Shown in pieces: positions 1-64,000 of a DNA stretch of 64,000 nucleotides; position 1 is the first letter of the stretch; the number at the start of each line of letters is the position of its first letter. The notes under the pieces were generated by a model. That model had not been told where the DNA came from. It saw nothing but the letters and a program-made list of their open reading frames with translations, and did not search any database. The DNA is from Pseudomonas cavernicola (GTDB lineage: Bacteria; Pseudomonadota; Gammaproteobacteria; Pseudomonadales; Pseudomonadaceae): the NCBI RefSeq assembly GCF_003596405.1, contig NZ_QYUR01000008.1, forward strand, positions 620,001 to 684,000, in the 5' to 3' direction. The position numbers and the translations under genes are program-made.

Positions 1-892
1 TGTTGAGGGACGCGATCATCCATGTCGAAATCAACAGGCCAACAAAGACCACAAAAAAATCCCAGCCGGTAGTCGTAGACTTCAGTATCGCGCCTACGGC
101 AACCACTCCTCCTGGTATCGCAAATGCCTTGGTCTGCTGAGCCATGATCGCGTCTTGGACCTTGCATAAAAATCCAACGCGTTCACTCTCAATCCCGGCC
201 AAGATTTTGTTCACCGAAAACTTGCTTACATAAACCTTGTAGCGCTCGGTGTAGCCTTGATAAAACTTGCCCAGCGAGGACATCAAGAATTTGATGTTTC
301 GGCTGTCTTCTTCCTTGAAGAAGTCGATCAAAGCTTCTCGCATGACGTGCCGCCGCTCATCGCAGTGGACATCATCTTCCTCGCCGACAGCCGACTCTAA
401 CGTCTTGGCGCGCTTAGCCCAAGCCTCGTCGACATCAATCGACATCAGTTCGCTGTAGCTCATTGCGTACCGGACTTCCAGCTTCGTGAGGAACGATTCC
501 TTAGAGCTGAAAAACACGTATTTCATCGGCTGGGCCTCATCACCTTCGTGATGACAAAGGGACTTGAGCATTGAACGCAATGAGAAATACACACCCAGCC
601 GGAGGTTGAATGACGCCATCCCTTGTGCATCCATCCCGATCACATAGTGGTGCTCGGGCTTTGTCGCCTTAGTCCGTACCGCATGCCATAGAGCCTCGGC
701 ATCAGCGAAGAAAGGGATATAGCGGTCAGTCCACGCAGCGCTCGTCAAAAGGTAAATATGATTGCCAATGCGCTCCAGACTTTGAGGGCTTTCGCAACCG
801 TGTCGAGTCAGAAAATCATTGATTTCTGCGTCGTCCAGCGACTCAGCATTGAGCACCAGTTGATCGTCATCCAGTGAGATCCGGTCTAGCAT
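1..892 (-). CDS. Unknown protein with C-terminal membrane segments (partial)
   Basis: The frame runs open from an ATG at 892 to the window edge, about 297 codons, and begins MLDRISLDDDQLVLNAESLD. The first ~250 residues are soluble and acidic, with short charged helices. From about residue 255 two hydrophobic stretches are visible, one around AIPGGVVAVGAI and one around FFVVFVGLLISTWMI, so the protein is probably anchored in the inner membrane by its C-terminus. It starts 10 bp after the stop of the NA37-type gene on the same strand, so the two are probably co-transcribed. I recognise no family. The 3' end lies outside the window, so further domains may be missing. Confidence 0.75.
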   Translation of the reverse strand, partial: MLDRISLDDDQLVLNAESLDDAEINDFLTRHGCESPQSLERIGNHIYLLTSAAWTDRYIPFFADAEALWHAVRTKATKPEHHYVIGMDAQGMASFNLRLGVYFSLRSMLKSLCHHEGDEAQPMKYVFFSSKESFLTKLEVRYAMSYSELMSIDVDEAWAKRAKTLESAVGEEDDVHCDERRHVMREALIDFFKEEDSRNIKFLMSSLGKFYQGYTERYKVYVSKFSVNKILAGIESERVGFLCKVQDAIMAQQTKAFAIPGGVVAVGAILKSTTTGWDFFVVFVGLLISTWMIASLN

Positions 893-902
893 CCGTGCAC
901 CC

Positions 903-2036
903 TCAAATGTTCTCTGCACCTATGCCTTTTAGCTTTTCCGAGACATCGCTTGGCAGCTTTATCGTCAGATAAACGAAATCCTTATCAACGCTCAAGTCAG
1001 CGCCCTTGTCACCAATGGCCACAGCATCAAGCTTGATGCGCCCGTCAAAATCTCCAGACGGCAGTTTGACGTCGACGAAGCCCATATTTTTCGCGGTCAC
1101 ACTGGAGGGCTGGAATTCTTCACTGACCTTGAAACGCTCTGAGTTTTCAGAAATAAACTTGGTGAGCCCGCCATGGTGTGGGGATTTCGATGGCAAGCAC
1201 TTATCGATTTCACGCTGAATTTCCGAAAGGTGCACCCTTTCCCCCGCTCTGTTTTCAATGTAATTGACCACGCGGGTGTGGATTTTTCGCCTATCGGCTG
1301 CCGATAGGTCTTTCGCCTCCTCAACAAAATATGCTGCCAGCGCGCTCTTTAGGTTGTCGACGCATACCTTGCCTGGGATGGAGTCGGAGCAGCCTAGGGC
1401 AGCGTTGAAAAACTCGCTCTTGGAATTTCCCTTGATGAAGTAGAGATATGCCTCCCCTTTATTTTCGGGAAAGCTAGACGCAAAGGCGGTCAGATCCATG
1501 CATGCAGCCTGCCTGAAGTCCTGGAGGTTTAAGCTTTCCGTGCCTTTAGGGGTGAGATTGTCGTTGTCGTCAAAATCATAGCCACCCTTCTTACCCAACA
1601 TTACAACCAGGACATGATCACGCTCTTGGAAGTCCTGATAGTGGGCAAACACGACATAGCCCTCACTGAGGGAACGGCGCGCAGGATCGTTCGCTTCATG
1701 GCAAAGCCTATCCATTACTCCGGTGACGAAAGCATTAAAATCGGCGTTGGTGCAGTAATTAGAGAAGTTTTCAGCCGCCGAAACGATGCCTGGATCGACA
1801 TAACCGTAAATTCGACCGCTGCGTGAAAATTTCTTACCGATCAAATTGACGAAATCCACGCAAACGCTGGATTTCAGATTCCAATCCTTGCCTTTCTTAC
1901 TGTCATAGAAAGTGAGCCCTCCGAGGGAGGTTTTGAAAAACCTCGCAGCGCAGGCACTCACCACCACGAGTGATTTTTTCTCTACTTCTTCACTGGCCGC
2001 TTCAGCACCAGCTACGTTTTTGTTCAGATCATCCAT
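903..2036 (-). CDS. NA37/YejK-type nucleoid-associated protein
   Basis: The middle of the protein fits the NA37 (YejK/NdpA) family. It has the family pattern of an AHYQD segment, then LVVMLGKKGGYDFDD, then a leucine-rich LNLQDFRQAACMDL segment, then YLYFIKGNSKSEFFNAALGC. The length (~377 aa) is slightly above YejK of enteric bacteria. I chose the ATG at 2036; a GTG at 2060 in the same frame would add eight residues, and neither has a strong ribosome binding site. NA37 proteins bind nucleoid DNA in E. coli. Accessory copies also occur on mobile DNA, where their role is unknown to me. The tight link to a membrane protein is not the chromosomal yejK setting, which suggests an accessory two-gene unit. 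Confidence 0.75.
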   Translation of the reverse strand: MDDLNKNVAGAEAASEEVEKKSLVVVSACAARFFKTSLGGLTFYDSKKGKDWNLKSSVCVDFVNLIGKKFSRSGRIYGYVDPGIVSAAENFSNYCTNADFNAFVTGVMDRLCHEANDPARRSLSEGYVVFAHYQDFQERDHVLVVMLGKKGGYDFDDNDNLTPKGTESLNLQDFRQAACMDLTAFASSFPENKGEAYLYFIKGNSKSEFFNAALGCSDSIPGKVCVDNLKSALAAYFVEEAKDLSAADRRKIHTRVVNYIENRAGERVHLSEIQREIDKCLPSKSPHHGGLTKFISENSERFKVSEEFQPSSVTAKNMGFVDVKLPSGDFDGRIKLDAVAIGDKGADLSVDKDFVYLTIKLPSDVSEKLKGIGAENI

Positions 2037-2092
2037 GCCAAATCCATCCGTGAAACCCACCGGAAATGCCGGGGTGAGAGAGCCATGAGTTT

Positions 2093-2130
2093 GTGTGTGT
2101 TCGATGATAGCACCTTGATCTCACACACAC
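2093..2130. promoter_or_regulatory. GT/AC inverted repeat upstream of the NA37-type gene
   Basis: GTGTGTGT at 2093-2100 and ACACACAC at 2123-2130 form an inverted repeat with a 22-nt spacer, just upstream of the gene that starts at 2036. It could be an operator of the two-gene unit. No clear -10 or -35 boxes were identified. Confidence 0.3.
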
Positions 2131-2417
2131 GTCACCTTGCCCGCGAGCAATCGGAGTGTGGGTCAAGTAGACAATAATGCAAACGGCCACGCTTTTGATC
2201 TAGCTGAGCACGCGACTGAGCTTCAAGAGCAGCAACGAGCCCTAGCCCCATTCCGCGCAGCGAGGACTTGAATACAGCGCGGTTCTCTTGCAGAACTGGA
2301 TCCTCGACAGAACTGCGACTTAGGCCACAAGCAGCGAGGTCGGGGTACTAGCATGCGAGTGCTTCCCCAAAGTGGTCGGTCAGGTTTCGATGGCGGTGAG
2401 TGGCTGCTTCTGGCCGG

Positions 2418-2448
2418 ATAGCGACGGTCTAGATGCGACCGTCGCTAT
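2418..2448 (-). terminator. Strong hairpin after a recombinase remnant
   Basis: A perfect 12-bp stem (ATAGCGACGGTC at 2418-2429 with its complement at 2437-2448) and a 7-nt loop follow the stop codon of the minus-strand integrase fragment. It has no T-run, so it is a terminator-like hairpin rather than a proven terminator. The rest of the stretch from 2131 to 2454 holds no gene that I can support. Confidence 0.4.
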
Positions 2449-2454
2449 AGTTAG

Positions 2455-2628
2455 TTACACCTCTGTCTGCTCTGCCAGTTCCAGGGCATCATCGACCTCG
2501 ATCCCCAGGTATCTGACGGTGCTTTCAAGCTTCGTATGACCGAGCAGGAGCTGCACCGCTCTTAGGTTCTTCGTCCGGCGATAGATCAACGAGGCCTTGG
2601 TGCGGCGTAGCGTATGAGTGCCGTACAT
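2455..2628 (-). pseudogene. C-terminal fragment of a small tyrosine recombinase
   Basis: The 57-residue frame starts MYGTHTLRRTKASLIYRR and continues through LLLGHTKLESTVRYLG to the stop. It contains the box II H-x-x-R (HTLRR), the GHT motif and the catalytic Tyr (VRY) of a phage-type integrase. It matches the C-terminus of the ~200-aa tyrosine integrases that occur in several copies in Pseudomonas. The N-terminal two thirds, including the box I arginine, are missing, so it cannot be active. A fragment matching the N-terminus of the same family lies at 6566-6631 on the same strand. Confidence 0.75.
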
Positions 2629-2692
2629 CGCCGGGACGCGGGCTACTCGCTGCGCTCACCCTTCGCGCCCGCCTACGGTGCTGCGCACGCTC

Positions 2693-3646
2693 TCAGTGCC
2701 AGGTGTTCGCTGTGTACCAGGGGCGCTGTATGCGCAGCACCAACCGGTCGATCTGCGGCACCAGCAGGTTGGCGGCTAGCACGGCGAAGCAGAGACCATC
2801 GGCATAAAGCCCGAATTCGCGAATCAATTCAGTCAGCGCGCCAATGGCCACGCCGAAGAGGATGCGACCGGCGCGTGTATCGGGACTGGTGACCGGATCG
2901 GTGGCAATGAAAAAGGCGGTAAAGAGAAAGCCGCCGAGACTGAGGCTGTACAGGCTTTCCAGTGGGCTATGGCCGGCTGCCAGGCACAGCAATACCGTGC
3001 TAGCGAGCATCGCCAGCGGAATCTCGATTCGGATCACCCGTAGGACAGCCAGTATTAAACCGCCGGCAATATAGCCGTACCCCGACAGATTGGGGGTGAT
3101 CAGTGTGAACTGGTTCTGAGCCAACTGAGTGGCGCCGGCGAACGCATCGAGGTTAAGGCGTGGCGCCAGCTGTAGCTGTTGTAAAAGAACCGCCTTAGCG
3201 TCCAGGGTGAGGGTCCAGGGGGCATAGTTCGATGGCGCGGGGTACAACTGCTGGTAGAAGCAGATGGCGATGATCCCCAGGCCAACCATGGCGGGGTTGA
3301 GACGGTTGCGACCAAGGCCTCCACTGCCGTGTTTACACAGTGCGAGAGCGGCAAAACTGGCCAGGGCGATCATCCACAGCGGCACCAGCAGCGGCAATGC
3401 CCGAGCCAGTATCAGGCCTAGCACCAGCCAGCTCAGGTCGCTCAAACCCTCGCGTACATTACGTCCGCGCAGGCGCAGCAGGCCGGCTTCGAAGCCCAAG
3501 GCGAGCAGCACACACCAGAAGGTCTGCAACCAGACCACGCTGCCAAACTGCCAGGCGTACAGGGCGGTGCCCGGCAGGAGACACAAGCTGACCAGCAGCA
3601 TCACCGTGCGGAGTCGGTGCGGGGTAGGACGGCGTATCAGGCTCAT
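2693..3646 (-). CDS. rnfD: RnfD-like membrane subunit of ion-translocating oxidoreductase
   Basis: A 317-aa polytopic membrane protein of the RnfD/NqrB family, the subunit that carries covalently bound FMN in the Rnf ferredoxin:NAD oxidoreductase. The N-terminus RRPTPHRLRTVMLL, the FIATDPVTSPDT segment and the C-terminal ELIREFGLYADGLCFAVL are typical. DAFAGAT fits the flavinylation motif D-x-x-(S/T/A)-G-A-T, with Thr as the predicted FMN attachment site. I chose the ATG at 3646 because it overlaps the rnfC stop as ATGA; an upstream start would run through rnfC. The rnfG and rnfE genes that normally follow are absent, and the gene ends 65 bp from a recombinase remnant. Confidence 0.85.
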   Translation of the reverse strand: MSLIRRPTPHRLRTVMLLVSLCLLPGTALYAWQFGSVVWLQTFWCVLLALGFEAGLLRLRGRNVREGLSDLSWLVLGLILARALPLLVPLWMIALASFAALALCKHGSGGLGRNRLNPAMVGLGIIAICFYQQLYPAPSNYAPWTLTLDAKAVLLQQLQLAPRLNLDAFAGATQLAQNQFTLITPNLSGYGYIAGGLILAVLRVIRIEIPLAMLASTVLLCLAAGHSPLESLYSLSLGGFLFTAFFIATDPVTSPDTRAGRILFGVAIGALTELIREFGLYADGLCFAVLAANLLVPQIDRLVLRIQRPWYTANTWH

Positions 3647-5043
3647 GGACGTAGCTCCGTCTTGCTCTGGCGGAAGCGTTCGCGCAGCGGCAGATTGCTC
3701 GGACAGGTGCTGCTGCAGCTGCCGCATTCGATACAGGCATCCAATCGCAGCTCCTGGAGGCTGGCCTTGTCATAGCGTTCGGCGGCAGCGTAGAGATCCA
3801 GCGGTCTGAGCGCCATCGGGCAGACATCCACGCAGCGCGTACAGCGAATGCAACTGCCTGCGGGTTGGGTTGCCGGCAGGTAGCGCTCGGCGCCGAATAT
3901 CAGGCAACTACTGGTCTTGCTGATGACGGCAGTGGGGTCCGGTAGCGGCTGTCCCATCATCGGGCCGCCGACCTGGGTCAACTGGCCTTCGGGGGCCGCG
4001 CCAGCAATCGCGCGCAGTGCGCTGACCGGGTAGCCCACCGGCACCTCGACATTCCCGGGGCGCTCGCAGGCCCCGGTCAGCGTCAGCACGCGTGATATCA
4101 GTGGTTCGGCGTGGAAGATGGCCTGTCCCAGTGCGTAGAGCGTCGCGACATTCAGCGCCAGTACGCCGATATCGGCGGGCCGGGCCCCTGGCGCCAGGTT
4201 GCGGCCACTAAGGCTCTTGATCATCAACGGCTGTCCCCCTGCCGGATAACGCTCCGGTAGCGGACATATCTCGACCCGGGTGCGCGCCTGGCGAGAGGCG
4301 GCACGTAACGAGGCCATCGCCTCGGGTTTGTTGGTTTCGATACCGAAGCGGGTCAGCGTTATTCCCAGCAGATCGGCGAGATAGTCGGCGGCCTCGATCA
4401 GCGCCTCGGCGCGTTCGCGCATGAGACGGTCATCGCAGGTCAGGAAGGGTTCGCATTCGGCACCGTTGATCAGCAGCAGGTCGGGGTGCTGGGCGCCGGC
4501 CAGCTTGAGGGCCGTCGGGAAACCCGCCCCACCCAGGCCAACTATACCCATCTGCAATGCCCGTTCGACCAGCGCCTCGGGCGTTTGCGGTAGCCCCAGC
4601 ACCGGGCGTTCGATCCACTCATCCAAACCATCTGCGTTCAGAATGACGGCCATGACCGGCTCGGCCGAGTCGGCCGCGAAGGCGAGACCAATCTGTTCCA
4701 CGATGCCGGAGGTGCTGGCATGCACCCAAGGGGTGTTGTCATCGCCGATACCGATCACCTCGCCCTTGCGCACATGCTGTCCCGGCTGCACGCAAGGCTC
4801 GACACATCGGCGACCCCGCTCAAGCGGGATCGCCAGCTGTATGTTTCCGACTGCGACCGGGGCAATCGGCTTGGCGTTGGATAATTGCTTGTAGCCTTTG
4901 AGCTTGAGCCCTCCGTGCCAGCTGCGCTGTGAGGGTGAGGCGATGGCCAGCAGGCGGCGCCAGAAGGGTTTCTGTTGCGGCTGACGCTGGGCGCGGACGT
5001 GGTTCTGCATGCGCTCGACGCTCTGCAACGAATGGCTAGACAT
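3643..5043 (-). CDS. rnfC: RnfC-like iron-sulfur/NADH-binding subunit
   Basis: A 466-aa RnfC-type protein. The N-terminal half carries a flavin/NADH-binding region with GIVGLGGAGFPTALKL near residue 150. Two ferredoxin-type clusters lie near the C-terminus, CIRCTRCVDVCP and CIECGSCSSTCP. Typical Pseudomonas RnfC proteins have a long Ala/Gln-rich tail after the second cluster; here the protein stops about 20 residues after it. The ATG at 5043 follows GGAGG with 8-nt spacing, so longer upstream starts are not needed. rnfA and rnfB are missing upstream; the next gene is a divergent apbE. The protein could serve a reduced or specialised Rnf complex, or be a decaying remnant. Confidence 0.85.
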   Translation of the reverse strand: MSSHSLQSVERMQNHVRAQRQPQQKPFWRRLLAIASPSQRSWHGGLKLKGYKQLSNAKPIAPVAVGNIQLAIPLERGRRCVEPCVQPGQHVRKGEVIGIGDDNTPWVHASTSGIVEQIGLAFAADSAEPVMAVILNADGLDEWIERPVLGLPQTPEALVERALQMGIVGLGGAGFPTALKLAGAQHPDLLLINGAECEPFLTCDDRLMRERAEALIEAADYLADLLGITLTRFGIETNKPEAMASLRAASRQARTRVEICPLPERYPAGGQPLMIKSLSGRNLAPGARPADIGVLALNVATLYALGQAIFHAEPLISRVLTLTGACERPGNVEVPVGYPVSALRAIAGAAPEGQLTQVGGPMMGQPLPDPTAVISKTSSCLIFGAERYLPATQPAGSCIRCTRCVDVCPMALRPLDLYAAAERYDKASLQELRLDACIECGSCSSTCPSNLPLRERFRQSKTELRP

Positions 5044-5224
5044 GTTCTGTCCTCCAATTTTTGGGTATAAAACACCCCTATGCGCTAATGCACATAATGG
5101 TTTTTTGCTTCCGGGACGTTGAGCGAAAAGGGAGGGGGGACACTCGATCACTCCCGGGACTCAGAGCGCCGAATGGGTGATTTGTTCAGTTTTTGATCGG
5201 GTTTGCTGATGAACGGTAGGCCAT

Positions 5225-5242
5225 CCCACGCGGGAGCGTGGG
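5225..5242. repeat. REP-like palindrome
   Basis: CCCACGC and GCGTGGG flank a GGGA loop, embedded in the common Pseudomonas pattern of GTGGGAACGA-type extragenic repeats. It lies between divergent rnfC and apbE, where a terminator is not expected, so it is most likely an extragenic palindrome. Confidence 0.5.
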
Positions 5243-5408
5243 AACGATGTTAGGCCGTGATTGGGGCGGGTTGCGCCAACTTGTGGGGCGTGCTGGGTGC
5301 CATTTCCGGCAATGCAGCTTTACCCTCCGGTAAACAGTTGGTGCCTGCAGTTCGGGTAAAATACCGCGCGCCGCGAAGGGGCGGCCGGGATCAGCGAGGT
5401 GTCGATTG

Positions 5409-6422
5409 ATGCGCGCAAGCCTACTGGTGATGCTGTTGACGTTGCTGTATGGCTGCGGCGAACGGATTGAGCGCTTTTCCGGGTCGACCATGGGGAGCAC
5501 TTACTCGATCCAGTACGTACCCACCACGCAGACGCCTGACTCGCAACGAGTAAAGGCCGAAGTCGAGGCGATACTCGGGGCGCTCGACCAGCAGTTCTCT
5601 ACCTGGCGCGGCGACTCCGTGGTTTCCCGCTTCAACGATCTGCCGGCCGGCGCCTGCCAGGCGTTGCCGGAAGATATGCGCCGCTTGCTGGCGTACGGGG
5701 AGTTCCTGTTCCGCGAGAGTGGCGGGGCTTTCGACCTGACGGTGCAGCCATTGATGAACCTCTGGGGCTTCGGTCCGCAGTCACGGGGGGAGCAGGTGCC
5801 GGATGCGAGCGCGCTGGCACGGGAGCGGGCACGGGTAGGGCAGCAGCACTTGCGCCTGGATGGCGAAAAGCTGTGCAAGGATGTGGCGGCGCAACTGGAT
5901 TTCGACAGCATGGTCGCCGGCTATGCGGTGGATCGGGTCGGCGATAGGCTTTCGGCTCTGGGTATCCAGGCCTATCTGGTCGAGATCACCGGCGAACTCA
6001 AGGGGGTCGGCCGCAAGCCGGATGGCTCGCCCTGGCGCATCGCCCTCGAGGTGCCGAGCGGCGGGCGCGAGCAGCACGTGGAGCGCGCCATTGCACTGGA
6101 TGGCTACGGCGTTTCCACCTCCGGCGATTACCGCAACTATTTCGAGGAAGGTGGCCAGCGCTATTCGCACACCTTCGATCCACGTGTCGGCAGGCCGGTG
6201 AAGCACGCGCTGGCGGCAGTGACGGTGGTCGACCCTTCGGCGCTGCATGCCGATGGCTTGTCTACGCTGTTGATGGTACTCGGCCCGGAGGAGGGTTATG
6301 CCTTCGCCGAGCGGCATGACCTCGCCGCCTATTTCATCATGCGCCAGGGGTCGGATTTCGTTGCCCGGGCGACGCCGCGATTCGAGTCGCTGTTTCCCGG
6401 GCAGGGCAAGACGATGCGGTAG
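5409..6422 (+). CDS. apbE: ApbE family FAD:protein FMN transferase lipoprotein
   Basis: A 337-aa flavin transferase that attaches FMN through a phosphoester bond to Thr in D-x-x-x-G-A-T motifs of proteins such as RnfD and RnfG. The signal peptide ends in LLYGC, a lipobox, so the enzyme is probably tethered on the periplasmic side. Family landmarks are GSTMGSTYSIQY, DLTVQPLMNLWGFGP, the GELKGVG segment and the C-terminal YSHTFDPRVGRPV and HADGLSTLLMVLG. The ATG at 5409 follows GAGG; a TTG immediately before it is in frame. It is divergent from rnfC-rnfD, and RnfD keeps an intact AGAT acceptor motif, so RnfD is the natural local substrate. Confidence 0.9.
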   Translation: MRASLLVMLLTLLYGCGERIERFSGSTMGSTYSIQYVPTTQTPDSQRVKAEVEAILGALDQQFSTWRGDSVVSRFNDLPAGACQALPEDMRRLLAYGEFLFRESGGAFDLTVQPLMNLWGFGPQSRGEQVPDASALARERARVGQQHLRLDGEKLCKDVAAQLDFDSMVAGYAVDRVGDRLSALGIQAYLVEITGELKGVGRKPDGSPWRIALEVPSGGREQHVERAIALDGYGVSTSGDYRNYFEEGGQRYSHTFDPRVGRPVKHALAAVTVVDPSALHADGLSTLLMVLGPEEGYAFAERHDLAAYFIMRQGSDFVARATPRFESLFPGQGKTMR

Positions 6423-6487
6423 TTGAAGGAAAACTCGCCTACCGGTCGACCAAGCGCTAATGTGCAGCGCTTCGCGGAGCGACTAGG

Positions 6488-6517
6488 ATGGTGTCCACTT
6501 AAATAGGCGGACACCAT
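6488..6517 (+). terminator. Perfect hairpin after apbE
   Basis: ATGGTGTCC (6488-6496) and GGACACCAT (6509-6517) form a 9-bp perfect stem about 65 bp after the apbE stop. It may be a terminator or the end of a lost insertion sequence. No T-run follows directly. Confidence 0.35.
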
Positions 6518-6520
6518 CTC

Positions 6521-6631
6521 TTAGCGTGGCGGGGTTAATCCAGACGGGATGCCCGGACGGTTACGGGCTTTCTGCCCGACAAGCTTTCCCTTGTTCCAAG
6601 GCTGATGGCTACTGGTGGCTATGGTGTGCAT
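6521..6631 (-). pseudogene. N-terminal fragment of a small tyrosine recombinase
   Basis: From the ATG at 6631, preceded by GGAGG with 7-nt spacing, the frame reads MHTIATSSHQPWNKGKLVGQ. This is the conserved N-terminus of the ~200-aa Pseudomonas integrases (the WNKGKLVGQK motif). Homology ends around 6566 and the frame then runs through unrelated codons to a stop. Together with the C-terminal fragment at 2455-2628 it brackets the rnfDC-apbE block, but about 125 residues of the integrase are present in neither piece. Confidence 0.7.
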
Positions 6632-6842
6632 GGCTTGTCCTCCATGTTGAGGGAGGACAAGGATGGGACTGTCTCGGTGAACGGGCGCTATCCGACGCAA
6701 AGCTGCCACAACGTCGATCCTCAACCCGAACAGCATTGCACTGCTGTCCCTGGAGCTCTTCTACACCAGGACTAACCAACGGCGAAGCGGTGGTGGATAG
6801 GGCATGGGCGAAGCTCATTCAGAGCCTCGCCTAGCGTGGAGG

Positions 6843-7634
6843 TCAGCTATGCCGCCAGACCTTTACCGAGGAGATCAGCAGGATCATGGCCAGGAGCGGT
6901 AGCAGCACAGCCGTCGGGATCAGGCCAAGCAACTGTCCACCAATGAACGTGCCGCATATCGACCCCAGCGCCATCAGCAAAATGAAGCGACGTTGCTCGC
7001 GAATCACCTTGAAGCTCTGGTCACGACTGTAGCGAGTGAAGCCGACAATCATGGTCGGCAGGCTGACCGCGAGAGACAGGCTCCCCACCAGTTTCAGATC
7101 GGCCCCGAAGAGCAGCGCGATGGTTGGAATCAGCAGCTCTCCGCCTGCCACCCCCATCAGCGAAGCGACAACGCCAATCCCGAACCCAGCCACTACCCCG
7201 GCTACGACCAGCAGCGCTCCATCGAACAACGGCCGCCCCGATGAGGCAACGTCGTGACCAAACAGCAGCGCTCCGGCGATGAGCACCAGCAGTACCGCCA
7301 GGATGCGATACAACGTCCTGCTTTTCAGGCGGGTCGCCCCGCCTGCACCGAACCAGGCTCCCGCCAGGCTTCCGCCTAGCAGGGTCAGAATGATGTCCCA
7401 ATGGCCGAAAACGCTCGCGAAAGGCACGCTCGCCGCTCGGAACGGCAGCGCCGAAGCCACGACGATCAGGCTCATAGCTTTGTTCAGGATCACCGCCTCA
7501 AGCGCGCCGAAACCGAACAGACTGATCAGCAAAGGTAGCCGGAACTCCGCACCACCCAGTCCTATTAACCCGCCCAAGGTCCCGATAGCCGCTCCCGCGC
7601 CAGACACCAACGGAGGGCTTTCCGCCCGCTTCAA
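6843..7634 (-). CDS. TauE/SafE family sulfite/anion exporter
   Basis: A 263-aa polytopic membrane protein with the two-repeat TauE/SafE architecture. The first repeat carries GTLGGLIGLGGAEFRLPLLI and the second carries GIGVVASLMGVAGGELLIP. About eight hydrophobic segments are visible. The family exports small sulfur-containing or organic anions; the substrate cannot be told here. The start is a TTG at 7634 followed by KRAESPPL, which is the only reasonable choice in frame. It stands alone, with no co-directional partner within 400 bp. Confidence 0.8.
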   Translation of the reverse strand: MKRAESPPLVSGAGAAIGTLGGLIGLGGAEFRLPLLISLFGFGALEAVILNKAMSLIVVASALPFRAASVPFASVFGHWDIILTLLGGSLAGAWFGAGGATRLKSRTLYRILAVLLVLIAGALLFGHDVASSGRPLFDGALLVVAGVVAGFGIGVVASLMGVAGGELLIPTIALLFGADLKLVGSLSLAVSLPTMIVGFTRYSRDQSFKVIREQRRFILLMALGSICGTFIGGQLLGLIPTAVLLPLLAMILLISSVKVWRHS

Positions 7635-8087
7635 CTCGCTTCGTGGGTGCTCACATTCAGGGCTCCGTATGCATAATCAAAAGCTGACTTTTTGGTCGGC
7701 ATGGAGGCGGCGATTATTCGCATTCTTGTATGCCATCGTCCAGCCTTGTGCGATGACTCCAGGACGGTAACGAAAAGCGTTGTATAGGTGCAGACCATCG
7801 AGAAGAGAATATGGTTTGCGGAATGCCTGCTACTGGCCGAAATAGGACCTTCCGAATCGAGTTCATTTTATCGAGGCCATTTCCCTTGCCAGGCGAGTCA
7901 TCAGACTGGAGGAGCCGCCGCAACGACAGCGTCTTGAGTCGTACTCGGACTCGACGTGCCGAACGATGTTCCCATCATAGTCTTCAACGGCGTATCCAAA
8001 GCGGCAAAAGTGACGGATCCTCACTCGCCAGTCACTGATCGCGAGAGGGGAGTTGGGAGGTCGCGTGCCTCACCTCCCGATCGTCCG
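7635..8087. other. Intergenic stretch without a recognisable gene
   Basis: About 450 bp lie between the TauE/SafE gene and the LysE gene. Short frames are present on both strands, but none has a ribosome binding site or a recognisable motif. I see no RNA gene here. Confidence 0.5.
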
Positions 8088-8699
8088 CTAGCGCGTCAGC
8101 GGCAACGCCGCGCCGATCAGGGCGAAGAGCGTGCCGCAGCCGCGGTTGAAGCTCTTGCCGCCGCGCTCCATCCACGGACGGACCTTGAAGGCGAGCCGCG
8201 CCAGGAGGTATTCCACCAGGAACTCGGTTACCGCGAAGGTAGCCGCCATCACGATGAACTGCGACACCAGCGAGCGCTGCGGATCGATGAATTGCGGCAG
8301 GAAGGCGCCGTAGAACAGCAGTACCTTCGGGTTCGACACCGCCGACAGGAAGCCCTGGCGGAACAGGGTTGCCGCGCCCGGTGCGCCGGCGCCGGTGATG
8401 GGGCTGAGCTGCAGCGCGGGTGCACGCCAGAGCTGGATACCGAGCCACAGCAGGTAGGCGCCGCCGCCCCATTTGAGCACCACCAGGACCTCCGACGAGG
8501 TCTGAAGCAGGGCGCCCAGGCCGAACATGGCCAGCGCGATCAGCGCGCTGAACCCGCTGACGCCGCCAGTGATGGTGTAAAGCGCCCGGCGCGATCCATA
8601 CATGGCACCATGGGTGAGCGCCAGCAAGCCGTTTGGCCCGGGTGTCAGTGACAGGCCAAGGATGGCGAGGGCGTAGATGAACCAGGTTTGCAGAGCCAT
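8088..8699 (-). CDS. LysE family amino acid exporter
   Basis: A 203-aa six-helix membrane protein. The N-terminus has the LysE signature LSLTPGPNGLLALTHGAMYG, and FLSAVSNPKVLLFYGAFLPQF is the second conserved block. The family exports amino acids or related compounds by proton antiport. The ATG at 8699 has GAGG 8 nt upstream; longer frames reach into the divergent regulator and are not used. It is divergently transcribed from an AraC-type regulator 100 bp away, a common arrangement in which that regulator controls the exporter. Confidence 0.9.
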   Translation of the reverse strand: MALQTWFIYALAILGLSLTPGPNGLLALTHGAMYGSRRALYTITGGVSGFSALIALAMFGLGALLQTSSEVLVVLKWGGGAYLLWLGIQLWRAPALQLSPITGAGAPGAATLFRQGFLSAVSNPKVLLFYGAFLPQFIDPQRSLVSQFIVMAATFAVTEFLVEYLLARLAFKVRPWMERGGKSFNRGCGTLFALIGAALPLTR

Positions 8700-8799
8700 G
8701 CGTCGTTCCTCGTGGAGCATGGGCGCAAGTCTAGAGTCCGGTGAGAATTGCCTGAGGTAGAATCTGGACCTTATTCGGTAACAGCTGGACGCTCTCGCT

Positions 8800-9798
8800 A
8801 TGCGTGCCGACGCCATAACTCCCGACCTCCGTTTCCTGCTCCTGCCCTTGCCGGGCTTCGCCATGCTTCCCTTCGGCGGCTTCCTCGACAAGCTGCGCTT
8901 CACCGGCGACGAGGAGGACTACAGCCGTCAGCGCTACTGCACCTGGACCATCCTCGGGCAGGAGGCGGGGCAGGTGGAGTCCAGTAGTGGGGCTGCGGTG
9001 CGCGTCGAGGTCACTCCAGCGAACATCCGCTTCCGCGACTACGACTACCTGGTGCTGTTCGGCGGACGCAGTGCCAGCGCTACCGAGGCCCTGGCGCCGA
9101 CCTATCGCAGGCTGTTGCGCGATGCGGCTGCCCAGGGTGTGAAGCTGGTGACCATCGACAATGCCTGCTTCCTGCTCGCCGCCTGCGGGCTGCTGGCCGG
9201 CCATAAGGTGGCGGTGCACTGGCGGCACGAGCAGGAATTTCGCGCGTCGTATCCACGGATTCCGGTGGTGAGCGAGCAACTCTACTGCATCGATGGCAAT
9301 CGCATCTCCTGCGCCGGGGGCCTGGCCGCCATCGACCTGGTGGTGGAACTGCTGGCGCGGGGCTGCGGGCGGACGCGCGCGCTGAAGGGGCTGGCCGACA
9401 TGCTGGTGGACGAGACCCGCAGCAGCCAGCACCAGTTGAAATCCCGGGAAGCGACTGGCTCCGGAATGGGCCCTGTCGATCGCGCCATCGCCCTGATGCG
9501 GCTCTGGATGGCATCCGACCGTTCCATCGAGCAACTGGCCGCGGGCGTCGACATCTCCCGCCGCCAGCTCGACCGCCGGTTCCGTGCCAGTCATGGCGTG
9601 ACGGCCAGCGCGTATTGGGCCGAGATGCGCCTGCGCCATGTGCAGTGGCGCCTGCTCAACTCCAGCCACAGCCTCGCGCTGATCGCCGACGAGATCGGCG
9701 TCACCGACACCAGCTACCTGGCCAAGATCGTGCGCAAGCGCTTTGGGGTGACGCCGGCGGCGCTGCGCAAGGAGGCAGTGCGACATCCTGAGGAATGA
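8800..9798 (+). CDS. GlxA-type AraC family transcriptional regulator
   Basis: A 332-aa regulator. Residues ~8-195 form a DJ-1/PfpI-like domain with a nucleophile-elbow sequence TIDNACFLLAACGLLAG. Residues ~225-325 carry the AraC DNA-binding domain, with two helix-turn-helix units around SIEQLAAGVDISRRQLDRRF and SLALIADEIGVTDTSYLAKI. This architecture is that of GlxA/ArgR/CdhR-type activators, which respond to amino acids or amines. It is divergent from the LysE gene and likely binds the shared 100-bp intergenic region. Confidence 0.9.
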   Translation: MRADAITPDLRFLLLPLPGFAMLPFGGFLDKLRFTGDEEDYSRQRYCTWTILGQEAGQVESSSGAAVRVEVTPANIRFRDYDYLVLFGGRSASATEALAPTYRRLLRDAAAQGVKLVTIDNACFLLAACGLLAGHKVAVHWRHEQEFRASYPRIPVVSEQLYCIDGNRISCAGGLAAIDLVVELLARGCGRTRALKGLADMLVDETRSSQHQLKSREATGSGMGPVDRAIALMRLWMASDRSIEQLAAGVDISRRQLDRRFRASHGVTASAYWAEMRLRHVQWRLLNSSHSLALIADEIGVTDTSYLAKIVRKRFGVTPAALRKEAVRHPEE

Positions 9799-10079
9799 GG
9801 GGAGGCCACCGACCGCTTCCTATTGCTCCAGCAGCCGATCCGTCACGTTCTGCCGATCCCGCCTGCGCGCAAGCAGCCAGCGCTGGAAGATCCGGCCCTG
9901 CGCCTTGTGGAAGTTGTTACGGTTCCAGGTTAGGTAATACGAAGCCGGTATTGGCAATCGGCCGCGAGAGCAGGGTAGTCGCAACCCTCGATCTCGACCT
10001 TGACCTCATAGCTGAGCAGGTGAAATCCAGGTGAGCGCTCCGACATCCCCACATAAGAACGTGCCGCGGACACGCCGGT
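9799..10079. other. Degraded stretch after the AraC regulator
   Basis: No intact gene. Minus-strand frames interrupted by stops, such as NNFHKAQGRIFQRWLL near 9850-9920, look like decayed coding sequence, possibly the C-terminus of a LysR-type regulator. The match is too weak to name. Confidence 0.3.
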
Positions 10080-10193
10080 TCACCGGTAATCCTTCCAGGG
10101 CACCACCTGATCCATCTCGATTAGGAACAACTCCTTGCGCGTCTGCTTGCGCTTGCCGGCGTACTCGGCGTCAGCGAAGGTCATCTGCTTCAT
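10080..10193 (-). mobile_element. IS5 family transposase, 5' stub
   Basis: The frame MKQMTFADAEYAGKRKQTRK continues to IEMDQVVPW and then stops after three foreign codons. This is the N-terminus of a typical IS5-family transposase (normally ~320 aa), cut after about 34 residues. The rest of the transposase is not found nearby. A second stub of the same family, broken at almost the same codon, lies at 12517-12627. Confidence 0.75.
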
Positions 10194-10615
10194 CAGGACG
10201 GAAACTTGTGCAACGGGGGCCGCGTATTTCACCAGAAGCGGGAAGTCTACTTCAGATGGTTTCCTTAATCCCGACCAGAGCGTTCGGCTGTTGTGCTTTG
10301 CTGGAGTGCTGATGAGGGCCGACTGCAGTTATGAACCGTGCCGGCCTGCTGGGCGAACACATCTAGGCGCGGAGGAGGGTACGTAAGCCTTTCTGCCCGG
10401 TAGCAAGATGGATCGCGGCTATCAGGGACAAAGCTTCAGAGCGCTGGCCCAGCTCTGCCCAGCGCAGTCCTACCGAGATTGGACCAGTGTTGCGGGCCTT
10501 GTCCGCGGGCCGGTACTCCGCAGCCCACATTTACGACCACTAGGACGCATCGAGGTCATGTCTTCTTGGAGATGTATTCCACGATCAATCAAACGATGCC
10601 CTCGAGCATGACCGG
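10194..10615. other. Unassigned stretch between IS5 stub and MvaT fragment
   Basis: About 420 bp with several short plus-strand frames and no recognisable product. The position between an IS stub and a truncated gene suggests scrambled accessory DNA. Confidence 0.4.
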
Positions 10616-10834
10616 TTGTCGCCAGCCATACTTCTTGTGGAGCATGATTTACCGCCGGCAGGACGTGCGAAGCCTGGGGCGCCCGCGAAGGCCAAGCGGC
10701 GTGAGCGCCAGGTCAAACGCTACAAGAATCCGCACACCAACGAAGTGGTTAAGACCAAGGGCGGTAACCACAAGGTATTGAAGGCCTGGAAGCAGGAATT
10801 CGGTGCTACAGTAGTCGACAGTTGGCTGCAATGA
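10616..10834 (+). pseudogene. MvaT/MvaU C-terminal DNA-binding domain fragment
   Basis: The frame contains RRERQVKRYKNPHTNEVV, then KTKGGNHKVLKAWKQEFG and a C-terminal VDSWLQ. This is the AT-hook-like DNA-binding domain of the Pseudomonas H-NS-type proteins MvaT and MvaU. The N-terminal oligomerisation coiled coil is missing; homology begins near the Gly-Arg-Ala linker around 10664, and the apparent start is a TTG with no binding site. Full-length family members are ~120 aa. If expressed it would bind DNA without oligomerising, but it is most simply a broken gene. Confidence 0.65.
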
Positions 10835-10983
10835 CCCACCACTTCGAGAGTGAGGCGCATCAGACAAACTGCCCGGCGTCTCAATCTTCCAGAGATCCGT
10901 CCATTTGAATGAAGGGGACGTGGGCGATCTTGCCACGTGGGTGTTCTAGGATCTAAGGCGCCGGCTTTAATCGCAGTCCTGGA

Positions 10984-11325
10984 TCACTGCTCCCCCTCGT
11001 CAAACAGGTGGCGTACCTCATGCTCTCGGCGGAGTGTGGCCATTGCGTAGCTGAAGCAGGCCTTGCACAGGCGCAGCCCTTCGCACTCGCCATCTCGCCA
11101 CTGCGCCTGAAGCACACCATGTCCGGTTTCGGTAGTGCTAGTGCCACACACGTCGCACAGTACAGTCTTCGTCAGTTGAATAGCGCCGCCATTGGCCTGG
11201 ACGCCCTCCAGTTCAAGGATGTCGCCCACCTTCCATCCGGCGGCCTGGAGTAGGTCGTCCGGCAGCTCAAGGATCAGGTCACCGCTGCCGTCAGCGGCGT
11301 CGCGGCAAATCAATTTCCACCTCAT
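10984..11325 (-). CDS. Small AbrB-like protein with zinc ribbon
   Basis: A 113-aa protein with two parts. Residues 1-50 (MRWKLICRDAADGSGDLILE, then LPDDLLQAAGWKVGDILELE) resemble the swapped-hairpin AbrB/MazE-type DNA-binding fold. Residues 55-95 carry CDVCG and LCKAC, two C-x-x-C pairs that probably hold zinc. The ATG has AGGAGG 8 nt upstream, a strong site that supports expression. There is no toxin partner next to it. The function is unknown; a small accessory regulator is the best guess. Confidence 0.65.
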   Translation of the reverse strand: MRWKLICRDAADGSGDLILELPDDLLQAAGWKVGDILELEGVQANGGAIQLTKTVLCDVCGTSTTETGHGVLQAQWRDGECEGLRLCKACFSYAMATLRREHEVRHLFDEGEQ

Positions 11326-11444
11326 TGGCCAAGCCTCCTAGGGATTTGGGTAGCCATGCTTATCCTCGCTTCCGGCCTAAGCTTACCCAGGGCGAGCAGG
11401 TTGGCTGTCTGCACTCACGCCCCAAGCCGGAGCGTAAACGGTGT

Positions 11445-11499
11445 CGGCACTTGTGTCAGTGACCACCCTTCGTCACTGCAGGGTGCCTCACAAGTGCCG
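11445..11499. other. Long two-part stem-loop
   Basis: CGGCACTTGTG (11445-11455) pairs with CACAAGTGCCG (11489-11499) over 11 bp. Inside, CAGTGAC (11457-11463) pairs with GTCACTG (11472-11478). The structure lies in the ~310-bp gap between the AbrB-like gene and the antitoxin. It could be a recombination site, an IS end or a structured RNA. The rest of the gap shows nothing else. Confidence 0.4.
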
Positions 11500-11680
11500 C
11501 CGGCGTAAAATCCCGAAGCCGCCCTAGTGATGCCTCTCCCAGCGCCCATACTGGCAACGAAGCCCGGTCTGTGCCAGCTTCCGTTGGGAGGCTGGCTTTA
11601 CCGCTGTCTCCCATAGAAGCGACACGCGGCTCCTCATGGTGCGAGGGCAGGGGGCCGGCAGTGCACCGAGGACTATTAAG

Positions 11681-12142
11681 ATGAATGTAGCTCGCGAGTC
11701 ATCCGCCGCCGCAGTGGAATCCTTGGCGCGGCGAGCGGTCGAACAAGCGTCACGGACCGGGCTTTCAGCAGAAGCTTTCGCAGTGCCCGGCACCAGTATG
11801 CCGCTCAACGAGCTGCTTCACGCCGCCCAGCGCATGCCACTTCTTCGGAAGCGTCACGTGGTTTGCCTTGCGCTTGGTGTCTCTGATCGAACATTGCGGC
11901 GTTGGCTGAACGAGCCTTCTGCGCGCCTCAATCCCGCCCAAGGGGAGCGGTTGCTAAGATTGTTCGCCGTTTCCGCCCGCGCGGAAGAGCTGTTCGGTTC
12001 GGCCATCGAAGCAGAACGCTGGCTAACCGCCCCGGCAATAGGGCTAGACCGGCGGATCCCTTTGGACCTAATCAAAGAGCCCGCCGACTACGAGCAGCTG
12101 GCCGCCTTTCTGACGCGGCTCGAGTACGGTGTATACCAGTAA
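11681..12142 (+). CDS. Xre/MbcA/ParS-type antitoxin, apparently without its toxin
   Basis: A 153-aa protein. Residues ~45-85 form a Xre-like helix-turn-helix (LALGVSDRTLRRWLNEP). Residues ~90-150 form the MbcA/ParS/Xre toxin-binding domain (ERLLRLFAVSARAEELFGS, then IPLDLIKEPADYEQLAAFLT). Such antitoxins neutralise RES-domain NAD-degrading toxins encoded immediately downstream. No RES gene follows here; the next 370 bp contain a possible intron scrap and an IS5 stub. I chose the ATG at 11681 with CGAGGA upstream; an ATG at 11636 is also possible. Confidence 0.8.
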   Translation: MNVARESSAAAVESLARRAVEQASRTGLSAEAFAVPGTSMPLNELLHAAQRMPLLRKRHVVCLALGVSDRTLRRWLNEPSARLNPAQGERLLRLFAVSARAEELFGSAIEAERWLTAPAIGLDRRIPLDLIKEPADYEQLAAFLTRLEYGVYQ

Positions 12143-12217
12143 GGGACAGGTTCGCCTGGCACGTTGGCTGCACCAGCGCGCGAGGTCGCGGCTCCTTTGT
12201 CTTGTTCGGTCGCGGTA

Positions 12218-12295
12218 GGGATGGCAGTTACCTGCCACCCCCCGCACAGATCCGTACGTGCGGAACTACCGCATACGGCTCCTGCCTCAGGTACG
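12218..12295 (-). mobile_element. Possible group II intron fragment
   Basis: Read on the minus strand, the segment contains GAGCCGTATGCGGTA and CCGCACGTACGGATCTGTG, which form the stem-loop widely seen at bacterial group II introns near the reverse transcriptase gene. No reverse transcriptase coding sequence or domain V is recognisable, so at most a scrap remains. It sits directly downstream of the antitoxin, where a toxin gene would be expected. Confidence 0.4.
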
Positions 12296-12461
12296 TGACG
12301 CGAAGCGTTCCTCAGGGTAAGGATTCGTCGCAAGCCCTCCACGAAGACTCACATTAGGCTCCGAGAAACCCACGTTAGCAGTCAAAGCTGGCCAGATAGT
12401 CCCACTTTTCTTACGTTGCAAGAACATTCAGGAATGGCTGGACACTTACAGTAAATATTAA

Positions 12462-12484
12462 AAGTCCCGAACCGTAGGGGACTT
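12462..12484. terminator. Bidirectional terminator-like hairpin
   Basis: AAGTCCC and GGGACTT pair with a 9-nt loop. On the minus strand the stem is followed by TTTTAATATTT, which suits the end of the recombinase operon. On the plus strand a run of T follows about 15 nt later. Confidence 0.45.
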
Positions 12485-12516
12485 CAAAGAATTACTTTCG
12501 TTTTTTTTTTGGAGAT

Positions 12517-12627
12517 TTAGTTTCCCGGACTAGGGTACCACCTGATCCATCTCGGCCAGGAACCGTTCGGGCGGGTTTGCTTACGTTTGCCTACGTGTTC
12601 GAAATCGAAAAAGCTCATCTCGCTCAT
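12517..12627 (-). mobile_element. IS5 family transposase, second 5' stub
   Basis: The frame starts MSEMSFFDFEHVGKRKQTR, the N-terminus of an IS5-type transposase, and then shifts frame. The family sequence ERFLAEMDQVVP is readable in another frame before homology ends. It lies about 90 bp downstream of ginD. It is truncated at nearly the same codon as the stub at 10080-10193, though the two come from different IS variants. Confidence 0.7.
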
Positions 12628-12718
12628 GCAGGGGCGCTTAGGCCAGACAGCGCGCGCGAATGCATAAACCAACAGAATCAGATTATCAACCAGCGGACAC
12701 TGACAAAACTGGCTGCTA

Positions 12719-13162
12719 TCAGGAGAGCTTTGAGACTCCATCTTTTGCCTGATCGTAAGACGCAAAAAAGCGACGCCACGCCTCAATTCCGCCCATTTCA
12801 CCGACAGCGAGTATCAGTGCTTTATGGGAGGCTGACAATAGAGCGACCTGTTGTTCAAGTTCGCGGATTTGTTGGTCCTTCAGTGCGAGTTCATTCAGCA
12901 AGCGACTCTGAGAGTTTTTTCTGGCGCGTTGAATCCACTGGGTCCGCTGTCGCTGGAGCTCTTGATAATACGCAACTAATTCTCGCCGGTAGGTATCACG
13001 TGTCAGCGTAGAGGCGGCACCGAGTCCCTCAACTGCGCGGACAACTGCCCGGTGAGTAATATATTCATTCTCTTCCAGCATCACTTTGAGGCGGTTTGAA
13101 ATTTTAGCATCAAGCGCTGCTGCCTGGCGGCTACGACGCGTCGGTCTTTCTGGTTCACTCAT
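12719..13162 (-). CDS. ginD: GinD-like small coiled-coil protein of a recombinase operon
   Basis: A 147-aa basic protein. Residues ~10-60 hold a helix-turn-helix-like region (ISNRLKVMLEENEYITHRAV). Residues ~65-125 form a long helix with heptad character (RELVAYYQELQRQRTQWI, then LALKDQQIRELEQQVALL). The ATG at 13162 overlaps the ginC stop by 8 bp, and upstream starts are unnecessary. Small helical proteins of this kind (TnpC of Tn554, GinD of GInt islands) accompany groups of large tyrosine recombinases and are needed for recombination. The assignment rests on operon position and architecture. Confidence 0.7.
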   Translation of the reverse strand: MSEPERPTRRSRQAAALDAKISNRLKVMLEENEYITHRAVVRAVEGLGAASTLTRDTYRRELVAYYQELQRQRTQWIQRARKNSQSRLLNELALKDQQIRELEQQVALLSASHKALILAVGEMGGIEAWRRFFASYDQAKDGVSKLS

Positions 13163-15455
13163 AGAAAATGTCCGGTGGTTCTTCGAGTGGTGTAGATAAG
13201 TCTTCACCATCAGCAAATGGTTTAGAGCCTGGTTCGGAGGAAAGAATTTGTTGTATGTTTGTCAGCCTGCTCTTGGCATGCTGAAGCTGATTATCTCGAC
13301 CAATGCTGTTGCTAGGGCGACTTTCAATCTGGCGGACCGCAATCATAAATTGATCTTGTAATCGAGCAAGGTTGTCTCGATGGTTAGGCAGTGTAGAACT
13401 AGAGAGGTGTCGACAACCGCTGTAACATTCCAAATGTTTTGGGCACGGGTTGACCATAAAGCTGTTCATGCAAAATCCATAAGGTGTTGTGTGGAAACCA
13501 TCTGCTTCCGCAGCGAGAAACTCAAAAGCAGCTTGATCGCCAAGTTTTCGTTGAATTTTTTTGAATTCGTCCACTAATGAACCTGAAATTTTTCCACTAT
13601 TAATCATCGCCAATACCATCGACGAGTTTTCTCCCAGCACTGCTTGTGCTGCTTCCGGAAGTTCGATGGCTTGTAGTTCCTCAGCCAGGCTTCGATGGTC
13701 ATAGACGTAGCTTTGAGTAACGCTCCGGCGTCCAAAGCGCTTGGTGATTATAGTGTCAGCTACCCCTAGCCTAAAAAGTTCGCTATTTTGCAGGTGGCGA
13801 AAAGTATGTGAGTTAATCGTCAGTTTTCGGTCTTCGTCCGTTTGACCATAACGCTGGAAGATTGTGGCCCCATCGATATGTCGATCGTACAAGTTCATTT
13901 GAAGGTCGCCCGCGGTCACGGTACCGATGCCAATGTATCGGGTTAAATCACAGATACCGCCATTGCGCCCCTCAAGTAGCGAACGCTTGGGCGCGAGGAA
14001 CAACATTTCGTGAGTGGCTATCTTGCCTGTGGTAGTGCGAAGCATTGTTAGGTCGGATAGTTTTGCAGGAAGATGTTGTCTGATATAGGACTCAACCTCG
14101 CTTACAAGGAAGTAGCCGTTTGAATAATCAGGTTTGCACGGCTGTCCAGTTGCGTCGCGAAATTTAAGTATCGAGTTGTTGCCTAGATTCAGATTATAGA
14201 AATACCGATGTACCTGGGGTCGTATCTTGCCGTTATGCTGCGCCCGTGCTGATTGGCGCCGTTTAATTTCCTCGAGGACCTCGATATCATAAGTGCGTCG
14301 ATAGCGCTCAGTTAAAACTGATTGCTCGGAGTCGACGTAAATAAATGGATTGCCAGTCAAATATGGAAAGAGCTCATACACTGGCACAAGTTTATCTAAT
14401 CTATAGTCCGTCAGTAACCGCCCTTGCTCCATTTGTTGTTTCAGGCGAGCCCGCAAAGGCGCAGTCAATGTGCTTATGTGCCCTAATATTTCTCGCACGG
14501 ACTCTTCGAACATGCGGGGAATATGTTGGATGTCCGGATAGAGTAGGGAACCTTCCTCATCACTTAGTTCTCGCTTTTCGACGAAATATCGAAGAGCAAT
14601 GGAATCTGAAAATCCACCCGCTTCGCCGGCCGGCCGGCCTTTTTTATCCAAATAATGGTAGGTGCGCATCCAGTCGACGGGGATATAGGGTACTTCTCCA
14701 ATACGCAGTCCACACAACACCAAAATCTTAAGCTGTGCAAAGCGAAGTTCATCATAAAACGTCAGTGGTTTTTCAGTGAACACAATCCGCACCAATTCCC
14801 AGAACGCTCGGCGTTCCGGTAATTTCTCCGCTGCTTTGCGCTGAGCCAATTTCTGACGCATATCTCCGGGAAGTGGCTTTCGTGCTGATCTACTCAACGG
14901 TGAGTTAAGCAGTTTCGATAGTAACGGCGCGCGGTCGGTGAGAAAGTTGAGGTCGATTATATTACGAACGACTGCGGTCACTAGGCGAGCCAACTGTCCG
15001 GAGCTTTGACTTTCTAACGCCACCGCTTGGGCTAAGGCAATATGCTCCTGGGTCAAATCCCATGGTTCCACCTCGAGCGCACAGGTTGCGATCACCCGTA
15101 TCGGCCGGATTATGCTCATAGCCACATGGCCAGCTTTGTTTTTTCGGATAAAGATCTGATCAATGATGGCGGCCTTGATAAAATCTTGCCAGGCCGGAGA
15201 CAGCGCTTTTTTTATCAGTACGGATTGACCAGTCACGCGTCGTCTTTCATTGACTAGCGCAAGACATTTCTCGTCCATTCCCAAATCGGACAACCAATAC
15301 GTCGGACGACCATTGCTGCCGCACAACTCATCTAATGCCCACGCTTTATCACGATCAATGCAGCCGTTATAGTTGGTTTTAACTGGCCAAGAGATCCCTT
15401 GCTCACTGGCGCATTTTTTATTGAATTCCACATAATTTTTGAAGTGGTGATTCAT
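13155..15455 (-). CDS. ginC: GinC-like large tyrosine recombinase
   Basis: A 766-aa recombinase, much longer than ordinary integrases. The catalytic domain lies at about residues 215-630. Box I Arg is in LCGLRIGEVPYIP, box II is HTFRHLQNSELFRLG (H-x-x-R), and the Tyr is in SVTQSYVYDH. A cysteine/histidine-rich C-terminus follows (CMNSFMVNPCPKHLECYSGC), possibly a zinc-binding module, then a helical tail. The gene starts 2 bp after the ginB stop, with GAGGAG as its binding site. It is the third of four coupled genes. Confidence 0.85.
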   Translation of the reverse strand: MNHHFKNYVEFNKKCASEQGISWPVKTNYNGCIDRDKAWALDELCGSNGRPTYWLSDLGMDEKCLALVNERRRVTGQSVLIKKALSPAWQDFIKAAIIDQIFIRKNKAGHVAMSIIRPIRVIATCALEVEPWDLTQEHIALAQAVALESQSSGQLARLVTAVVRNIIDLNFLTDRAPLLSKLLNSPLSRSARKPLPGDMRQKLAQRKAAEKLPERRAFWELVRIVFTEKPLTFYDELRFAQLKILVLCGLRIGEVPYIPVDWMRTYHYLDKKGRPAGEAGGFSDSIALRYFVEKRELSDEEGSLLYPDIQHIPRMFEESVREILGHISTLTAPLRARLKQQMEQGRLLTDYRLDKLVPVYELFPYLTGNPFIYVDSEQSVLTERYRRTYDIEVLEEIKRRQSARAQHNGKIRPQVHRYFYNLNLGNNSILKFRDATGQPCKPDYSNGYFLVSEVESYIRQHLPAKLSDLTMLRTTTGKIATHEMLFLAPKRSLLEGRNGGICDLTRYIGIGTVTAGDLQMNLYDRHIDGATIFQRYGQTDEDRKLTINSHTFRHLQNSELFRLGVADTIITKRFGRRSVTQSYVYDHRSLAEELQAIELPEAAQAVLGENSSMVLAMINSGKISGSLVDEFKKIQRKLGDQAAFEFLAAEADGFHTTPYGFCMNSFMVNPCPKHLECYSGCRHLSSSTLPNHRDNLARLQDQFMIAVRQIESRPSNSIGRDNQLQHAKSRLTNIQQILSSEPGSKPFADGEDLSTPLEEPPDIFYE

Positions 15456-15457
15456 AA

Positions 15458-16990
15458 TTACTCCTCGTCTTCCACTTCCGAAATTACGCGTTGAACTGAC
15501 TCCAAGGTTGTTCGCAACTGCATATAGGCTGGGGTGAAGTTTTCACCACGGGAAGCATCATAAAACTGCAGAACTACTGGTCGCAAACTCTCCAGCACCT
15601 CTTGATGAATCTGAGAGTCGCGGACAGCTAAAAATTTACTGCAGGTGTAACAAGATAGAACAGGATTCTTGGCACAGAGGGACTGTCCTAGGTCACAGGC
15701 TCCAATTCCGGCTATTGGGATACCATGAGGCACCGCGCCAATCTGATGTTCAGGTGGCAGGGCAAGAAGGGCAGGCATATCAATTTTACGGGTCCGCGCG
15801 ACCTCGGCTACCTTGCTGTAAATGGGGGACAGCGCCAAGGCCCGGTTAACGCGCTCGGCCTGCACGGGAGAAGCATCAAAATACGCCAATCCGGTTTCTG
15901 ACCAAGCGTGGCCCATGAACTCGGCTAATTCCGTGTGTGATGCGCCCGCATCCACCAAACGTTGGGCAGCGCTGTGCCTGAGGTCTGTGGCCGGTCGAGC
16001 GATCCCTGAAAGTGATTTTGTAATGGTCTTGATTACATTTCGAACTGAAGGGGGATTTAGACCGAAGTAAGAGTTGAGTAGGGCTCCTTTACCGACTACA
16101 AATGCACTTCCCTTTAAATCGCTTGTACGGCGTTTATGATACTCATCGAAAAGCCAGCACCATTCCCGCTTTATTGTTCTCAACATTGAATAGCGTCTGC
16201 CGTTATTGCGCTGTTTGGCACGATAAAACAGCAGTTGAACGCTTGGCCCATCCGTCAGTTGATGAACGGTGACGTCAGAAAGCCGTAGCTTGGCAATTTG
16301 AATCGGGCGCATGGCGTGCTGGTAAGAAATACTGAGAATACATGCATTGCGCAGTTCGTTAGTTGAAATGATCGAATGACTTCGAACCTTGGCACTGAGG
16401 TCGTCTAAATACGCGGTAATGGCCACCTCTTCAGGTAGCGAAAGAAACACATCACCCTGACGCACGCTCGCATATTTGTCAGGCGGATAAGCTCCAAACG
16501 CACCAATAAAGTCTCTGAGGCCGGGATTGAGCTTGCCAAGGTAAAACTCACAGCAGAAACAAAGCATCGATTTCATCGCGTGGAGTTTAAGATTACTACA
16601 TATCGGCCGTACTGTCAGATGCCACCTTTCGCGGATCTCCAATGGATCCAAAAGCAGGATCTCCATGAATGCTTTAATCTTGTCACTTTCCAACCTGGAT
16701 ATCGCACTAAAGCGTATAGAAACTGTTGCACATGCATGTTTCCCTAGTGCCCAGACCAGCCAATGCTTAAGCAAGAGTTTGAATACTGGCGGTTCAAAGT
16801 TGTGAAATGCTAACATTTCTATTTTTCCATCGGCCTCCAAACGCCATTCATCCAGAGAGGTATCACGGATTGTTCTCCAGACTTCAGCAAAGTCATCCCA
16901 ATATCGGAGTAACGAGGGAAGCTGTGGCAGCGTTGATACCGCTACCTCCAACGCAGATATCGCTGAAGAATTGCGTGCAGGCTCATGCAT
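15458..16990 (-). CDS. ginB: GinB-like tyrosine recombinase
   Basis: A 510-aa recombinase whose catalytic domain lies at residues ~190-410. Box I Arg is in QHAMRPIQIAKLRL. Box II reads TDLRHSAAQRLVDAG, so the first position of H-x-x-R is Thr rather than His. GHAWSETGLAYFDAS supplies the GH motif and the Tyr nucleophile. The C-terminus has CDLGQSLCAKNPVLSCYTC, a likely zinc-binding Cys cluster comparable to the one in GinC. The start ATG overlaps the ginA stop by 8 bp. The Thr substitution could weaken its own catalysis and make it act mainly with its partners. Confidence 0.85.
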   Translation of the reverse strand: MHEPARNSSAISALEVAVSTLPQLPSLLRYWDDFAEVWRTIRDTSLDEWRLEADGKIEMLAFHNFEPPVFKLLLKHWLVWALGKHACATVSIRFSAISRLESDKIKAFMEILLLDPLEIRERWHLTVRPICSNLKLHAMKSMLCFCCEFYLGKLNPGLRDFIGAFGAYPPDKYASVRQGDVFLSLPEEVAITAYLDDLSAKVRSHSIISTNELRNACILSISYQHAMRPIQIAKLRLSDVTVHQLTDGPSVQLLFYRAKQRNNGRRYSMLRTIKREWCWLFDEYHKRRTSDLKGSAFVVGKGALLNSYFGLNPPSVRNVIKTITKSLSGIARPATDLRHSAAQRLVDAGASHTELAEFMGHAWSETGLAYFDASPVQAERVNRALALSPIYSKVAEVARTRKIDMPALLALPPEHQIGAVPHGIPIAGIGACDLGQSLCAKNPVLSCYTCSKFLAVRDSQIHQEVLESLRPVVLQFYDASRGENFTPAYMQLRTTLESVQRVISEVEDEE

Positions 16991-18218
16991 TCTTCGTTAC
17001 TCCACCGAGTTGACGCAGCGCGTCGATGTGCAAATCAAAGGAGTCGGCCCATACGGTCACCAGACGGTCCTCAAAGTACGCCCGGGCGTAGCGTTGGGGC
17101 ATTTGCGAAGTGCGTGACCAACCAAAGAAAACCCTCAGCTTTTGAATGGCCATGTCCATTTCTTCACCCGCATCCACAAACTGTTTCAATCGAACGGTGG
17201 CGCAGGTATGGCGCATATCATGGGGTTTGATCTGCTGAGCTTTTCGGCGATCAAACAATTCCTGTCTAGCTGCAGGGGACAAGTGGCTCGACAGGACTTG
17301 GAACATGGCGTTGACTGATCGATTTGAAAGTGGCGAGCCTTCTTGTGACGAAAAAAGATAGCTGTGTGCGGCGCCAATGCGGTAGTTGTTCACGAAGGTT
17401 TGGATAGCTGAAGCAATAACAGGTGCTACGGGAAGCTGCCGTACCGCGTAAGCGTTCTTTAGGTTCGGCGACTCAGACCGCGGGTCGGATGGCTCATAGG
17501 GATTCTCGATGACATCCAACCAGTACCTGACACTCTGGGGGCTTTTCGGCATGACTTGATCTTTCAGTGCATCGAGGGCCAGCACCAGAGTTTCACCGCG
17601 ACGCAGGCCTTGATGCAGCATCAAAAGCACGATGACAAAATTACGCCAACGCAGTGCTTCGGTGCGGAACGGGTTTCGTGCTGATAGCGGGTCGATCAGT
17701 TGATATAAGTCTTCGATCACGCCACTGGGTAATGCCCGGGCAATTTCGGCCGGGCGTTTTTTGCGGGGGTTCAGTGAATGATAGAGCTGCTCTAGGCGCT
17801 GGAGTCGGTTATTCAGGAGCCACATGCTGCTTCTGTCGGGATTGTTTTTGACCAGGCGCTGCAGGCAGTCCTCGACAAAGCCAAGCACTGCACGCCACGC
17901 GGTACTGTGATCCGTGCGGTCTTGCGCACCACGATTGCACAAGCTGACGAAGTAGCCCTCCAGACAAGTTTCGAGCAAGTCGAAATCGAGTTGGGTGATC
18001 AGCCGGTCCAAGCAGTCCTGACGACATTGACTCGCAACCGATTGATAGAACTGTTCCAGGGTCGCCAGTCGCGCCGACAACGTTGAGTCGGCCAATTCAG
18101 CACCGGCAAGGGCGGTCCAAACGGTCGACCAGTACCGAGGCCGACCCAGACTGTCGAGCAACAGCCAGCCGACTAACGCCGGAGGCAGAATAGGATCACG
18201 CAAACGCAGACGTGGCAT
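16983..18218 (-). CDS. ginA: GinA-like tyrosine recombinase
   Basis: A 411-aa recombinase, first gene of the operon. The N-terminal ~190 residues form a SAM-like DNA-binding region. The catalytic domain carries box I in HQGLRRGETLVLALDAL, box II in KPHDMRHTCATVRL and Tyr in QMPQRYARAYFEDR. All key residues are present. The operon's regulatory region lies between this start and the dif site, including a 10-bp inverted repeat about 40 bp upstream. Three tandem recombinases plus a small helical protein is the ginABCD plan reported for GInt islands of Pseudomonas. Confidence 0.85.
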   Translation of the reverse strand: MPRLRLRDPILPPALVGWLLLDSLGRPRYWSTVWTALAGAELADSTLSARLATLEQFYQSVASQCRQDCLDRLITQLDFDLLETCLEGYFVSLCNRGAQDRTDHSTAWRAVLGFVEDCLQRLVKNNPDRSSMWLLNNRLQRLEQLYHSLNPRKKRPAEIARALPSGVIEDLYQLIDPLSARNPFRTEALRWRNFVIVLLMLHQGLRRGETLVLALDALKDQVMPKSPQSVRYWLDVIENPYEPSDPRSESPNLKNAYAVRQLPVAPVIASAIQTFVNNYRIGAAHSYLFSSQEGSPLSNRSVNAMFQVLSSHLSPAARQELFDRRKAQQIKPHDMRHTCATVRLKQFVDAGEEMDMAIQKLRVFFGWSRTSQMPQRYARAYFEDRLVTVWADSFDLHIDALRQLGGVTKNA

Positions 18219-18255
18219 AGCTGCAACAGCTGAAGCTGCCTCATATCAGGGTCGG

Positions 18256-18296
18256 TGTTGCGGTTGAGCGTAGAATAATTGTTGGGAACCGCAACA
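18256..18296. promoter_or_regulatory. Inverted repeat upstream of ginA
   Basis: TGTTGCGGTT (18256-18265) and AACCGCAACA (18287-18296) are perfect 10-bp inverted repeats, 21 bp apart, about 40 bp upstream of the ginA start. They may be an operator of the operon or arm-type recombinase binding sites at the island end. Confidence 0.5.
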
Positions 18297-18313
18297 TCGC
18301 TGAACATGCCCGC

Positions 18314-18341
18314 GATTCGCATAATGTATATTATGTTAAAC
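18314..18341 (+). other. dif: dif-like XerC/XerD recombination site
   Basis: Three adjacent parts match the bacterial dif site: XerC arm GATTCGCATAA, 6-bp spacer TGTATA and XerD arm TTATGTTAAAC. The spacer and inner palindrome equal E. coli dif as I remember it, and the XerC arm equals the Pseudomonas version. Only the outermost base of the XerD arm (C for T) differs. At dif, XerCD with FtsK resolves chromosome dimers, so the site marks the replication terminus. Here it lies 96 bp upstream of a three-recombinase operon, which suggests that dif or its edge was the attachment site of that island. Confidence 0.85.
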
Positions 18342-18357
18342 GACAGGTTATAGTGCG

Positions 18358-18404
18358 CCGAACTAAAACTCGAAAAAAGCGCACCGAACTAAAACTCGAA
18401 AAAA
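18358..18404. repeat. Tandem 21-bp repeats next to dif
   Basis: CCGAACTAAAACTCGAAAAA occurs at 18358 and again at 18384, exactly 26 bp apart, starting 17 bp after dif. A third, shorter copy (CCGAACTAAAACT) lies at 18645. The 26-bp period, about 2.5 helical turns, is compatible with recombinase or accessory-protein binding sites. Confidence 0.6.
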
Positions 18405-18790
18405 ACAGGAAGCAAACGTCAAAAATGATGCGGACTTTACCGTTTTGGAATTTGTCTTCATCACCGTTCGCTGAACCGAATTGGCTTTCGGAGACGCTCC
18501 ACCATGGCTCACTGGTAAACGTTGTACTCGATGCGACGGAAGTCATTCCTCCATCTTGCGGCGTAACAAAGCTGGAACTATCTGGCCTATATTGACTGCT
18601 TTCCCGGGTGTGCCCGAAGCAAATGCAGGACTTTCCTGACGCTTCCGAACTAAAACTGAGACTGGTGCATGGCGCACGCTCGGCGCTGCGCACGGCCAAG
18701 TCCAAAGACGATCGACTTAGCCTGTGGGCATTCGCCTACCGAACCACGCCTGCTGATTATCCGCCTGAAGCGCGTCCCGTTCATGGATAT
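18405..18790. other. Unassigned stretch right of dif
   Basis: About 390 bp. A plus-strand frame reading MMRTLPFWNLSSSPFAEPNW and a longer minus-strand frame are present, but I recognise neither and neither has a good start signal. It holds the third copy of CCGAACTAAAACT (18645-18657). Confidence 0.4.
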
Positions 18791-18818
18791 CGCTGTGCTG
18801 GAATTTCGGGACAACGTC
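18791..18818 (+). repeat. 28-bp direct repeat, left copy
   Basis: An exact 28-bp match, containing GGAATTTCGGGACAACGTC, to the copy at 26060-26087 in the same orientation. The right copy lies about 55 bp upstream of an IS3-type orfA, so the sequence may be an IS end left as a solo copy here. Confidence 0.7.
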
Positions 18819-18919
18819 CCCCCCAGTGCTCTTGGGCACCGTGTGCTTCCTTCCCCCTCGATGCGCCCAGCATCAGCCGAACAGCACGTATAAATAGTGC
18901 TAACGATTCGCATTTTTCA

Positions 18920-18925
18920 TATAAT
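18920..18925 (+). promoter_or_regulatory. Candidate -10 box of the fatty acid hydroxylase gene
   Basis: A consensus TATAAT lies 25 bp before the GTG start. The -35 region (GTGCTA at 18897-18902) is weak. The AT-rich leader stands out from its surroundings. Confidence 0.45.
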
Positions 18926-18950
18926 CCCGCCCCTTTGACGGAGGTCGACT

Positions 18951-20051
18951 GTGGGTATTTTCTCGTTTATCTATGCCCTCCTGATCGAACCGGTCACCAA
19001 CCAGTTTTCTGGCACTTTCGATCTTAACGGCCGCTTTGGCGTGTTGTTTCTCTTCGTGTCCTGCACCGTCGCCTATGGCCTATTCCACTTCAGAAAGCAT
19101 CGCGGGCTGACCGATGCCTGCTCGTTCTGGCAGTTTATCGGTGGCAGCCGGGTCAATTTCCATCGTTCGGCGCTGCTGGATTACCGCTACTACTTCGTGC
19201 GCGCCATCCTCAAAGTCGCTCTGGTGTTGCCCTTGGTTGGTTTGCTTGCCCCCTACATCCTCAACTCCGCAGATTACATCGCCTTTTTCACTAGCCTGTG
19301 GGGCGCACGCCCGCAACTGGGTGAGAACCTCTCGCTCTCTCTGCTCTACGGGCTGGGGCTGTTTCTGGTGCGCGATTTCAGCCATTACTGGACCCATCGG
19401 GCCTTTCATTCCCGGTGGCTGTGGGAATTTCACAAGGTCCATCACTCGGCGTCCGTGCTGGTGCCGGTGACCGCGAGCCGGATTCACTTTGTCGAAAATA
19501 TTGCCGACAAACTGGCTGCCACCATCTGCCTCGGTGCCTACGCCGGTGTCTTCTGGTACGCCTGTGGCGGGGAGATCAGCCGTTACACCCTGTTCGGCGT
19601 GACCTATCTCGTGTTCATCTTCAACGCGCTGGCAGCGAACCTCCGACACAGCCATGTCTGGCTGTCGTTCGGAGCGGTAATCGAGCATGTGCTGAACAGC
19701 CCGGCCCAGCACCAGATCCACCACAGTGACGCGCCCCGGCACTTCAACAAAAACTTCGCGACCAACCTGTCGTTGTGGGACTGGATGTTCGGTACGCTCT
19801 ACGTCACCACCTCGACACCAGAACCTATCCGATTCGGCACCGGGGAGCGCGATCGCGATCGTTACCTGACGATCTATAGCCTGATCGTCACTCCTTTTGT
19901 GTGCATCGCCCGCAAGATCTACCTGGCGAGACGCCGGCAGAGGGTGGCACATAGCCCGTGCTTTGATTCATCTCGGACTCGCCAGCAGCCACTATTAAAT
20001 TCCGGCGAAGAACAATCGCAAGCGGCCCATTTAACCAGCCACCTTTTGTGA
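18951..20051 (+). CDS. Fatty acid hydroxylase / sterol desaturase superfamily protein
   Basis: A 366-aa integral membrane di-iron enzyme. Several hydrophobic segments precede the histidine boxes: FSHYWTHRAFHSRWLWEFHK with HHSA just after, LRHSHVWLSF, and HQIHHSDAPRHF. These supply the eight or more His ligands of the di-iron centre. The GTG start follows GGAGG with 8-nt spacing. Family members hydroxylate or desaturate lipid acyl chains, sterols or carotenoids; the substrate is not predictable. It lies just inside the left copy of the 28-bp repeat. The low-complexity tail after residue ~320 is longer than usual. Confidence 0.85.
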   Translation: MGIFSFIYALLIEPVTNQFSGTFDLNGRFGVLFLFVSCTVAYGLFHFRKHRGLTDACSFWQFIGGSRVNFHRSALLDYRYYFVRAILKVALVLPLVGLLAPYILNSADYIAFFTSLWGARPQLGENLSLSLLYGLGLFLVRDFSHYWTHRAFHSRWLWEFHKVHHSASVLVPVTASRIHFVENIADKLAATICLGAYAGVFWYACGGEISRYTLFGVTYLVFIFNALAANLRHSHVWLSFGAVIEHVLNSPAQHQIHHSDAPRHFNKNFATNLSLWDWMFGTLYVTTSTPEPIRFGTGERDRDRYLTIYSLIVTPFVCIARKIYLARRRQRVAHSPCFDSSRTRQQPLLNSGEEQSQAAHLTSHLL

Positions 20052-20229
20052 ATCAGCGTCGGCCAAACGTATTAATCCTCGAATGGTCTCAATCGTGAAA
20101 CGCTGTCTGCCATAGTTAAAACCGCTCGACCAAGACGGACATGCTTTGCGGGAGAGGAAAAGACTCGAGCCCCGAGAAAAGGGGGTGAATCACGGACATA
20201 GTGGTCTGGGTAAACCACACGCAAGCACT

Positions 20230-20982
20230 TCAAAACGAGTGGCTGAGCAGCAACCCACCGCCGGAGTCAGGGCTGGCATCGGAAAACCCTTTGAGTGCAT
20301 ACAACTGGACCTTCCAGGATGGGCTGAGCCTTTGGGTCAGGAACAGGGTGAATTCCTGGATCCCATCGCCATCGGCAGTCACTTTCTGTCGCCAGTCATA
20401 GGCCGCCCCCACGGAAGTCGCAGGCGCTAGTCGGGTAACGAAGCCGAGCGAGGCAAAAATCGGATCGCGGAGGTTAGTTTCCGAGGGATCGCCGAACTTC
20501 TTCCAGCCCAAAGTAGCAAAGCCGCTGATAACCCCGAAGGCCTGCGTGAGGTCGAACTGGGCGGAGAAGTCAGTCTTGCCGGTTCCGAGGCAGTTTTCTT
20601 CATCGGCTGTCGGCAGCTTTACCTTGCCGATCAGCTCCACGATCAGCCCATCACCTCGACTGCCGTCCAACAGCGCGAAGTTCGCACTCGCCACAGTGTC
20701 CCCCAGGCCTTTTTCAACGCTGCCGCAGTCCCCTGGCAATGGTTCGCCATCCGGCCCTACCGAGGGATTGGTGATGCGCAGGTACGGGATGGTCAACTTG
20801 TAGATCATGGGACCGGTTTCATACTTAGCGACCACCGGGACATACCAAGTCTCGCTGGTTGTCGGGGTCCCGTATTTCCCCCGCGAGTAATCAAGCCCTG
20901 AAGAAACCGTGAACTCATCGGCAAGGACCGGCAAGACCAGGGACACCAAAAGGCCCGGCATGATCAGGCGAGCAGCTCTCAT
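20230..20982 (-). CDS. Small outer-membrane beta-barrel protein
   Basis: A 250-aa protein. A signal peptide ends at VLPVLA, followed by alternating amphipathic strands (FTVSSGLDYSRGKYG, ETWYVPVVAKYE, MIYKLTIPYLRI) and a terminal aromatic strand ending LLLSHSF, the usual barrel-insertion signal. The pattern resembles the MetA-pathway/transporter-type barrels found next to uncharacterised envelope genes. Its role is unknown. It is on the same strand as the DUF5666/DUF6502 pair, 181 bp downstream of it, and may share a transcript. Confidence 0.7.
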   Translation of the reverse strand: MRAARLIMPGLLVSLVLPVLADEFTVSSGLDYSRGKYGTPTTSETWYVPVVAKYETGPMIYKLTIPYLRITNPSVGPDGEPLPGDCGSVEKGLGDTVASANFALLDGSRGDGLIVELIGKVKLPTADEENCLGTGKTDFSAQFDLTQAFGVISGFATLGWKKFGDPSETNLRDPIFASLGFVTRLAPATSVGAAYDWRQKVTADGDGIQEFTLFLTQRLSPSWKVQLYALKGFSDASPDSGGGLLLSHSF

Positions 20983-21163
20983 GTTTACCTCGTTGCGATC
21001 CAGACATCGAAGTTCACATCACAATCATTGCCCTGCCCTGACGGAACCTTCATGGAGCCCGGTTACCCCTATTCCTTCCAGGACGCTGGCCCTGCTTAGC
21101 TTAGCCGGCTATCTGTCATCCGTTTGGGCATATGCCTGCCTCCAGCAGAGATCGATTCGGCCT

Positions 21164-22618
21164 CTAGTTGGGCCCGGACCGGTCCACCTTCTCGACCCGC
21201 TCCACCTGTTCAACATTGTCTGGTCGTTCGACGCGTTCAGGCTTGTCCACACGCTCTACGCGTTCAACCCGTTCCGGTTTATCAACACGGTCCGACCGTT
21301 CGATTCTCTCGATTCTCTCGATCCGCTCGACCCGCACACCGTTCTCGAAAATCTCTATCCGCTCCCGGGTTTCCAGGCGGTCACCGGAATCGCGTGTCTC
21401 TATCCGCTCGCGACGTTCCAATTCGCCGGACGCAGATTCCTCTCTCCGCTCGATTCTCACCCGGGTCTCGCCATCGTCGCTCCGTTCGATTCTCTCCCGC
21501 GTCTCGCCATCGCTGCTACGCTCGCGTGACTCGGTGCCGTCCCGACCGGAGCCGCTATTCTCGTGTTGCTCGGTTTCATCCGTAGACGAGCCCTGGTGGC
21601 CGGAACCCTCCCGGATGGAGGTTGCGGGCTGCTCCCGGGAGATTTCGATGCGCGCGGCCCGGATATCCCGCCCCTTGCCGAACACGCCGGTCACCCGGAT
21701 ACGCTGGTCGACCGCAAGGTCGGCGGCCTGCCCGCCGGAATAGGACGTACTACTGTCCACATAGGCAATAAATCCGCCGAACTCAATGCGATTTCCCTGC
21801 TGTCCGCGCACCAATCCTTCCACCAGCGCGTTACGCACCCGTCCGGCGAAGGGCATGCCAGGATCGCTACGCGTCTGGATGACATTCAGTTGCCTGCCAT
21901 TCCAGGTCCCGCGCACCAAGACCTCTTCGCTGGGTGTCAGCGGCTTGCTAAGGGCCAAACCTTGCAGATTACCGGTTCGGTCGATCGCACCGATGGCGCT
22001 GACCTGCGCCAGTTTCGGTGCCCGATCGATCCGGCTGGCGACAACGATGCCCTGGGAATTGCGCAATCCACTGACCCGTACCGGCTCGCCGATGCGTAGA
22101 CCTTCAGCCACACGGGCCCCTGCGGCAACGCGAACGGGCTGCCCCATCACCCGCATTGGAGCAGCGCCTGTTGCCACATCCGAGATCGGACCTTCATAGG
22201 CATGGAGGATCGCGATGCTCCGCGCCTCGAGCCCTCGTGGTGATTTGCGGGCCTCCACCGCCACGACTTGGCCAATGGCCAGTTGGTTGCTGCTGGCAGA
22301 TACACCGTTCTCACTGAGCGAAGCCTTGTTATCGAAGTGCACTTCCACGCCGTTCACGCAGATAGAGCCGAATCCGGTGATAGTTCCCACAATGCCCGTA
22401 CCACCTATTCCACCGTTGTCGGACGCGCCGGTACCTCCTATGCCACCGTTATAGGCCGGGGCGCCAGTACCGCCGATACCGCCGGTGGCAACGGCTCCTG
22501 TTCCTCCCATGCCGCCCGGCTCAAGGCAAACCGGTGCGGCGCTCAGCGAGGGAGAAGTCAGCAGTAATGGTCCGCAAATGAAAGCGAAGGCACACAGCAA
22601 GCGCGTGGCAGTGTTCAT
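21164..22618 (-). CDS. DUF5666 domain protein with charged repeat tail
   Basis: A 484-aa secreted protein. The signal peptide ends near LSAAP. Residues ~35-75 are a Gly-rich repeat (GGIGGTGA units). Residues ~78-335 contain three to four DUF5666-type beta domains, recognised by repeats such as GFGSICVNGVEVHFDNKASL and VDQRIRVTGVFGKGRDI. From residue ~340 the tail is almost entirely charged, with ERIER- and DKPERVERV-type repeats. DUF5666 has no known function; its fold resembles OB-like beta barrels. The ATG overlaps the stop of the DUF6502 gene as ATGA, so the two are translationally coupled. Confidence 0.75.
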   Translation of the reverse strand: MNTATRLLCAFAFICGPLLLTSPSLSAAPVCLEPGGMGGTGAVATGGIGGTGAPAYNGGIGGTGASDNGGIGGTGIVGTITGFGSICVNGVEVHFDNKASLSENGVSASSNQLAIGQVVAVEARKSPRGLEARSIAILHAYEGPISDVATGAAPMRVMGQPVRVAAGARVAEGLRIGEPVRVSGLRNSQGIVVASRIDRAPKLAQVSAIGAIDRTGNLQGLALSKPLTPSEEVLVRGTWNGRQLNVIQTRSDPGMPFAGRVRNALVEGLVRGQQGNRIEFGGFIAYVDSSTSYSGGQAADLAVDQRIRVTGVFGKGRDIRAARIEISREQPATSIREGSGHQGSSTDETEQHENSGSGRDGTESRERSSDGETRERIERSDDGETRVRIERREESASGELERRERIETRDSGDRLETRERIEIFENGVRVERIERIERIERSDRVDKPERVERVERVDKPERVERPDNVEQVERVEKVDRSGPN

Positions 22619-23472
22619 GACGAACTGGCCGTTGTCGGGTTGGGTACTGCTGACGGATTGGGTTCAGTGTAGAAATAAAGGCCGATGGTGATGCGCTGCC
22701 TGGAGTCGGGGTTCGGAACGTCCCGTTCTTCCAGTTCGGCGGCCAGTTGGTTAAAACCGATCAGCACCTGCATGCCTTCCGCACTGACGGCTTCGCGCAG
22801 TTGGTCGACACCGGCTGACGACAAGCTGTCGTAGTGGACACTGCGCTCGAAGAAAGGCGCCCCGTCGTCGGTAAGGTTGTGCACGGCGGCGCAGGCATGA
22901 TCGTGGAGGTTGTGCTGGAAATAGGCTGCCTTCTCGTCAAATCCCCTTTGGGGAATGAATGCCATCGTCTCCAGGAGGACCCGGTCCTGGTCGTCCATTC
23001 GCACAATGCCCAGACGAAGCCACTCGTCCAGTACAACGCGGGCACGGATATCCTTGCTGACTTGAGCCACCAGCCCATCGAACGAACACTCGCCACCAAT
23101 GCTGGCCAGGCGGGCCAGCGGCAGCGGCCGGCTGGGCTGCTCGCAGAACGGCGAATTATTCAGCCAGACACTGACCAAGTGAGCCCCAAACGAAATATCC
23201 TCGGGCAGGCTGGCCTCCCGTCCGACCGCCTTGCCCCGCAGGCGCCTGACATCCTTGCGATGCACCCCCGTCAGCAGGCTGATCCTGCTGTCGGTCGGAG
23301 GCTTGTCGTCGAGGCGAAATTCGCGCTCGGCTACATCAACGAATATCTCCTTAAGCAGGTCGGCAAATCTGACATAGGTGACCCCCTTTTTGAGCATCAG
23401 CCTCACCAATGGGCGCATTACGTGCTTCAGCGCCGGCAGTAGAGAGGGAGGCAAGGTGGGTAATTGCATCAA
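22615..23472 (-). CDS. DUF6502 family protein
   Basis: A 285-aa protein whose N-terminus (MRPLVRLMLKKGVTYVRFAD, then LLKEIFVDVAEREF) and following winged-helix-like region (RISLLTGVHRKDVRRLRG) fit DUF6502. The helix-turn-helix character suggests DNA binding, perhaps regulation of the coupled DUF5666 gene. There is no signal peptide or membrane segment. It overlaps the DUF5666 start by 4 bp. The pairing with DUF5666 is a recurrent association as far as I recall, but neither protein has an assigned function. Confidence 0.75.
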   Translation of the reverse strand: MMQLPTLPPSLLPALKHVMRPLVRLMLKKGVTYVRFADLLKEIFVDVAEREFRLDDKPPTDSRISLLTGVHRKDVRRLRGKAVGREASLPEDISFGAHLVSVWLNNSPFCEQPSRPLPLARLASIGGECSFDGLVAQVSKDIRARVVLDEWLRLGIVRMDDQDRVLLETMAFIPQRGFDEKAAYFQHNLHDHACAAVHNLTDDGAPFFERSVHYDSLSSAGVDQLREAVSAEGMQVLIGFNQLAAELEERDVPNPDSRQRITIGLYFYTEPNPSAVPNPTTASSS

Positions 23473-23658
23473 TGCATTCCTTAAAAACTGTTGATAGCTA
23501 AAAACTCCCCTGAGCGGTCAGCCCAGCTTTTCGCCCGAGATACTCGGCAATCCCGCCTCCATCGCCTAGAGCAGTACATCCGTCTCACTTACCGGCCCCG
23601 CGCCACAAAACCCGGAGCGATCGTCGCCCGGTTCATCGCCCGCGTGCGCTCCATGAAG

Positions 23659-23696
23659 GAGTCGCAAGCCCCGCGACTCTTCAGGGCTTGCGACTC
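23659..23696. terminator. Hairpin between the Gly/Ser-rich gene and DUF6502
   Basis: A perfect 13-bp stem (GAGTCGCAAGCCC with its complement) has a 12-nt loop that contains a further GCGACTC. The left arm can therefore pair with either of two partners, as in an attenuator. No T-run is present. The rest of the ~300-bp gap between the two genes shows nothing else. Confidence 0.4.
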
Positions 23697-23772
23697 TCGG
23701 TTGATGCGTCCCTCAAGCTCCCGGGACGTTTTCTACGGGTATGCCTGCGTGTTCATTTCGGAACTCGCTGGC

Positions 23773-24903
23773 CTAGCGCTGTACCTCAACCACGTCGACA
23801 TCCGGTGCGTCCGGTGCGTCCGGTGCGTCAGGGGCTTCATTGGCTTCCTCCGCAGCCTCTCTCGCAGCATCTGCGACCTCTTCGGCAGCCTCTCTAGCAG
23901 CATCTGCGGCGTCTTCGGCAGCCTCTCTAGCAGCATCTGCGGCGTCTTCGGCAGCCTCTCTGGCTGCATCTGCGGCGTCTTCGGCAGCCTCTCTGGCTGG
24001 ATCTGCCGCAGCTCTGGCAGCGTCTCTGGCTGCATCTGCCGCAGCTCTGGCAGCGTCTCTGGCTGCATCTGCCTCATCTTTGGCAGCGTCCCTGGCTGCG
24101 TCTGCAGCAGCTCTGGCAGCATCTCTGGCTGCATCTGCGCCCTCTACGCCAGCCGCTTTGGCAGCGTCTCTGGCCGCATCTGCGGCAGCTCTGGCAGCGT
24201 CCCTGGCTGCATCCGCAGCGTCTCTAGCAGCATCTCTGGCTGCATCTGCATCAGCTCTGGCAGCGTCCCTGGCTGCATCTGCAGCGTCGTTGTCAGCGTC
24301 GTTGTCAGCATCGTTGTCAGCGTCGTTGTCAGCGTCGTTGTCATGGGCATTGCCTGGGCCTCTGTTCCCAGCGATACCCCCATGGTCAGCGTCGCCGTGT
24401 CCCGGGCCTCCATGACCGTCACCGGCATGGCCCGCTGCACCATGGCCGCCGCCATCGCTACCATGTCCACCACCGCCATGGCCGCCGCTACCGGTACCAC
24501 TGCCACCACTGTGACCGCCTCCGCCGTCACCGCCGTGGCCACCGCCTCCGGAGCCTCCACTGCCGGAGCCGCCGCCACCGGATCCGCCGCTGCCGGAGCC
24601 GCCGCCACCGGAGCCACCGCCACCGGAGCCACCGCCACCTGAGCCGCCACCACCAGAGCCGCCGCCACCGGAGCCGCCGCCACCGGAGCCACCGCCACCG
24701 GAGCCGCCGCCACCGGAGCCACCGCCACCAGAGCCGCCACCACCGGAGCCACCGCCACCGGAGCCACCGCCTCCGCCACCGCCGCTGCCGCCATCTTTGG
24801 CATACACGCTGGAGAAACTACTGACGTAATCGGGCACCAGGACCGTCGATGCCGACAGGACTCCGCCAATTGCCAGAGCCAACAAACATTTCTTGAATAG
24901 CAT
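23773..24903 (-). CDS. Secreted protein with GGGGS repeats and 11-residue Ala-rich helical repeat
   Basis: A 376-aa low-complexity protein with a signal peptide (residues 1 to ~35, LLALAIGGVLSAS). It has four zones. Residues ~37-125 are Gly/Ser, including about eleven consecutive GGGGS units. Residues ~125-185 are Gly/His/Asp. Residues ~186-208 are Asn-Asp-Ala repeats. From ~209 to ~355 an 11-residue repeat of ADAARDAARAA type changes gradually to ADAAREAAEDA. An 11-residue period is typical of LEA-like or right-handed coiled-coil helices. GGAGG precedes the ATG with 6-nt spacing. It resembles a flexible linker joined to a long helical rod. No family is known to me. Confidence 0.7.
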   Translation of the reverse strand: MLFKKCLLALAIGGVLSASTVLVPDYVSSFSSVYAKDGGSGGGGGGGSGGGGSGGGGSGGGGSGGGGSGGGGSGGGGSGGGGSGGGGSGGGGSGGGGSGGGGSGSGGSGGGGSGSGGSGGGGHGGDGGGGHSGGSGTGSGGHGGGGHGSDGGGHGAAGHAGDGHGGPGHGDADHGGIAGNRGPGNAHDNDADNDADNDADNDADNDAADAARDAARADADAARDAARDAADAARDAARAAADAARDAAKAAGVEGADAARDAARAAADAARDAAKDEADAARDAARAAADAARDAARAAADPAREAAEDAADAAREAAEDAADAAREAAEDAADAAREAAEEVADAAREAAEEANEAPDAPDAPDAPDVDVVEVQR

Positions 24904-25171
24904 GATGCACCTCCGCTTGGAGTTGCGTAGTCATTTCCGTATCGAACGCAATAACCAGTGAATTCCCCGCCGCTCATTGGAGCGGCCGGCCAACCGGCGC
25001 GGCCATCTATCTGCAGCATGAACAAGCAACTGCGGTTTCCGCACGATCCTTCAGAGCCAGTTATCATCGTTGCGTGGGAAATTTTCCCACATCTTTAGAT
25101 TAGTGCTATCAGCCCGAGTGTCAACGACCGAATATCAGGACTCGCCGTGAAGGCGATTGACCTTGCGCCGG

Positions 25172-25560
25172 TCAAATCGCGAGCACATCTACCCCTTTTG
25201 GCATTTTCGGCATCAACCACAGGGCCATTCGCCGTAAATTCTGGGCAGTGGCTGCCAGTAGAAATTCATCTTGTGCACCACTCAGCCCTCGGAGCCGAAG
25301 ACGATCCAGGCGCAGGATGCGCTTGAGATGGGCGAACAGCATTTCCACCTTCTTTCGATCTTTACGTGACTGGAGATACTGCGGCGTGGTGGCGATCTGG
25401 CGAGCAACGTCGCGCGCTGCTTCATTGAGGTGGCGGGTGATTTTTCTGGTCGGCGTATTCGGGCAGCAACGGGCTTTGAGTTCGCAGCCCATGCAGTCGT
25501 ATAACCACCGACTTTCACTGCGGGCTAAGGGACAGCTGACCCAGCATCTCGCCTTTCCTG
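25172..25560 (-). mobile_element. IS1182 family transposase, C-terminal fragment
   Basis: The last ~110 codons read CELKARCCPNTPTRKITRHL, then SRKDRKKVEMLFAHLKRILR and AAQNL-type helices, which is the C-terminal DDE region of an IS1182-family transposase with its conserved final Glu (VEMLF). The N-terminal part is missing; a central IS1182 fragment exists far away at 57325-57513. The fragment abuts IS3-type sequence and shares a chance reading frame with it. Confidence 0.75.
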
Positions 25561-26006
25561 GCAAGCCCTCCCCTTTTCCAACAGCTCCAGCTAGCCCGTT
25601 CTGCAACGGGTCGTGGACGAAGTCCATGCTCCATGACTGGTTGGCACGGTTTGGGGCCGGTGCAGGCCCGCGATGCAGGCTCATGCGACTGATCTGGAAA
25701 CGCTCCTGAATCCACTGGGCCAGCTTGCGGCGGCGAGCCGCCCTTAGATCTTTTTTTTGATCACTTCCCAGAGGAGCCGATCCAGGGTCAGGTCGGCAAC
25801 CAGTTGCTTGAGCCGCGTATTTTCGTCCCTGAGCTGGCGCAGCTCTCGGAGCTCCGGCACACCGAGGTTGCTGTACTTCTTCTTCCACACATAGAACGTG
25901 GCCTCGGCGACCCGAGTTGCTGGCAGACCTCCGCCACCGGCATGCCGGCCTCGGCTTGGCGCAAGGCAAAGGTGATCTGCTCTTCAGTGAATCTCGACTT
26001 TCTCAT
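25561..26006 (-). mobile_element. IS3 family (IS407-like) orfA/orfB remnants
   Basis: From the ATG at 26006 the frame MRKSRFTEEQITFALRQAEA is the start of an IS407-group orfA. A one-base deletion after VCQQLG breaks it, but TFYVWKKKYSNLGVPELREL can be read in the next frame. Farther on, orfB-type sequence (LAQWIQERFQIS, NQSWSMDFVHD) is present without an intact frame and ends at the IS1182 junction. The element is dead. Confidence 0.75.
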
Positions 26007-26059
26007 CACTGCTCTCCTGCTGGGAAAGCAGCCAACGCCGCGACCGCACTCTACTCATG

Positions 26060-26087
26060 CGCTGTGCTGGAATTTCGGGACAACGTC
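26060..26087 (+). repeat. 28-bp direct repeat, right copy
   Basis: Identical to 18791-18818. It lies upstream of the IS3-type orfA, where a terminal repeat would be expected. The two copies frame the 7.2-kb module. Confidence 0.7.
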
Positions 26088-26430
26088 GGCTCGTCGGAAT
26101 AATTTGTCTGCTTTCTTGCATGCGGGGGGGTCGCCTGCTTAACTCTGAACCCCAGGTCAACTAGTGACCATTTGGTCACAACGACCATCTAAGCGCGCTC
26201 GCGCTGTTGTTGTTTGTCTGTGCTGCCTGGTTGAATCGGGGAAATCCCATGCTTTGACGCACGAAATTCACCCGAACAACCTCCGTAACAAATTGAAAGT
26301 AAATAAGTTATTAATTTATTCGCCTGGCACTCGACTGTCAGGTGCAGGCGTTCTGCTGTCAGTCATATAGCCCTGCGAACAGCCGCTCACGCTGTCCGCT
26401 TAGCCCAACTTGTGCCAGGAGGATAACGAC
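26088..26430. other. Leader region upstream of phaG
   Basis: About 340 bp without a gene. The part near 26285-26325 is distinctly AT-rich (AAATAAGTTATTAATTTATT) and is the likely promoter zone for phaG. No specific operator was recognised. Confidence 0.4.
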
Positions 26431-27321
26431 ATGAAGCCGGAAACTGCCATCGTCGAAATTTTCAGGAAGTACAAGGTTTATACCGAGCGCTATCTCAACG
26501 ACGCCGCCGACAAGACCATCATTCTGGTCAACGGCTCGCTCGCAACCACCGCATCCTTCGCCCAAACGGTGCGTTACTTGCAGCCGCGGTTCAATGTGAT
26601 TCTCTACGACCAGCCCTACGCCGGCCAGTCGCGACCGCACAACCGTCACGACCAGCCGATCCGCAAGGAAGACGAGGCAGAGATACTGCTGGAATTGATC
26701 GAACACTTCTGCGCCGACCATGTGCTGTCCTTCTCCTGGGGCGGCGCGGCCACCCTGCTGGCGCTGGCCCAGCGCCCGCGACGGATCGAGAAGGCGGTGA
26801 TCAATTCATTCGCAGCGCGGATCAATGAGCCGATGCGCGACTATCTGGAGAGCGGCCTGAACTTTCTCCAGGCCTGCGACCGCTGCAACGTCGGCTGCTT
26901 GGTCAACAACACCATCGGCAAACACCTGCCGTCGCTATTCAAGCGCTTCAACTACCGCCATGTCAGCAGCCTGGCCGAGCACGAATACATGCAGCTGCAC
27001 TTTCATATCCGCGAGGTGCTGACGCAGGATACCCAGTGCTACGTCGCCTGCGCCGAGGCCATAGATATCCCGCTGCTGTTCGTCAACGGCGAGTGGGACG
27101 AGTACACCACGGCGAGAGACGCCCGCCTTTTCGCCGACCATGTCCGTCGGTGCCAGTTCCGCACCATCAAGAACGCCGGGCACTTCCTCGATATGGAACA
27201 CAAGGCGGCTTGGCACGACACCCAGCAGGCCTTACTCGGCTTTCTGCAGCCGGTTTCCAGACTGGCCAAGCCGAAGCACGCGCGGCTCTGGACAGCCGAC
27301 ACCGCTGCGCAGACCGCATAG
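26431..27321 (+). CDS. phaG: (R)-3-hydroxyacyl-ACP thioesterase/transacylase PhaG
   Basis: A 296-aa alpha/beta-hydrolase of the PhaG/RhlA family, which diverts (R)-3-hydroxyacyl-ACP from fatty acid synthesis to PHA precursors. Typical segments are NGSLATTASFAQTVRYLQP, YDQPYAGQSRPHNR, the nucleophile elbow SFSWGGA, NTIGKHLPSLFKRFNYRHVS and the catalytic His in NAGHFLDME. The near match along its length to Pseudomonas PhaG favours that over RhlA or HaaA. The ATG at 26431 follows AGGAGG. In most pseudomonads phaG stands alone; here it directly precedes phaC2 with a 150-bp gap. Confidence 0.9.
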   Translation: MKPETAIVEIFRKYKVYTERYLNDAADKTIILVNGSLATTASFAQTVRYLQPRFNVILYDQPYAGQSRPHNRHDQPIRKEDEAEILLELIEHFCADHVLSFSWGGAATLLALAQRPRRIEKAVINSFAARINEPMRDYLESGLNFLQACDRCNVGCLVNNTIGKHLPSLFKRFNYRHVSSLAEHEYMQLHFHIREVLTQDTQCYVACAEAIDIPLLFVNGEWDEYTTARDARLFADHVRRCQFRTIKNAGHFLDMEHKAAWHDTQQALLGFLQPVSRLAKPKHARLWTADTAAQTA

Positions 27322-27471
27322 TCACAGCGCGGCGCATAGCCACTTGTCCCATCAGAGAGGGCGTGTCTCTGGGTTGATTCTTGGCGCGGCAGTTTGGATT
27401 CATCTCCAACGCGCCTTGGTGCAAGCCCTTTCTGTTTGGCTCTATGACGGTATGACGACGGAGTGTGCTCC

Positions 27472-29157
27472 ATGCGAGAGAAACCAGCGGCGGGCTCTTT
27501 GCCCGTACCCTCGTCTTTTATGACTGCCGAACAAAGCGCCATGGTCGGCCTGCGCGGCCGCAATCTGTTCTCCGCGCTGCGCACCCTGGCCCTGCAGGGC
27601 CTGCGCCAGCCAATCCACAGCACCCGCCATGCTCTGGCCCTCGGCGGCCAACTGGGGCGTGTGCTGCTTGGCGACACACCGCACAAGCCCAATCCCCAGG
27701 ACACGCGCTTCAGCGATCCGTCCTGGCACCTCAACCCCTTCTACCGCCGCGGCCTGCAGGCCTACCTGGCCTGGCAGCAGCAGCTGAACGCTTGGGTCGA
27801 CGAGAGCAACCTGGCGGCCGACGACCAAGCCCGCGCGCGCTTCATCTTGGCCCTGCTCGGCGATGCGCTGTCACCGTCCAACCACCCGCTCAACCCGCTG
27901 GCGATCAAAGAGCTGCTCAACACCGGCGGCGCCAGCCTGTTCAAGGGCATCGGCCACCTGCTCGACGACCTGCTGCACAACGGCGGCATGCCCAGCCAGG
28001 TGAGCAAACAGGCCTTCGAAGTAGGCCGGAATATCGCCACCACCCCCGGTGCCGTGGTGTTTCGCAACGAGCTGCTGGAGTTGATCCAGTACCAGCCGAT
28101 GAGCGAAAAGCAGTACGCCCGCCCGCTGCTGATCGTGCCGCCGCAGATCAACAAGTACTACATCTTCGACCTCAGCGCGGAGAAGAGCTTCGTCCAGTAC
28201 GCGCTGAAGAACGGCTTACAGGTGTTTATCCTCAGTTGGCGCAACCCGGACGCCCGCCACCGCGAGTGGGGCCTATCGAGTTATGTCCAGGCCCTCGAAG
28301 AAGCCCTCGACGTGACTCGCGCCATCAGCGGCAGCAAGGAGGTCCATCTGATGGGCGCCTGCGCCGGCGGCCTGACCATCGCCGCCCTGCAAGGCCACCT
28401 GCAGGCCAAACGGCAGCTGCGCAAAGTCGCCAGCGCCACCTACCAGGTCAGCCTGCTGGATAGTCAAGTCGACAGCCCAGCCATGTTGTTTGCCGATGAG
28501 CAAACCCTGGAAGCCGCCAAGCGCCGCTCCTATCAGCAAGGCGTGCTGGATGGCCGCGACATGGCCAAGGTCTTCGCCTGGATGCGCCCGAATGACCTGA
28601 TCTGGAACTATTGGGTCAACAACTACCTGCTCGGCAAGCAACCCCCGGCCTTCGACATCCTCTACTGGAACAACGACAACACCCGCCTGCCGGCCGCCCT
28701 GCATGGCGATCTGCTGGACTTCATCAAGCTCAATCCACTGAGCCACGCCGGCGGCCTGGAAGTCTGCGGCACGCCGATCGACCTGCAGAAAGTCACGGTC
28801 GACAGCTTCAGCATCGCCGGCATCAACGACCACATCACCCCCTGGAGCACGGTCTACCGTTCGACCCTGCTGCTCGGCGGCGAGCGGCGCTTCCTGCTGT
28901 CCAACAGCGGGCATATCCAGAGCATCCTCAATCCGCCGGGCAACCCCAAGGCCAACTACCTGGAGAATGGCAAACTGTCGTCCGACCCGCGTGCCTGGTA
29001 TTTCGACGCGCAGAAGCACGATGGCAGCTGGTGGCCAGAGTGGCTGGGATGGATTCAGGCGCGTTCTGGTGAGCAGCGCGCAGCCCTGCTGGCGCTGGGC
29101 AACCAGAGCCACCCGCCGATGGAGGCCGCGCCCGGCACCTATGTGCATGCGCGCTAA
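27472..29157 (+). CDS. phaC2: Class II poly(3-hydroxyalkanoate) synthase PhaC2
   Basis: A 561-aa medium-chain-length PHA synthase that polymerises (R)-3-hydroxyacyl-CoA at the granule surface. The MREKPA N-terminus and the sequence throughout point to PhaC2 rather than PhaC1. The modified lipase box is GACAGG with catalytic Cys. Asp is in AGINDHITPW and His in SNSGHIQSILNPPG. The start was taken at MREKPA; an in-frame GTG lies 9 bp upstream. Normally it follows phaC1-phaZ; both are missing here, and phaG occupies the upstream position. The downstream phaD is truncated. Confidence 0.95.
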   Translation: MREKPAAGSLPVPSSFMTAEQSAMVGLRGRNLFSALRTLALQGLRQPIHSTRHALALGGQLGRVLLGDTPHKPNPQDTRFSDPSWHLNPFYRRGLQAYLAWQQQLNAWVDESNLAADDQARARFILALLGDALSPSNHPLNPLAIKELLNTGGASLFKGIGHLLDDLLHNGGMPSQVSKQAFEVGRNIATTPGAVVFRNELLELIQYQPMSEKQYARPLLIVPPQINKYYIFDLSAEKSFVQYALKNGLQVFILSWRNPDARHREWGLSSYVQALEEALDVTRAISGSKEVHLMGACAGGLTIAALQGHLQAKRQLRKVASATYQVSLLDSQVDSPAMLFADEQTLEAAKRRSYQQGVLDGRDMAKVFAWMRPNDLIWNYWVNNYLLGKQPPAFDILYWNNDNTRLPAALHGDLLDFIKLNPLSHAGGLEVCGTPIDLQKVTVDSFSIAGINDHITPWSTVYRSTLLLGGERRFLLSNSGHIQSILNPPGNPKANYLENGKLSSDPRAWYFDAQKHDGSWWPEWLGWIQARSGEQRAALLALGNQSHPPMEAAPGTYVHAR

Positions 29158-29243
29158 ACCTTGACTTAAACCTTGAGAGCACTGGCCGGAGACCGCCCGG
29201 CCAGTTACCGCCCGCCTTCCGGCGGCCAGCAGAAGAAGACTGG

Positions 29244-29384
29244 ATGAAAACCCGCGACCGCATCCTCGAATGTGCCCTCACCCTGTTCAATCAGCAGGGC
29301 GAACCGAACGTTTCCACCCTGGAGATCGCCAATGAACTGGAGATCAGCCGTCCCTCTCTCCTGGAGAACCCGCATGATCGATAA
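29244..29384 (+). pseudogene. phaD: Truncated phaD (TetR-type regulator)
   Basis: The frame starts MKTRDRILECALTLFNQQGE and proceeds to EIANELEIS, the DNA-binding N-terminus of PhaD. After 35 residues it runs into the leader of another gene and stops at codon 47. The effector and PHA-granule part of PhaD (~170 residues) is lost. The junction lies near 29349. Confidence 0.85.
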
Positions 29385-29487
29385 CCGTACCGCTCCCTAC
29401 GCCGCCCTGGCGCTGCGACTGGCACTAGGCGCCATGTTCCTTGCCCATGGTTTGACCAAATTGTTCGGTCCAGACCTGATTGGTTGA
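29374..29487 (+). pseudogene. Truncated DoxX family membrane protein
   Basis: MIDNRTAPYAALALRLALGA and MFLAHGLTKLFG are the first helix and loop of a DoxX-type protein (normally ~130 aa). The frame ends after 37 codons, next to the pgi terminator region. It keeps its own binding site (GGAG), which came along with the deletion that fused it to phaD. Confidence 0.7.
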
Positions 29488-29547
29488 CACCAGCTTCAAG
29501 TGCAATCTTTGCTCGTCACGATCGGCCTTAACTCCGCCCCTGGCAAT

Positions 29548-31254
29548 TCACCCCCGATGCCGACTGCGGAAGAAGTCGATTAGACCCTGGGTCGAGGCAT
29601 CTTCGGCTTGTGACTCTTCGCTGCCAACCAAGCGCGAGTAGACGCCCTTACCCAATTCCTTGCCCAGCTCCACTCCCCACTGGTCGAAGGCGTTGATGCC
29701 CCAGAGAATGCTTTGCACGTAGACCTTGTGCTCGTACATGGCGATCAGTGCACCCAGGCGATGGGCGCTGACGCGCTCCACCACAAGGGTGTTGCTCGGC
29801 CGGTTGCCGGGGATCACCTTGTGCGGCGCCAGGCGCTGTACTTCATCTTCCGGCAAACCCTTGGCACGCAGCTCGGCCTCGGCTTCCTCGCGGGACTTGC
29901 CAAGCATCAGCGCCTGGCTCTGCGACAGGCAGTTGGCGTAGAGCCACTGATGGTGGTCGGCCACCGGGTTGTAGCTGCTCACCGGGACGATGAAATCCGC
30001 GGGGATCAGGTGGGTGCCCTGGTGCAGCAGCTGGTGATAGGCGTGCTGGCCGTTGCAGCCGACACCGCCCCAGATCACCGGGCCAGTCCCGGCAGAGACC
30101 GGCGTGCCGTCCTGGCGCACGCTCTTGCCGTTGGACTCCATGTCCAGCTGTTGCAAGTGGTCGGTGATGTTTCGCAGGTAGTAGTCGTAGGGCAGGATGG
30201 CGTGGCTGCGGGCACCCCAGAAGTCGCCATACCAGACCCCCAGCAGGCCCAGCAGCACCGGAATGTTGCGCTCGAAGGGGGCCGTCTGGAAATGCTGGTC
30301 CATGCTGTAGGCGCCGGACAACAGCTCCTTGAAGTTGGCGATGCCGACGGCCATGGCGATCGGCAGGCCGATCGCCGACCACAGCGAGTAGCGCCCGCCG
30401 ACCCAGTCCCACATCGGGAAGATGTTCTCTTCACGGATGCCGAAGGCGACAGCCGCTTGCGTGTTGCTGGAAACGGCGATGAAGTGCCGGTACAGCTCTT
30501 CTTCGCTGCCGCCTTGGGCCAGGTACCAGGCGCGTGCTGCCTGGGCGTTCTTCAGGGTTTCCAGGGTGCTGAAGGTCTTCGAGGAGACGATGAACAGCGT
30601 GGTTTCCGCGTTCAGCCGACAGGCCAGTTCACGGAATTCGCTGCCGTCGATATTCGCCAGGTAGTGGCAGCGGACACCCTTCTGAGCAAACGGCAATAGG
30701 GCCTCGGAGACCAATTGCGGACCGAGGAAAGAGCCGCCGATGCCGATGTTCACCACGTCGGTGATCGGCTTCTCGGTGTAACCGCGCCACAAGCCGTTGT
30801 GCACGTAGCCGACCAGTTCGGTCATCTGCTGCAGCACGCGATGGACTTCCGGCATCACATCCTTGCCGTCGACCAGCACCTTGTCCGCAATCGGCCGGCG
30901 CAGCGCGGTGTGCAGCACCGGGCGGCGCTCGGAGGCGTTGATCTCCTCGCCGCGGAACATGGCGGCGATAGCGTCGTTGAGCTGGGCTTCCTCCGCCAGC
31001 TTGACCAGCAGGTCGAGGGTGTCCTCACGGATCAAGTTCTTCGAGAAGTCGAGGAACAGGCCGCAGGCGCTGAAGGAAAAGCGCTTGAAGCGCTTCGGGT
31101 CTTCGGCGAAGGCCTGACGCATCTTGAAATTTTGCAGCTCCTGGCGATGAGCAGCCAGTGCTTGCCAGCTGTCCAACTGGGTCGCGTTCAGGGGTGTGCG
31201 GTGATGTTGTTTTTGGGTATGCACGGTAATCAAGCCTGGAGAGTTTTCGTTCAT
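29548..31254 (-). CDS. pgi: Glucose-6-phosphate isomerase
   Basis: A 568-aa cytoplasmic enzyme that interconverts glucose-6-phosphate and fructose-6-phosphate. Both PGI signatures are present: [19 protein letters not shown] and, near the C-terminus, [31 protein letters not shown] binds the phosphate. It is about 15 residues longer than usual at the N-terminus, and the ATG at 31254 lacks a good binding site, so a GTG at 31224 is possible. It lies beside the fructose and Entner-Doudoroff genes, where it would feed fructose-derived hexose phosphate back to Zwf. Confidence 0.95.
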
Positions 31255-31332
31255 GCACGCGCAAATCTGGGACGATCCGCGCGCACGTGGTTGCAGCCTG
31301 GTAGCGATGGCTAGCGGGGAGCAGATGGTTCA

Positions 31333-31478
31333 GTTCATAACGCCAGGGAAGGTCCGTTCCACGGCGCAAACAGGTCAATGCCGCCACTTCCATCGCGAAT
31401 GGCCAACAGGGTGACGATAGTGCTGCGTTCGAGCGGCACGAGAGCGGTTGGGATACATCCGGAAAAGCCTGCCGCGTC
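31333..31478 (-). other. Coding-like remnant after the AroE-like gene
   Basis: Directly after the stop of the AroE-like gene the same frame stays open for 48 codons and reads ALVPLERSTIVTLLAIRDGS then GGIDLFAPWNGPS. It looks like the C-terminus of another protein with no start of its own. I do not recognise it. The rest of the 31255-31478 gap is empty. Confidence 0.3.
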
Positions 31479-32297
31479 TCAGCACCGGGCGAAGACAGCA
31501 GCCCGATCGATCGTTTCGGCGTCGGGCCGTATCCCTGTGTACAACACGAACTGCTCGACCGCCTGTAGGACTATCACTTGCGCGCCGGTTATCACCGGCT
31601 TGCCAAGTTCGCGAGCAAAGCGGATCAGTGGTGTTTCCACCGGGATGGCGACCACATCGAAGAGGCTCCGGGAGCACGCTATGGCGTCTGCTTCAAAGGC
31701 CAGCGTCTCGGCTTCCGGGCCACCCTGCATGCCGATCGGCGTGACATTCACCAGTAGTTCCGGTCGCAGTTCACCTAGTTCCGGCACCCAATCGTAACCA
31801 CAGGCGTCCGCCAGCGCCCTCCCCGCCGCCTCATTGCGGGCCACGATGAATCCGCTGCGAAAACCGCTATCGCGTAAGGCGTAGGCCACCGCCTTGGCCA
31901 TCCCGCCGCTGCCGCGCAGGGCGAAGGTCCAGCATGTGTCGAGACAATGGCTGCGTAGCAGACTGGCGACGGCGATATAGTCGGTGTTGTAGCCCTTCAG
32001 CCGGGCATCGTCTGCGACCATGGTGTTGACCGACTGGATCACCGCTGCCGAAGGGTCAAGCTCATCCAGATACTGGATGCACGTTTCCTTGAACGGCATG
32101 GAAATGGCGCACCCGTGGATACCCAGGGCCCGGATGCCACCGATGGCCGCCGCCAGGTCGCGGGTAGTGAAGGCCTTGTAGACATAGTCCAGACCCAGTG
32201 CCTCGTAGAGGAAGTTGTGAAAACGCGTGCCGAAGTTTCCCGGCCGGCCGGACAGTGACATACAGAGTCGAGTGTCCTTGTTGAGCGCTCTGGGCAT
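31479..32297 (-). CDS. AroE-like shikimate/quinate dehydrogenase family protein
   Basis: A 272-aa protein of the shikimate dehydrogenase family. The substrate-binding region has SLSGRPGNFGTRFHN and MPFKE with the catalytic Lys. GYNTDYIAV carries the catalytic Asp. An atypical Rossmann loop, LRGSGGMAKAVAYALRDSG, binds the cofactor. The SGRPG variant in place of the usual S-x-S-P motif and the NVTPIGMQGG segment place it among the AroE-like paralogues (YdiB/SdhL type) rather than housekeeping AroE. The ATG at 32297 begins the conserved part. The link to neighbouring sugar genes is not obvious. Confidence 0.8.
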   Translation of the reverse strand: MPRALNKDTRLCMSLSGRPGNFGTRFHNFLYEALGLDYVYKAFTTRDLAAAIGGIRALGIHGCAISMPFKETCIQYLDELDPSAAVIQSVNTMVADDARLKGYNTDYIAVASLLRSHCLDTCWTFALRGSGGMAKAVAYALRDSGFRSGFIVARNEAAGRALADACGYDWVPELGELRPELLVNVTPIGMQGGPEAETLAFEADAIACSRSLFDVVAIPVETPLIRFARELGKPVITGAQVIVLQAVEQFVLYTGIRPDAETIDRAAVFARC

Positions 32298-32371
32298 TAA
32301 GTCAACTCTTGTAGTAACGGTCGGACAGCTTGTGCCCAACCCTTGATGTGAGAACCGACGTCAACAGCCAG

Positions 32372-34129
32372 TCAGGCCACCTTCTTACCTTCGACTAACA
32401 ATTCCGGCGCTTCGCCAGGCTTGAGCAGCGCATAGAGCATGCCGGTGAGTAGGCTGCCGGCGACTATCGCCAGCAGGTAGAGCAACGCATGGTTGATGGC
32501 GTTGGGGATGAGCATGACGAACAGGCCGCCGTGGGGCGCCATCAGCTTGCAGCCGAAGTACATCGTCAACGCACCGGTCAGCGCACCGCCGGCGATGCTC
32601 GCCGGGATCACCCGCAGCGGGTCCTTGGCGGCGAAGGGGATGGCGCCCTCGGAAATGAAGCACAGGCCCAGCACCAGCGCCGCCTTGCCGGCCTCGCGCT
32701 CGCTCTGGGCGAACTTGCGCCGCGCCAGCAGGCTGGCGATGCCCATGCCGATGGGTGGCACCATGCCGGCAGCCATGGTCGCCGCCATCGGCGCGTAGCT
32801 CTGCGAGGCGAGCAGGCCGACGGAGAAGGCATAGGCGGCCTTGTTGATCGGCCCGCCGAGGTCGACGCACATCATCCCGCCCAGCAGCAGGCCAAGGAGG
32901 ACGGCGTTGGAGGTGCCCATGGTGTCGAGGAAATGGGTCAAGCTGGCGAGCATGCCGGCCACCGGCTTGCCGACCACGAAGATCATCACCAGGCCGGTGA
33001 ACAGGCTGGCCAGCAGCGGGATGATCAGGATCGGCTTCAGCGCCTCGACGCTCGGCGGCAACTTGGCCCAGCGGTTGATCGCGCGGGCCGAGTAGCCGGC
33101 GAGGAAGCCGGCGATGATGCCGCCGATGAAACCGGCTCCCAGGCTGCCGGCCAGCAGCCCGCCGATCATCCCCGGCGCCAGCCCCGGCCGGTCGGCGATG
33201 GAATAGGCGATGTAGCCAGCCAGCAGCGGCACCATCAGCTTAAAGGCGGTTTCGCCGCCGATCTGCATCAGCGCGGCGGCCAGGCTGCCTTCCTGCTTGA
33301 AGGCCTCGATGCCGAAGACGAAGGACAGAGCGATCATCAGCCCCCCCGCCACCACCATCGGCAACATGTAGGAGACGCCGGTCAGCAGGTGCTTGTAGGC
33401 GCCCTTCGATTCGGCCTTGGCCGCGCCTTGCTGGGCGCTGCCGGCGCGGTTCGGCTCCTGCAGCAGGGCTTCGGCCAGGGCGCGCTTGAGGGTCGCCTCG
33501 GACTGTTTCAGGGCCACCCCGGTGCCACAACGGAACACGCGCTTGCCGGCGAAGCGGGCGATATCCACCTCGATATCGGTGGCCAGCAGCACCACGTCGG
33601 CGGCGGCGATGGCGGCCGCGCTGAGCGGGTCGCGAGCGCCCACCGAGCCCTGGGTTTCTACCTGCAGTTCGTAGTCGAGGCGCTGCGCCGCCTGCTTCAA
33701 CGCTTCGGCGGCCATGAAGGTGTGCGCCACCCCAGTCGGACAGGCGGTCACTGCCACCACCCGCGGCCTGGCTGCGGCAACAGCGGGCACCGTGGCGGCC
33801 GGCGGCTGGGCGCTGGCCTCGTGCATCTGTGCCTCAACGGCGGCGCGTAACAGGAAGGCTTCGCTGTCTCGGAGGGCCTCGGCCGGGGTGGCCAGGAACA
33901 GGCGCTTGCCGACGAAGCGGGCAAGATCCAGCGCGCCGCTTTTTACCACCAGCACCCAGTCGGCCGACTCTAGGGTGGCGGCCGACAGCTGGCGGTCCGG
34001 ATGCTGTGGATCGAACACCTCGACACCGGTGCTCCAGCCCAGGCGCTGGGCTGCCGCATCGAGCAGGCGAGCACAGAGCACGCTGGTGACCATGCCGTTC
34101 GGGCAGGCGGTGACTATGGCGAGTTTCAT
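32372..34129 (-). CDS. fruA: Fructose PTS permease, EIIB'BC (FruA)
   Basis: A 585-aa membrane permease that imports fructose as fructose-1-phosphate. Residues 1 to ~100 form a degenerate IIB' domain (VTACPNGMVTS). Residues ~120-220 form the active IIB domain, with the phosphorylated Cys in AVTACPTGVAHTFMAAEAL. From ~240 on is the IIC domain with about ten membrane helices (LLTGVSYMLPMVVAGGLMI, GLCFISEGAIPFAAKDP). The ATG overlaps the fruK stop as ATGA. A much longer upstream reading frame exists but only reads fruK out of frame. Last gene of fruBKA. Confidence 0.95.
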   Translation of the reverse strand: MKLAIVTACPNGMVTSVLCARLLDAAAQRLGWSTGVEVFDPQHPDRQLSAATLESADWVLVVKSGALDLARFVGKRLFLATPAEALRDSEAFLLRAAVEAQMHEASAQPPAATVPAVAAARPRVVAVTACPTGVAHTFMAAEALKQAAQRLDYELQVETQGSVGARDPLSAAAIAAADVVLLATDIEVDIARFAGKRVFRCGTGVALKQSEATLKRALAEALLQEPNRAGSAQQGAAKAESKGAYKHLLTGVSYMLPMVVAGGLMIALSFVFGIEAFKQEGSLAAALMQIGGETAFKLMVPLLAGYIAYSIADRPGLAPGMIGGLLAGSLGAGFIGGIIAGFLAGYSARAINRWAKLPPSVEALKPILIIPLLASLFTGLVMIFVVGKPVAGMLASLTHFLDTMGTSNAVLLGLLLGGMMCVDLGGPINKAAYAFSVGLLASQSYAPMAATMAAGMVPPIGMGIASLLARRKFAQSEREAGKAALVLGLCFISEGAIPFAAKDPLRVIPASIAGGALTGALTMYFGCKLMAPHGGLFVMLIPNAINHALLYLLAIVAGSLLTGMLYALLKPGEAPELLVEGKKVA

Positions 34130-35082
34130 CTGGGCACCTCTTGTTGTTCTGGCAACGCATGCACGACCACTGCGCTTTCGAGTTGTTGCAACTGCACGGC
34201 ATCGCCGATGCCGACGCCGACCTGGGTCACTGCCTGGGCGGCGATGGCGGTGGCGCAGCGCAAGGTGCGCTGTGCCGGCCAACCGCTGAGCAGCCCATGC
34301 AGCATGCCGGCCAGCAGCGAATCGCCGGCCCCCACCGTACTGGCCACTGTCACCCTGGGCGGCAACGCCAGCCATGCCTGGTCCGGGGCGAACCAGCGCA
34401 CGCCCTCGGCGCCTTGGGAGATCACCACCTGTTCTATGCCCTGGGCCTGCAGACGCGCGGCCTCCTCGGCTTGAGCAGCGAACGACTCCAGCGGCCGGCC
34501 ACAGACCTCGGCCAGTTCCTCGGTATTCGGCTTGATCAGCCAGGGCGCCGCCACCAGTCCTGCGCGCAGGGCGGCACCGCTGGTATCCAGCGCCACCCGC
34601 AGGCCCAGACGCTTGAGGCGCTTGAGCAGTTCGGCCAGCCATTCGGGGCTGACCCCGGGCGGCAGGCTGCCGGCCACCACCGCCAGATCGTGGCCGGCGG
34701 CCAGGTTGTCGAGGCGCCCCAGCAAGGTGATCTGGGCCAGTTCGTCGACCTCCGGGCCTGGGCCATTGATATCGGTGATGCGCCCGTCGCTTTCCGCCAA
34801 CTTGATATTGCTGCGGGTTTCGCCGGGCACGCGGATGAAGCCGTCGACGAAACCGCGCCGGGCGAACAGCGCCTCGAAGGCTGCGGGATTGTCGGCACCG
34901 AGGAAGCCGCCGACGGTCAGGTTGTGGCCAAGGTCGGCGAGCACCTGGGCGACATTGAGACCCTTGCCGGCTGCTTGGCTGGCCTGGGTCTCGCTGCGGT
35001 TGACCTGGCCGGGTTCGAGGCGCGCCAGGCGCACCGTCAGGTCGAGGGCCGGGTTCAGGGTCAGGGTCAGGATGCGCGCCAT
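34126..35082 (-). CDS. fruK: 1-phosphofructokinase
   Basis: A 318-aa PfkB-family kinase that turns fructose-1-phosphate into fructose-1,6-bisphosphate. Landmarks are TLTLNPALDLTV, the GKGLNVAQVLADLG segment, and the PfkB signature with catalytic Asp, TVASTVGAGDSLLAGMLHG. The start overlaps the fruB stop by one base (TGATG) and the stop overlaps the fruA start, so all three genes are translationally coupled. Confidence 0.95.
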   Translation of the reverse strand: MARILTLTLNPALDLTVRLARLEPGQVNRSETQASQAAGKGLNVAQVLADLGHNLTVGGFLGADNPAAFEALFARRGFVDGFIRVPGETRSNIKLAESDGRITDINGPGPEVDELAQITLLGRLDNLAAGHDLAVVAGSLPPGVSPEWLAELLKRLKRLGLRVALDTSGAALRAGLVAAPWLIKPNTEELAEVCGRPLESFAAQAEEAARLQAQGIEQVVISQGAEGVRWFAPDQAWLALPPRVTVASTVGAGDSLLAGMLHGLLSGWPAQRTLRCATAIAAQAVTQVGVGIGDAVQLQQLESAVVVHALPEQQEVPR

Positions 35083-37943
35083 CAGAATGTCTCCGCCAGG
35101 GCGCGCACCGCCGCTGCGCTCTCCAGGCCAAGTGCCGTACCGGCCAGCTCCTGGGCCGCCGACAGGCTGATCTCGCGCACCCGCGCCTTGACCTCGGCGA
35201 TGCTGCGCGCGGAAACGCTCAATTCATCCACGCCGAGGCCCACCAGCAAGGGCACCGCCAGCGGGTCCGCAGCCAGCTCGCCACAGACGCCTACCCACTT
35301 GCCCTGGGCATGGGCCGCGCGCACCGTTATGTCGATCAATTGCAGCACCGCCGGGTGCAGGCCGTCGGCCTGAGCCGAGAGGGTCGGATGGCCACGGTCG
35401 ATGGCCAGGCAGTACTGGGTCAGGTCGTTGGTGCCGATGCTGAAGAAGTCCACCTCACGGGCCAGCACCGGGGCGATCAGGGCCGCCGAGGGCACTTCGA
35501 CCATGATTCCCAGTTGCAGGTCCGCCTGGGGGATCTCCTCGCACAGGCGCCGGGTCATGTCGCGGGCCTGGCGCCACTCCTCGACGCTGCCGACCATGGG
35601 GAACATGATCCGCAGCGGGCGGCCGTCGGCGGCCCGCAACAGGGCTCGCAGCTGGGTCTCCATAAGCTGCGGACGGCGCAGGGTCAGGCGCACACCGCGC
35701 ACACCGAGGAAGGGGTTCTCCTCCTCGGGGATCGGCCAGTAAGGCAGCGGCTTGTCGCCGCCGACATCCAGGGTGCGCGCCACCAGCGGGCGTCCGCCCA
35801 AGGCGTCGAAGATGCGCCGGTAGTCGGCCTCTTGGGTCGCCAGGTCCGGCGCCTGCGGGTGCGCCATGAAGATGAACTCGGTGCGCAGCAGGCCGACACC
35901 CTCGGCGCCTTCGGCCACCGCCTTGGCCGCGCCGGCGCTGTCGCCGAGGTTGGCGCAGACTTCCACGGCATGGCCGTCGCGGGTCTGCGCCGGCTCGAGC
36001 TTGCGTGTCTCGGCTTCGTGCAGGCGGCGCTCGCGGCCTTCCTGCTCCTGGCGGGCACGCTCCAGCATGGCGTTGTCCGGCGCCACCGCCAGACGGCCGC
36101 GCTGACCGTCGAGCAGCAACGGCGTGCGCGGTGCCAGCAGCAGCACGGCGGCGCCGGCGCCGACCAGGGCAGGTATGCCCAGGGCGCGGGCGACTATGGC
36201 GCTGTGGGAAGTGGCGCCGCCACGGGCGGTGAGGATGCCGGCCACCTTGGTGCGGTCCAGCCGTGCCACATCCGAGGGGGCCATCTCGTCCATCACCAGG
36301 ATGTAGGGTTCGTCCGGCTCGGGCACCTCCTCCACGCCACAGAGCTGGCCGAGCACGCGGCGGCCAATGTCGCGCAAGTCGGCAGCGCGCTCGGCGAGCA
36401 GCGCATCGTGCAGGCTCTCCTGCTGGGCTGCGGCGCTTTCGATCACCGTCATCCAGGCCGCGGCGGCGCTTTCGCCCTGCTTCAGGCGGGTCTCTACTTC
36501 GTCGCCGAACTCGGGGTCGGCGAGCATTTCCAGGTGGGTGACGAAGATCTCGCGGATCGCCTTGACTTCGCTGCGCAGCACCAGCCCTTCGATCTCGCCG
36601 CGCACATGGGCCAGGGCCTGCTGCAAGCACACACGCTCCAGCGCCGGGGACTCGCCACGCAGCGGGTAGTCGAAGGCCTTGTGCACATGGATATGCGCCG
36701 GGCCGATGGCGATGCCCGGCGCGGCGGGCACCGCCTGGAGCAGGCTGCCGGCCGCCGGGGCCTGCAGCGGCAGCTCTTCCGGCTCGGCCTCGACGAGTTG
36801 GGGTTGACTGGTCGGCAACGCCTCCACCTCCTCGCCCAGGCCTTGCTCGATGGCCGCCTGCAAGGCCGGCAGAGCCGTGGCGGCGATGCCCGGCTCGGCG
36901 AAGATTTCCAGCACCTGGCCACGGCGGACGCCGAGGCTGAGCAGCTTGCTCAGGCTTTTCGCCGAGACCGCGCCGGCGCCGCTGTCAGCCACCCGTACGC
37001 GGATCTCGCCGTCGAATTCCTTGGCCAGCTGCACCAACTCCTTGGCCGGACGCGCATGCAGGCCATGGGCGTTGGCCAGCGGCACGCAGAGGCTCGGCCA
37101 ATCCATCTGCGAGTCGCCGCCGAGGACTTCGAGTACCGCGCGGCGTTGGGTGGCACGCGCCAGTTCGCGGCCACGTCCCTCGATCAGCAACGTGCAAAGG
37201 CGTTCCAGCAGAGCCTGGTGGGCATCACCCAGGCTGGCCAGGCAGAACAGACCGCTGAGTGGCTGGTCGAGATAGCGCAACGGCTTGTCCGGCGTCAGGT
37301 AGGCCAGCCCGGGACGCTGCACCGCCTGGTCGCTGTTCAGCCACCAGAGGCCGTCGCCTAGCGGCAGGGGTTCGCCATGCAACAGCGTGGCGGCGAAACC
37401 ACTGCCCACGCAGTCAGCCCGGCGCAGCAGACGGGCGCCCTGCAGCACCAGTTCGTCGAAATCTTCCGCCGGTACGCTGAGGCCGATCAATTGGTCGTCC
37501 AGGGCAAGTTCCTGCGGCGCACTCTGCAGTAGCTTGAGTACCTCTTCCGGGCTTTGCGCACGGCGCAGCTCGCTGCCCAGGTCGGCCTCGCCGAGGGCGC
37601 GGGTGAGCAGTTGCAGGAGCCGCAGGTGCTCGTCGGACTTGGCGGCGATACCGATGGCCAGGTAAACCAGTTGCCCGTCACCCCAGTCCACGCCGTCGGG
37701 AAATTGCAGCAGGCGCACCCCGGTGGCGTGCACCAGGTCACGGGTCTGCGGGGTACCGTGGGGAATCGCGATGCCCTGGCCGAGGTAGGTCGAGCCCTGC
37801 CCTTCGCGGGCCTGCAAGCCGGCCAGATAGCCATCGGCGACCAGGCCGTCGGCCTGCAGCCGCTCGGCCAGCATCTGCAGCGCGGTGGACTTGTCCATAG
37901 CCGACAGGCCCATGGCTATCTGCTCAGGCGTTAGTTCGAGCAT
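35082..37943 (-). CDS. fruB: Fructose PTS multiphosphoryl transfer protein, EIIA-HPr-EI (FruB)
   Basis: A 953-aa cytoplasmic fusion. Residues ~1-145 are EIIA-Fru with the active His in GIAIPHGTPQTRD. Residues ~280-365 are HPr with His in NAHGLHARPAKELV and a Ser region in AVSAKSLSKLLSLG. Residues ~400-950 are enzyme I with His in TARGGATSHSAIVARALG and Cys in GVCGELAADP. It carries the whole phosphate relay from phosphoenolpyruvate. The ATG at 37943 follows GGAGG with 8-nt spacing. A FruR-type operator lies about 115 bp upstream in the divergent fruB-fruR region. Confidence 0.95.
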   Translation of the reverse strand: MLELTPEQIAMGLSAMDKSTALQMLAERLQADGLVADGYLAGLQAREGQGSTYLGQGIAIPHGTPQTRDLVHATGVRLLQFPDGVDWGDGQLVYLAIGIAAKSDEHLRLLQLLTRALGEADLGSELRRAQSPEEVLKLLQSAPQELALDDQLIGLSVPAEDFDELVLQGARLLRRADCVGSGFAATLLHGEPLPLGDGLWWLNSDQAVQRPGLAYLTPDKPLRYLDQPLSGLFCLASLGDAHQALLERLCTLLIEGRGRELARATQRRAVLEVLGGDSQMDWPSLCVPLANAHGLHARPAKELVQLAKEFDGEIRVRVADSGAGAVSAKSLSKLLSLGVRRGQVLEIFAEPGIAATALPALQAAIEQGLGEEVEALPTSQPQLVEAEPEELPLQAPAAGSLLQAVPAAPGIAIGPAHIHVHKAFDYPLRGESPALERVCLQQALAHVRGEIEGLVLRSEVKAIREIFVTHLEMLADPEFGDEVETRLKQGESAAAAWMTVIESAAAQQESLHDALLAERAADLRDIGRRVLGQLCGVEEVPEPDEPYILVMDEMAPSDVARLDRTKVAGILTARGGATSHSAIVARALGIPALVGAGAAVLLLAPRTPLLLDGQRGRLAVAPDNAMLERARQEQEGRERRLHEAETRKLEPAQTRDGHAVEVCANLGDSAGAAKAVAEGAEGVGLLRTEFIFMAHPQAPDLATQEADYRRIFDALGGRPLVARTLDVGGDKPLPYWPIPEEENPFLGVRGVRLTLRRPQLMETQLRALLRAADGRPLRIMFPMVGSVEEWRQARDMTRRLCEEIPQADLQLGIMVEVPSAALIAPVLAREVDFFSIGTNDLTQYCLAIDRGHPTLSAQADGLHPAVLQLIDITVRAAHAQGKWVGVCGELAADPLAVPLLVGLGVDELSVSARSIAEVKARVREISLSAAQELAGTALGLESAAAVRALAETF

Positions 37944-38056
37944 TTCTGTTACCTCCACCGCGAGCCTTTTGGCCCTTTTGTAGTTGTCTTCGATCCATCA
38001 GCTGAAGCGCTGGCAATCGCCGGAGCGGTTGCGGTAAAACTGGACAGAGCACTTGC

Positions 38057-38068
38057 TGAATCGTTTCA
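38057..38068. promoter_or_regulatory. FruR (Cra-type) operator
   Basis: TGAATCGTTTCA is a near-perfect palindrome that fits the Cra/FruR consensus TGAAnCGnTTCA. It lies between divergent fruB and fruR. A half site (GCTGAAGCGCT) occurs at 38001-38011. Repression by FruR relieved by fructose-1-phosphate is the expected control. Confidence 0.75.
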
Positions 38069-38154
38069 CTAAACTAAGATGGCACGTTACTCGATATTCT
38101 TCGATCCTTGAAGCCCAGCCGATGAAACTTATTCGTCTATGAGGAGCACAACGC

Positions 38155-39156
38155 TTGAAACTCAGCGATATCGCCCGCCTGGCCGGCGTCTCGGTGACCA
38201 CGGCCAGCTACGTGATCAACGGCAAGGCCGAGCAGAAACGCATCAGCCCGGCCACCGTGGAGCGGGTGCAAGCGGTGGTCGACGAGCATGGCTTCAAGCC
38301 CAACCCGCAGGCCGCCGGCCTGCGCAGCCGGCAGACCCGCACCTTGGGCTTCATCCTCCCGGACCTGGAGAACCCCAGCTACGCGCGCATCGCCAAGCTC
38401 CTCGAACAGGGCGCGCGGGCCCGCGGCTACCAGCTGCTGATCGCCAGCTCCGACGACGAAGCGGAGAGCGAGCGCCAGTTGCTCAAGCTGTTCCGCGCGC
38501 GCCGCTGCGACGCCCTGATAGTTGCCAGCTGCCTGCCGGAGGGCGATGTCAGCTACCGCCGCCTGCTCGATGAAGGATTGCCGGTGATCGCCGTCGACCG
38601 CGTGCTCGACCCGCAACGCTTCTGCTCGGTGGTCAGCGACGATCGCCAGGCCTGCCTGCAACTCACCCAGAGCCTGCTGCAGCCGCCGCCCCGACATATC
38701 GCCCTGCTCGGCGCGCGCCCGGAGCTGACCATCAGCAAGGAGCGCTGCGCCGGCTTCCAGCAGGCCGTGGCCGGTTTCTCCGGTGAGGTGCTGATCGAGC
38801 ATGGCGACAGCTTCAGCCGCGACTGCGGCAGGCGCCTGATGGGCGATCTTCTGGACCGCCTCGGCTACCTGCCGGATGCCCTGATCACCACCGCCTACGT
38901 GTTGCTGGCGGGGGTGCTCGACGCGCTGCGCGAACGCGGCGACTGGCCGGGGCAACTGCGCGTCGGCACCTTCGGCGACACCCAGCTGCTGGACTTCCTG
39001 CCGTTGCCAGTGAACTCCATGTACCAGCAGCACGAGGTGATCGCGGCGCAGGTCCTGCAACTGGTCTTGGCGGCGGTGGAGCAGGAGCACTACCAGCCCG
39101 GCGTTCAGGCCGTGCCGCGCAGCCTCAAGCGACGCCTAGGAGCCTGTCGGGCTTAG
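38155..39156 (+). CDS. fruR: Fructose repressor, LacI family (Cra/FruR)
   Basis: A 333-aa LacI-type regulator. The N-terminal helix-turn-helix KLSDIARLAGVSVTTASYVI and hinge FKPNPQAAGLRSRQTRTLGF are typical of Cra/FruR. The ligand domain follows (GFILPDLENPSYARIAKLLE). The start is a TTG with GAGGAG 8 nt upstream; the nearby ATG is out of frame. The last six codons and the stop lie inside the terminal repeat of a MITE-like element, so the natural C-terminus has probably been replaced. Confidence 0.95.
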   Translation: MKLSDIARLAGVSVTTASYVINGKAEQKRISPATVERVQAVVDEHGFKPNPQAAGLRSRQTRTLGFILPDLENPSYARIAKLLEQGARARGYQLLIASSDDEAESERQLLKLFRARRCDALIVASCLPEGDVSYRRLLDEGLPVIAVDRVLDPQRFCSVVSDDRQACLQLTQSLLQPPPRHIALLGARPELTISKERCAGFQQAVAGFSGEVLIEHGDSFSRDCGRRLMGDLLDRLGYLPDALITTAYVLLAGVLDALRERGDWPGQLRVGTFGDTQLLDFLPLPVNSMYQQHEVIAAQVLQLVLAAVEQEHYQPGVQAVPRSLKRRLGACRA

Positions 39157-39304
39157 ACGTCCGTAGCGAGAAAGTCTGGGATTGAGAACGTTTTTTTCAC
39201 TCGGGCGAGACGAATAGTCACTCTCTTTAACGAGGCTGAGTGGGAAAACGGGCCAATATCCAGGCTTTCGCAGTAGGACAGCGCTAAGTCCGACAGGCTC
39301 CTAG
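39136..39304. mobile_element. MITE-like element with 21-bp terminal inverted repeats
   Basis: CTAGGAGCCTGTCGG at the left end and its complement at the right end belong to 21-bp inverted repeats with one mismatch (39136-39156 and 39284-39304). The 127-bp interior has no gene. CTAG forms both outer ends, which may include a target duplication. Its left end supplies the fruR stop codon. Confidence 0.75.
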
Positions 39305-39339
39305 ACCCGGCCTGAACCGGGTCGGCTCCGCCAGCGCTT

Positions 39340-40965
39340 TCAGAAGATGTAATCGGTGGTCAGGAAACTCGACTCGCGGTTGCGGATGATCTCGCTGATC
39401 AACTCCTTGTTGTCTTCCTGAAACTTGGTGGCCACCAGGGTGCGAATGGAGAAGGTACGCAGCGCGTCATGCACGGAAAGGGTGCCCTCCGCCGAGTTCT
39501 TGCGCCCGTTGAAGGGGAAGGTGTCCGGCCCGCGCTGGCACTGCGCGTTGAGGTTGATGCGCCCCACCTGGTTGGCGAAGGCATCCACCAGCCGGCCCAC
39601 TTGCGCCGGGTCATTGCCGAAGATGCTCAGTTGCTGGCCGTAGTCGGAGTGCAGCACGTAGTCGATCACTTCCTGCAGCTCGCGGTACGGCACCACCGGA
39701 ATCAGCGGACCGAACTGCTCCTCCTGATAGAGGCGCATGTCCGGGCTCACCGGGCAGAGTAGCGCCGGGTAGAAGAAGCTCTCGCGGCTCGCGCCACCGC
39801 CGGGGTTGACCACCCGCGCGCCCTTGCTGGTGGCGTCGTGCAACAGACTGGAGAGAAAGTCCGCCTTGCCCGGCTCGGGCAACGGCGTCAGCGCCACGCC
39901 ATCTTCCCAGGGCATGCCCGGCTTGAGTGTGGCCAGTTTGGCGCAGAACTTGTCGAGGAACGGCTCCAGCACATCTTCGTGGACAAAGAGGATCTTCAGT
40001 GCCGTGCAGCGCTGGCCGTTGAACGACAAGGCGCCGGTGACGGCTTCACTGACCGCGTTGTCCAGGTCGACCTGCGGCAGCACGATGCCGGGGTTCTTCG
40101 CATCCAGGCCCAGCGCCGCGCGCAGGCGGTGCGGACGCGGGTGCAGCTTCTTCAGGTCGCTGGCACCCGAGTGGGTGCCGATGAAGGCGAACACGTCGAC
40201 CTTGCCGCTGGCCATCAGCGCGCTGACGGTGTCGCGGCCACGGCCATAGATGATGTTGATCACCCCGGCCGGGAAGCTGTCGCGGAAGGCCTCCAGCAGC
40301 GGGCGGATCAGCAGCACGCCGAACTTAGCCGGCTTGAAGACCACGGTGTTGCCCATGATCAGCGCCGGGATCAGGGTGGTGAAGGTCTCGTTCAGCGGGT
40401 AGTTGTAGGGGCCCATACACAGCGCCACGCCCAGCGGCACGCGGCGGATCTGGCCGAGGGTGCCCTGCTCCAGCTCGAAGCGGCTGGAGCGGCGGTCCAG
40501 CTCCTTCAGCGCCTCAATGGTGTCGACCATGTAGTCGCAGGTGCGGTCGAATTCTTTCTCCGAGTCCTTGAGGTTCTTGCCGATCTCCCACATCAGCAGC
40601 TTGACCACCGCCTCGCGCTGCTGGCGCATGCGCGCCAGGAAGGTCTCCACATGCTGGATGCGTTCGGCCACACGCATGGTCGGCCAGGCGCCCTGACCGT
40701 GATCGTAGGCCTGCACCGCAGCGTCCAACGCAGTCAGTGCGGCGTCGGCATCGAGCAGCGGCGTGCTACCCAGTTGCACCTGTTCATCACCGTTTTCCGT
40801 CTTCAGGAAAATCGGGCTGCGCACGATCGCCAACGGCCCGCTCCAGTTGCGCAGTTCGCCATTCACCAGGTATTCACGCTGGACTATCGGTTCGCCCGGG
40901 CGGTAGCGCTCGGGAATCTCGGCAGCGGTAGGAAACAGGGCATCAAGGTTATTGTTGTTAGTCAT
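39340..40965 (-). CDS. gapN: NADP-dependent glyceraldehyde-3-phosphate dehydrogenase
   Basis: A 541-aa aldehyde dehydrogenase superfamily enzyme that oxidises glyceraldehyde-3-phosphate to 3-phosphoglycerate without making ATP. Typical blocks are VPLGVALCMGPYNYPLNETF, the GNTVVFKPAKFG cofactor loop, FNGQRCTALKILFV with catalytic Cys, and YQEEQFGPLIPVVPY with the second conserved Glu. The length and the C-terminal IIRNRESSFLTTDYIF suit the Pseudomonas GapN type. It follows eda with a 90-bp gap on the same strand. It consumes the triose phosphate made by Eda. Confidence 0.85.
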   Translation of the reverse strand: MTNNNNLDALFPTAAEIPERYRPGEPIVQREYLVNGELRNWSGPLAIVRSPIFLKTENGDEQVQLGSTPLLDADAALTALDAAVQAYDHGQGAWPTMRVAERIQHVETFLARMRQQREAVVKLLMWEIGKNLKDSEKEFDRTCDYMVDTIEALKELDRRSSRFELEQGTLGQIRRVPLGVALCMGPYNYPLNETFTTLIPALIMGNTVVFKPAKFGVLLIRPLLEAFRDSFPAGVINIIYGRGRDTVSALMASGKVDVFAFIGTHSGASDLKKLHPRPHRLRAALGLDAKNPGIVLPQVDLDNAVSEAVTGALSFNGQRCTALKILFVHEDVLEPFLDKFCAKLATLKPGMPWEDGVALTPLPEPGKADFLSSLLHDATSKGARVVNPGGGASRESFFYPALLCPVSPDMRLYQEEQFGPLIPVVPYRELQEVIDYVLHSDYGQQLSIFGNDPAQVGRLVDAFANQVGRINLNAQCQRGPDTFPFNGRKNSAEGTLSVHDALRTFSIRTLVATKFQEDNKELISEIIRNRESSFLTTDYIF

Positions 40966-41055
40966 TGCTCATCCCTCGGGGGAAGGCGCTCACGGGGAGC
41001 CGGGTTGGGTAATCCGTCGATCCGTCGTACCGGCCGTGGCCGGCACGCTGCGGGG

Positions 41056-41745
41056 TCAGGCCAGCAGTCGCAGGGTCTCAGCGCTGCAGGCGGCGATGCG
41101 TTGCCAGTCGCCCTGACGTATCCAGCTGCTGTCCATCATCCAGGTGCCGCCTACGCACATCACATTGGACAGCGCCATGTAGCTCTGCACATTGCCTGGG
41201 TTAACACCTCCGGTCGGGCAGAAACGCACACCGGCAAAAGGCCCGCCAAGTGCCTTGAGAGCCGCGACACCGCCACATACCTCGGCAGGGAAGAGCTTGA
41301 AACGGCGATAGCCCAAGGCATAACCGAGCATGATCTCCGAGGCGCTACAAATCCCCGGCAGCACAGGCAATGGACTCTGCACGCCGGCCTGCAGCAGCTC
41401 GGCGGTACAGCCGGGAGTGACGATGAACTGCGCCCCCGCCGCCTCGGCATCGGCCAACATCTGCTCATCAAGCACCGTACCTGCACCGACGCACAACTCG
41501 GGGCGCTGCTCGCGCAACATGCGGATCGCAGTCAGGCCAAGTTCGGAGCGCAGGGTGATTTCCAATGTACGCAGGCCGCCCGCGGCCAAGGCATCGGCCA
41601 GCGGCAGGATGTCCGCCTCGCGCTCGATGGTGATGACGGGCAGGATGCGCGCCTGTTCGCACAGCCTGTCGATCTGTGCGGCCTTCTCGGCCATGCTCGG
41701 AGCGGCCCCGTGGCTTGCCACCCTACTATTCTGGACGTTGGTCAT
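41056..41745 (-). CDS. eda: KDPG/KHG aldolase
   Basis: A 229-aa class I aldolase that splits 2-keto-3-deoxy-6-phosphogluconate into pyruvate and glyceraldehyde-3-phosphate. The Schiff-base Lys is in RRFKLFPAEVCGG. TIEREADILPLADALAAGG, VGAGTVL and CPTGGVNPGN are further conserved blocks. It lies 19 bp after pgl, in a zwf-pgl-eda(-gapN) operon. Confidence 0.97.
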   Translation of the reverse strand: MTNVQNSRVASHGAAPSMAEKAAQIDRLCEQARILPVITIEREADILPLADALAAGGLRTLEITLRSELGLTAIRMLREQRPELCVGAGTVLDEQMLADAEAAGAQFIVTPGCTAELLQAGVQSPLPVLPGICSASEIMLGYALGYRRFKLFPAEVCGGVAALKALGGPFAGVRFCPTGGVNPGNVQSYMALSNVMCVGGTWMMDSSWIRQGDWQRIAACSAETLRLLA

Positions 41746-41764
41746 ATCGGCTGATCCTTCTGGC

Positions 41765-42481
41765 TCATGGGCACCAATAAATCTCGAGGGGACGATGGAG
41801 AAAGGCGCGAATTGGCATCTGCGCCTGGTCTACTCCGGCAAGGGCTTCGGCCAGGGTCGCCACCTTGGCATGGCCCTGCACGGCCAGCAGCGCCAGGCGT
41901 GCGCTGGCGAGCAAGGCCAGCGGCATGCTCAGGCGCTGCCGGGGCACGCTCGGTGCATGCATCGGCAGGCACCGCTGCGGACAGTCGGTGCTCAACGCCA
42001 GCGCGAGGTTCGGGCTGCCGGGAAAGAGCGATGCGGTGTGGCCATCCTCGCCCATGCCCAGCACCAGCACGTCGATGGGCTGCGGCAGCTCGGCCAGAAC
42101 CTGGTCCGCCAGTTGCGCTGCGTCCTCCAGGCTCTGCGCCGACTGATACAGACCGATGAAACGTGCCTTGGCGGCCGGACCGCGCAACAGATGGCGCTTG
42201 ACCAGGCCCTCGTTGCTGTCGGCATGGCTGACCGGCACCCAGCGCTCGTCCGCCAGGCTCACCGCCACCCGCGACCAGTCCAGCTCCTGGCTGGACAGAC
42301 GCTGGAAGAAGGCGATCGGGCTGCGCCCGCCGGATACCACCAGGGATGCCACGCCACGCGCCTCGATGGCCATGCGCAAGGCATGGGCCACCGCCAGCGC
42401 CAGCTCAATGGCCAACTGTTCGGGGCTGTTCAGGCTGAGTCCGGTGACCTGCACCGGCAGGTCGAGATTACAGATCGCCAT
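41765..42481 (-). CDS. pgl: 6-phosphogluconolactonase
   Basis: A 238-aa enzyme that hydrolyses 6-phosphogluconolactone. Conserved parts are [23 protein letters not shown] and [15 protein letters not shown]. The ATG at 42481 is preceded by AGGAG with 5-nt spacing; a start five codons upstream would lack this. It overlaps the 3' end of zwf by 14 bp, so the two are coupled. Confidence 0.95.
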
Positions 42482-43937
42482 ACCAACTCCTGCCATCGCG
42501 AGTGATCAATGCAATCGAGGCCACCGGCCCCCAGCTACCCGCCGCATAGGGCTTGGGCGAGTCGCCTTGCCGCTGCCAGCCGGCGATCAGCTGGTCGCAC
42601 CACCTCCAGGCGTACTCGATCTCGTCCTTGCGCACGAAGAGGTTCTGGTTGCCCTTCATGACTTCCAGCACTAGACGCTCATAGGCATCCGGAATCCGCG
42701 AGCTCCGGTAGGTATCGGAGAAGCTCAGCTGCAGCGGGCGGCTGCGCAGCTGCATGCCTTTGTCCAGGCCCTGGTCCTTGGTCATCACTTGCAGGGAAAT
42801 GCCCTCGTCCGGCTGCAGGCGGATGATCAGGCGATTGCTGATTATCGGGCGCTGTTCAGGGGCGAAGATGTAGTGCGGCGGCTCCTTGAAGTGGATGACG
42901 ATCTGCGACAGCTTCTGCGGCATGCGCTTGCCGGTGCGCAGGTAGAAGGGCACACCGGACCAGCGCCAGTTGCGGATTTCCGCTCGCAGCGCGACGAAGG
43001 TTTCGGTGTCGCTCTGGGCATTGGCGTTGTCTTCCTCCAGGTAGCCCGGCACTGTCTTGCCGAGGATGCTGCCAGCGATGTACTGGCCGCGCACCACCTG
43101 CTGTCCCAACTGTTCGACGGTGATCGGCGCCAGTGCCTTGAGCACCTTGACCTTCTCGTCGCGGATGCTGTCCGCCGAGAGATCGCTGGGCGGGTCCATG
43201 GCGATCAGGCAGAGCAACTGCAGCAGGTGGTTCTGGATCATGTCGCGCAGCTGGCCGGCCTCGTCGAAGTAGCCCCAGCGGCCCTCGATGCCCACCTGCT
43301 CCGCCACGGTGATCTCGACATGGGAAATGTGGTGCTGATTCCACTGCGTCTCGAACAGGCTGTTGGCAAACCGCAGGGCGATCAGGTTCTGCACTGTTTC
43401 CTTGCCCAGGTAGTGATCGATCCGGTAGATGCGGTTTTCCGGGAAGTGCAGCGCGACAGCATCATTGACCTTGCGCGATGACGCCAGGTCGTGGCCGATG
43501 GGCTTCTCCAATACCACCCGGGTCACATCCGTCAGCCCGGTCTGCGCCAGTCCGGCGCAAATCGCCCCGTACACAGAGGCGGGCGTGGCGAAGTAGGCGA
43601 TCAGCCGCTCCACGCGCCCCAGCTTGTCTGCCAGTGCGGCGTAGTCCTCGGCCTGGAGGAAATCCATCGTCAGGTAGTCCACGCGCGCCATGAAGCGCTG
43701 CATGGCCACTTCATCGATTTCGCGTGCCGGCACGTGGCGGCGCAGGTGCTCGTCGATAGCGGACAGGTGGCTGCTCGGCTCGCCCGTTTCGCGGGCCAGG
43801 GCAAGGATGCGCGTCTCGGCATGCAGCAGGCCGGCGCGGTCCAGTTGATAAAGGGCGGGAAACAGCTTGCGCAACGCAAGATCACCCAAGGCCCCGAAGA
43901 GGGCGATGGTGCAGGGCTCGACAGTAATTGAGGTCAT
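42468..43937 (-). CDS. zwf: Glucose-6-phosphate 1-dehydrogenase
   Basis: A 489-aa cytoplasmic dehydrogenase that makes 6-phosphogluconolactone and NAD(P)H. The cofactor motif is [17 protein letters not shown]. The active-site signature is [14 protein letters not shown], followed by the substrate-binding [15 protein letters not shown]. The start was taken at [20 protein letters not shown]; a longer in-frame extension would cover the HexR operator and is not credible. It is divergent from hexR, with both HexR-type and FruR-type palindromes in between. Confidence 0.97.
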
Positions 43938-43981
43938 AATATTTGTTCTTCTACCTAATACAGCGTTAGAAATACACCTAA

Positions 43982-43993
43982 TGAAACGATTCA
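43982..43993. promoter_or_regulatory. FruR-like palindrome in the zwf-hexR region
   Basis: TGAAACGATTCA fits the Cra/FruR consensus as well as the site at fruB does. It lies 45 bp upstream of zwf and 12 bp from the HexR-type palindrome. Binding by FruR would connect fructose status to zwf. Confidence 0.5.
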
Positions 43994-44004
43994 TCAATAC
44001 GCGG

Positions 44005-44022
44005 TGTAGTAATAAAACTACA
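44005..44022. promoter_or_regulatory. HexR-type operator
   Basis: TGTAGT and ACTACA form perfect 6-bp arms around AATAAA, an 18-bp palindrome of the HexR type. It lies in the divergent zwf-hexR region, where HexR of Pseudomonas represses zwf and itself until 2-keto-3-deoxy-6-phosphogluconate is bound. Confidence 0.75.
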
Positions 44023-44110
44023 TTTATACATAACTCAGATTCCGATGGCCCCGACCGGAAGCGCTCAGTACGATAGGCCACCGAATGCATTGCCTTTCCC
44101 AGGAACCGAC

Positions 44111-44980
44111 ATGGACCGCATGCACAACCTGCTGGAGCAGATCCAGAACCGCCTCGAAGAACTCAACAAGGCCGAGCGCAAGGTCGCCGAAGCGATCCTC
44201 CAGGCCCCGCAGCAAGCCACCCGCTACAGCATCGCCGCGCTGGCCCAGGCGGCGCAGGTCAGCGAGCCGACGGTGAACCGCTTCTGCCGTTCGTTCGGCG
44301 TCAACGGCTACCCGGAACTGAAGATGCAACTGGCCCAGAGCCTGGCCAGCGGCGCCGCCTATGTCAGCCGCGCGGTGGAAGCCAACGACGGCCCCGAGGC
44401 CTACACCCGGAAGATCTTCGGCAGCGCCATCGCCTCGCTGGACAGCGCCTGCCAGAGCCTCGATCCGCAACTGATCAGCCGCGCCGTGGACCTGATGATC
44501 CAGGCGCGGCAGATCCACTTCTTCGGCCTCGGCGCGTCCGCCTCCGTGGCCCTCGATGCCCAGCACAAGTTCTTCCGCTTCAACCTCGCGGTGTCCGCCC
44601 ATTCCGATGTGCTGATGCAGCGCATGCTGGCTTCGGTGGCCCATACCGGCGACCTCTTCGTGATCATTTCCTACACTGGCCGTACCCGCGACTTGGTAGA
44701 AGTGGCACGCCTGGCAAGGCAGAACGGCGCTTCAGTGCTCGGCCTCACCGCCGCCGGCTCGCCGCTGGCCAAGACCAGCACCCTGAGCCTGGACATCCCG
44801 CTGCCGGAGGACACCGACATCTATATGCCGATGACCTCGCGTATCATCCAGCTCACCGTGCTCGACGTGCTTGCTACCGGCATGACCCTGCGCCGTGGCG
44901 TGGACTTCCAACCACACCTGCGCAAGATCAAGGAGAGCCTCAACGCCAGCCGCTACCCGAGCGACGAAGAGCCAAACTGA
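44111..44980 (+). CDS. hexR: RpiR family repressor of glucose catabolism HexR
   Basis: A 289-aa regulator. Residues 1 to ~80 are an RpiR-type helix-turn-helix ([20 protein letters not shown]). Residues ~120-255 are a SIS sugar-phosphate domain ([40 protein letters not shown]). The ATG at 44111 has AGGA upstream. HexR controls zwf-pgl-eda and edd-glk in Pseudomonas, and matching palindromes are visible at both places in this window. Confidence 0.95.
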
Positions 44981-45010
44981 GCCCCAAGGCTGCCTTCTCA
45001 CTCTTCCTCC

Positions 45011-45076
45011 ACAGTGCGGGTGAAACCCGCATGACCACCGTGCGTCGTCCCATTCGGCGGGTTTCACCCGCCCTAC
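45011..45076. repeat. REP-type repeat unit 1
   Basis: A 66-bp unit that contains GCGGGTGAAACCCGC and ends GGCGGGTTTCACCCGCCCTAC (45056-45076). The two internal palindromes can each form a hairpin. It follows hexR and may help end its transcript. Confidence 0.65.
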
Positions 45077-45100
45077 TGACTGATCCCCGACGCGGCCCCA

Positions 45101-45126
45101 TCACTCTCACTCTCACTCTCACTCTG
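45101..45126. repeat. TCTCAC short tandem repeat
   Basis: About four copies of TCTCAC lie between the two REP-type units. A simple-sequence tract of this size could vary in copy number. Confidence 0.6.
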
Positions 45127-45131
45127 ACCCC

Positions 45132-45197
45132 ACAGTGCGGGTGCAAGCCGCTTGACCATCGCGCGGTGCTCCATTCGGCGGGTTTCACCCGCCCTAC
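45132..45197. repeat. REP-type repeat unit 2
   Basis: Same orientation and nearly the same sequence as the unit at 45011, with a shared end GGCGGGTTTCACCCGCC. It lies between convergent hexR and the mutarotase gene. Confidence 0.65.
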
Positions 45198-45222
45198 GTC
45201 CGGGCTACTCAACGCAAATTCA

Positions 45223-46125
45223 CTACCCAACCCAAGCCCGCAGCGTCAGCCGCGCCTCCTCCGCCGGCGCCAGGGTCAGGCTGTCGGTATCGCAACAGGC
45301 CGCCTCCACACAGACGAAACCCAGCCCTTCGGTCCAGCCGACATCGCTCAGCGGGCGGCTACCGGGATGCCAGACCACGGTGTTGGCGCTCCCTCCACCA
45401 TCGATGCACAGGCGTCGCTGCCAACCCGGATCCTGCAGGCGCACCACTCCGCCACGGCGGAAAATGCGATGACAGCCATCGGCTATGCGCAATTCGCCCT
45501 GCTGCCGGCACGGCTCGCGCACCAGCAGGTCACGGCCCTCGGCGCCATTCAGGCCCCGCAGCCCGACTCGCGCCACATCGCTGACGCGCCAGTAGGCGTG
45601 CAGCGCATGGCTGAGCATGCAGGGCTCGCTGTCGCGATGGCGTGTGCTCAACTCGAGGGACATGCCCTCGCCCAGCTCCGTGTGCAGCTCCACCTGCCAC
45701 TCGTGCAGCTCCAGCCGCCAGTGCAGGCGCACGCCGGTGTCGTCTGCATCCTTGTGCAACAGGCGCCAGTCGCTGAGGCGCGCCCAGCCATGGTGCGGCC
45801 AGCCGCCCTCGCCGGGATGGCGACCGAACCAGGGCCAACACACCGGCACGCCGCCGCGTATGGCGCCGATCTTCGGCCAGCGCGAGGCGCACCAGAGCAA
45901 GGGCCGCTCGCCGCGCGGCTGGAAATGCAGCAACTGCCCGCCCTGGCGACTGAACACCGCCTGGCAGCGCGGATGCTCCACTAGCAGCAGTTCGCGCCCC
46001 TGGTGCTCGATCCAGCGGAACACCTGACGGGCAGCCGGCCGGAACAGGGCAGACAGGGGATGGTCGGCAACCTCCCCCGCCCGCGCCTGCTTCAGACTGG
46101 CGCGACGCGACTCATCGGCCGACAT
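45223..46125 (-). CDS. D-hexose-6-phosphate mutarotase (YeaD-type)
   Basis: A 300-aa galactose-mutarotase-like enzyme thought to interconvert anomers of glucose-6-phosphate. IRGGVPVCWPWFGRHPGEGG, HGWARLSDWRL and SHALHAYWRV hold the conserved His and aromatic residues, and WHPGSRPLSDVGW is near the end. AGGAG precedes the ATG. It is the last gene of the gts operon, 18 bp after the porin, which suits supply of the right anomer to Zwf. Confidence 0.9.
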   Translation of the reverse strand: MSADESRRASLKQARAGEVADHPLSALFRPAARQVFRWIEHQGRELLLVEHPRCQAVFSRQGGQLLHFQPRGERPLLWCASRWPKIGAIRGGVPVCWPWFGRHPGEGGWPHHGWARLSDWRLLHKDADDTGVRLHWRLELHEWQVELHTELGEGMSLELSTRHRDSEPCMLSHALHAYWRVSDVARVGLRGLNGAEGRDLLVREPCRQQGELRIADGCHRIFRRGGVVRLQDPGWQRRLCIDGGGSANTVVWHPGSRPLSDVGWTEGLGFVCVEAACCDTDSLTLAPAEEARLTLRAWVG

Positions 46126-46143
46126 CGGGACTCCTGAGCGAAA

Positions 46144-47382
<1,239 letters not shown>

Positions 47383-47441
47383 TTATTGTTGTACTTCGAT
47401 GGATTGCCGCACCAGGGCGCCATCAGGCGCCCCGGCTGTTT

Positions 47442-48602
47442 TCAACGCCCCTTGAACTGCGCGACCCTGGCCGACCGCTCAGGGCTACGCACCTTTCCCA
47501 GCCGGCCCAGCCGCTCGCCGCTCTGCGCATCGAAGAGCAGCACCTTGTCCGGATCGAACTGCAGCTCCAGGGTCTCGCCCACCTGCGGCGCGACATCCGG
47601 CGCCAGGCGGCAGCAAACCTTGGTCTGGTTGAGTTCGACGAAGACCAGGGTGTCGGGGCCAGTTGGCTCGGTGACCTGTACCTCGGCTCGGATGCTGGGC
47701 ATGCCTGAGGCGTTGCCCGAGGCAAGGAGAATCTGCTCGGGGCGCACGCCGAGGATCACCTCGCGCCCTTCCAGCCCCTCTTCCAGCGCGCCCAGCGGCA
47801 GTTCGCAGCGGCCACCCGCACTGTCCAACAGCGCCCAGAGCTGACCGTCGCGACGCTGCAAGCGCAGGGGGATGAAGTTCATCGGTGGCGAACCGATGAA
47901 GCTGGCGACGAACAGGTTCGCCGGGTCGTTATAGATCTGCTGCGGGGTGCCGAACTGCTGGATCACCCCATCCTTCATCACTGCGACCTTATCGCCGAGG
48001 GTCATGGCCTCGATCTGGTCATGGGTGACGTAGACCGTGGTGGTCTTGAGGCGCTGGTGCATCAGCTTGATCTCGGTGCGCATCTCCACCCGCAGCTTGG
48101 CGTCGAGGTTCGACAGCGGCTCGTCGAACAGGTAGATCTTCGGCCGTCGCGCCAGCGCCCGCCCCATGGCCACGCGCTGCTGCTGGCCGCCGGAGAGTTG
48201 GCCGGGCTTGCGGGCCAGCAGGTGCTCGATCTGCAGCAGCCTGGCCACCCGCGCCACCTCTTCATCGATGGCGGTCTGGGGCATCTTGCGGATCTTCAGG
48301 CCGAAGGCGATGTTGTCGCGCACGCTCATGGTCGGGTACAGCGCGTAGGACTGGAACACCATGGCGATGTCGCGATCCTTGGGGCTCATGCCGCTGATGT
48401 CGGCTTCGTCTACCAGGATCGCCCCGCCGGTGATGCTTTCGAGGCCGGCGATGCAGTTCATCAGGGTAGATTTACCGCACCCGGAAGGCCCCACCAGGAT
48501 GAGGAACTCGCCGGAGTCGATCTTCAGCTCGATGTTCTTCAGGGTGTCTGTCAGGCCGCTGCCGTAGGACTTGTTGACGTTGCGCAGTTCGAGGGTAGCC
48601 AT
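47442..48602 (-). CDS. gtsD: Sugar ABC transporter ATPase
   Basis: A 386-aa ATPase of the MalK/UgpC type. Walker A is GPSGCGKST, the signature is [15 protein letters not shown], Walker B is [15 protein letters not shown] and the switch His is in [12 protein letters not shown]. Residues ~240-380 form the regulatory OB-type domain. It energises glucose import by GtsABC. GGAG precedes the ATG, 46 bp after gtsC. Confidence 0.93.
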
Positions 48603-48648
48603 GTCATTTCTCCACTTTTGAAAGCGTCGCGAGCAGGCGCAGCAGCCT

Positions 48649-49494
48649 TCAACCTTTGACGGCGCCGGCAGTCAGCCCGCGCAGGAAATATTTGCCGGCC
48701 AGCACGTAGACCAGCAGGGTGGGCAGGCCGGCGATCATCGCGGCGGCCATGTCGACGTTGTATTCCTTGGCTCCGGTGCTGGTGTTCACCAGGTTATTCA
48801 GGGCCACCGTGATTGGCTGCGTATCGCCGCTGGCGAACACCACGCCAAAGAGGAAGTCGTTCCAGATCTGGGTGAACTGCCAGATCAGGCAGACCATGAT
48901 GGTCGGCACCGACATCGGCAGCAGGATGCGCCCGAAGATGGTGAAGAACCCCGCGCCGTCCAGCCGCGCGGCGCTTACCAGGGCAGCAGGAATGCCTACG
49001 TAGAAGTTGCGGAAGAACAGCGTGGTGAAAGCCAGGCCATAGACCACATGCACCAGCACCAGGCCGGCGGTGGTATTGGCCAGGCCGAACTGGCCGAGGG
49101 TGAAGGACGCCGGCAGCAGCACCACCTGGAACGGCAGGAAGCAGCCGAACAACAGCATGCCGAAGAACAGTTGCGAGCCGCGGAAGCGCCACATCGACAG
49201 CACGTAGCCGTTGAGCGCGCCAAGCAGCGTGGAGATCAGCACCGCTGGCACGGTGATCTTCACCGAGTTCCAGAAGAAACCGCCGATGCTGTCCCAGGCC
49301 TTGATCCAGCCGATCAGAGTGAACATGTCCGGCCAGGACAGCAGGTTGCCGCTGCGGATGTCGTCCGGGGTCTTGACGCTGGTCAGCAGCATGACCACCA
49401 GCGGCACCAAGTAGACGGCGCAGGCCAGAATCAGGGTGGCGTAGACGGCCAGGCGGCTGAAGCTGAAGGAGGGTTTTCCAGCCAGGCTAGTCAT
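48649..49494 (-). CDS. gtsC: Glucose ABC transporter permease
   Basis: A 281-aa permease with six membrane helices and the EAA-type loop (AALVSAARLDGAGFFTIFGRIL) that docks on the ATPase. It belongs to the MalG-like group. Its start overlaps the gtsB stop by 8 bp. Confidence 0.93.
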   Translation of the reverse strand: MTSLAGKPSFSFSRLAVYATLILACAVYLVPLVVMLLTSVKTPDDIRSGNLLSWPDMFTLIGWIKAWDSIGGFFWNSVKITVPAVLISTLLGALNGYVLSMWRFRGSQLFFGMLLFGCFLPFQVVLLPASFTLGQFGLANTTAGLVLVHVVYGLAFTTLFFRNFYVGIPAALVSAARLDGAGFFTIFGRILLPMSVPTIMVCLIWQFTQIWNDFLFGVVFASGDTQPITVALNNLVNTSTGAKEYNVDMAAAMIAGLPTLLVYVLAGKYFLRGLTAGAVKG

Positions 49495-50395
49495 GGCGCT
49501 TGTTCCTCAGTTCGGAGTACAGGTAGGGCACGATGATCGCCAGCACTGCGCCGAGCATGAGCATCGCGCTGGCGGCGCCGAGACCCATCTGGCCACGGGT
49601 GAAGGTGTGGGCGTACATGAACATCGCCGGCAGGTCAGAGGCGTAGCCAGGGCCGCCAGCGGTCATCGCCGCCACCAGGTCGAAGCTCTTGATGGCGATG
49701 TGCGCGAGAATCATCAGTGCGCTGAAGAACACCGGACGCAGGCTCGGCAGCACGATGCGCAGGTAGATTGTCGGCAGGCTCGCGCCATCCACCTGGGCGG
49801 CGCGGATGATCGACTGATCGACGCCGCGCAGGCCGGCGAGGAACAGCGCCATGACGAAGCCCGAGGACTGCCATATGGCGGCGATCACCAGGCAGTAGAC
49901 GACCCGGTCCGGGTCCACCAGCCAGTCCAGGCGCAAGCCTTCCCAGCCCCAGTCGCGCAGCAGCTTGTCCAACCCAAGGCCGGGGTTGAGCAGCCACTTC
50001 CAGGCGGTGCCGGTGACTATCATCGACAGTGCCATGGGGTACAGGTAGACGGTGCGGATGAAGCCCTCGCGGCGGATGCGCTGGTCCAGCAGCACCGCCA
50101 GGACCACGCCGATAACCAGGCTGATGGTGATGAACAGCCCGCCGTACACCAGCAGGTTGTGGCTGGCTACCCACCAGCGGTCATTCCCCAGCAGGCGTTC
50201 GTATTGCTGCAGCCCGACCCACTTGTAGCTGGGCATGAAGCGCGAGTTGGTGAAGGACAGCAGGAAGGTCCAGAGGATGTAGCCGTAGAAGCCGACCAGC
50301 ACGATCAGCACGCTCGGCGCCAGCACCAGCCTGGGTAGCCAGCGTTGCAGCGCGTCCAGCGGCGAGGCCTTGGCGAAGACTGCGATTGAGTTCAT
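49487..50395 (-). CDS. gtsB: Glucose ABC transporter permease
   Basis: A 302-aa MalF/UgpA-type permease with six helices. The EAA-type loop reads VDQSIIRAAQVDGASLPTIY. The ATG at 50395 is preceded by GGAG with 6-nt spacing; the longer reading frame upstream runs through a REP-type repeat and has no support. Confidence 0.93.
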   Translation of the reverse strand: MNSIAVFAKASPLDALQRWLPRLVLAPSVLIVLVGFYGYILWTFLLSFTNSRFMPSYKWVGLQQYERLLGNDRWWVASHNLLVYGGLFITISLVIGVVLAVLLDQRIRREGFIRTVYLYPMALSMIVTGTAWKWLLNPGLGLDKLLRDWGWEGLRLDWLVDPDRVVYCLVIAAIWQSSGFVMALFLAGLRGVDQSIIRAAQVDGASLPTIYLRIVLPSLRPVFFSALMILAHIAIKSFDLVAAMTAGGPGYASDLPAMFMYAHTFTRGQMGLGAASAMLMLGAVLAIIVPYLYSELRNKRHD

Positions 50396-50526
50396 GGGTA
50401 ACTCCGTTGGTGTTGCGATGGAACCTTTCACCAAACGACGGCCTTCCCCCCTCGGGAGAAACGCGGCGCGGCCGCTCCCGTGGCGCATGCGCGAGGGCAT
50501 GCACCGGGGACGTGAGGTTGCTTAAT

Positions 50527-50547
50527 GGCGGGTTTCACCCGCCCTAC
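50527..50547. repeat. REP-type palindrome between gtsA and gtsB
   Basis: GGCGGGTTTCACCCGCCC is the same palindrome that ends both units near 45 kb. Placed between gtsA and gtsB, it may protect the gtsA 3' end and so raise binding protein over the membrane subunits. Confidence 0.65.
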
Positions 50548-50580
50548 GAGGCGGTCGCCTGGCTCAGGCGGCCCGACCGC

Positions 50581-51834
50581 TTACTGCACCGCGGCTATCG
50601 CGGCAGCCAGTTGCTGCACGGCCTTTTTCGGGTCGGCGGCGGGGTCGTTGAAGAAGTTGGTCACCACATCGAAGACAGCGCCCTGCACGTAACTGGAAGC
50701 GGCCATGCCGTGGGCCAGACTCGGCTGTAACCCGTCACCCGCCGCAGCTTCCTTGAAGTCCTTCATGGACTGCTGCGCACAGGTATCGAAGCTGCTCATG
50801 TCCTGGTCCAGGCGGACCGGAATGGAGCCCTTGTTCTGGTTGAAGAACTGCTGGAACTGCGGATCCATCACCGTGCGCGCCAGATCGTTCTGCGCCTTGC
50901 GATCGTCCTCGTCGCTGAGCTTGAACATGGCCAGAGAGTCGATGTTGTAGGCGAAGCTACCCTGGGTGCCGGGGAACGGCAGGCACTGGTAGTCCTTGCC
51001 GGCTACCTTGCCGGCGGCGCTCCACTCGCTCTTGGCCCAGTCACCCATGAGCTGCATGCCGGCCTTGCCGTCGATCAGCAGGCCGGTGGCGCTGTTCCAG
51101 TCGCGCCCGGCGGCGTCGGCATCGATATAGCCGCGGAGCTTCTTCAGGGTGGCGAAGACCTCGACCATCTTGTCGCTGGTCAGGGTCGCCTTGTCCTGTT
51201 CGACGAAGGCCTTGTGGTAGCCCAGCGGGCCGAGGATGCTGAACACCAGGTCCTCGAAAACTGTGCCGTCCTGCCAGGGCTGGCCGCCGTGGGCAATCGG
51301 GATGAAACCGGCCGCCTTGAGCTTGTCGGCGGCGGCGAAGAATTCATCGAGGCTGGTCGGCGGCGTGGCGCCGGCCTTCTTGAATACCTCTGGGTTGATC
51401 CACAGCCAGTTGACCCGGTGCACGTTCACCGGCACGGCCACGTAGTGACCGTCGTACTTCATGACGTTGGCCACCTGCTTGGGCAGCAGCGTGTCCCACT
51501 TGCCTTCGTCGGCGACTTCGTCCAGCTCGGCGAGCAGGCCCAACTCGCCCCACTCCTGGATATCCGGCCCCTTGATCTGCGCGGCGGATGGTGGATTGCC
51601 GGAAACCGCACGGGTCTTCAGCACGGTCATGGCCGCTTCGCCACCACCACCGGCAACGGCGAAGTCCTTCCAGGTGTGGCCTTTTTCTTCGACGAGTTTC
51701 TTCAGAGTATCGGCTGCGCGCTTTTCGCCACCGGAGGTCCACCAGTGCAGGACTTCGACTTCACCGGCGAGCGCGGCGAGAGGGAACAGCGAGGCGAGGG
51801 AAACGACAGCGGCTAGGCGGGAGAACGCATTCAT
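50581..51834 (-). CDS. gtsA: Glucose-binding periplasmic protein
   Basis: A 417-aa solute-binding protein. The signal peptide ends at [34 protein letters not shown] and [20 protein letters not shown] are typical of family 1 sugar-binding proteins, and two Cys near the C-terminus (YQCLPF, DTCAQQ) may form a disulfide. It is first in the operon, with a possible GltR site upstream. Confidence 0.93.
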
Positions 51835-51920
51835 GACGCGGTACCTTTCTTGTTGTTATGCCTGCGCAAGTCTGAGTGCCTGCGCTGAAAATCAGTCTAC
51901 CCACGGTCCATTCGGCGGCG

Positions 51921-51961
51921 GGTAACAAAGGGATAGCAAATGGTCACCGGGTGGTTACAAA
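51921..51961. promoter_or_regulatory. Candidate GltR direct-repeat operator upstream of gtsA
   Basis: GGTAACAAA (51921-51929) and GGTTACAAA (51953-51961) are direct repeats spaced 32 bp apart, about three helical turns. OmpR-type regulators such as GltR bind direct repeats. The position, about 90-130 bp before the gtsA start, suits a regulatory site. Confidence 0.4.
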
Positions 51962-52073
51962 AGCCTGCCTGCAGAGTCGATGCATCAGGATATGAGTGAA
52001 AGACCGAGTCACACCAACCCTCCCTCCCCCCAGCCCAACAAGGTGCGCGCAGCGCTCCCAACGGCACTGCCGA

Positions 52074-53519
52074 TCACCCTGCATGCCGAGGCAACCACAG
52101 GGTTACACGCAGTCCACCCTCGCGCAGGTTGCGCAGGCTCAGCTCACCGCCGTGGCTGTGCGCCAGGTTGCGCGCGATGCCGAGCCCCAGGCCATAACCC
52201 TGCTGCTGCCCGGAGAGGCGGAAGTACGGCTCGAAGACCTGCTCCAGGCGCTGCTCCGGTACCCCTGGCCCCTCGTCGTCCACATGCAGGACGAAGGCTT
52301 CGGCGTTGTCCTCAATATGCAAGTGCGCGCGCTGCCCGTACTTCAGCGCGTTGTCGACCAGGTTGCCGATGCAGCGGCGCAACGCCAACGGCTTGCCGGG
52401 GTAGCTGGCCTGCGCCTCACCCTCCAGGGTCACCCGGCCGCCGCCCAGATAGGGCTCGATGAGGCCATGCAGCAGATAATTGAGGTCGACCTGCTCGATG
52501 TTCTCGTGGATATCGGTGTCTTTCACGCATTGCAGCGCGCCCTTCACCAGCAGCTCCAGCTCGTCGAGGTCACGGCCGAACTTGGCCTGCAGGTTCTCGT
52601 CCTCCAGCAGCTCGACACGCAGGCGCAGGCGGGTGATGGGGGTGCGCAGGTCGTGGGAGATGGCGCTGAACAACTGGCTGCGCTCGCTGAGGTAACGGCT
52701 GATGCTCTCGCGCATGCTGTTGAAGGCCCGGCTCACCTCCACCACCTCGCTGCCGCCGGCCTCGGCCAGCGGTTCCACCGTGGCGCCCAGCGACATCTCC
52801 CGCGCCGCCACTGCCAGACGCTTCAGCGGCCGGCTCTGCCAGTGCACCAGGATGCCGATGAACAGAAGCAGAAAGCTGCTGGTGAGCAGGATGAACCACA
52901 GCTGTTGCGCCGGCAGGCCCTGGTCCTCCAGGCTGACGTAGGGCTCCGGCATTAGGGATGCCAGGTACAGCCACTCGTTGGGGGCGATTTGGATCTGCGT
53001 GACCAGTACCGGCGGATTCACCGGCTCCAGGCTCAAGGCATAGTGCGCCCAGGAGCGCGGCAGTTCGTCGAGCTTCAGGCCGCTATTGAAGATGCGCAGG
53101 TCGTCCGGGCTGACGAACTGCGCGGAGAGGTCCACCGACTTGCCCAGGCGCTCGCGCAGCACCTCATCCACGGCATTCAGCACGGCACGCTTGCGCGGTG
53201 TGGGCGGCAGCACTCGCATCTGCAGCGGCTTGTCGTTGAGGGAAACGAAGAAGCGTGTGCCGCCCATGCTGCGCAGCTGATCCAGCACCAGCGGCCGGTA
53301 ACCCAGCGGCAGGGAGCGGAAGTAACTGACGCTGGCCGCCATCGAGTGGGCGAGGCTGCGCGCACTGGTGAGCAGGCCCTCCATCTGGCTGGCGCGCAAC
53401 TGCGAGAGCCAGATCACACTGGACAGCGCCTGCGCCAGCAACACCACCAGCAGGGTCAACAGCAGCATGCGCCCGAGTAGCGAGCGTGGTACCGGCAGGA
53501 AGCGGCGCCAGCTACGCAT
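52074..53519 (-). CDS. gltS: Sensor histidine kinase of the glucose system
   Basis: A 481-aa membrane sensor. Two membrane segments (near residues 15-35 and 205-225) bracket a periplasmic domain. A HAMP region follows, then the phospho-acceptor His in AISHDLRTPITRLRLRVELL, and the ATPase part with NALKYG (N box), DEGPGVPEQ (G1) and GLGLGIARNLAHSHGG (G2). It overlaps gltR by 8 bp. In P. aeruginosa the equivalent kinase is called GtrS and senses 2-ketogluconate and 6-phosphogluconate. Confidence 0.92.
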   Translation of the reverse strand: MRSWRRFLPVPRSLLGRMLLLTLLVVLLAQALSSVIWLSQLRASQMEGLLTSARSLAHSMAASVSYFRSLPLGYRPLVLDQLRSMGGTRFFVSLNDKPLQMRVLPPTPRKRAVLNAVDEVLRERLGKSVDLSAQFVSPDDLRIFNSGLKLDELPRSWAHYALSLEPVNPPVLVTQIQIAPNEWLYLASLMPEPYVSLEDQGLPAQQLWFILLTSSFLLLFIGILVHWQSRPLKRLAVAAREMSLGATVEPLAEAGGSEVVEVSRAFNSMRESISRYLSERSQLFSAISHDLRTPITRLRLRVELLEDENLQAKFGRDLDELELLVKGALQCVKDTDIHENIEQVDLNYLLHGLIEPYLGGGRVTLEGEAQASYPGKPLALRRCIGNLVDNALKYGQRAHLHIEDNAEAFVLHVDDEGPGVPEQRLEQVFEPYFRLSGQQQGYGLGLGIARNLAHSHGGELSLRNLREGGLRVTLWLPRHAG

Positions 53520-54273
53520 GGCTGTGCGGCGTCACCTGCGCCGCGAGCAGGTAGCCGGCCCCGCGCACCGTGCGGATCAGCCCTGGTGCCTTGCCGGTGT
53601 CACGCAAGCGCTGGCGCAGACGGCTCACCGCCATGTCGACGATGCGCTCCAGCGGCATCACCTCGCGGCCACGGGTGGCGTTGGCGATGGTGTCGCGGTC
53701 GAGGATCTGCTGCGGGTGATCGAGGAACAGCTTGAGCAGAGCGAAGTCGGCGCCAGAGAGGATCACCTCCTCGCCATCGATGTGGAACAGGCGGTGGCTG
53801 ATCATGTCCAGGCGCCACTCGTCGAACGCCAGCACTTCCACTACGGCGCGCTCCTGGCCGAAGCCAACCCGCCGCAGCAGGGCCTTGATCCGCGCTTGCA
53901 GCTCGCGCGGGCTGAAGGGTTTGCCGAGGTAGTCATCGGCGCCCAACTCCAGACCGATCACCCGGTCAGCCTCGTCGGAACTGGCGGTGAGCATGATGAT
54001 CGGCACCTGTGCCAGTCGCTGATGCTCGCGCACCCAGCGGCACAGGCTGAAGCCGTCCTCGTCGGGCAGCATCACATCGAGGATCACCAGGTCCGCAGCG
54101 TACTCGCCCATGGCCTGGCGGAAGCCGGCGCCATCGGCGACCGTACGCACCTGGAAGCCGGCACGGCTCAGGTACGTCTGCAGCAGTTCGCGAATTTCCT
54201 GATCGTCATCGACCAGGAGAATGGATTTTCCGGCTTGGCTCACGTCCGCCGTCCTTTTCTTGTTATTGCCCAC
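53512..54273 (-). CDS. gltR: OmpR-type response regulator of glucose transport
   Basis: A 253-aa regulator. The receiver domain has LLVDDDQEIRE, the phospho-Asp in LVILDVMLPDEDGF and the conserved Lys in YLGKPFSPREL. The winged-helix DNA-binding domain lies at residues ~150-245 (RLRQRLRDTGKAPGLIRTVR, RGAGYLL). It sits between glk and gltS, as in other pseudomonads, and is the expected regulator of gtsA. Confidence 0.93.
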   Translation of the reverse strand: MGNNKKRTADVSQAGKSILLVDDDQEIRELLQTYLSRAGFQVRTVADGAGFRQAMGEYAADLVILDVMLPDEDGFSLCRWVREHQRLAQVPIIMLTASSDEADRVIGLELGADDYLGKPFSPRELQARIKALLRRVGFGQERAVVEVLAFDEWRLDMISHRLFHIDGEEVILSGADFALLKLFLDHPQQILDRDTIANATRGREVMPLERIVDMAVSRLRQRLRDTGKAPGLIRTVRGAGYLLAAQVTPHSHA

Positions 54274-54303
54274 ATCGACAGGCCTTCCGGCCTGCCGCTG
54301 AAA

Positions 54304-55265
54304 TCACAGTGCAGAAGCCAACGCCTGCTGCAGCGCCACACCCGCCCCTTCCAGGCCGGGGTACTCGGCCGTCACCAGCCACACCGGCACGCCTTCGAAA
54401 TAACCACTCATGCAGCCCTTGCTGGAGAAGCTGCGGGCGAAGCCGCTGGCCTGGAAGAAGGCCGCGAAGCGCGGCACCACCCCCCCGACTATATACACTC
54501 CGCCGCGTGCGCCAAGGGTCAGCACATTATTGCCGGCGACCCGTCCGAGCCAGGCGCAGAATTGCTCCAGTACCTCGACCGCCACAGGCTCCCCGGCCAG
54601 GGCCGCGGCGCTGACCTCGGCCGGCGAAGCCAGCCGCGGCGCATGACCGTCCAGGGCGCAGACCGCGCGGTAGAGCTGCAACAGGCCGCTGCCACTGAGC
54701 ACATCCTCGGCGCGTACATGGCCCAGCTGACTGAACAGCTGCTGCCAGAGCGCCGCTTCGCGCAGGCTGCCGATCGGCAGGTCGACATGCCCGCCCTCGC
54801 CCGGCAGCGCTTGCCAGCGACCGTCGTCCAGCGCTAGCAGGGTGCCAACGCCCAGCCCGGTGCCCGGACCTATCACCACCGCCGGGCTGCCGGGTTCGGC
54901 AATGCCGGGGCAAACCTGCAGGCGCTCGTGCTCGCGCAAGCGGGTCATGCCCAGCGCCATCGCGGAAAAGTCGTTGATCAGCAACAGCTCGTCCACCTGC
55001 AGTTCGCGGCAGAAGGCCGTGCGCGCGAGGCGCCAATGGTTGTTGGTGAAACGGAAGTGCTCGCCGCTTACCGGCCCGGCGCAGGCCAGGCAGACCGCGG
55101 CGACGCTGCCTGGCGCCAGACCCAGGTCGGCCAGGTAGCGGGCAATCGCCTGCTCGGGGCAGGTGAAGTCGGCGGTGGCCAGCACCCGTACCGACTCCAA
55201 CCGCTCGTCGCGCCACAGGGCGAAGCGCGCATTTGTACCGCCGATATCGCCAACCAACGCCAGTT

Positions 55266-55269
<4 letters not shown>
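54304..55269 (-). CDS. glk: Glucokinase
   Basis: A 321-aa ATP-dependent glucokinase of the proteobacterial Glk type. The phosphate motif is [28 protein letters not shown] carries the catalytic Asp, [14 protein letters not shown] and GEGGHVDLP bind nucleotide and sugar. The start overlaps the edd stop as ATGA. It phosphorylates glucose delivered by Gts. Confidence 0.95.
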
Positions 55270-57092
<1,823 letters not shown>

Positions 57093-57124
57093 GGGATCAA
57101 CTCCAGGTGACTGAAAAGCATATA

Positions 57125-57201
57125 GTTATATAAACAACAATAACGTATTCATGCGAGTAAAATAAGTACAATTGCGCTTTTATATTGTTATATAAACAAC
57201 A
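57125..57201 (-). promoter_or_regulatory. Duplicated HexR-type operator upstream of edd
   Basis: TTGT-N7-ACAA, the HexR pattern of Pseudomonas, occurs at 57185-57199. The same core GTTATATAAACAACA is present at 57125-57139, where the first half is TAGT. The copies are 62 bp apart and lie 33 and 95 bp before edd. Confidence 0.6.
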
Positions 57202-57324
57202 TTTGTCCAAATGATCTGTGTGGCGAAGGGTGCGGTCGTGAGCCACCTGGAGCTGACTATGCAGCCCCTGTTGCTGTTCGGAATGACTCTCCCCGACGCA
57301 TTCTTAGCCCGGCAGATTACTCGC

Positions 57325-57513
57325 CTATCCGGTTCTCTCGACGTCCACGATGACGCCTGCCTCGACGTCGATCAGGTAGTTGATCGAGTAGGCGTAGTAG
57401 GCCGGGCGTCCTGGGGCGGCGGTCCACTGCGAGGCCGGATCGGCCAACGATTTTTTCTTCGGCGCTTTTCGCTCTTCATCGGATTTATCCAGCGCCGCCA
57501 GATACTCACGCAC
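57325..57513 (-). mobile_element. IS1182 family transposase, central fragment
   Basis: The frame contains LADPASQWTAAPGRPAYYAY and NYLIDVEAGVIVDVE, a conserved central part of IS1182-type transposases. It stops after 62 codons. It lies between edd and the RraA-like gene; gap, which often faces edd in pseudomonads, is not present. Confidence 0.7.
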
Positions 57514-57690
57514 CGGTAGGCAGCATCAGATTGAAGATTGCTACACCACTGTCCTCAATGCCACTGACCACGGCTTTGGCCGTACCGCCGGACTCCTGGG
57601 TAGTGAAGCTGCGCAACGCGGTGCTGCTGTACAGCCCTTGGCTGGCCAACAAAAGGCCATTGGGTTGCCTGTTTATGCTGTTGGATCACG
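57514..57690 (-). other. Coding-like remnant upstream of the IS1182 fragment
   Basis: A minus-strand frame without a start reads LLLASQGLYSSTALRSFTTQ then ESGGTAKAVVSGIEDSGVAI and FNLMLPTG, and meets the IS1182 fragment near 57514. It looks like genuine protein sequence cut by the IS. I do not recognise it. Confidence 0.3.
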
Positions 57691-57808
57691 GATAACAGCC
57701 GAATCTGTCGCGAAAAAACACATCCCTGTTCCGCGCCTCAGCATGCGTACTCCTCGTGCCATCGAGCCTGGCTCAGCGCATCAGCCGAGCACGGCCGTCA
57801 AGCGAGGG

Positions 57809-58414
57809 CTACGCCAGTACCGTGCCAACCGACTCCCCAGCCCTCAACCGGGCCAGAATCTCGGGCTCCGCGCGATCCGAGGCCAGCGCCCGCTCGATCA
57901 CCTCGGCCGCAACAGCGGTGTCCAGCACCAGCACGCCATTGTCGTCCGCCATCACCAGATCACCCGGCCCTACGTGCACTCCCCCGCACATCACCGGCAC
58001 GTTAGTCGCGCTTTCCGATGTGCCATGGAGCTTGGTTGTCAGCTGGCTGGTGCCGCGGGCGAACACCGGCAGGCCGGCCGCACGGAGTTCCGCGATATCC
58101 GTCACCACGCCGTCCACCACTATTCCCACCGCACCTGCACATTGCGCCGCGCATTGGGTCACCGCGCCCACGGGCGCGTGGGACCAATCGCCCGCCATGT
58201 CGATCACCAGCACGTCGCCAGGCCGCAAGGTTGCCAATGCGCGGTTCACCGCGATGGCGTCGGCGTCGGCAACGCGAAGAGTGACCGCCCGGCCGACAAA
58301 CCTGATGTTCGGCACCATTGCACGAATGGCGTGATCGACGAATCCCTCTTCGAGGAAATGCCCGAGGGTGGCGAAGCTCACCTCGCCCAGTTGCTCGATC
58401 AGTTGTTCAGTCAT
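57809..58414 (-). CDS. RraA-like / HMG aldolase family protein
   Basis: A 201-aa protein of the RraA/4-hydroxy-4-methyl-2-oxoglutarate aldolase family. PGDVLVIDMAGD, GIVVDGVVTDIAELRAAGLP and PVFARGTSQ give the fold. In the aldolases the DG-x-x-RD loop carries an essential Arg; here it reads DGVVTD, so Arg is replaced by Thr. Its reaction may therefore differ from the known aldolases. The ATG at 58414 was preferred over a GTG 12 bp upstream. It is the last gene of the catabolic run, 24 bp after the RidA gene. Confidence 0.8.
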   Translation of the reverse strand: MTEQLIEQLGEVSFATLGHFLEEGFVDHAIRAMVPNIRFVGRAVTLRVADADAIAVNRALATLRPGDVLVIDMAGDWSHAPVGAVTQCAAQCAGAVGIVVDGVVTDIAELRAAGLPVFARGTSQLTTKLHGTSESATNVPVMCGGVHVGPGDLVMADDNGVLVLDTAVAAEVIERALASDRAEPEILARLRAGESVGTVLA

Positions 58415-58438
58415 TGCAGTACCCACCCGTTGATCGAT

Positions 58439-58813
58439 TCAGGAAACCAGCTCGGCGATGCAGTCGATCTCCAGGGAAACACCCCAGAGTTGCACGCATA
58501 CCGTGGTGCGAGCCGGCGGCGCATGACCGAGGATTTCCCGGTAGACCAGGTTGAACTCCTCGAGCAGGGCGGGATCGGTGAGGTAGGCGTTGACCTTGAC
58601 GATATGGCTCAGACTGGAGCCGGCTTCCTTGAGAATTGCCTCGAGGTTGCTGAAGGTCTGCCGAACCTGATCGGCAAAGCTGGCGGGTTGCTCAGCCAGG
58701 CTATCCAGCGCAGGAATCTGCCCGGCGGTGAACACCAGGTTGCCGGAGACGACTGCCTGGGAATAGGGCCCCACCGGACCGATGGTGCCGGGGGCTGAAT
58801 TGATTCGCTTCAT
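58439..58813 (-). CDS. RidA family enamine/imine deaminase
   Basis: A 124-aa RidA/YjgF-type protein. IGPVGPYSQAVVSGNLVFTA and TVCVQLWGVSLEIDCIAEL are the hallmarks; the final segment normally contains a C-R-V-E-(I/V)-x-x-x-A pattern. The usual Arg before the strand appears as Gln-Leu-Trp here (VCVQLWGV), so activity may be altered. The ATG at 58813 has GAGG 8 nt upstream. RidA-like proteins next to amidohydrolases often deaminate unstable enamine intermediates. Confidence 0.88.
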   Translation of the reverse strand: MKRINSAPGTIGPVGPYSQAVVSGNLVFTAGQIPALDSLAEQPASFADQVRQTFSNLEAILKEAGSSLSHIVKVNAYLTDPALLEEFNLVYREILGHAPPARTTVCVQLWGVSLEIDCIAELVS

Positions 58814-58915
58814 ATGAGTTGCCTCGTTGGTTGTCTGGTTGACCTGCGTTGAAGCCATTACGACTGGCGAAAGGCATCCACCGCCGGCCAGGCTCGCGAC
58901 GGATGCGCTCAATCG

Positions 58916-60241
58916 TCAGAAAAGCGCAAAGCTGTAACTCAGGATCAGGCGGTTCTGCTCCTGGTTCGGGTCCACTTCAGAGTGCAGCAGCCCGTTTTTC
59001 CAGCCGATGCCCAGCCCTTTGAACGCGCCGCCTTGGATCACGTAGTCGAGCGCGATGTCACGCTCCCATTCGGACTTCTCGTTACCGGAATAGCTCTGGA
59101 TGTTGTCGCCCTTCAGGTATATGACGGAGGCTTTCAAACCCGGAATGCCGGCCGCCGCGAAGTCATAGTTGTACTGCGCGAAACCGGTCCGCTCCCCTGC
59201 CCGGTTGAAGCTGGCGAGCATCCGGTCGGTGTGCAGGTACAGGCTCGCGCCACCGGCGCCCTTGCCCGGCAGCGAGCCCTGGTTGAGCTGTACAAAGTTG
59301 CTGCCATCGGATACGCGCTGGTAGCCGGCGGTCAGGGCATGGCCGCCGATGGCATAGGTGAAGGCGGCGCTCCAGGTGCGGTTGTCGATTTCACCCGTGC
59401 CCTCTTCGCTGAAGCCACTGACCTTGTAGCCGGAAGCGCGCCCCGAGGCCGAGCTGTTGGCCCCATCGGAGGCGGTTTTGAAGTAGCGCAGTTCGGTCTT
59501 GAAGGACTGCCCTTCAGCGATCGGGAATGAGTGAACCAGGCCCAGGAAGTGCTGCTTGTAGTAGTCCTCGAGATTGCCGAAGTAATACTGCGCAGTGAGC
59601 TCCGGGCTGAACCTATAGTCCGCGCCGGCAAGCAGGAATTCGTTGCTCTCCTGGGTGCCGCCCATGACGGCCAGGCCGGTGCGATCGCTGGAAGCGCGCC
59701 CGGTAGCGTGTTCCAGGCGCCCGGCCGTCAGGGTCAGCTCATCGAGCTCGTTCGAGGTGATCTGTCCACCTTCGAAGGTCTGCGGCAGCAGCCTGCCATC
59801 GTTGTAAGTAACCACCGGCAGCTTGGGCATCAGGGTGCCGTAGCGGGCCTCGGTCTTGGAGAACTTCAGTTTCGGCGTGAGCCCCAGGCGACTCCATTCA
59901 TCCGCAGCACCCTCCCCATCCCTGGGGATCATCGAACTGCCACGATGGCGTCCGGCGCCGCTGTCCAGCGTCAGGCCCACCAGGCCGATGGCATCCAGCC
60001 CCACACCGAGGCTGCCCTCGGTATAACCGGAACTGAAGTTGAGCATGAAGCCTTGAACCCACTCTTCGGTTTTGCTCTGGCCGGCACTGCCGGCCCGGTT
60101 GCGGAAATCGTTGTTGAAGTAGAAGTTGCGCAGCCCGAGCATCGCCTGGCTGTCCTCGAAAAAGTCCGCCAATACCGGCTGACTGAGCGGCAGCGACAAA
60201 GCGCCGGCGGCGAAGCTAAAGCGTTGAATCGATTTTTTCAT
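58916..60241 (-). CDS. OprD family outer-membrane porin
   Basis: A 441-aa porin. The signal peptide ends at PVLADFFEDS, and DFFEDSQAMLGLRNFYFNND is the usual start of mature OprD-type proteins. The C-terminus ends in Phe (LILSYSFALF). The pattern WVQGFMLNFSSGYTEGSLGV is conserved. OprD porins take up amino acids or small carboxylates; this one is linked to the MHS transporter and amidohydrolase, so it probably admits their substrate. The start at 60241 begins the signal peptide directly. Confidence 0.9.
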   Translation of the reverse strand: MKKSIQRFSFAAGALSLPLSQPVLADFFEDSQAMLGLRNFYFNNDFRNRAGSAGQSKTEEWVQGFMLNFSSGYTEGSLGVGLDAIGLVGLTLDSGAGRHRGSSMIPRDGEGAADEWSRLGLTPKLKFSKTEARYGTLMPKLPVVTYNDGRLLPQTFEGGQITSNELDELTLTAGRLEHATGRASSDRTGLAVMGGTQESNEFLLAGADYRFSPELTAQYYFGNLEDYYKQHFLGLVHSFPIAEGQSFKTELRYFKTASDGANSSASGRASGYKVSGFSEEGTGEIDNRTWSAAFTYAIGGHALTAGYQRVSDGSNFVQLNQGSLPGKGAGGASLYLHTDRMLASFNRAGERTGFAQYNYDFAAAGIPGLKASVIYLKGDNIQSYSGNEKSEWERDIALDYVIQGGAFKGLGIGWKNGLLHSEVDPNQEQNRLILSYSFALF

Positions 60242-60367
60242 CTGAACGTGCTCATTCAGTCTGCTCAGGAATCCGCCCGCGACAGCACGCAACGATCCTC
60301 TGTCGCTGGCAGGATGTCTGGGTGGGTAGTGAGTTGGCTTGCCGGTGCCGATCAGCACCGGCCGGTT

Positions 60368-61726
60368 TCAGTTGGCAGTTGCCGCTTTCCCGGTTCGGGA
60401 CTGCTCGGGGAGGACGCCGAGGTCTTTCTTGAATGTCTCGGTCAGCAGCAGGAGCGCGATCAGCGAAATCACCGCGGAACCGATCATGTACCAGGCGACC
60501 GAGGAGCCCTTGCCGGTCATCGCCAGCAGCCAGGTGGTCACCAGCGGCGTTGCCGCACTGCCCAGCAAGCCGGACAGCATGTAACTGATCGACAACCCGG
60601 AATAGCGCACCTTGGTGCCGAACAGTTCGGCCAGGAAGGTGGCAATCGGCCCGTAGTTCGCGGCGAACGCGGTCATCAGCAGCAGGTAGCCGAGGAATAC
60701 GAAGGGCAGTTCCTTGGTGTCCATCAGCCAGAACATGGGGAAGGCCACCAGGGCCTCGGCGATGATGCCGCCGACTATCACCGGCTTGCGCCCGTACTTG
60801 TCCGACAGTGCACCGAAAAACGGCAGCATCACAACGCAGCAGGCACAGGCGGCGAGCACCACCGACAACATTTCGCCACGGCTGAAACCCAGCGTCTGAG
60901 TGCCGTAGGTGAGGCCGAAGGCGACGATGATGTTGTACGAGGCACCGGTGGACATGGTGGCGACGCCGCCGAGAAGGACCTGCTTCCAGTACTTCCTGAA
61001 GACTTCGAACAGCGGCACCTTGACCTGGCTATGGGCCTTTTCCACCGACTGGAAGGCCGGGGTCTCGGTGATGTTCAGACGGATGTATAGCCCCACCCCG
61101 ACCAGCAGAATGCTCGCCAGGAAAGGCACGCGCCAGCCCCAGGACAGCATCTCTTCCGCAGGCAGCGTCGCGGCGATGAGCAGGAACGCGAGGTTGGCCA
61201 GCATCGTGCCCAACGGCACGCCGATCTGCACCCAGGAGCCATACAGGCCGCGCTTGTTGAGCGGGGCATGCTCGACGGCCATCAGCACCGCACCGCCCCA
61301 TTCCCCACCTAGCGCCAAGCCCTGGATGATCCTCAGGGTCAGCAGGAGGATGGGCGCCCAGACACCGATGGTTTGATAGTCGGGGAGCAAGCCGATGGCG
61401 AAGGTGGCGGCGCCCATGGTGAGCAGGGAGATGAGCAGCATCGATTTGCGCCCGAGGCGATCACCGAAGTGGCCGAACAACGCGGCGCCGACGATGCGCG
61501 CACCATAGGCGGAGGCGAAGGTACCGAATGCCAGGAGTGTCCCGACCAGGGCGTCGAAGCCGGGGAAGAAGATCTTGTTGAACACCAGGGCGGAGGCCGT
61601 GGCGAATATGAACAGGTCATACCATTCGACGGTGGTGCCGATGACGCTGGCGACTGCTACTTTCTTCATGTCTGTTTGTTTTGCGGGCTGGTGAGTACCA
61701 ACCGTGGAGCACGCTGGGCTGTTCAT
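60368..61726 (-). CDS. MHS-type MFS transporter
   Basis: A 452-aa twelve-helix transporter of the metabolite:H+ symporter group. VEWYDLFIFATASALVFNKI, FGDRLGRKSMLLISLL, GLALGGEWGGAVLMAVEHAP and the LSDKYGRKPVIVGG loop are typical. The group takes up dicarboxylates, shikimate, proline/betaine and similar acids. The ATG at 61726 has GGAG 8 nt upstream. It is 167 bp after the amidohydrolase. Confidence 0.9.
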   Translation of the reverse strand: MNSPACSTVGTHQPAKQTDMKKVAVASVIGTTVEWYDLFIFATASALVFNKIFFPGFDALVGTLLAFGTFASAYGARIVGAALFGHFGDRLGRKSMLLISLLTMGAATFAIGLLPDYQTIGVWAPILLLTLRIIQGLALGGEWGGAVLMAVEHAPLNKRGLYGSWVQIGVPLGTMLANLAFLLIAATLPAEEMLSWGWRVPFLASILLVGVGLYIRLNITETPAFQSVEKAHSQVKVPLFEVFRKYWKQVLLGGVATMSTGASYNIIVAFGLTYGTQTLGFSRGEMLSVVLAACACCVVMLPFFGALSDKYGRKPVIVGGIIAEALVAFPMFWLMDTKELPFVFLGYLLLMTAFAANYGPIATFLAELFGTKVRYSGLSISYMLSGLLGSAATPLVTTWLLAMTGKGSSVAWYMIGSAVISLIALLLLTETFKKDLGVLPEQSRTGKAATAN

Positions 61727-61892
61727 GCCTTTCTCCCGTCTTTTACCGCTTGGGTATTGTGGATTTAATTGTTCTAGGCAGTTAGAAGCATTGCTGTAAC
61801 TGGGTCTTGTTGTTGTTTTTTGGGCAAACAGGGCCCGTGCCGCCAACTGGCCGGAAACAGCCAGCTGGCGACTTTTCTTGCGTGGTACTGCT

Positions 61893-63119
61893 TTAGATCC
61901 TGTTCGCTCGGCTCAATACCGCGTTGAGCAATACATCGCAGCCCTTGCTGACATCGTCCGGCAAGGCGTCTTCGGCCTCGTTATGACTGAGGCCGCCGAC
62001 GCACGGGATGAACACCATAGTGGTCGGGCAATGGCGGGCCAGGTGGATGGCGTCGTGTCCGGCGCCGCTGACGATGTCCTGGTGGGGATAGCCCAGGGTC
62101 TCGACCGCGTTCCTCACGGCGGCGATACAGGCGTCGTCAAAGGGGGTCGCCGGGCTCAGCCAGTGCCGCTCGACACTCACGGCGAGGCCGCGCTTGGTGG
62201 CGATGGTGACGATGAGGTCGCGGGCACTCGCCTCCATGGCGGCGATTTCTTCGTCCAGGTGATGACGCAGGTCCAGGGTGAAGGCAACCCGGCCGGGGAT
62301 GGTGTTGCGCGAAGACCGGGCGATGTTCAACTGGCCAACCGTGACCAGGCCCTTGGGGGCGAAATCCCTGGCCAGTTGCTCGAGCGCGGCGATCATCTCG
62401 CCGACGCCGAACAAGGCGTCCTTGCGCAGGGGCATGGGCGTAGTGCCAGCATGGGCGGGCACGCCCTGGACTTCGACATCCAGCCAGCAGATGGCTTGGC
62501 CACCGGTGACCACGCCTACGGGCAAGCCGTTGTCCTCGAGAATCGGACCTTGCTCGATGTGCGCTTCGAAATAGGCGTCGAAGGCTCTCGCCAGCGGTTC
62601 CTCGCCGGCATATCCGGACTGCTCGAGAGCCTCCTTCATACTGATGCCGTCGGCATCCTTAATCGCCAGGGCCTTTTCCAGCGGCAACACCTGGGTGAAG
62701 ACTGCAGAACCGAGCATGGCAGGCGTGAAGCGTGCCCCTTCTTCGTTGGTCCAGACCGCGATCTCAATGGGCTTTTCAGTCTCGATGCCCTGGTCCCTCA
62801 GGCTACGCACCACCTCCAGGCCGGCCAACACACCATAGATACCATCGAAACGGCCACCCTTGGGCTGGGTGTCCAGATGGCTGCCCATGACCACCGGCGG
62901 CAGCGCGCCGTTCCTGCCTTCGCGCTGGGCAAAGAGGTTGCCGATGCGGTCAACCTTGATCGACATGCCGAGCTCCCGGCACCAGCTTACGAACAGCTCG
63001 CGACCGGCGCGATCCTCGGCCGACAGCGCCAGCCGGCAGTTGCCACCGTTTTCCGTGGCCCCGACCTTGGCCATCTGCATCAGGCTGTCCCACAGCCGTT
63101 CGCCGTTACTCTTCAACAT
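61893..63119 (-). CDS. M20 family amidohydrolase (N-carbamoyl-L-amino acid hydrolase type)
   Basis: A 408-aa zinc-dependent hydrolase of the AllC/HyuC group. VMGSHLDTQPKGGRFDGIYG and TNEEGARFTPAMLGSAVF supply metal ligands and the catalytic Glu, HIEQGPILE and SGAGHDAIHLA the others. GVPAHAGTTPMPLRKDALFG belongs to the dimerisation domain. The group removes carbamoyl groups from N-carbamoyl amino acids, ureidoglycolate, allantoate or beta-ureido acids. It is probably first or second in the operon and sets the likely substrate class. Confidence 0.88.
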   Translation of the reverse strand: MLKSNGERLWDSLMQMAKVGATENGGNCRLALSAEDRAGRELFVSWCRELGMSIKVDRIGNLFAQREGRNGALPPVVMGSHLDTQPKGGRFDGIYGVLAGLEVVRSLRDQGIETEKPIEIAVWTNEEGARFTPAMLGSAVFTQVLPLEKALAIKDADGISMKEALEQSGYAGEEPLARAFDAYFEAHIEQGPILEDNGLPVGVVTGGQAICWLDVEVQGVPAHAGTTPMPLRKDALFGVGEMIAALEQLARDFAPKGLVTVGQLNIARSSRNTIPGRVAFTLDLRHHLDEEIAAMEASARDLIVTIATKRGLAVSVERHWLSPATPFDDACIAAVRNAVETLGYPHQDIVSGAGHDAIHLARHCPTTMVFIPCVGGLSHNEAEDALPDDVSKGCDVLLNAVLSRANRI

Positions 63120-63189
63120 GCTTGATTCCTCTCATTGGCGGCTGGGTGAAACAGCCTTTTCTGTCCTGGGATTGCCAATCGGGCGCCCG

Positions 63190-64000
63190 TCAGTAGCCGA
63201 GCCGGGGGTCGACCAGGTTTATAAGTGGCAGGCCCTCGGCCAGGCGCCTGGCGTTCTCCGCAATCTGCCGGGCGATACAATCGTGGGAGGCGGCCGAGGC
63301 CATATGCGGCGTGATGATGACCCCGGGGGTAGTCCACAGCCGGTTGTCGAGCGGTAGCGGCTCCTTCTCGAACACATCGAGTAGCGCGCCGCGCAATTGC
63401 CCCTCAGCCAGCGCCTGTTCCAAGTCGTCGCCCCGCAGGTGCTGCCCGCGCCCGCAATTGACGATCGCGGCGCCCGGTTTAAGGGCGTTGAAAGTGGCAG
63501 TGCAGAGGATGCCTTTGGTCGCTTCGGTCAGGGGCAGCAGATTGACCAGCAGGTCCAAGCCACTCAGAAAGGCGGCGAACCCGGCCTCGCCGGCAAAGGT
63601 CTCGACACCCTCGAGCGGTTTCTCGGTGCGGGCCCAGCCGCGCACGGCGTAGCCGGCTTCGGCCAGTTCCGCGGCGATGGCGCCCCCCAGAGAACCAAGC
63701 CCCATCACGCCCACCTTGTAGACGGACGCGGGGACCTGTGGATGGCGCCGCCAGAGCTGCCGGCTCTGTTGCTCCAGCGCCCGGTCGAAATCACGGTGGT
63801 AGTGCAGCACTGCCCAGCGCACGTACTCGGCCATGCCCTGCCGATGCGCAGGATCGACCACCCTACAGACCGGCAAAGCCGGACGTTCGGGATCTGCGTC
63901 GAGGTGATCCACCCCTGCCGCCACGGAGTGGATCAGTTTCAGTGCTGGCAGCGACGCCAGGCTCCCCACCGGTGGAAACCAGCAGGCAGCGATTTCCGCG
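63190..64000 (-). CDS. D-2-hydroxyacid dehydrogenase, GhrA-type (partial)
   Basis: The frame is open to the window edge, so the N-terminus is missing; 270 residues are present. The cofactor site is VGVMGLGSLGGAIAAELAEA. NCGRGQHLRGDDLEQAL has the catalytic Arg, LLDVFEKEPLP the Glu, and TPHMASAASHD the His. It matches glyoxylate/hydroxypyruvate reductase A. A reductase of 2-keto acids next to an amidohydrolase and RidA would fit disposal of a keto-acid product such as glyoxylate. Confidence 0.88.
   Translation of the reverse strand, partial: AEIAACWFPPVGSLASLPALKLIHSVAAGVDHLDADPERPALPVCRVVDPAHRQGMAEYVRWAVLHYHRDFDRALEQQSRQLWRRHPQVPASVYKVGVMGLGSLGGAIAAELAEAGYAVRGWARTEKPLEGVETFAGEAGFAAFLSGLDLLVNLLPLTEATKGILCTATFNALKPGAAIVNCGRGQHLRGDDLEQALAEGQLRGALLDVFEKEPLPLDNRLWTTPGVIITPHMASAASHDCIARQIAENARRLAEGLPLINLVDPRLGY

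Follow-up and report, generated by a model that had tools for sequence, protein, structure and literature searches.

Most circular bacterial chromosomes depend on an intact dif, the site through which their daughter copies are separated. Among described mobile elements, those closest to the locus presented here are the GInts, genomic islands with three integrases (Bardaji et al., 2017; PMC5385486). In the available part of that paper, genes for an ABC transporter and a ribonucleotide reductase are named as targets together with ssb, and its main text does not contain the word dif. As described there in part, GInts appear to resemble the present islands in carrying at one end a ginABCD operon for three tyrosine recombinases and a small fourth protein, with the cargo behind it, and in having a precise target and imperfect repeats, with a 6-nt staggered exchange proposed. 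Unlike the GInts so described, the islands considered here appear to target dif, which they would enter from either side and rebuild, and to stack there; in addition, the repeat shared by host and element in relatives of our island is 8 bp, compared with the 10-17 nt given for GInts, and no such repeat was located for the window’s own copy.

Other elements share part of this behaviour. IMEX, such as CTXphi, TLCphi and the GGI, also insert at dif and are expected to leave one working dif, but in the available part of the source they depend on XerC/XerD of the host and on a mimic that includes the central region (PMC5357621), whereas here the recombinase set is encoded by the island and the switch falls inside one arm. 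The Legionella element LME-1 is likewise a mobile element at a dif site, although its recombination is attributed, in the part of the report available, to host XerL, the other recombinases tested having no effect singly (PMC9765430). Strand-biased circularizing integrative elements and Tn554 have several recombinases and a small protein, a 6-bp exchange and a far end that retains a short trace of the target; in the available text, the sequence clusters of the strand-biased elements are separate from GInts, and dif, XerC and Xer are absent (PMC10214605). No report of GInts at dif was found in the literature, most subscription journals and the GInt supplementary tables lying outside the search. 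This suggests that, GInts themselves being already known, insertion at dif with the site rebuilt is what appears new.

The window, that is, the whole stretch of 64,000 nucleotides analysed here, contains the following features around its dif.

12719..13162, minus strand: ginD, 147 aa counted from an internal ATG
13155..15455, minus strand: ginC, 766 aa, recombinase-like, no family match
15458..16990, minus strand: ginB, 510 aa, tyrosine recombinase, PF00589
16983..18218, minus strand: ginA, 411 aa, tyrosine recombinase, PF00589
18219..18313, minus strand: ginA-side island end, non-coding, 75-78% identical to G191, G353 and G355 and 59% to G141
18314..18321, plus strand: outer XerC arm GATTCGCA, probably supplied by the island, by analogy with G141/G070
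18314..18341, plus strand: dif, GATTCGCATAATGTATATTATGTTAAAC, recognised by pattern match and KOPS switch and the sole dif found in the genome, with XerC arm GATTCGCATAA, spacer TGTATA and XerD arm TTATGTTAAAC

A sequence-only reading of the window had described a 28-bp dif at 18314-18341 beside a three-recombinase operon, and this description holds: the site is unique, ginA starts 95 bp from it (at 18218, on the minus strand) and ginABCD is intact. The centre of the dif is perfect and its base 28 is C; a search of the window with GATTCGCATAATGTATATTATGTTAAAC, allowing up to 3 mismatches, gave this match alone, and 0 in 100 shuffles. In the genome as a whole (5.63 Mb, 8 contigs), the degenerate dif pattern was matched once at up to 1 mismatch, and a query made of the XerC arm and spacer found the window site at 0 mismatches, plus one 2-mismatch match on contig C3. 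The second canonical dif that the same reading had named as evidence against itself is absent from the assembly, and no further dif that could serve as the island’s far end was found. The KOPS-like GGGNAGGG, counted over 464 kb around dif, occurs 22 times forward and 6 times reverse on the left, and 3 and 35 times, respectively, on the right; the GC skew in 20-kb bins is mostly positive to the left and mostly negative to the right. The flip of the KOPS bias and the change in GC skew identify this dif as the terminus, the skew being one of the checks that had been proposed.

The operon is a complete ginABCD on the minus strand, running away from dif. GinA and GinB match the phage integrase family (PF00589); profile searches gave no family match for GinC and no family above a cut-off for GinD. 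Both were recognised through relatives, GinC aligning with the relatives’ GinC and having the R and HxxRH positions in common with them. Three tyrosine recombinases and a small fourth protein, encoded by overlapping or adjacent genes on one strand, define a GInt operon, and all of these are found in the window. No match to GmtY was obtained at E 0.01 for GinA, GinB or GinC of the window, and a GinA of the second lineage described below scored 31.5 bits against the GmtY NCBIfam model (cut-off 340), which places these operons outside the gamma-mobile-trio class. The GC content of the gin operon is 48-51%, compared with 56-66% in most neighbouring stretches. Directly behind ginD lies a RES/Xre type antitoxin gene (11636-12142, plus strand), which reached 80.8 bits in one antitoxin model with a cut-off of 90 and 72 in another with a cut-off of 57. 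Further left, a DS-1 type nucleoid-associated anti-phage protein is encoded at 903-2060 on the minus strand (415.5 bits, NCBIfam cut-off 330; no PADLOC match), possibly as island cargo, and a C-terminal fragment of another tyrosine recombinase (2488-2637, minus strand) may be a relic boundary on the left of the operon. Elsewhere in the same genome, at G000:C2:448211-448918, there is another GinA-like match, a distant one (32%).

In our reading, to which we give a probability of roughly 85%, a GInt that targets dif has its ginA end in the window, insertion being performed by the Gin recombinases rather than by XerC/XerD, with dif rebuilt and the islands stacked. A circular island would be joined to dif by the Gin recombinases, the sequence changing over from one partner to the other between CA and TAATRT, a point that falls within one Xer arm and clear of the 6-bp spacer. 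The island end would replace the outer part of this arm and match it, leaving one complete dif beside ginA, while the original outer arm of the host would be displaced to the island’s far end and decay there. Entry would occur on the XerC side in lineage 1, which includes the window, and on the XerD side in lineage 2. As dif is rebuilt, the host should keep dimer resolution, assuming that the rebuilt site works with Xer, as its sequence and its being the sole dif found would suggest. The next island could then enter, so that islands would stack with the newest next to dif.

Lineage 1 was delimited by searching 398 genomes of the genus, in which GinA relatives at 51-56% identity occur in four others, G191, G141, G353 and G355; in G266 there is a 48-residue GinA fragment, away from dif. 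In the window and these four genomes, each of which has one dif, the XerC side carries ginA or what is left of it, oriented away from dif. The GinA proteins of lineage 2 match those of lineage 1 weakly (67-75 bits). Here a complete ginABCD begins 115-124 bp after dif, on the XerD side, in G188, G388 and G251. A scan of species genomes gave 74 loci with organism names; 43 were examined, one of which is the lineage-1 locus of G191 (Pseudomonas sp. WS 5079), leaving 42 lineage-2 loci. In 35 of these 42, including P. lundensis DSM 6252, P. kielensis MBT-1, P. simiae CCUG 50988 and P. nitroreducens 381H, the ginA match is preceded on its own strand by a dif at a distance of 37-123 bp; some of the named records are the same genomes as in the 398-genome set, and the two samples are not independent. 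At the other seven loci no dif precedes ginA: the sequence of L195 does not extend upstream, L204 matches the gene end alone, L191 and L210 are displaced copies, and in L173, L184 and L189 the cause is unexplained. At L197, in a record titled Pantoea sp. Cy-639, a lineage-2 ginA stands beside a Pseudomonas-type dif, reflecting either a transfer or a mislabelled record.

Two gin operons located off dif resemble lineage 1 more than lineage 2 (GinA 43% and 34%); they are found at G244:C2:3512942-3514141, 49.7 kb away on the XerD side, and at G274:C1:325416-326567, 744 kb away. A further recombinase gene of 306-368 aa is found on the XerC side at G188:C1:2795347, G191:C11:379547 and G353:C1:3475895, about 10, 49 and 51 kb from dif, respectively; in G191, the homology to the left flanks of other species stops at this gene.

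The far end of the lineage-2 islands was placed by comparing G338 and G188, since the DNA that lies directly at dif in G338 is 71 kb away in G188, the length of the island. This end has the sequence TTATGAACATCTGACATCGCCCACTT and, after it, the outer XerD arm that stayed behind, which is GTTAAAT in most copies and GTTCAAT in G188 itself; in a variant of the far end, ATAA replaces ACTT. Allowing up to 1 mismatch, the motif was found at 41 places in 40 of the 398 genomes, and the reversed pattern at 0. Its position could be assessed in the 35 genomes with motif and dif on one contig, dif being on another contig or not found in G388, G042, G318, G155 and G007. In 34 of the 35, the motif is on the same strand as dif and on its XerD side, at 1.2 to 99.5 kb (median 21 kb); the exception is G296, where it lies 1.1 Mb from dif on the opposite strand. 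The near end carries a similar sequence inverted (CTTATGAACATATCTGACATAGC vs CTTATGAACATCTGACATCGCCC). A defined far end behind the gin operon was thus found for lineage 2, as in G188, and also for G141. Island-type end motifs also occur inside or beside broken gin genes, at +27189 relative to dif in G305 (ginB) and at -3394 in G353 (ginC), as if related elements also landed in gin genes.

For lineage 1, the evidence of insertion comes from one species pair, in which the G141 operon is a remnant. G070 has no gin operon at dif, and its sequence from -9547 to dif base 8 matches G141 from -18842 to -9246 at 92.7% (9.6 kb); in G141, the match point is 9.25 kb left of dif, with the gin remnant in between. 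The two genomes are mutual empty sites, G141 carrying a 9.25-kb gin island on the XerC side and G070 a 1.3-kb insert on the XerD side. At the far junction of G141 the outer arm of the host is visible but decayed, ATTTCACA for ACTTCGCA, and is followed by AAGTAGGAATG. As far as can be judged from sequence, these junctions fit the prediction of insertion at dif with the outer XerC arm replaced. The empty site that had been sought to check the earlier proposal is therefore available for a related island, whereas none was found for the window’s own, the closest relative found, G266, being rearranged in this region.

The same switch point is observed in both lineages. In all three empty-site comparisons for XerD-side inserts (G070/G141, G188/G338 and G200/G127), the match to the host at the far junction is taken up again from dif base 21, or would be one base later with the ATAA variant; in lineage 1, it ends after dif base 8. 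Taken from the outside in, the two points fall between ATTTAACA and TAATAT and between ACTTCGCA and TAATGT. They occupy equivalent positions in the two arms of the near-palindrome, and both lie outside the 6-bp Xer spacer; the far ends beyond the switch read AGTGGGCGATG and AAGTAGGAATG. Both lineages, with weakly matching GinA proteins, thus follow one rule, the switch falling between CA and TAATRT. By analogy, host DNA in the window would begin at 18322. The suggestion that the last base of dif marks the crossover edge did not survive, as the resolved lineage-1 case switches after base 8, in the XerC arm, and it is the XerC arm that the window’s island meets.

These far ends also bear on an IMEX-type origin, in which host XerC/XerD would have inserted a circle carrying a dif mimic and the gin operon would be a passenger. 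The target is indeed dif, XerC and XerD were above the cut-off in 5/5 genomes checked, including the window’s own, and IMEX are described, in the available part of the source, as also reconstructing dif (PMC5357621). Xer exchange at the spacer edges, however, would leave a whole host arm at the far end, and this is not seen: the relatives’ far ends have no spacer and lack one whole arm, only the outer 7-8 bases of the host arm being kept, beside the element-specific ACTT or ATAA. They therefore do not have the mimic carrying the central region by which IMEX are recognised. A random passenger would also not be expected beside dif in 35 of the 42 lineage-2 loci. We consider this origin improbable, and regard catalysis by the Gin proteins as the likely route. 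For the reading of a GInt that targets dif, comparison between genomes shows the target, the boundaries, the orientation, the empty sites and the stacking in lineage 2.

It must also be asked whether the gin operon of the window came to lie beside dif through rearrangement or deletion, with no insertion there. The far end of the window’s own island was found neither by motif nor through the flanks of relatives, and the terminus regions of this genome and of G266 are rearranged, both of which would suit such an origin; G266 was in fact tried as an empty site and rejected for this reason. Against it, the distance between ginA and dif is the same 95 bp in the window, G191, G353 and G355 (151 bp in G141), and the end sequence is conserved: over these 95 bp the identity figures listed above apply, the lower value being that of G141, which has a deletion there, whereas across dif the window and the others are 56-58% identical over 95 bp, which is the random level (median 59%, 99th percentile 64%). 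For the G353/G355 pair, the opposite flank reaches 66%, above the level of random pairs. Since the ginA-side flank is conserved and the other generally is not, the conserved block ends at dif. A history of rearrangement is accordingly very improbable in our view, and the window’s own copy presumably inserted in the same way as the islands of its relatives. As for the earlier proposal that an island with its own recombinases inserted at dif and rebuilt it, the target and the single dif are borne out by comparison, while the island’s own far end is missing. A relative with the same dif context and no gin breakpoint, which would have spoken against that proposal, was not encountered, a weak result given that 0 of the other dif loci compared share the window’s left flank beside dif.

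Some further candidates at these sites were set aside. G353 and G355 have a variant XerC arm, TTACGTGTAA, whose delivery by the island was considered and rejected, as the same inner arm occurs in lineage-2 hosts, where the arm belongs to the host; its inner bases are treated here as probable host variation. The lineage-1 end pattern proved unspecific as a search probe, recognising 60/298 genomes, similar to its reversed control; within this draw the window’s genome, G141 and G191 were recognised, and G353 and G355 lay outside it. The right flank of the window was tried as a lineage-2 end (GACAGGT, as in G305) and scored 16 against a threshold of 24, not above background. On the same flank, a 5-kb block at 20193-25155 is 90.6% identical to G266, above most other shared blocks; in G242 this block starts at 79 bp from dif, on the XerC side, and in G266 it is preceded by the ginA fragment, 99 kb from dif.

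A third possibility, that gin operons are kept beside dif because they serve the host in resolving chromosome dimers or handling the terminus, and not as mobile elements, fits their frequent position directly beside dif but is hardly credible, as G188 and G388 are 97.6% identical over 5.8 kb starting at dif with a 270-bp match alone in 9 kb on the other side, near-identical operons with unrelated opposite flanks that indicate that the element moved, and as cargo differs, operons are broken in several species (in lineage 1, 3/5: G141, G353 and G355) and XerC/XerD are intact.

Returning to islands inserted by their own recombinases, stacking is visible in several genomes. The near end of a gin copy borders immediately on a far end at L210 of P. 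fluorescens PS858 and on a diverged far end at L191 of P. putida ASAD, where the same contig has another gin copy at dif (L180). G355 has two far ends, 1.6 and 4.5 kb from dif. Inserts of 1.3-3 kb without gin genes and with the same far end lie beside dif in G070 and G355, that of G070 being 1.3 kb long with one long ORF. The ORFs of these inserts (G070, L148:8810-9991; G355, L041:10419-11279 and 11739-14054) comprise one of a DNA/RNA non-specific endonuclease family, one of the Ymh family and one of 771 aa with no match. The XerD-side near-end signature was found at 16 of 60 other dif loci (score above 99.9% of 1137 control stretches), and gin ORFs within 9 kb of dif at 2 of the 60, a figure that understates gin, since nine gin-bearing loci already examined were left out of this set. 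Base 28 of dif is C in 11 and T in 49 of these loci; the XerD-side near end is present at 7/11 C loci vs 9/49 T loci (Fisher p = 0.005, kinship not corrected). Thus, C at base 28 goes with lineage-2 XerD-side ends and does not mark the edge of the window’s gin island.

The inserts without gin in G070 and G355, the near-end signatures at 16/60 loci and the abutting ends in L191 and L210 lead to a broader reading, for which we see about even odds. In it, dif would be an integron-like landing platform, into which Gin recombinases insert both islands and gin-less cassettes sharing the island ends, serially and on either side, rebuilding dif each time, and the terminus of many Pseudomonas would be a record of such stacks.

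If the GInt reading is true, elements that attack dif with their own recombinases and leave it whole would represent a second solution beside that of IMEX, which borrow Xer. It would tell where to look for large accessory islands in Pseudomonas, and would help to explain why the flanks of dif differ so strongly between species. In essence, two opposite-handed recombination systems would be acting on one conserved 28-bp site, a pair open to testing in laboratory strains.
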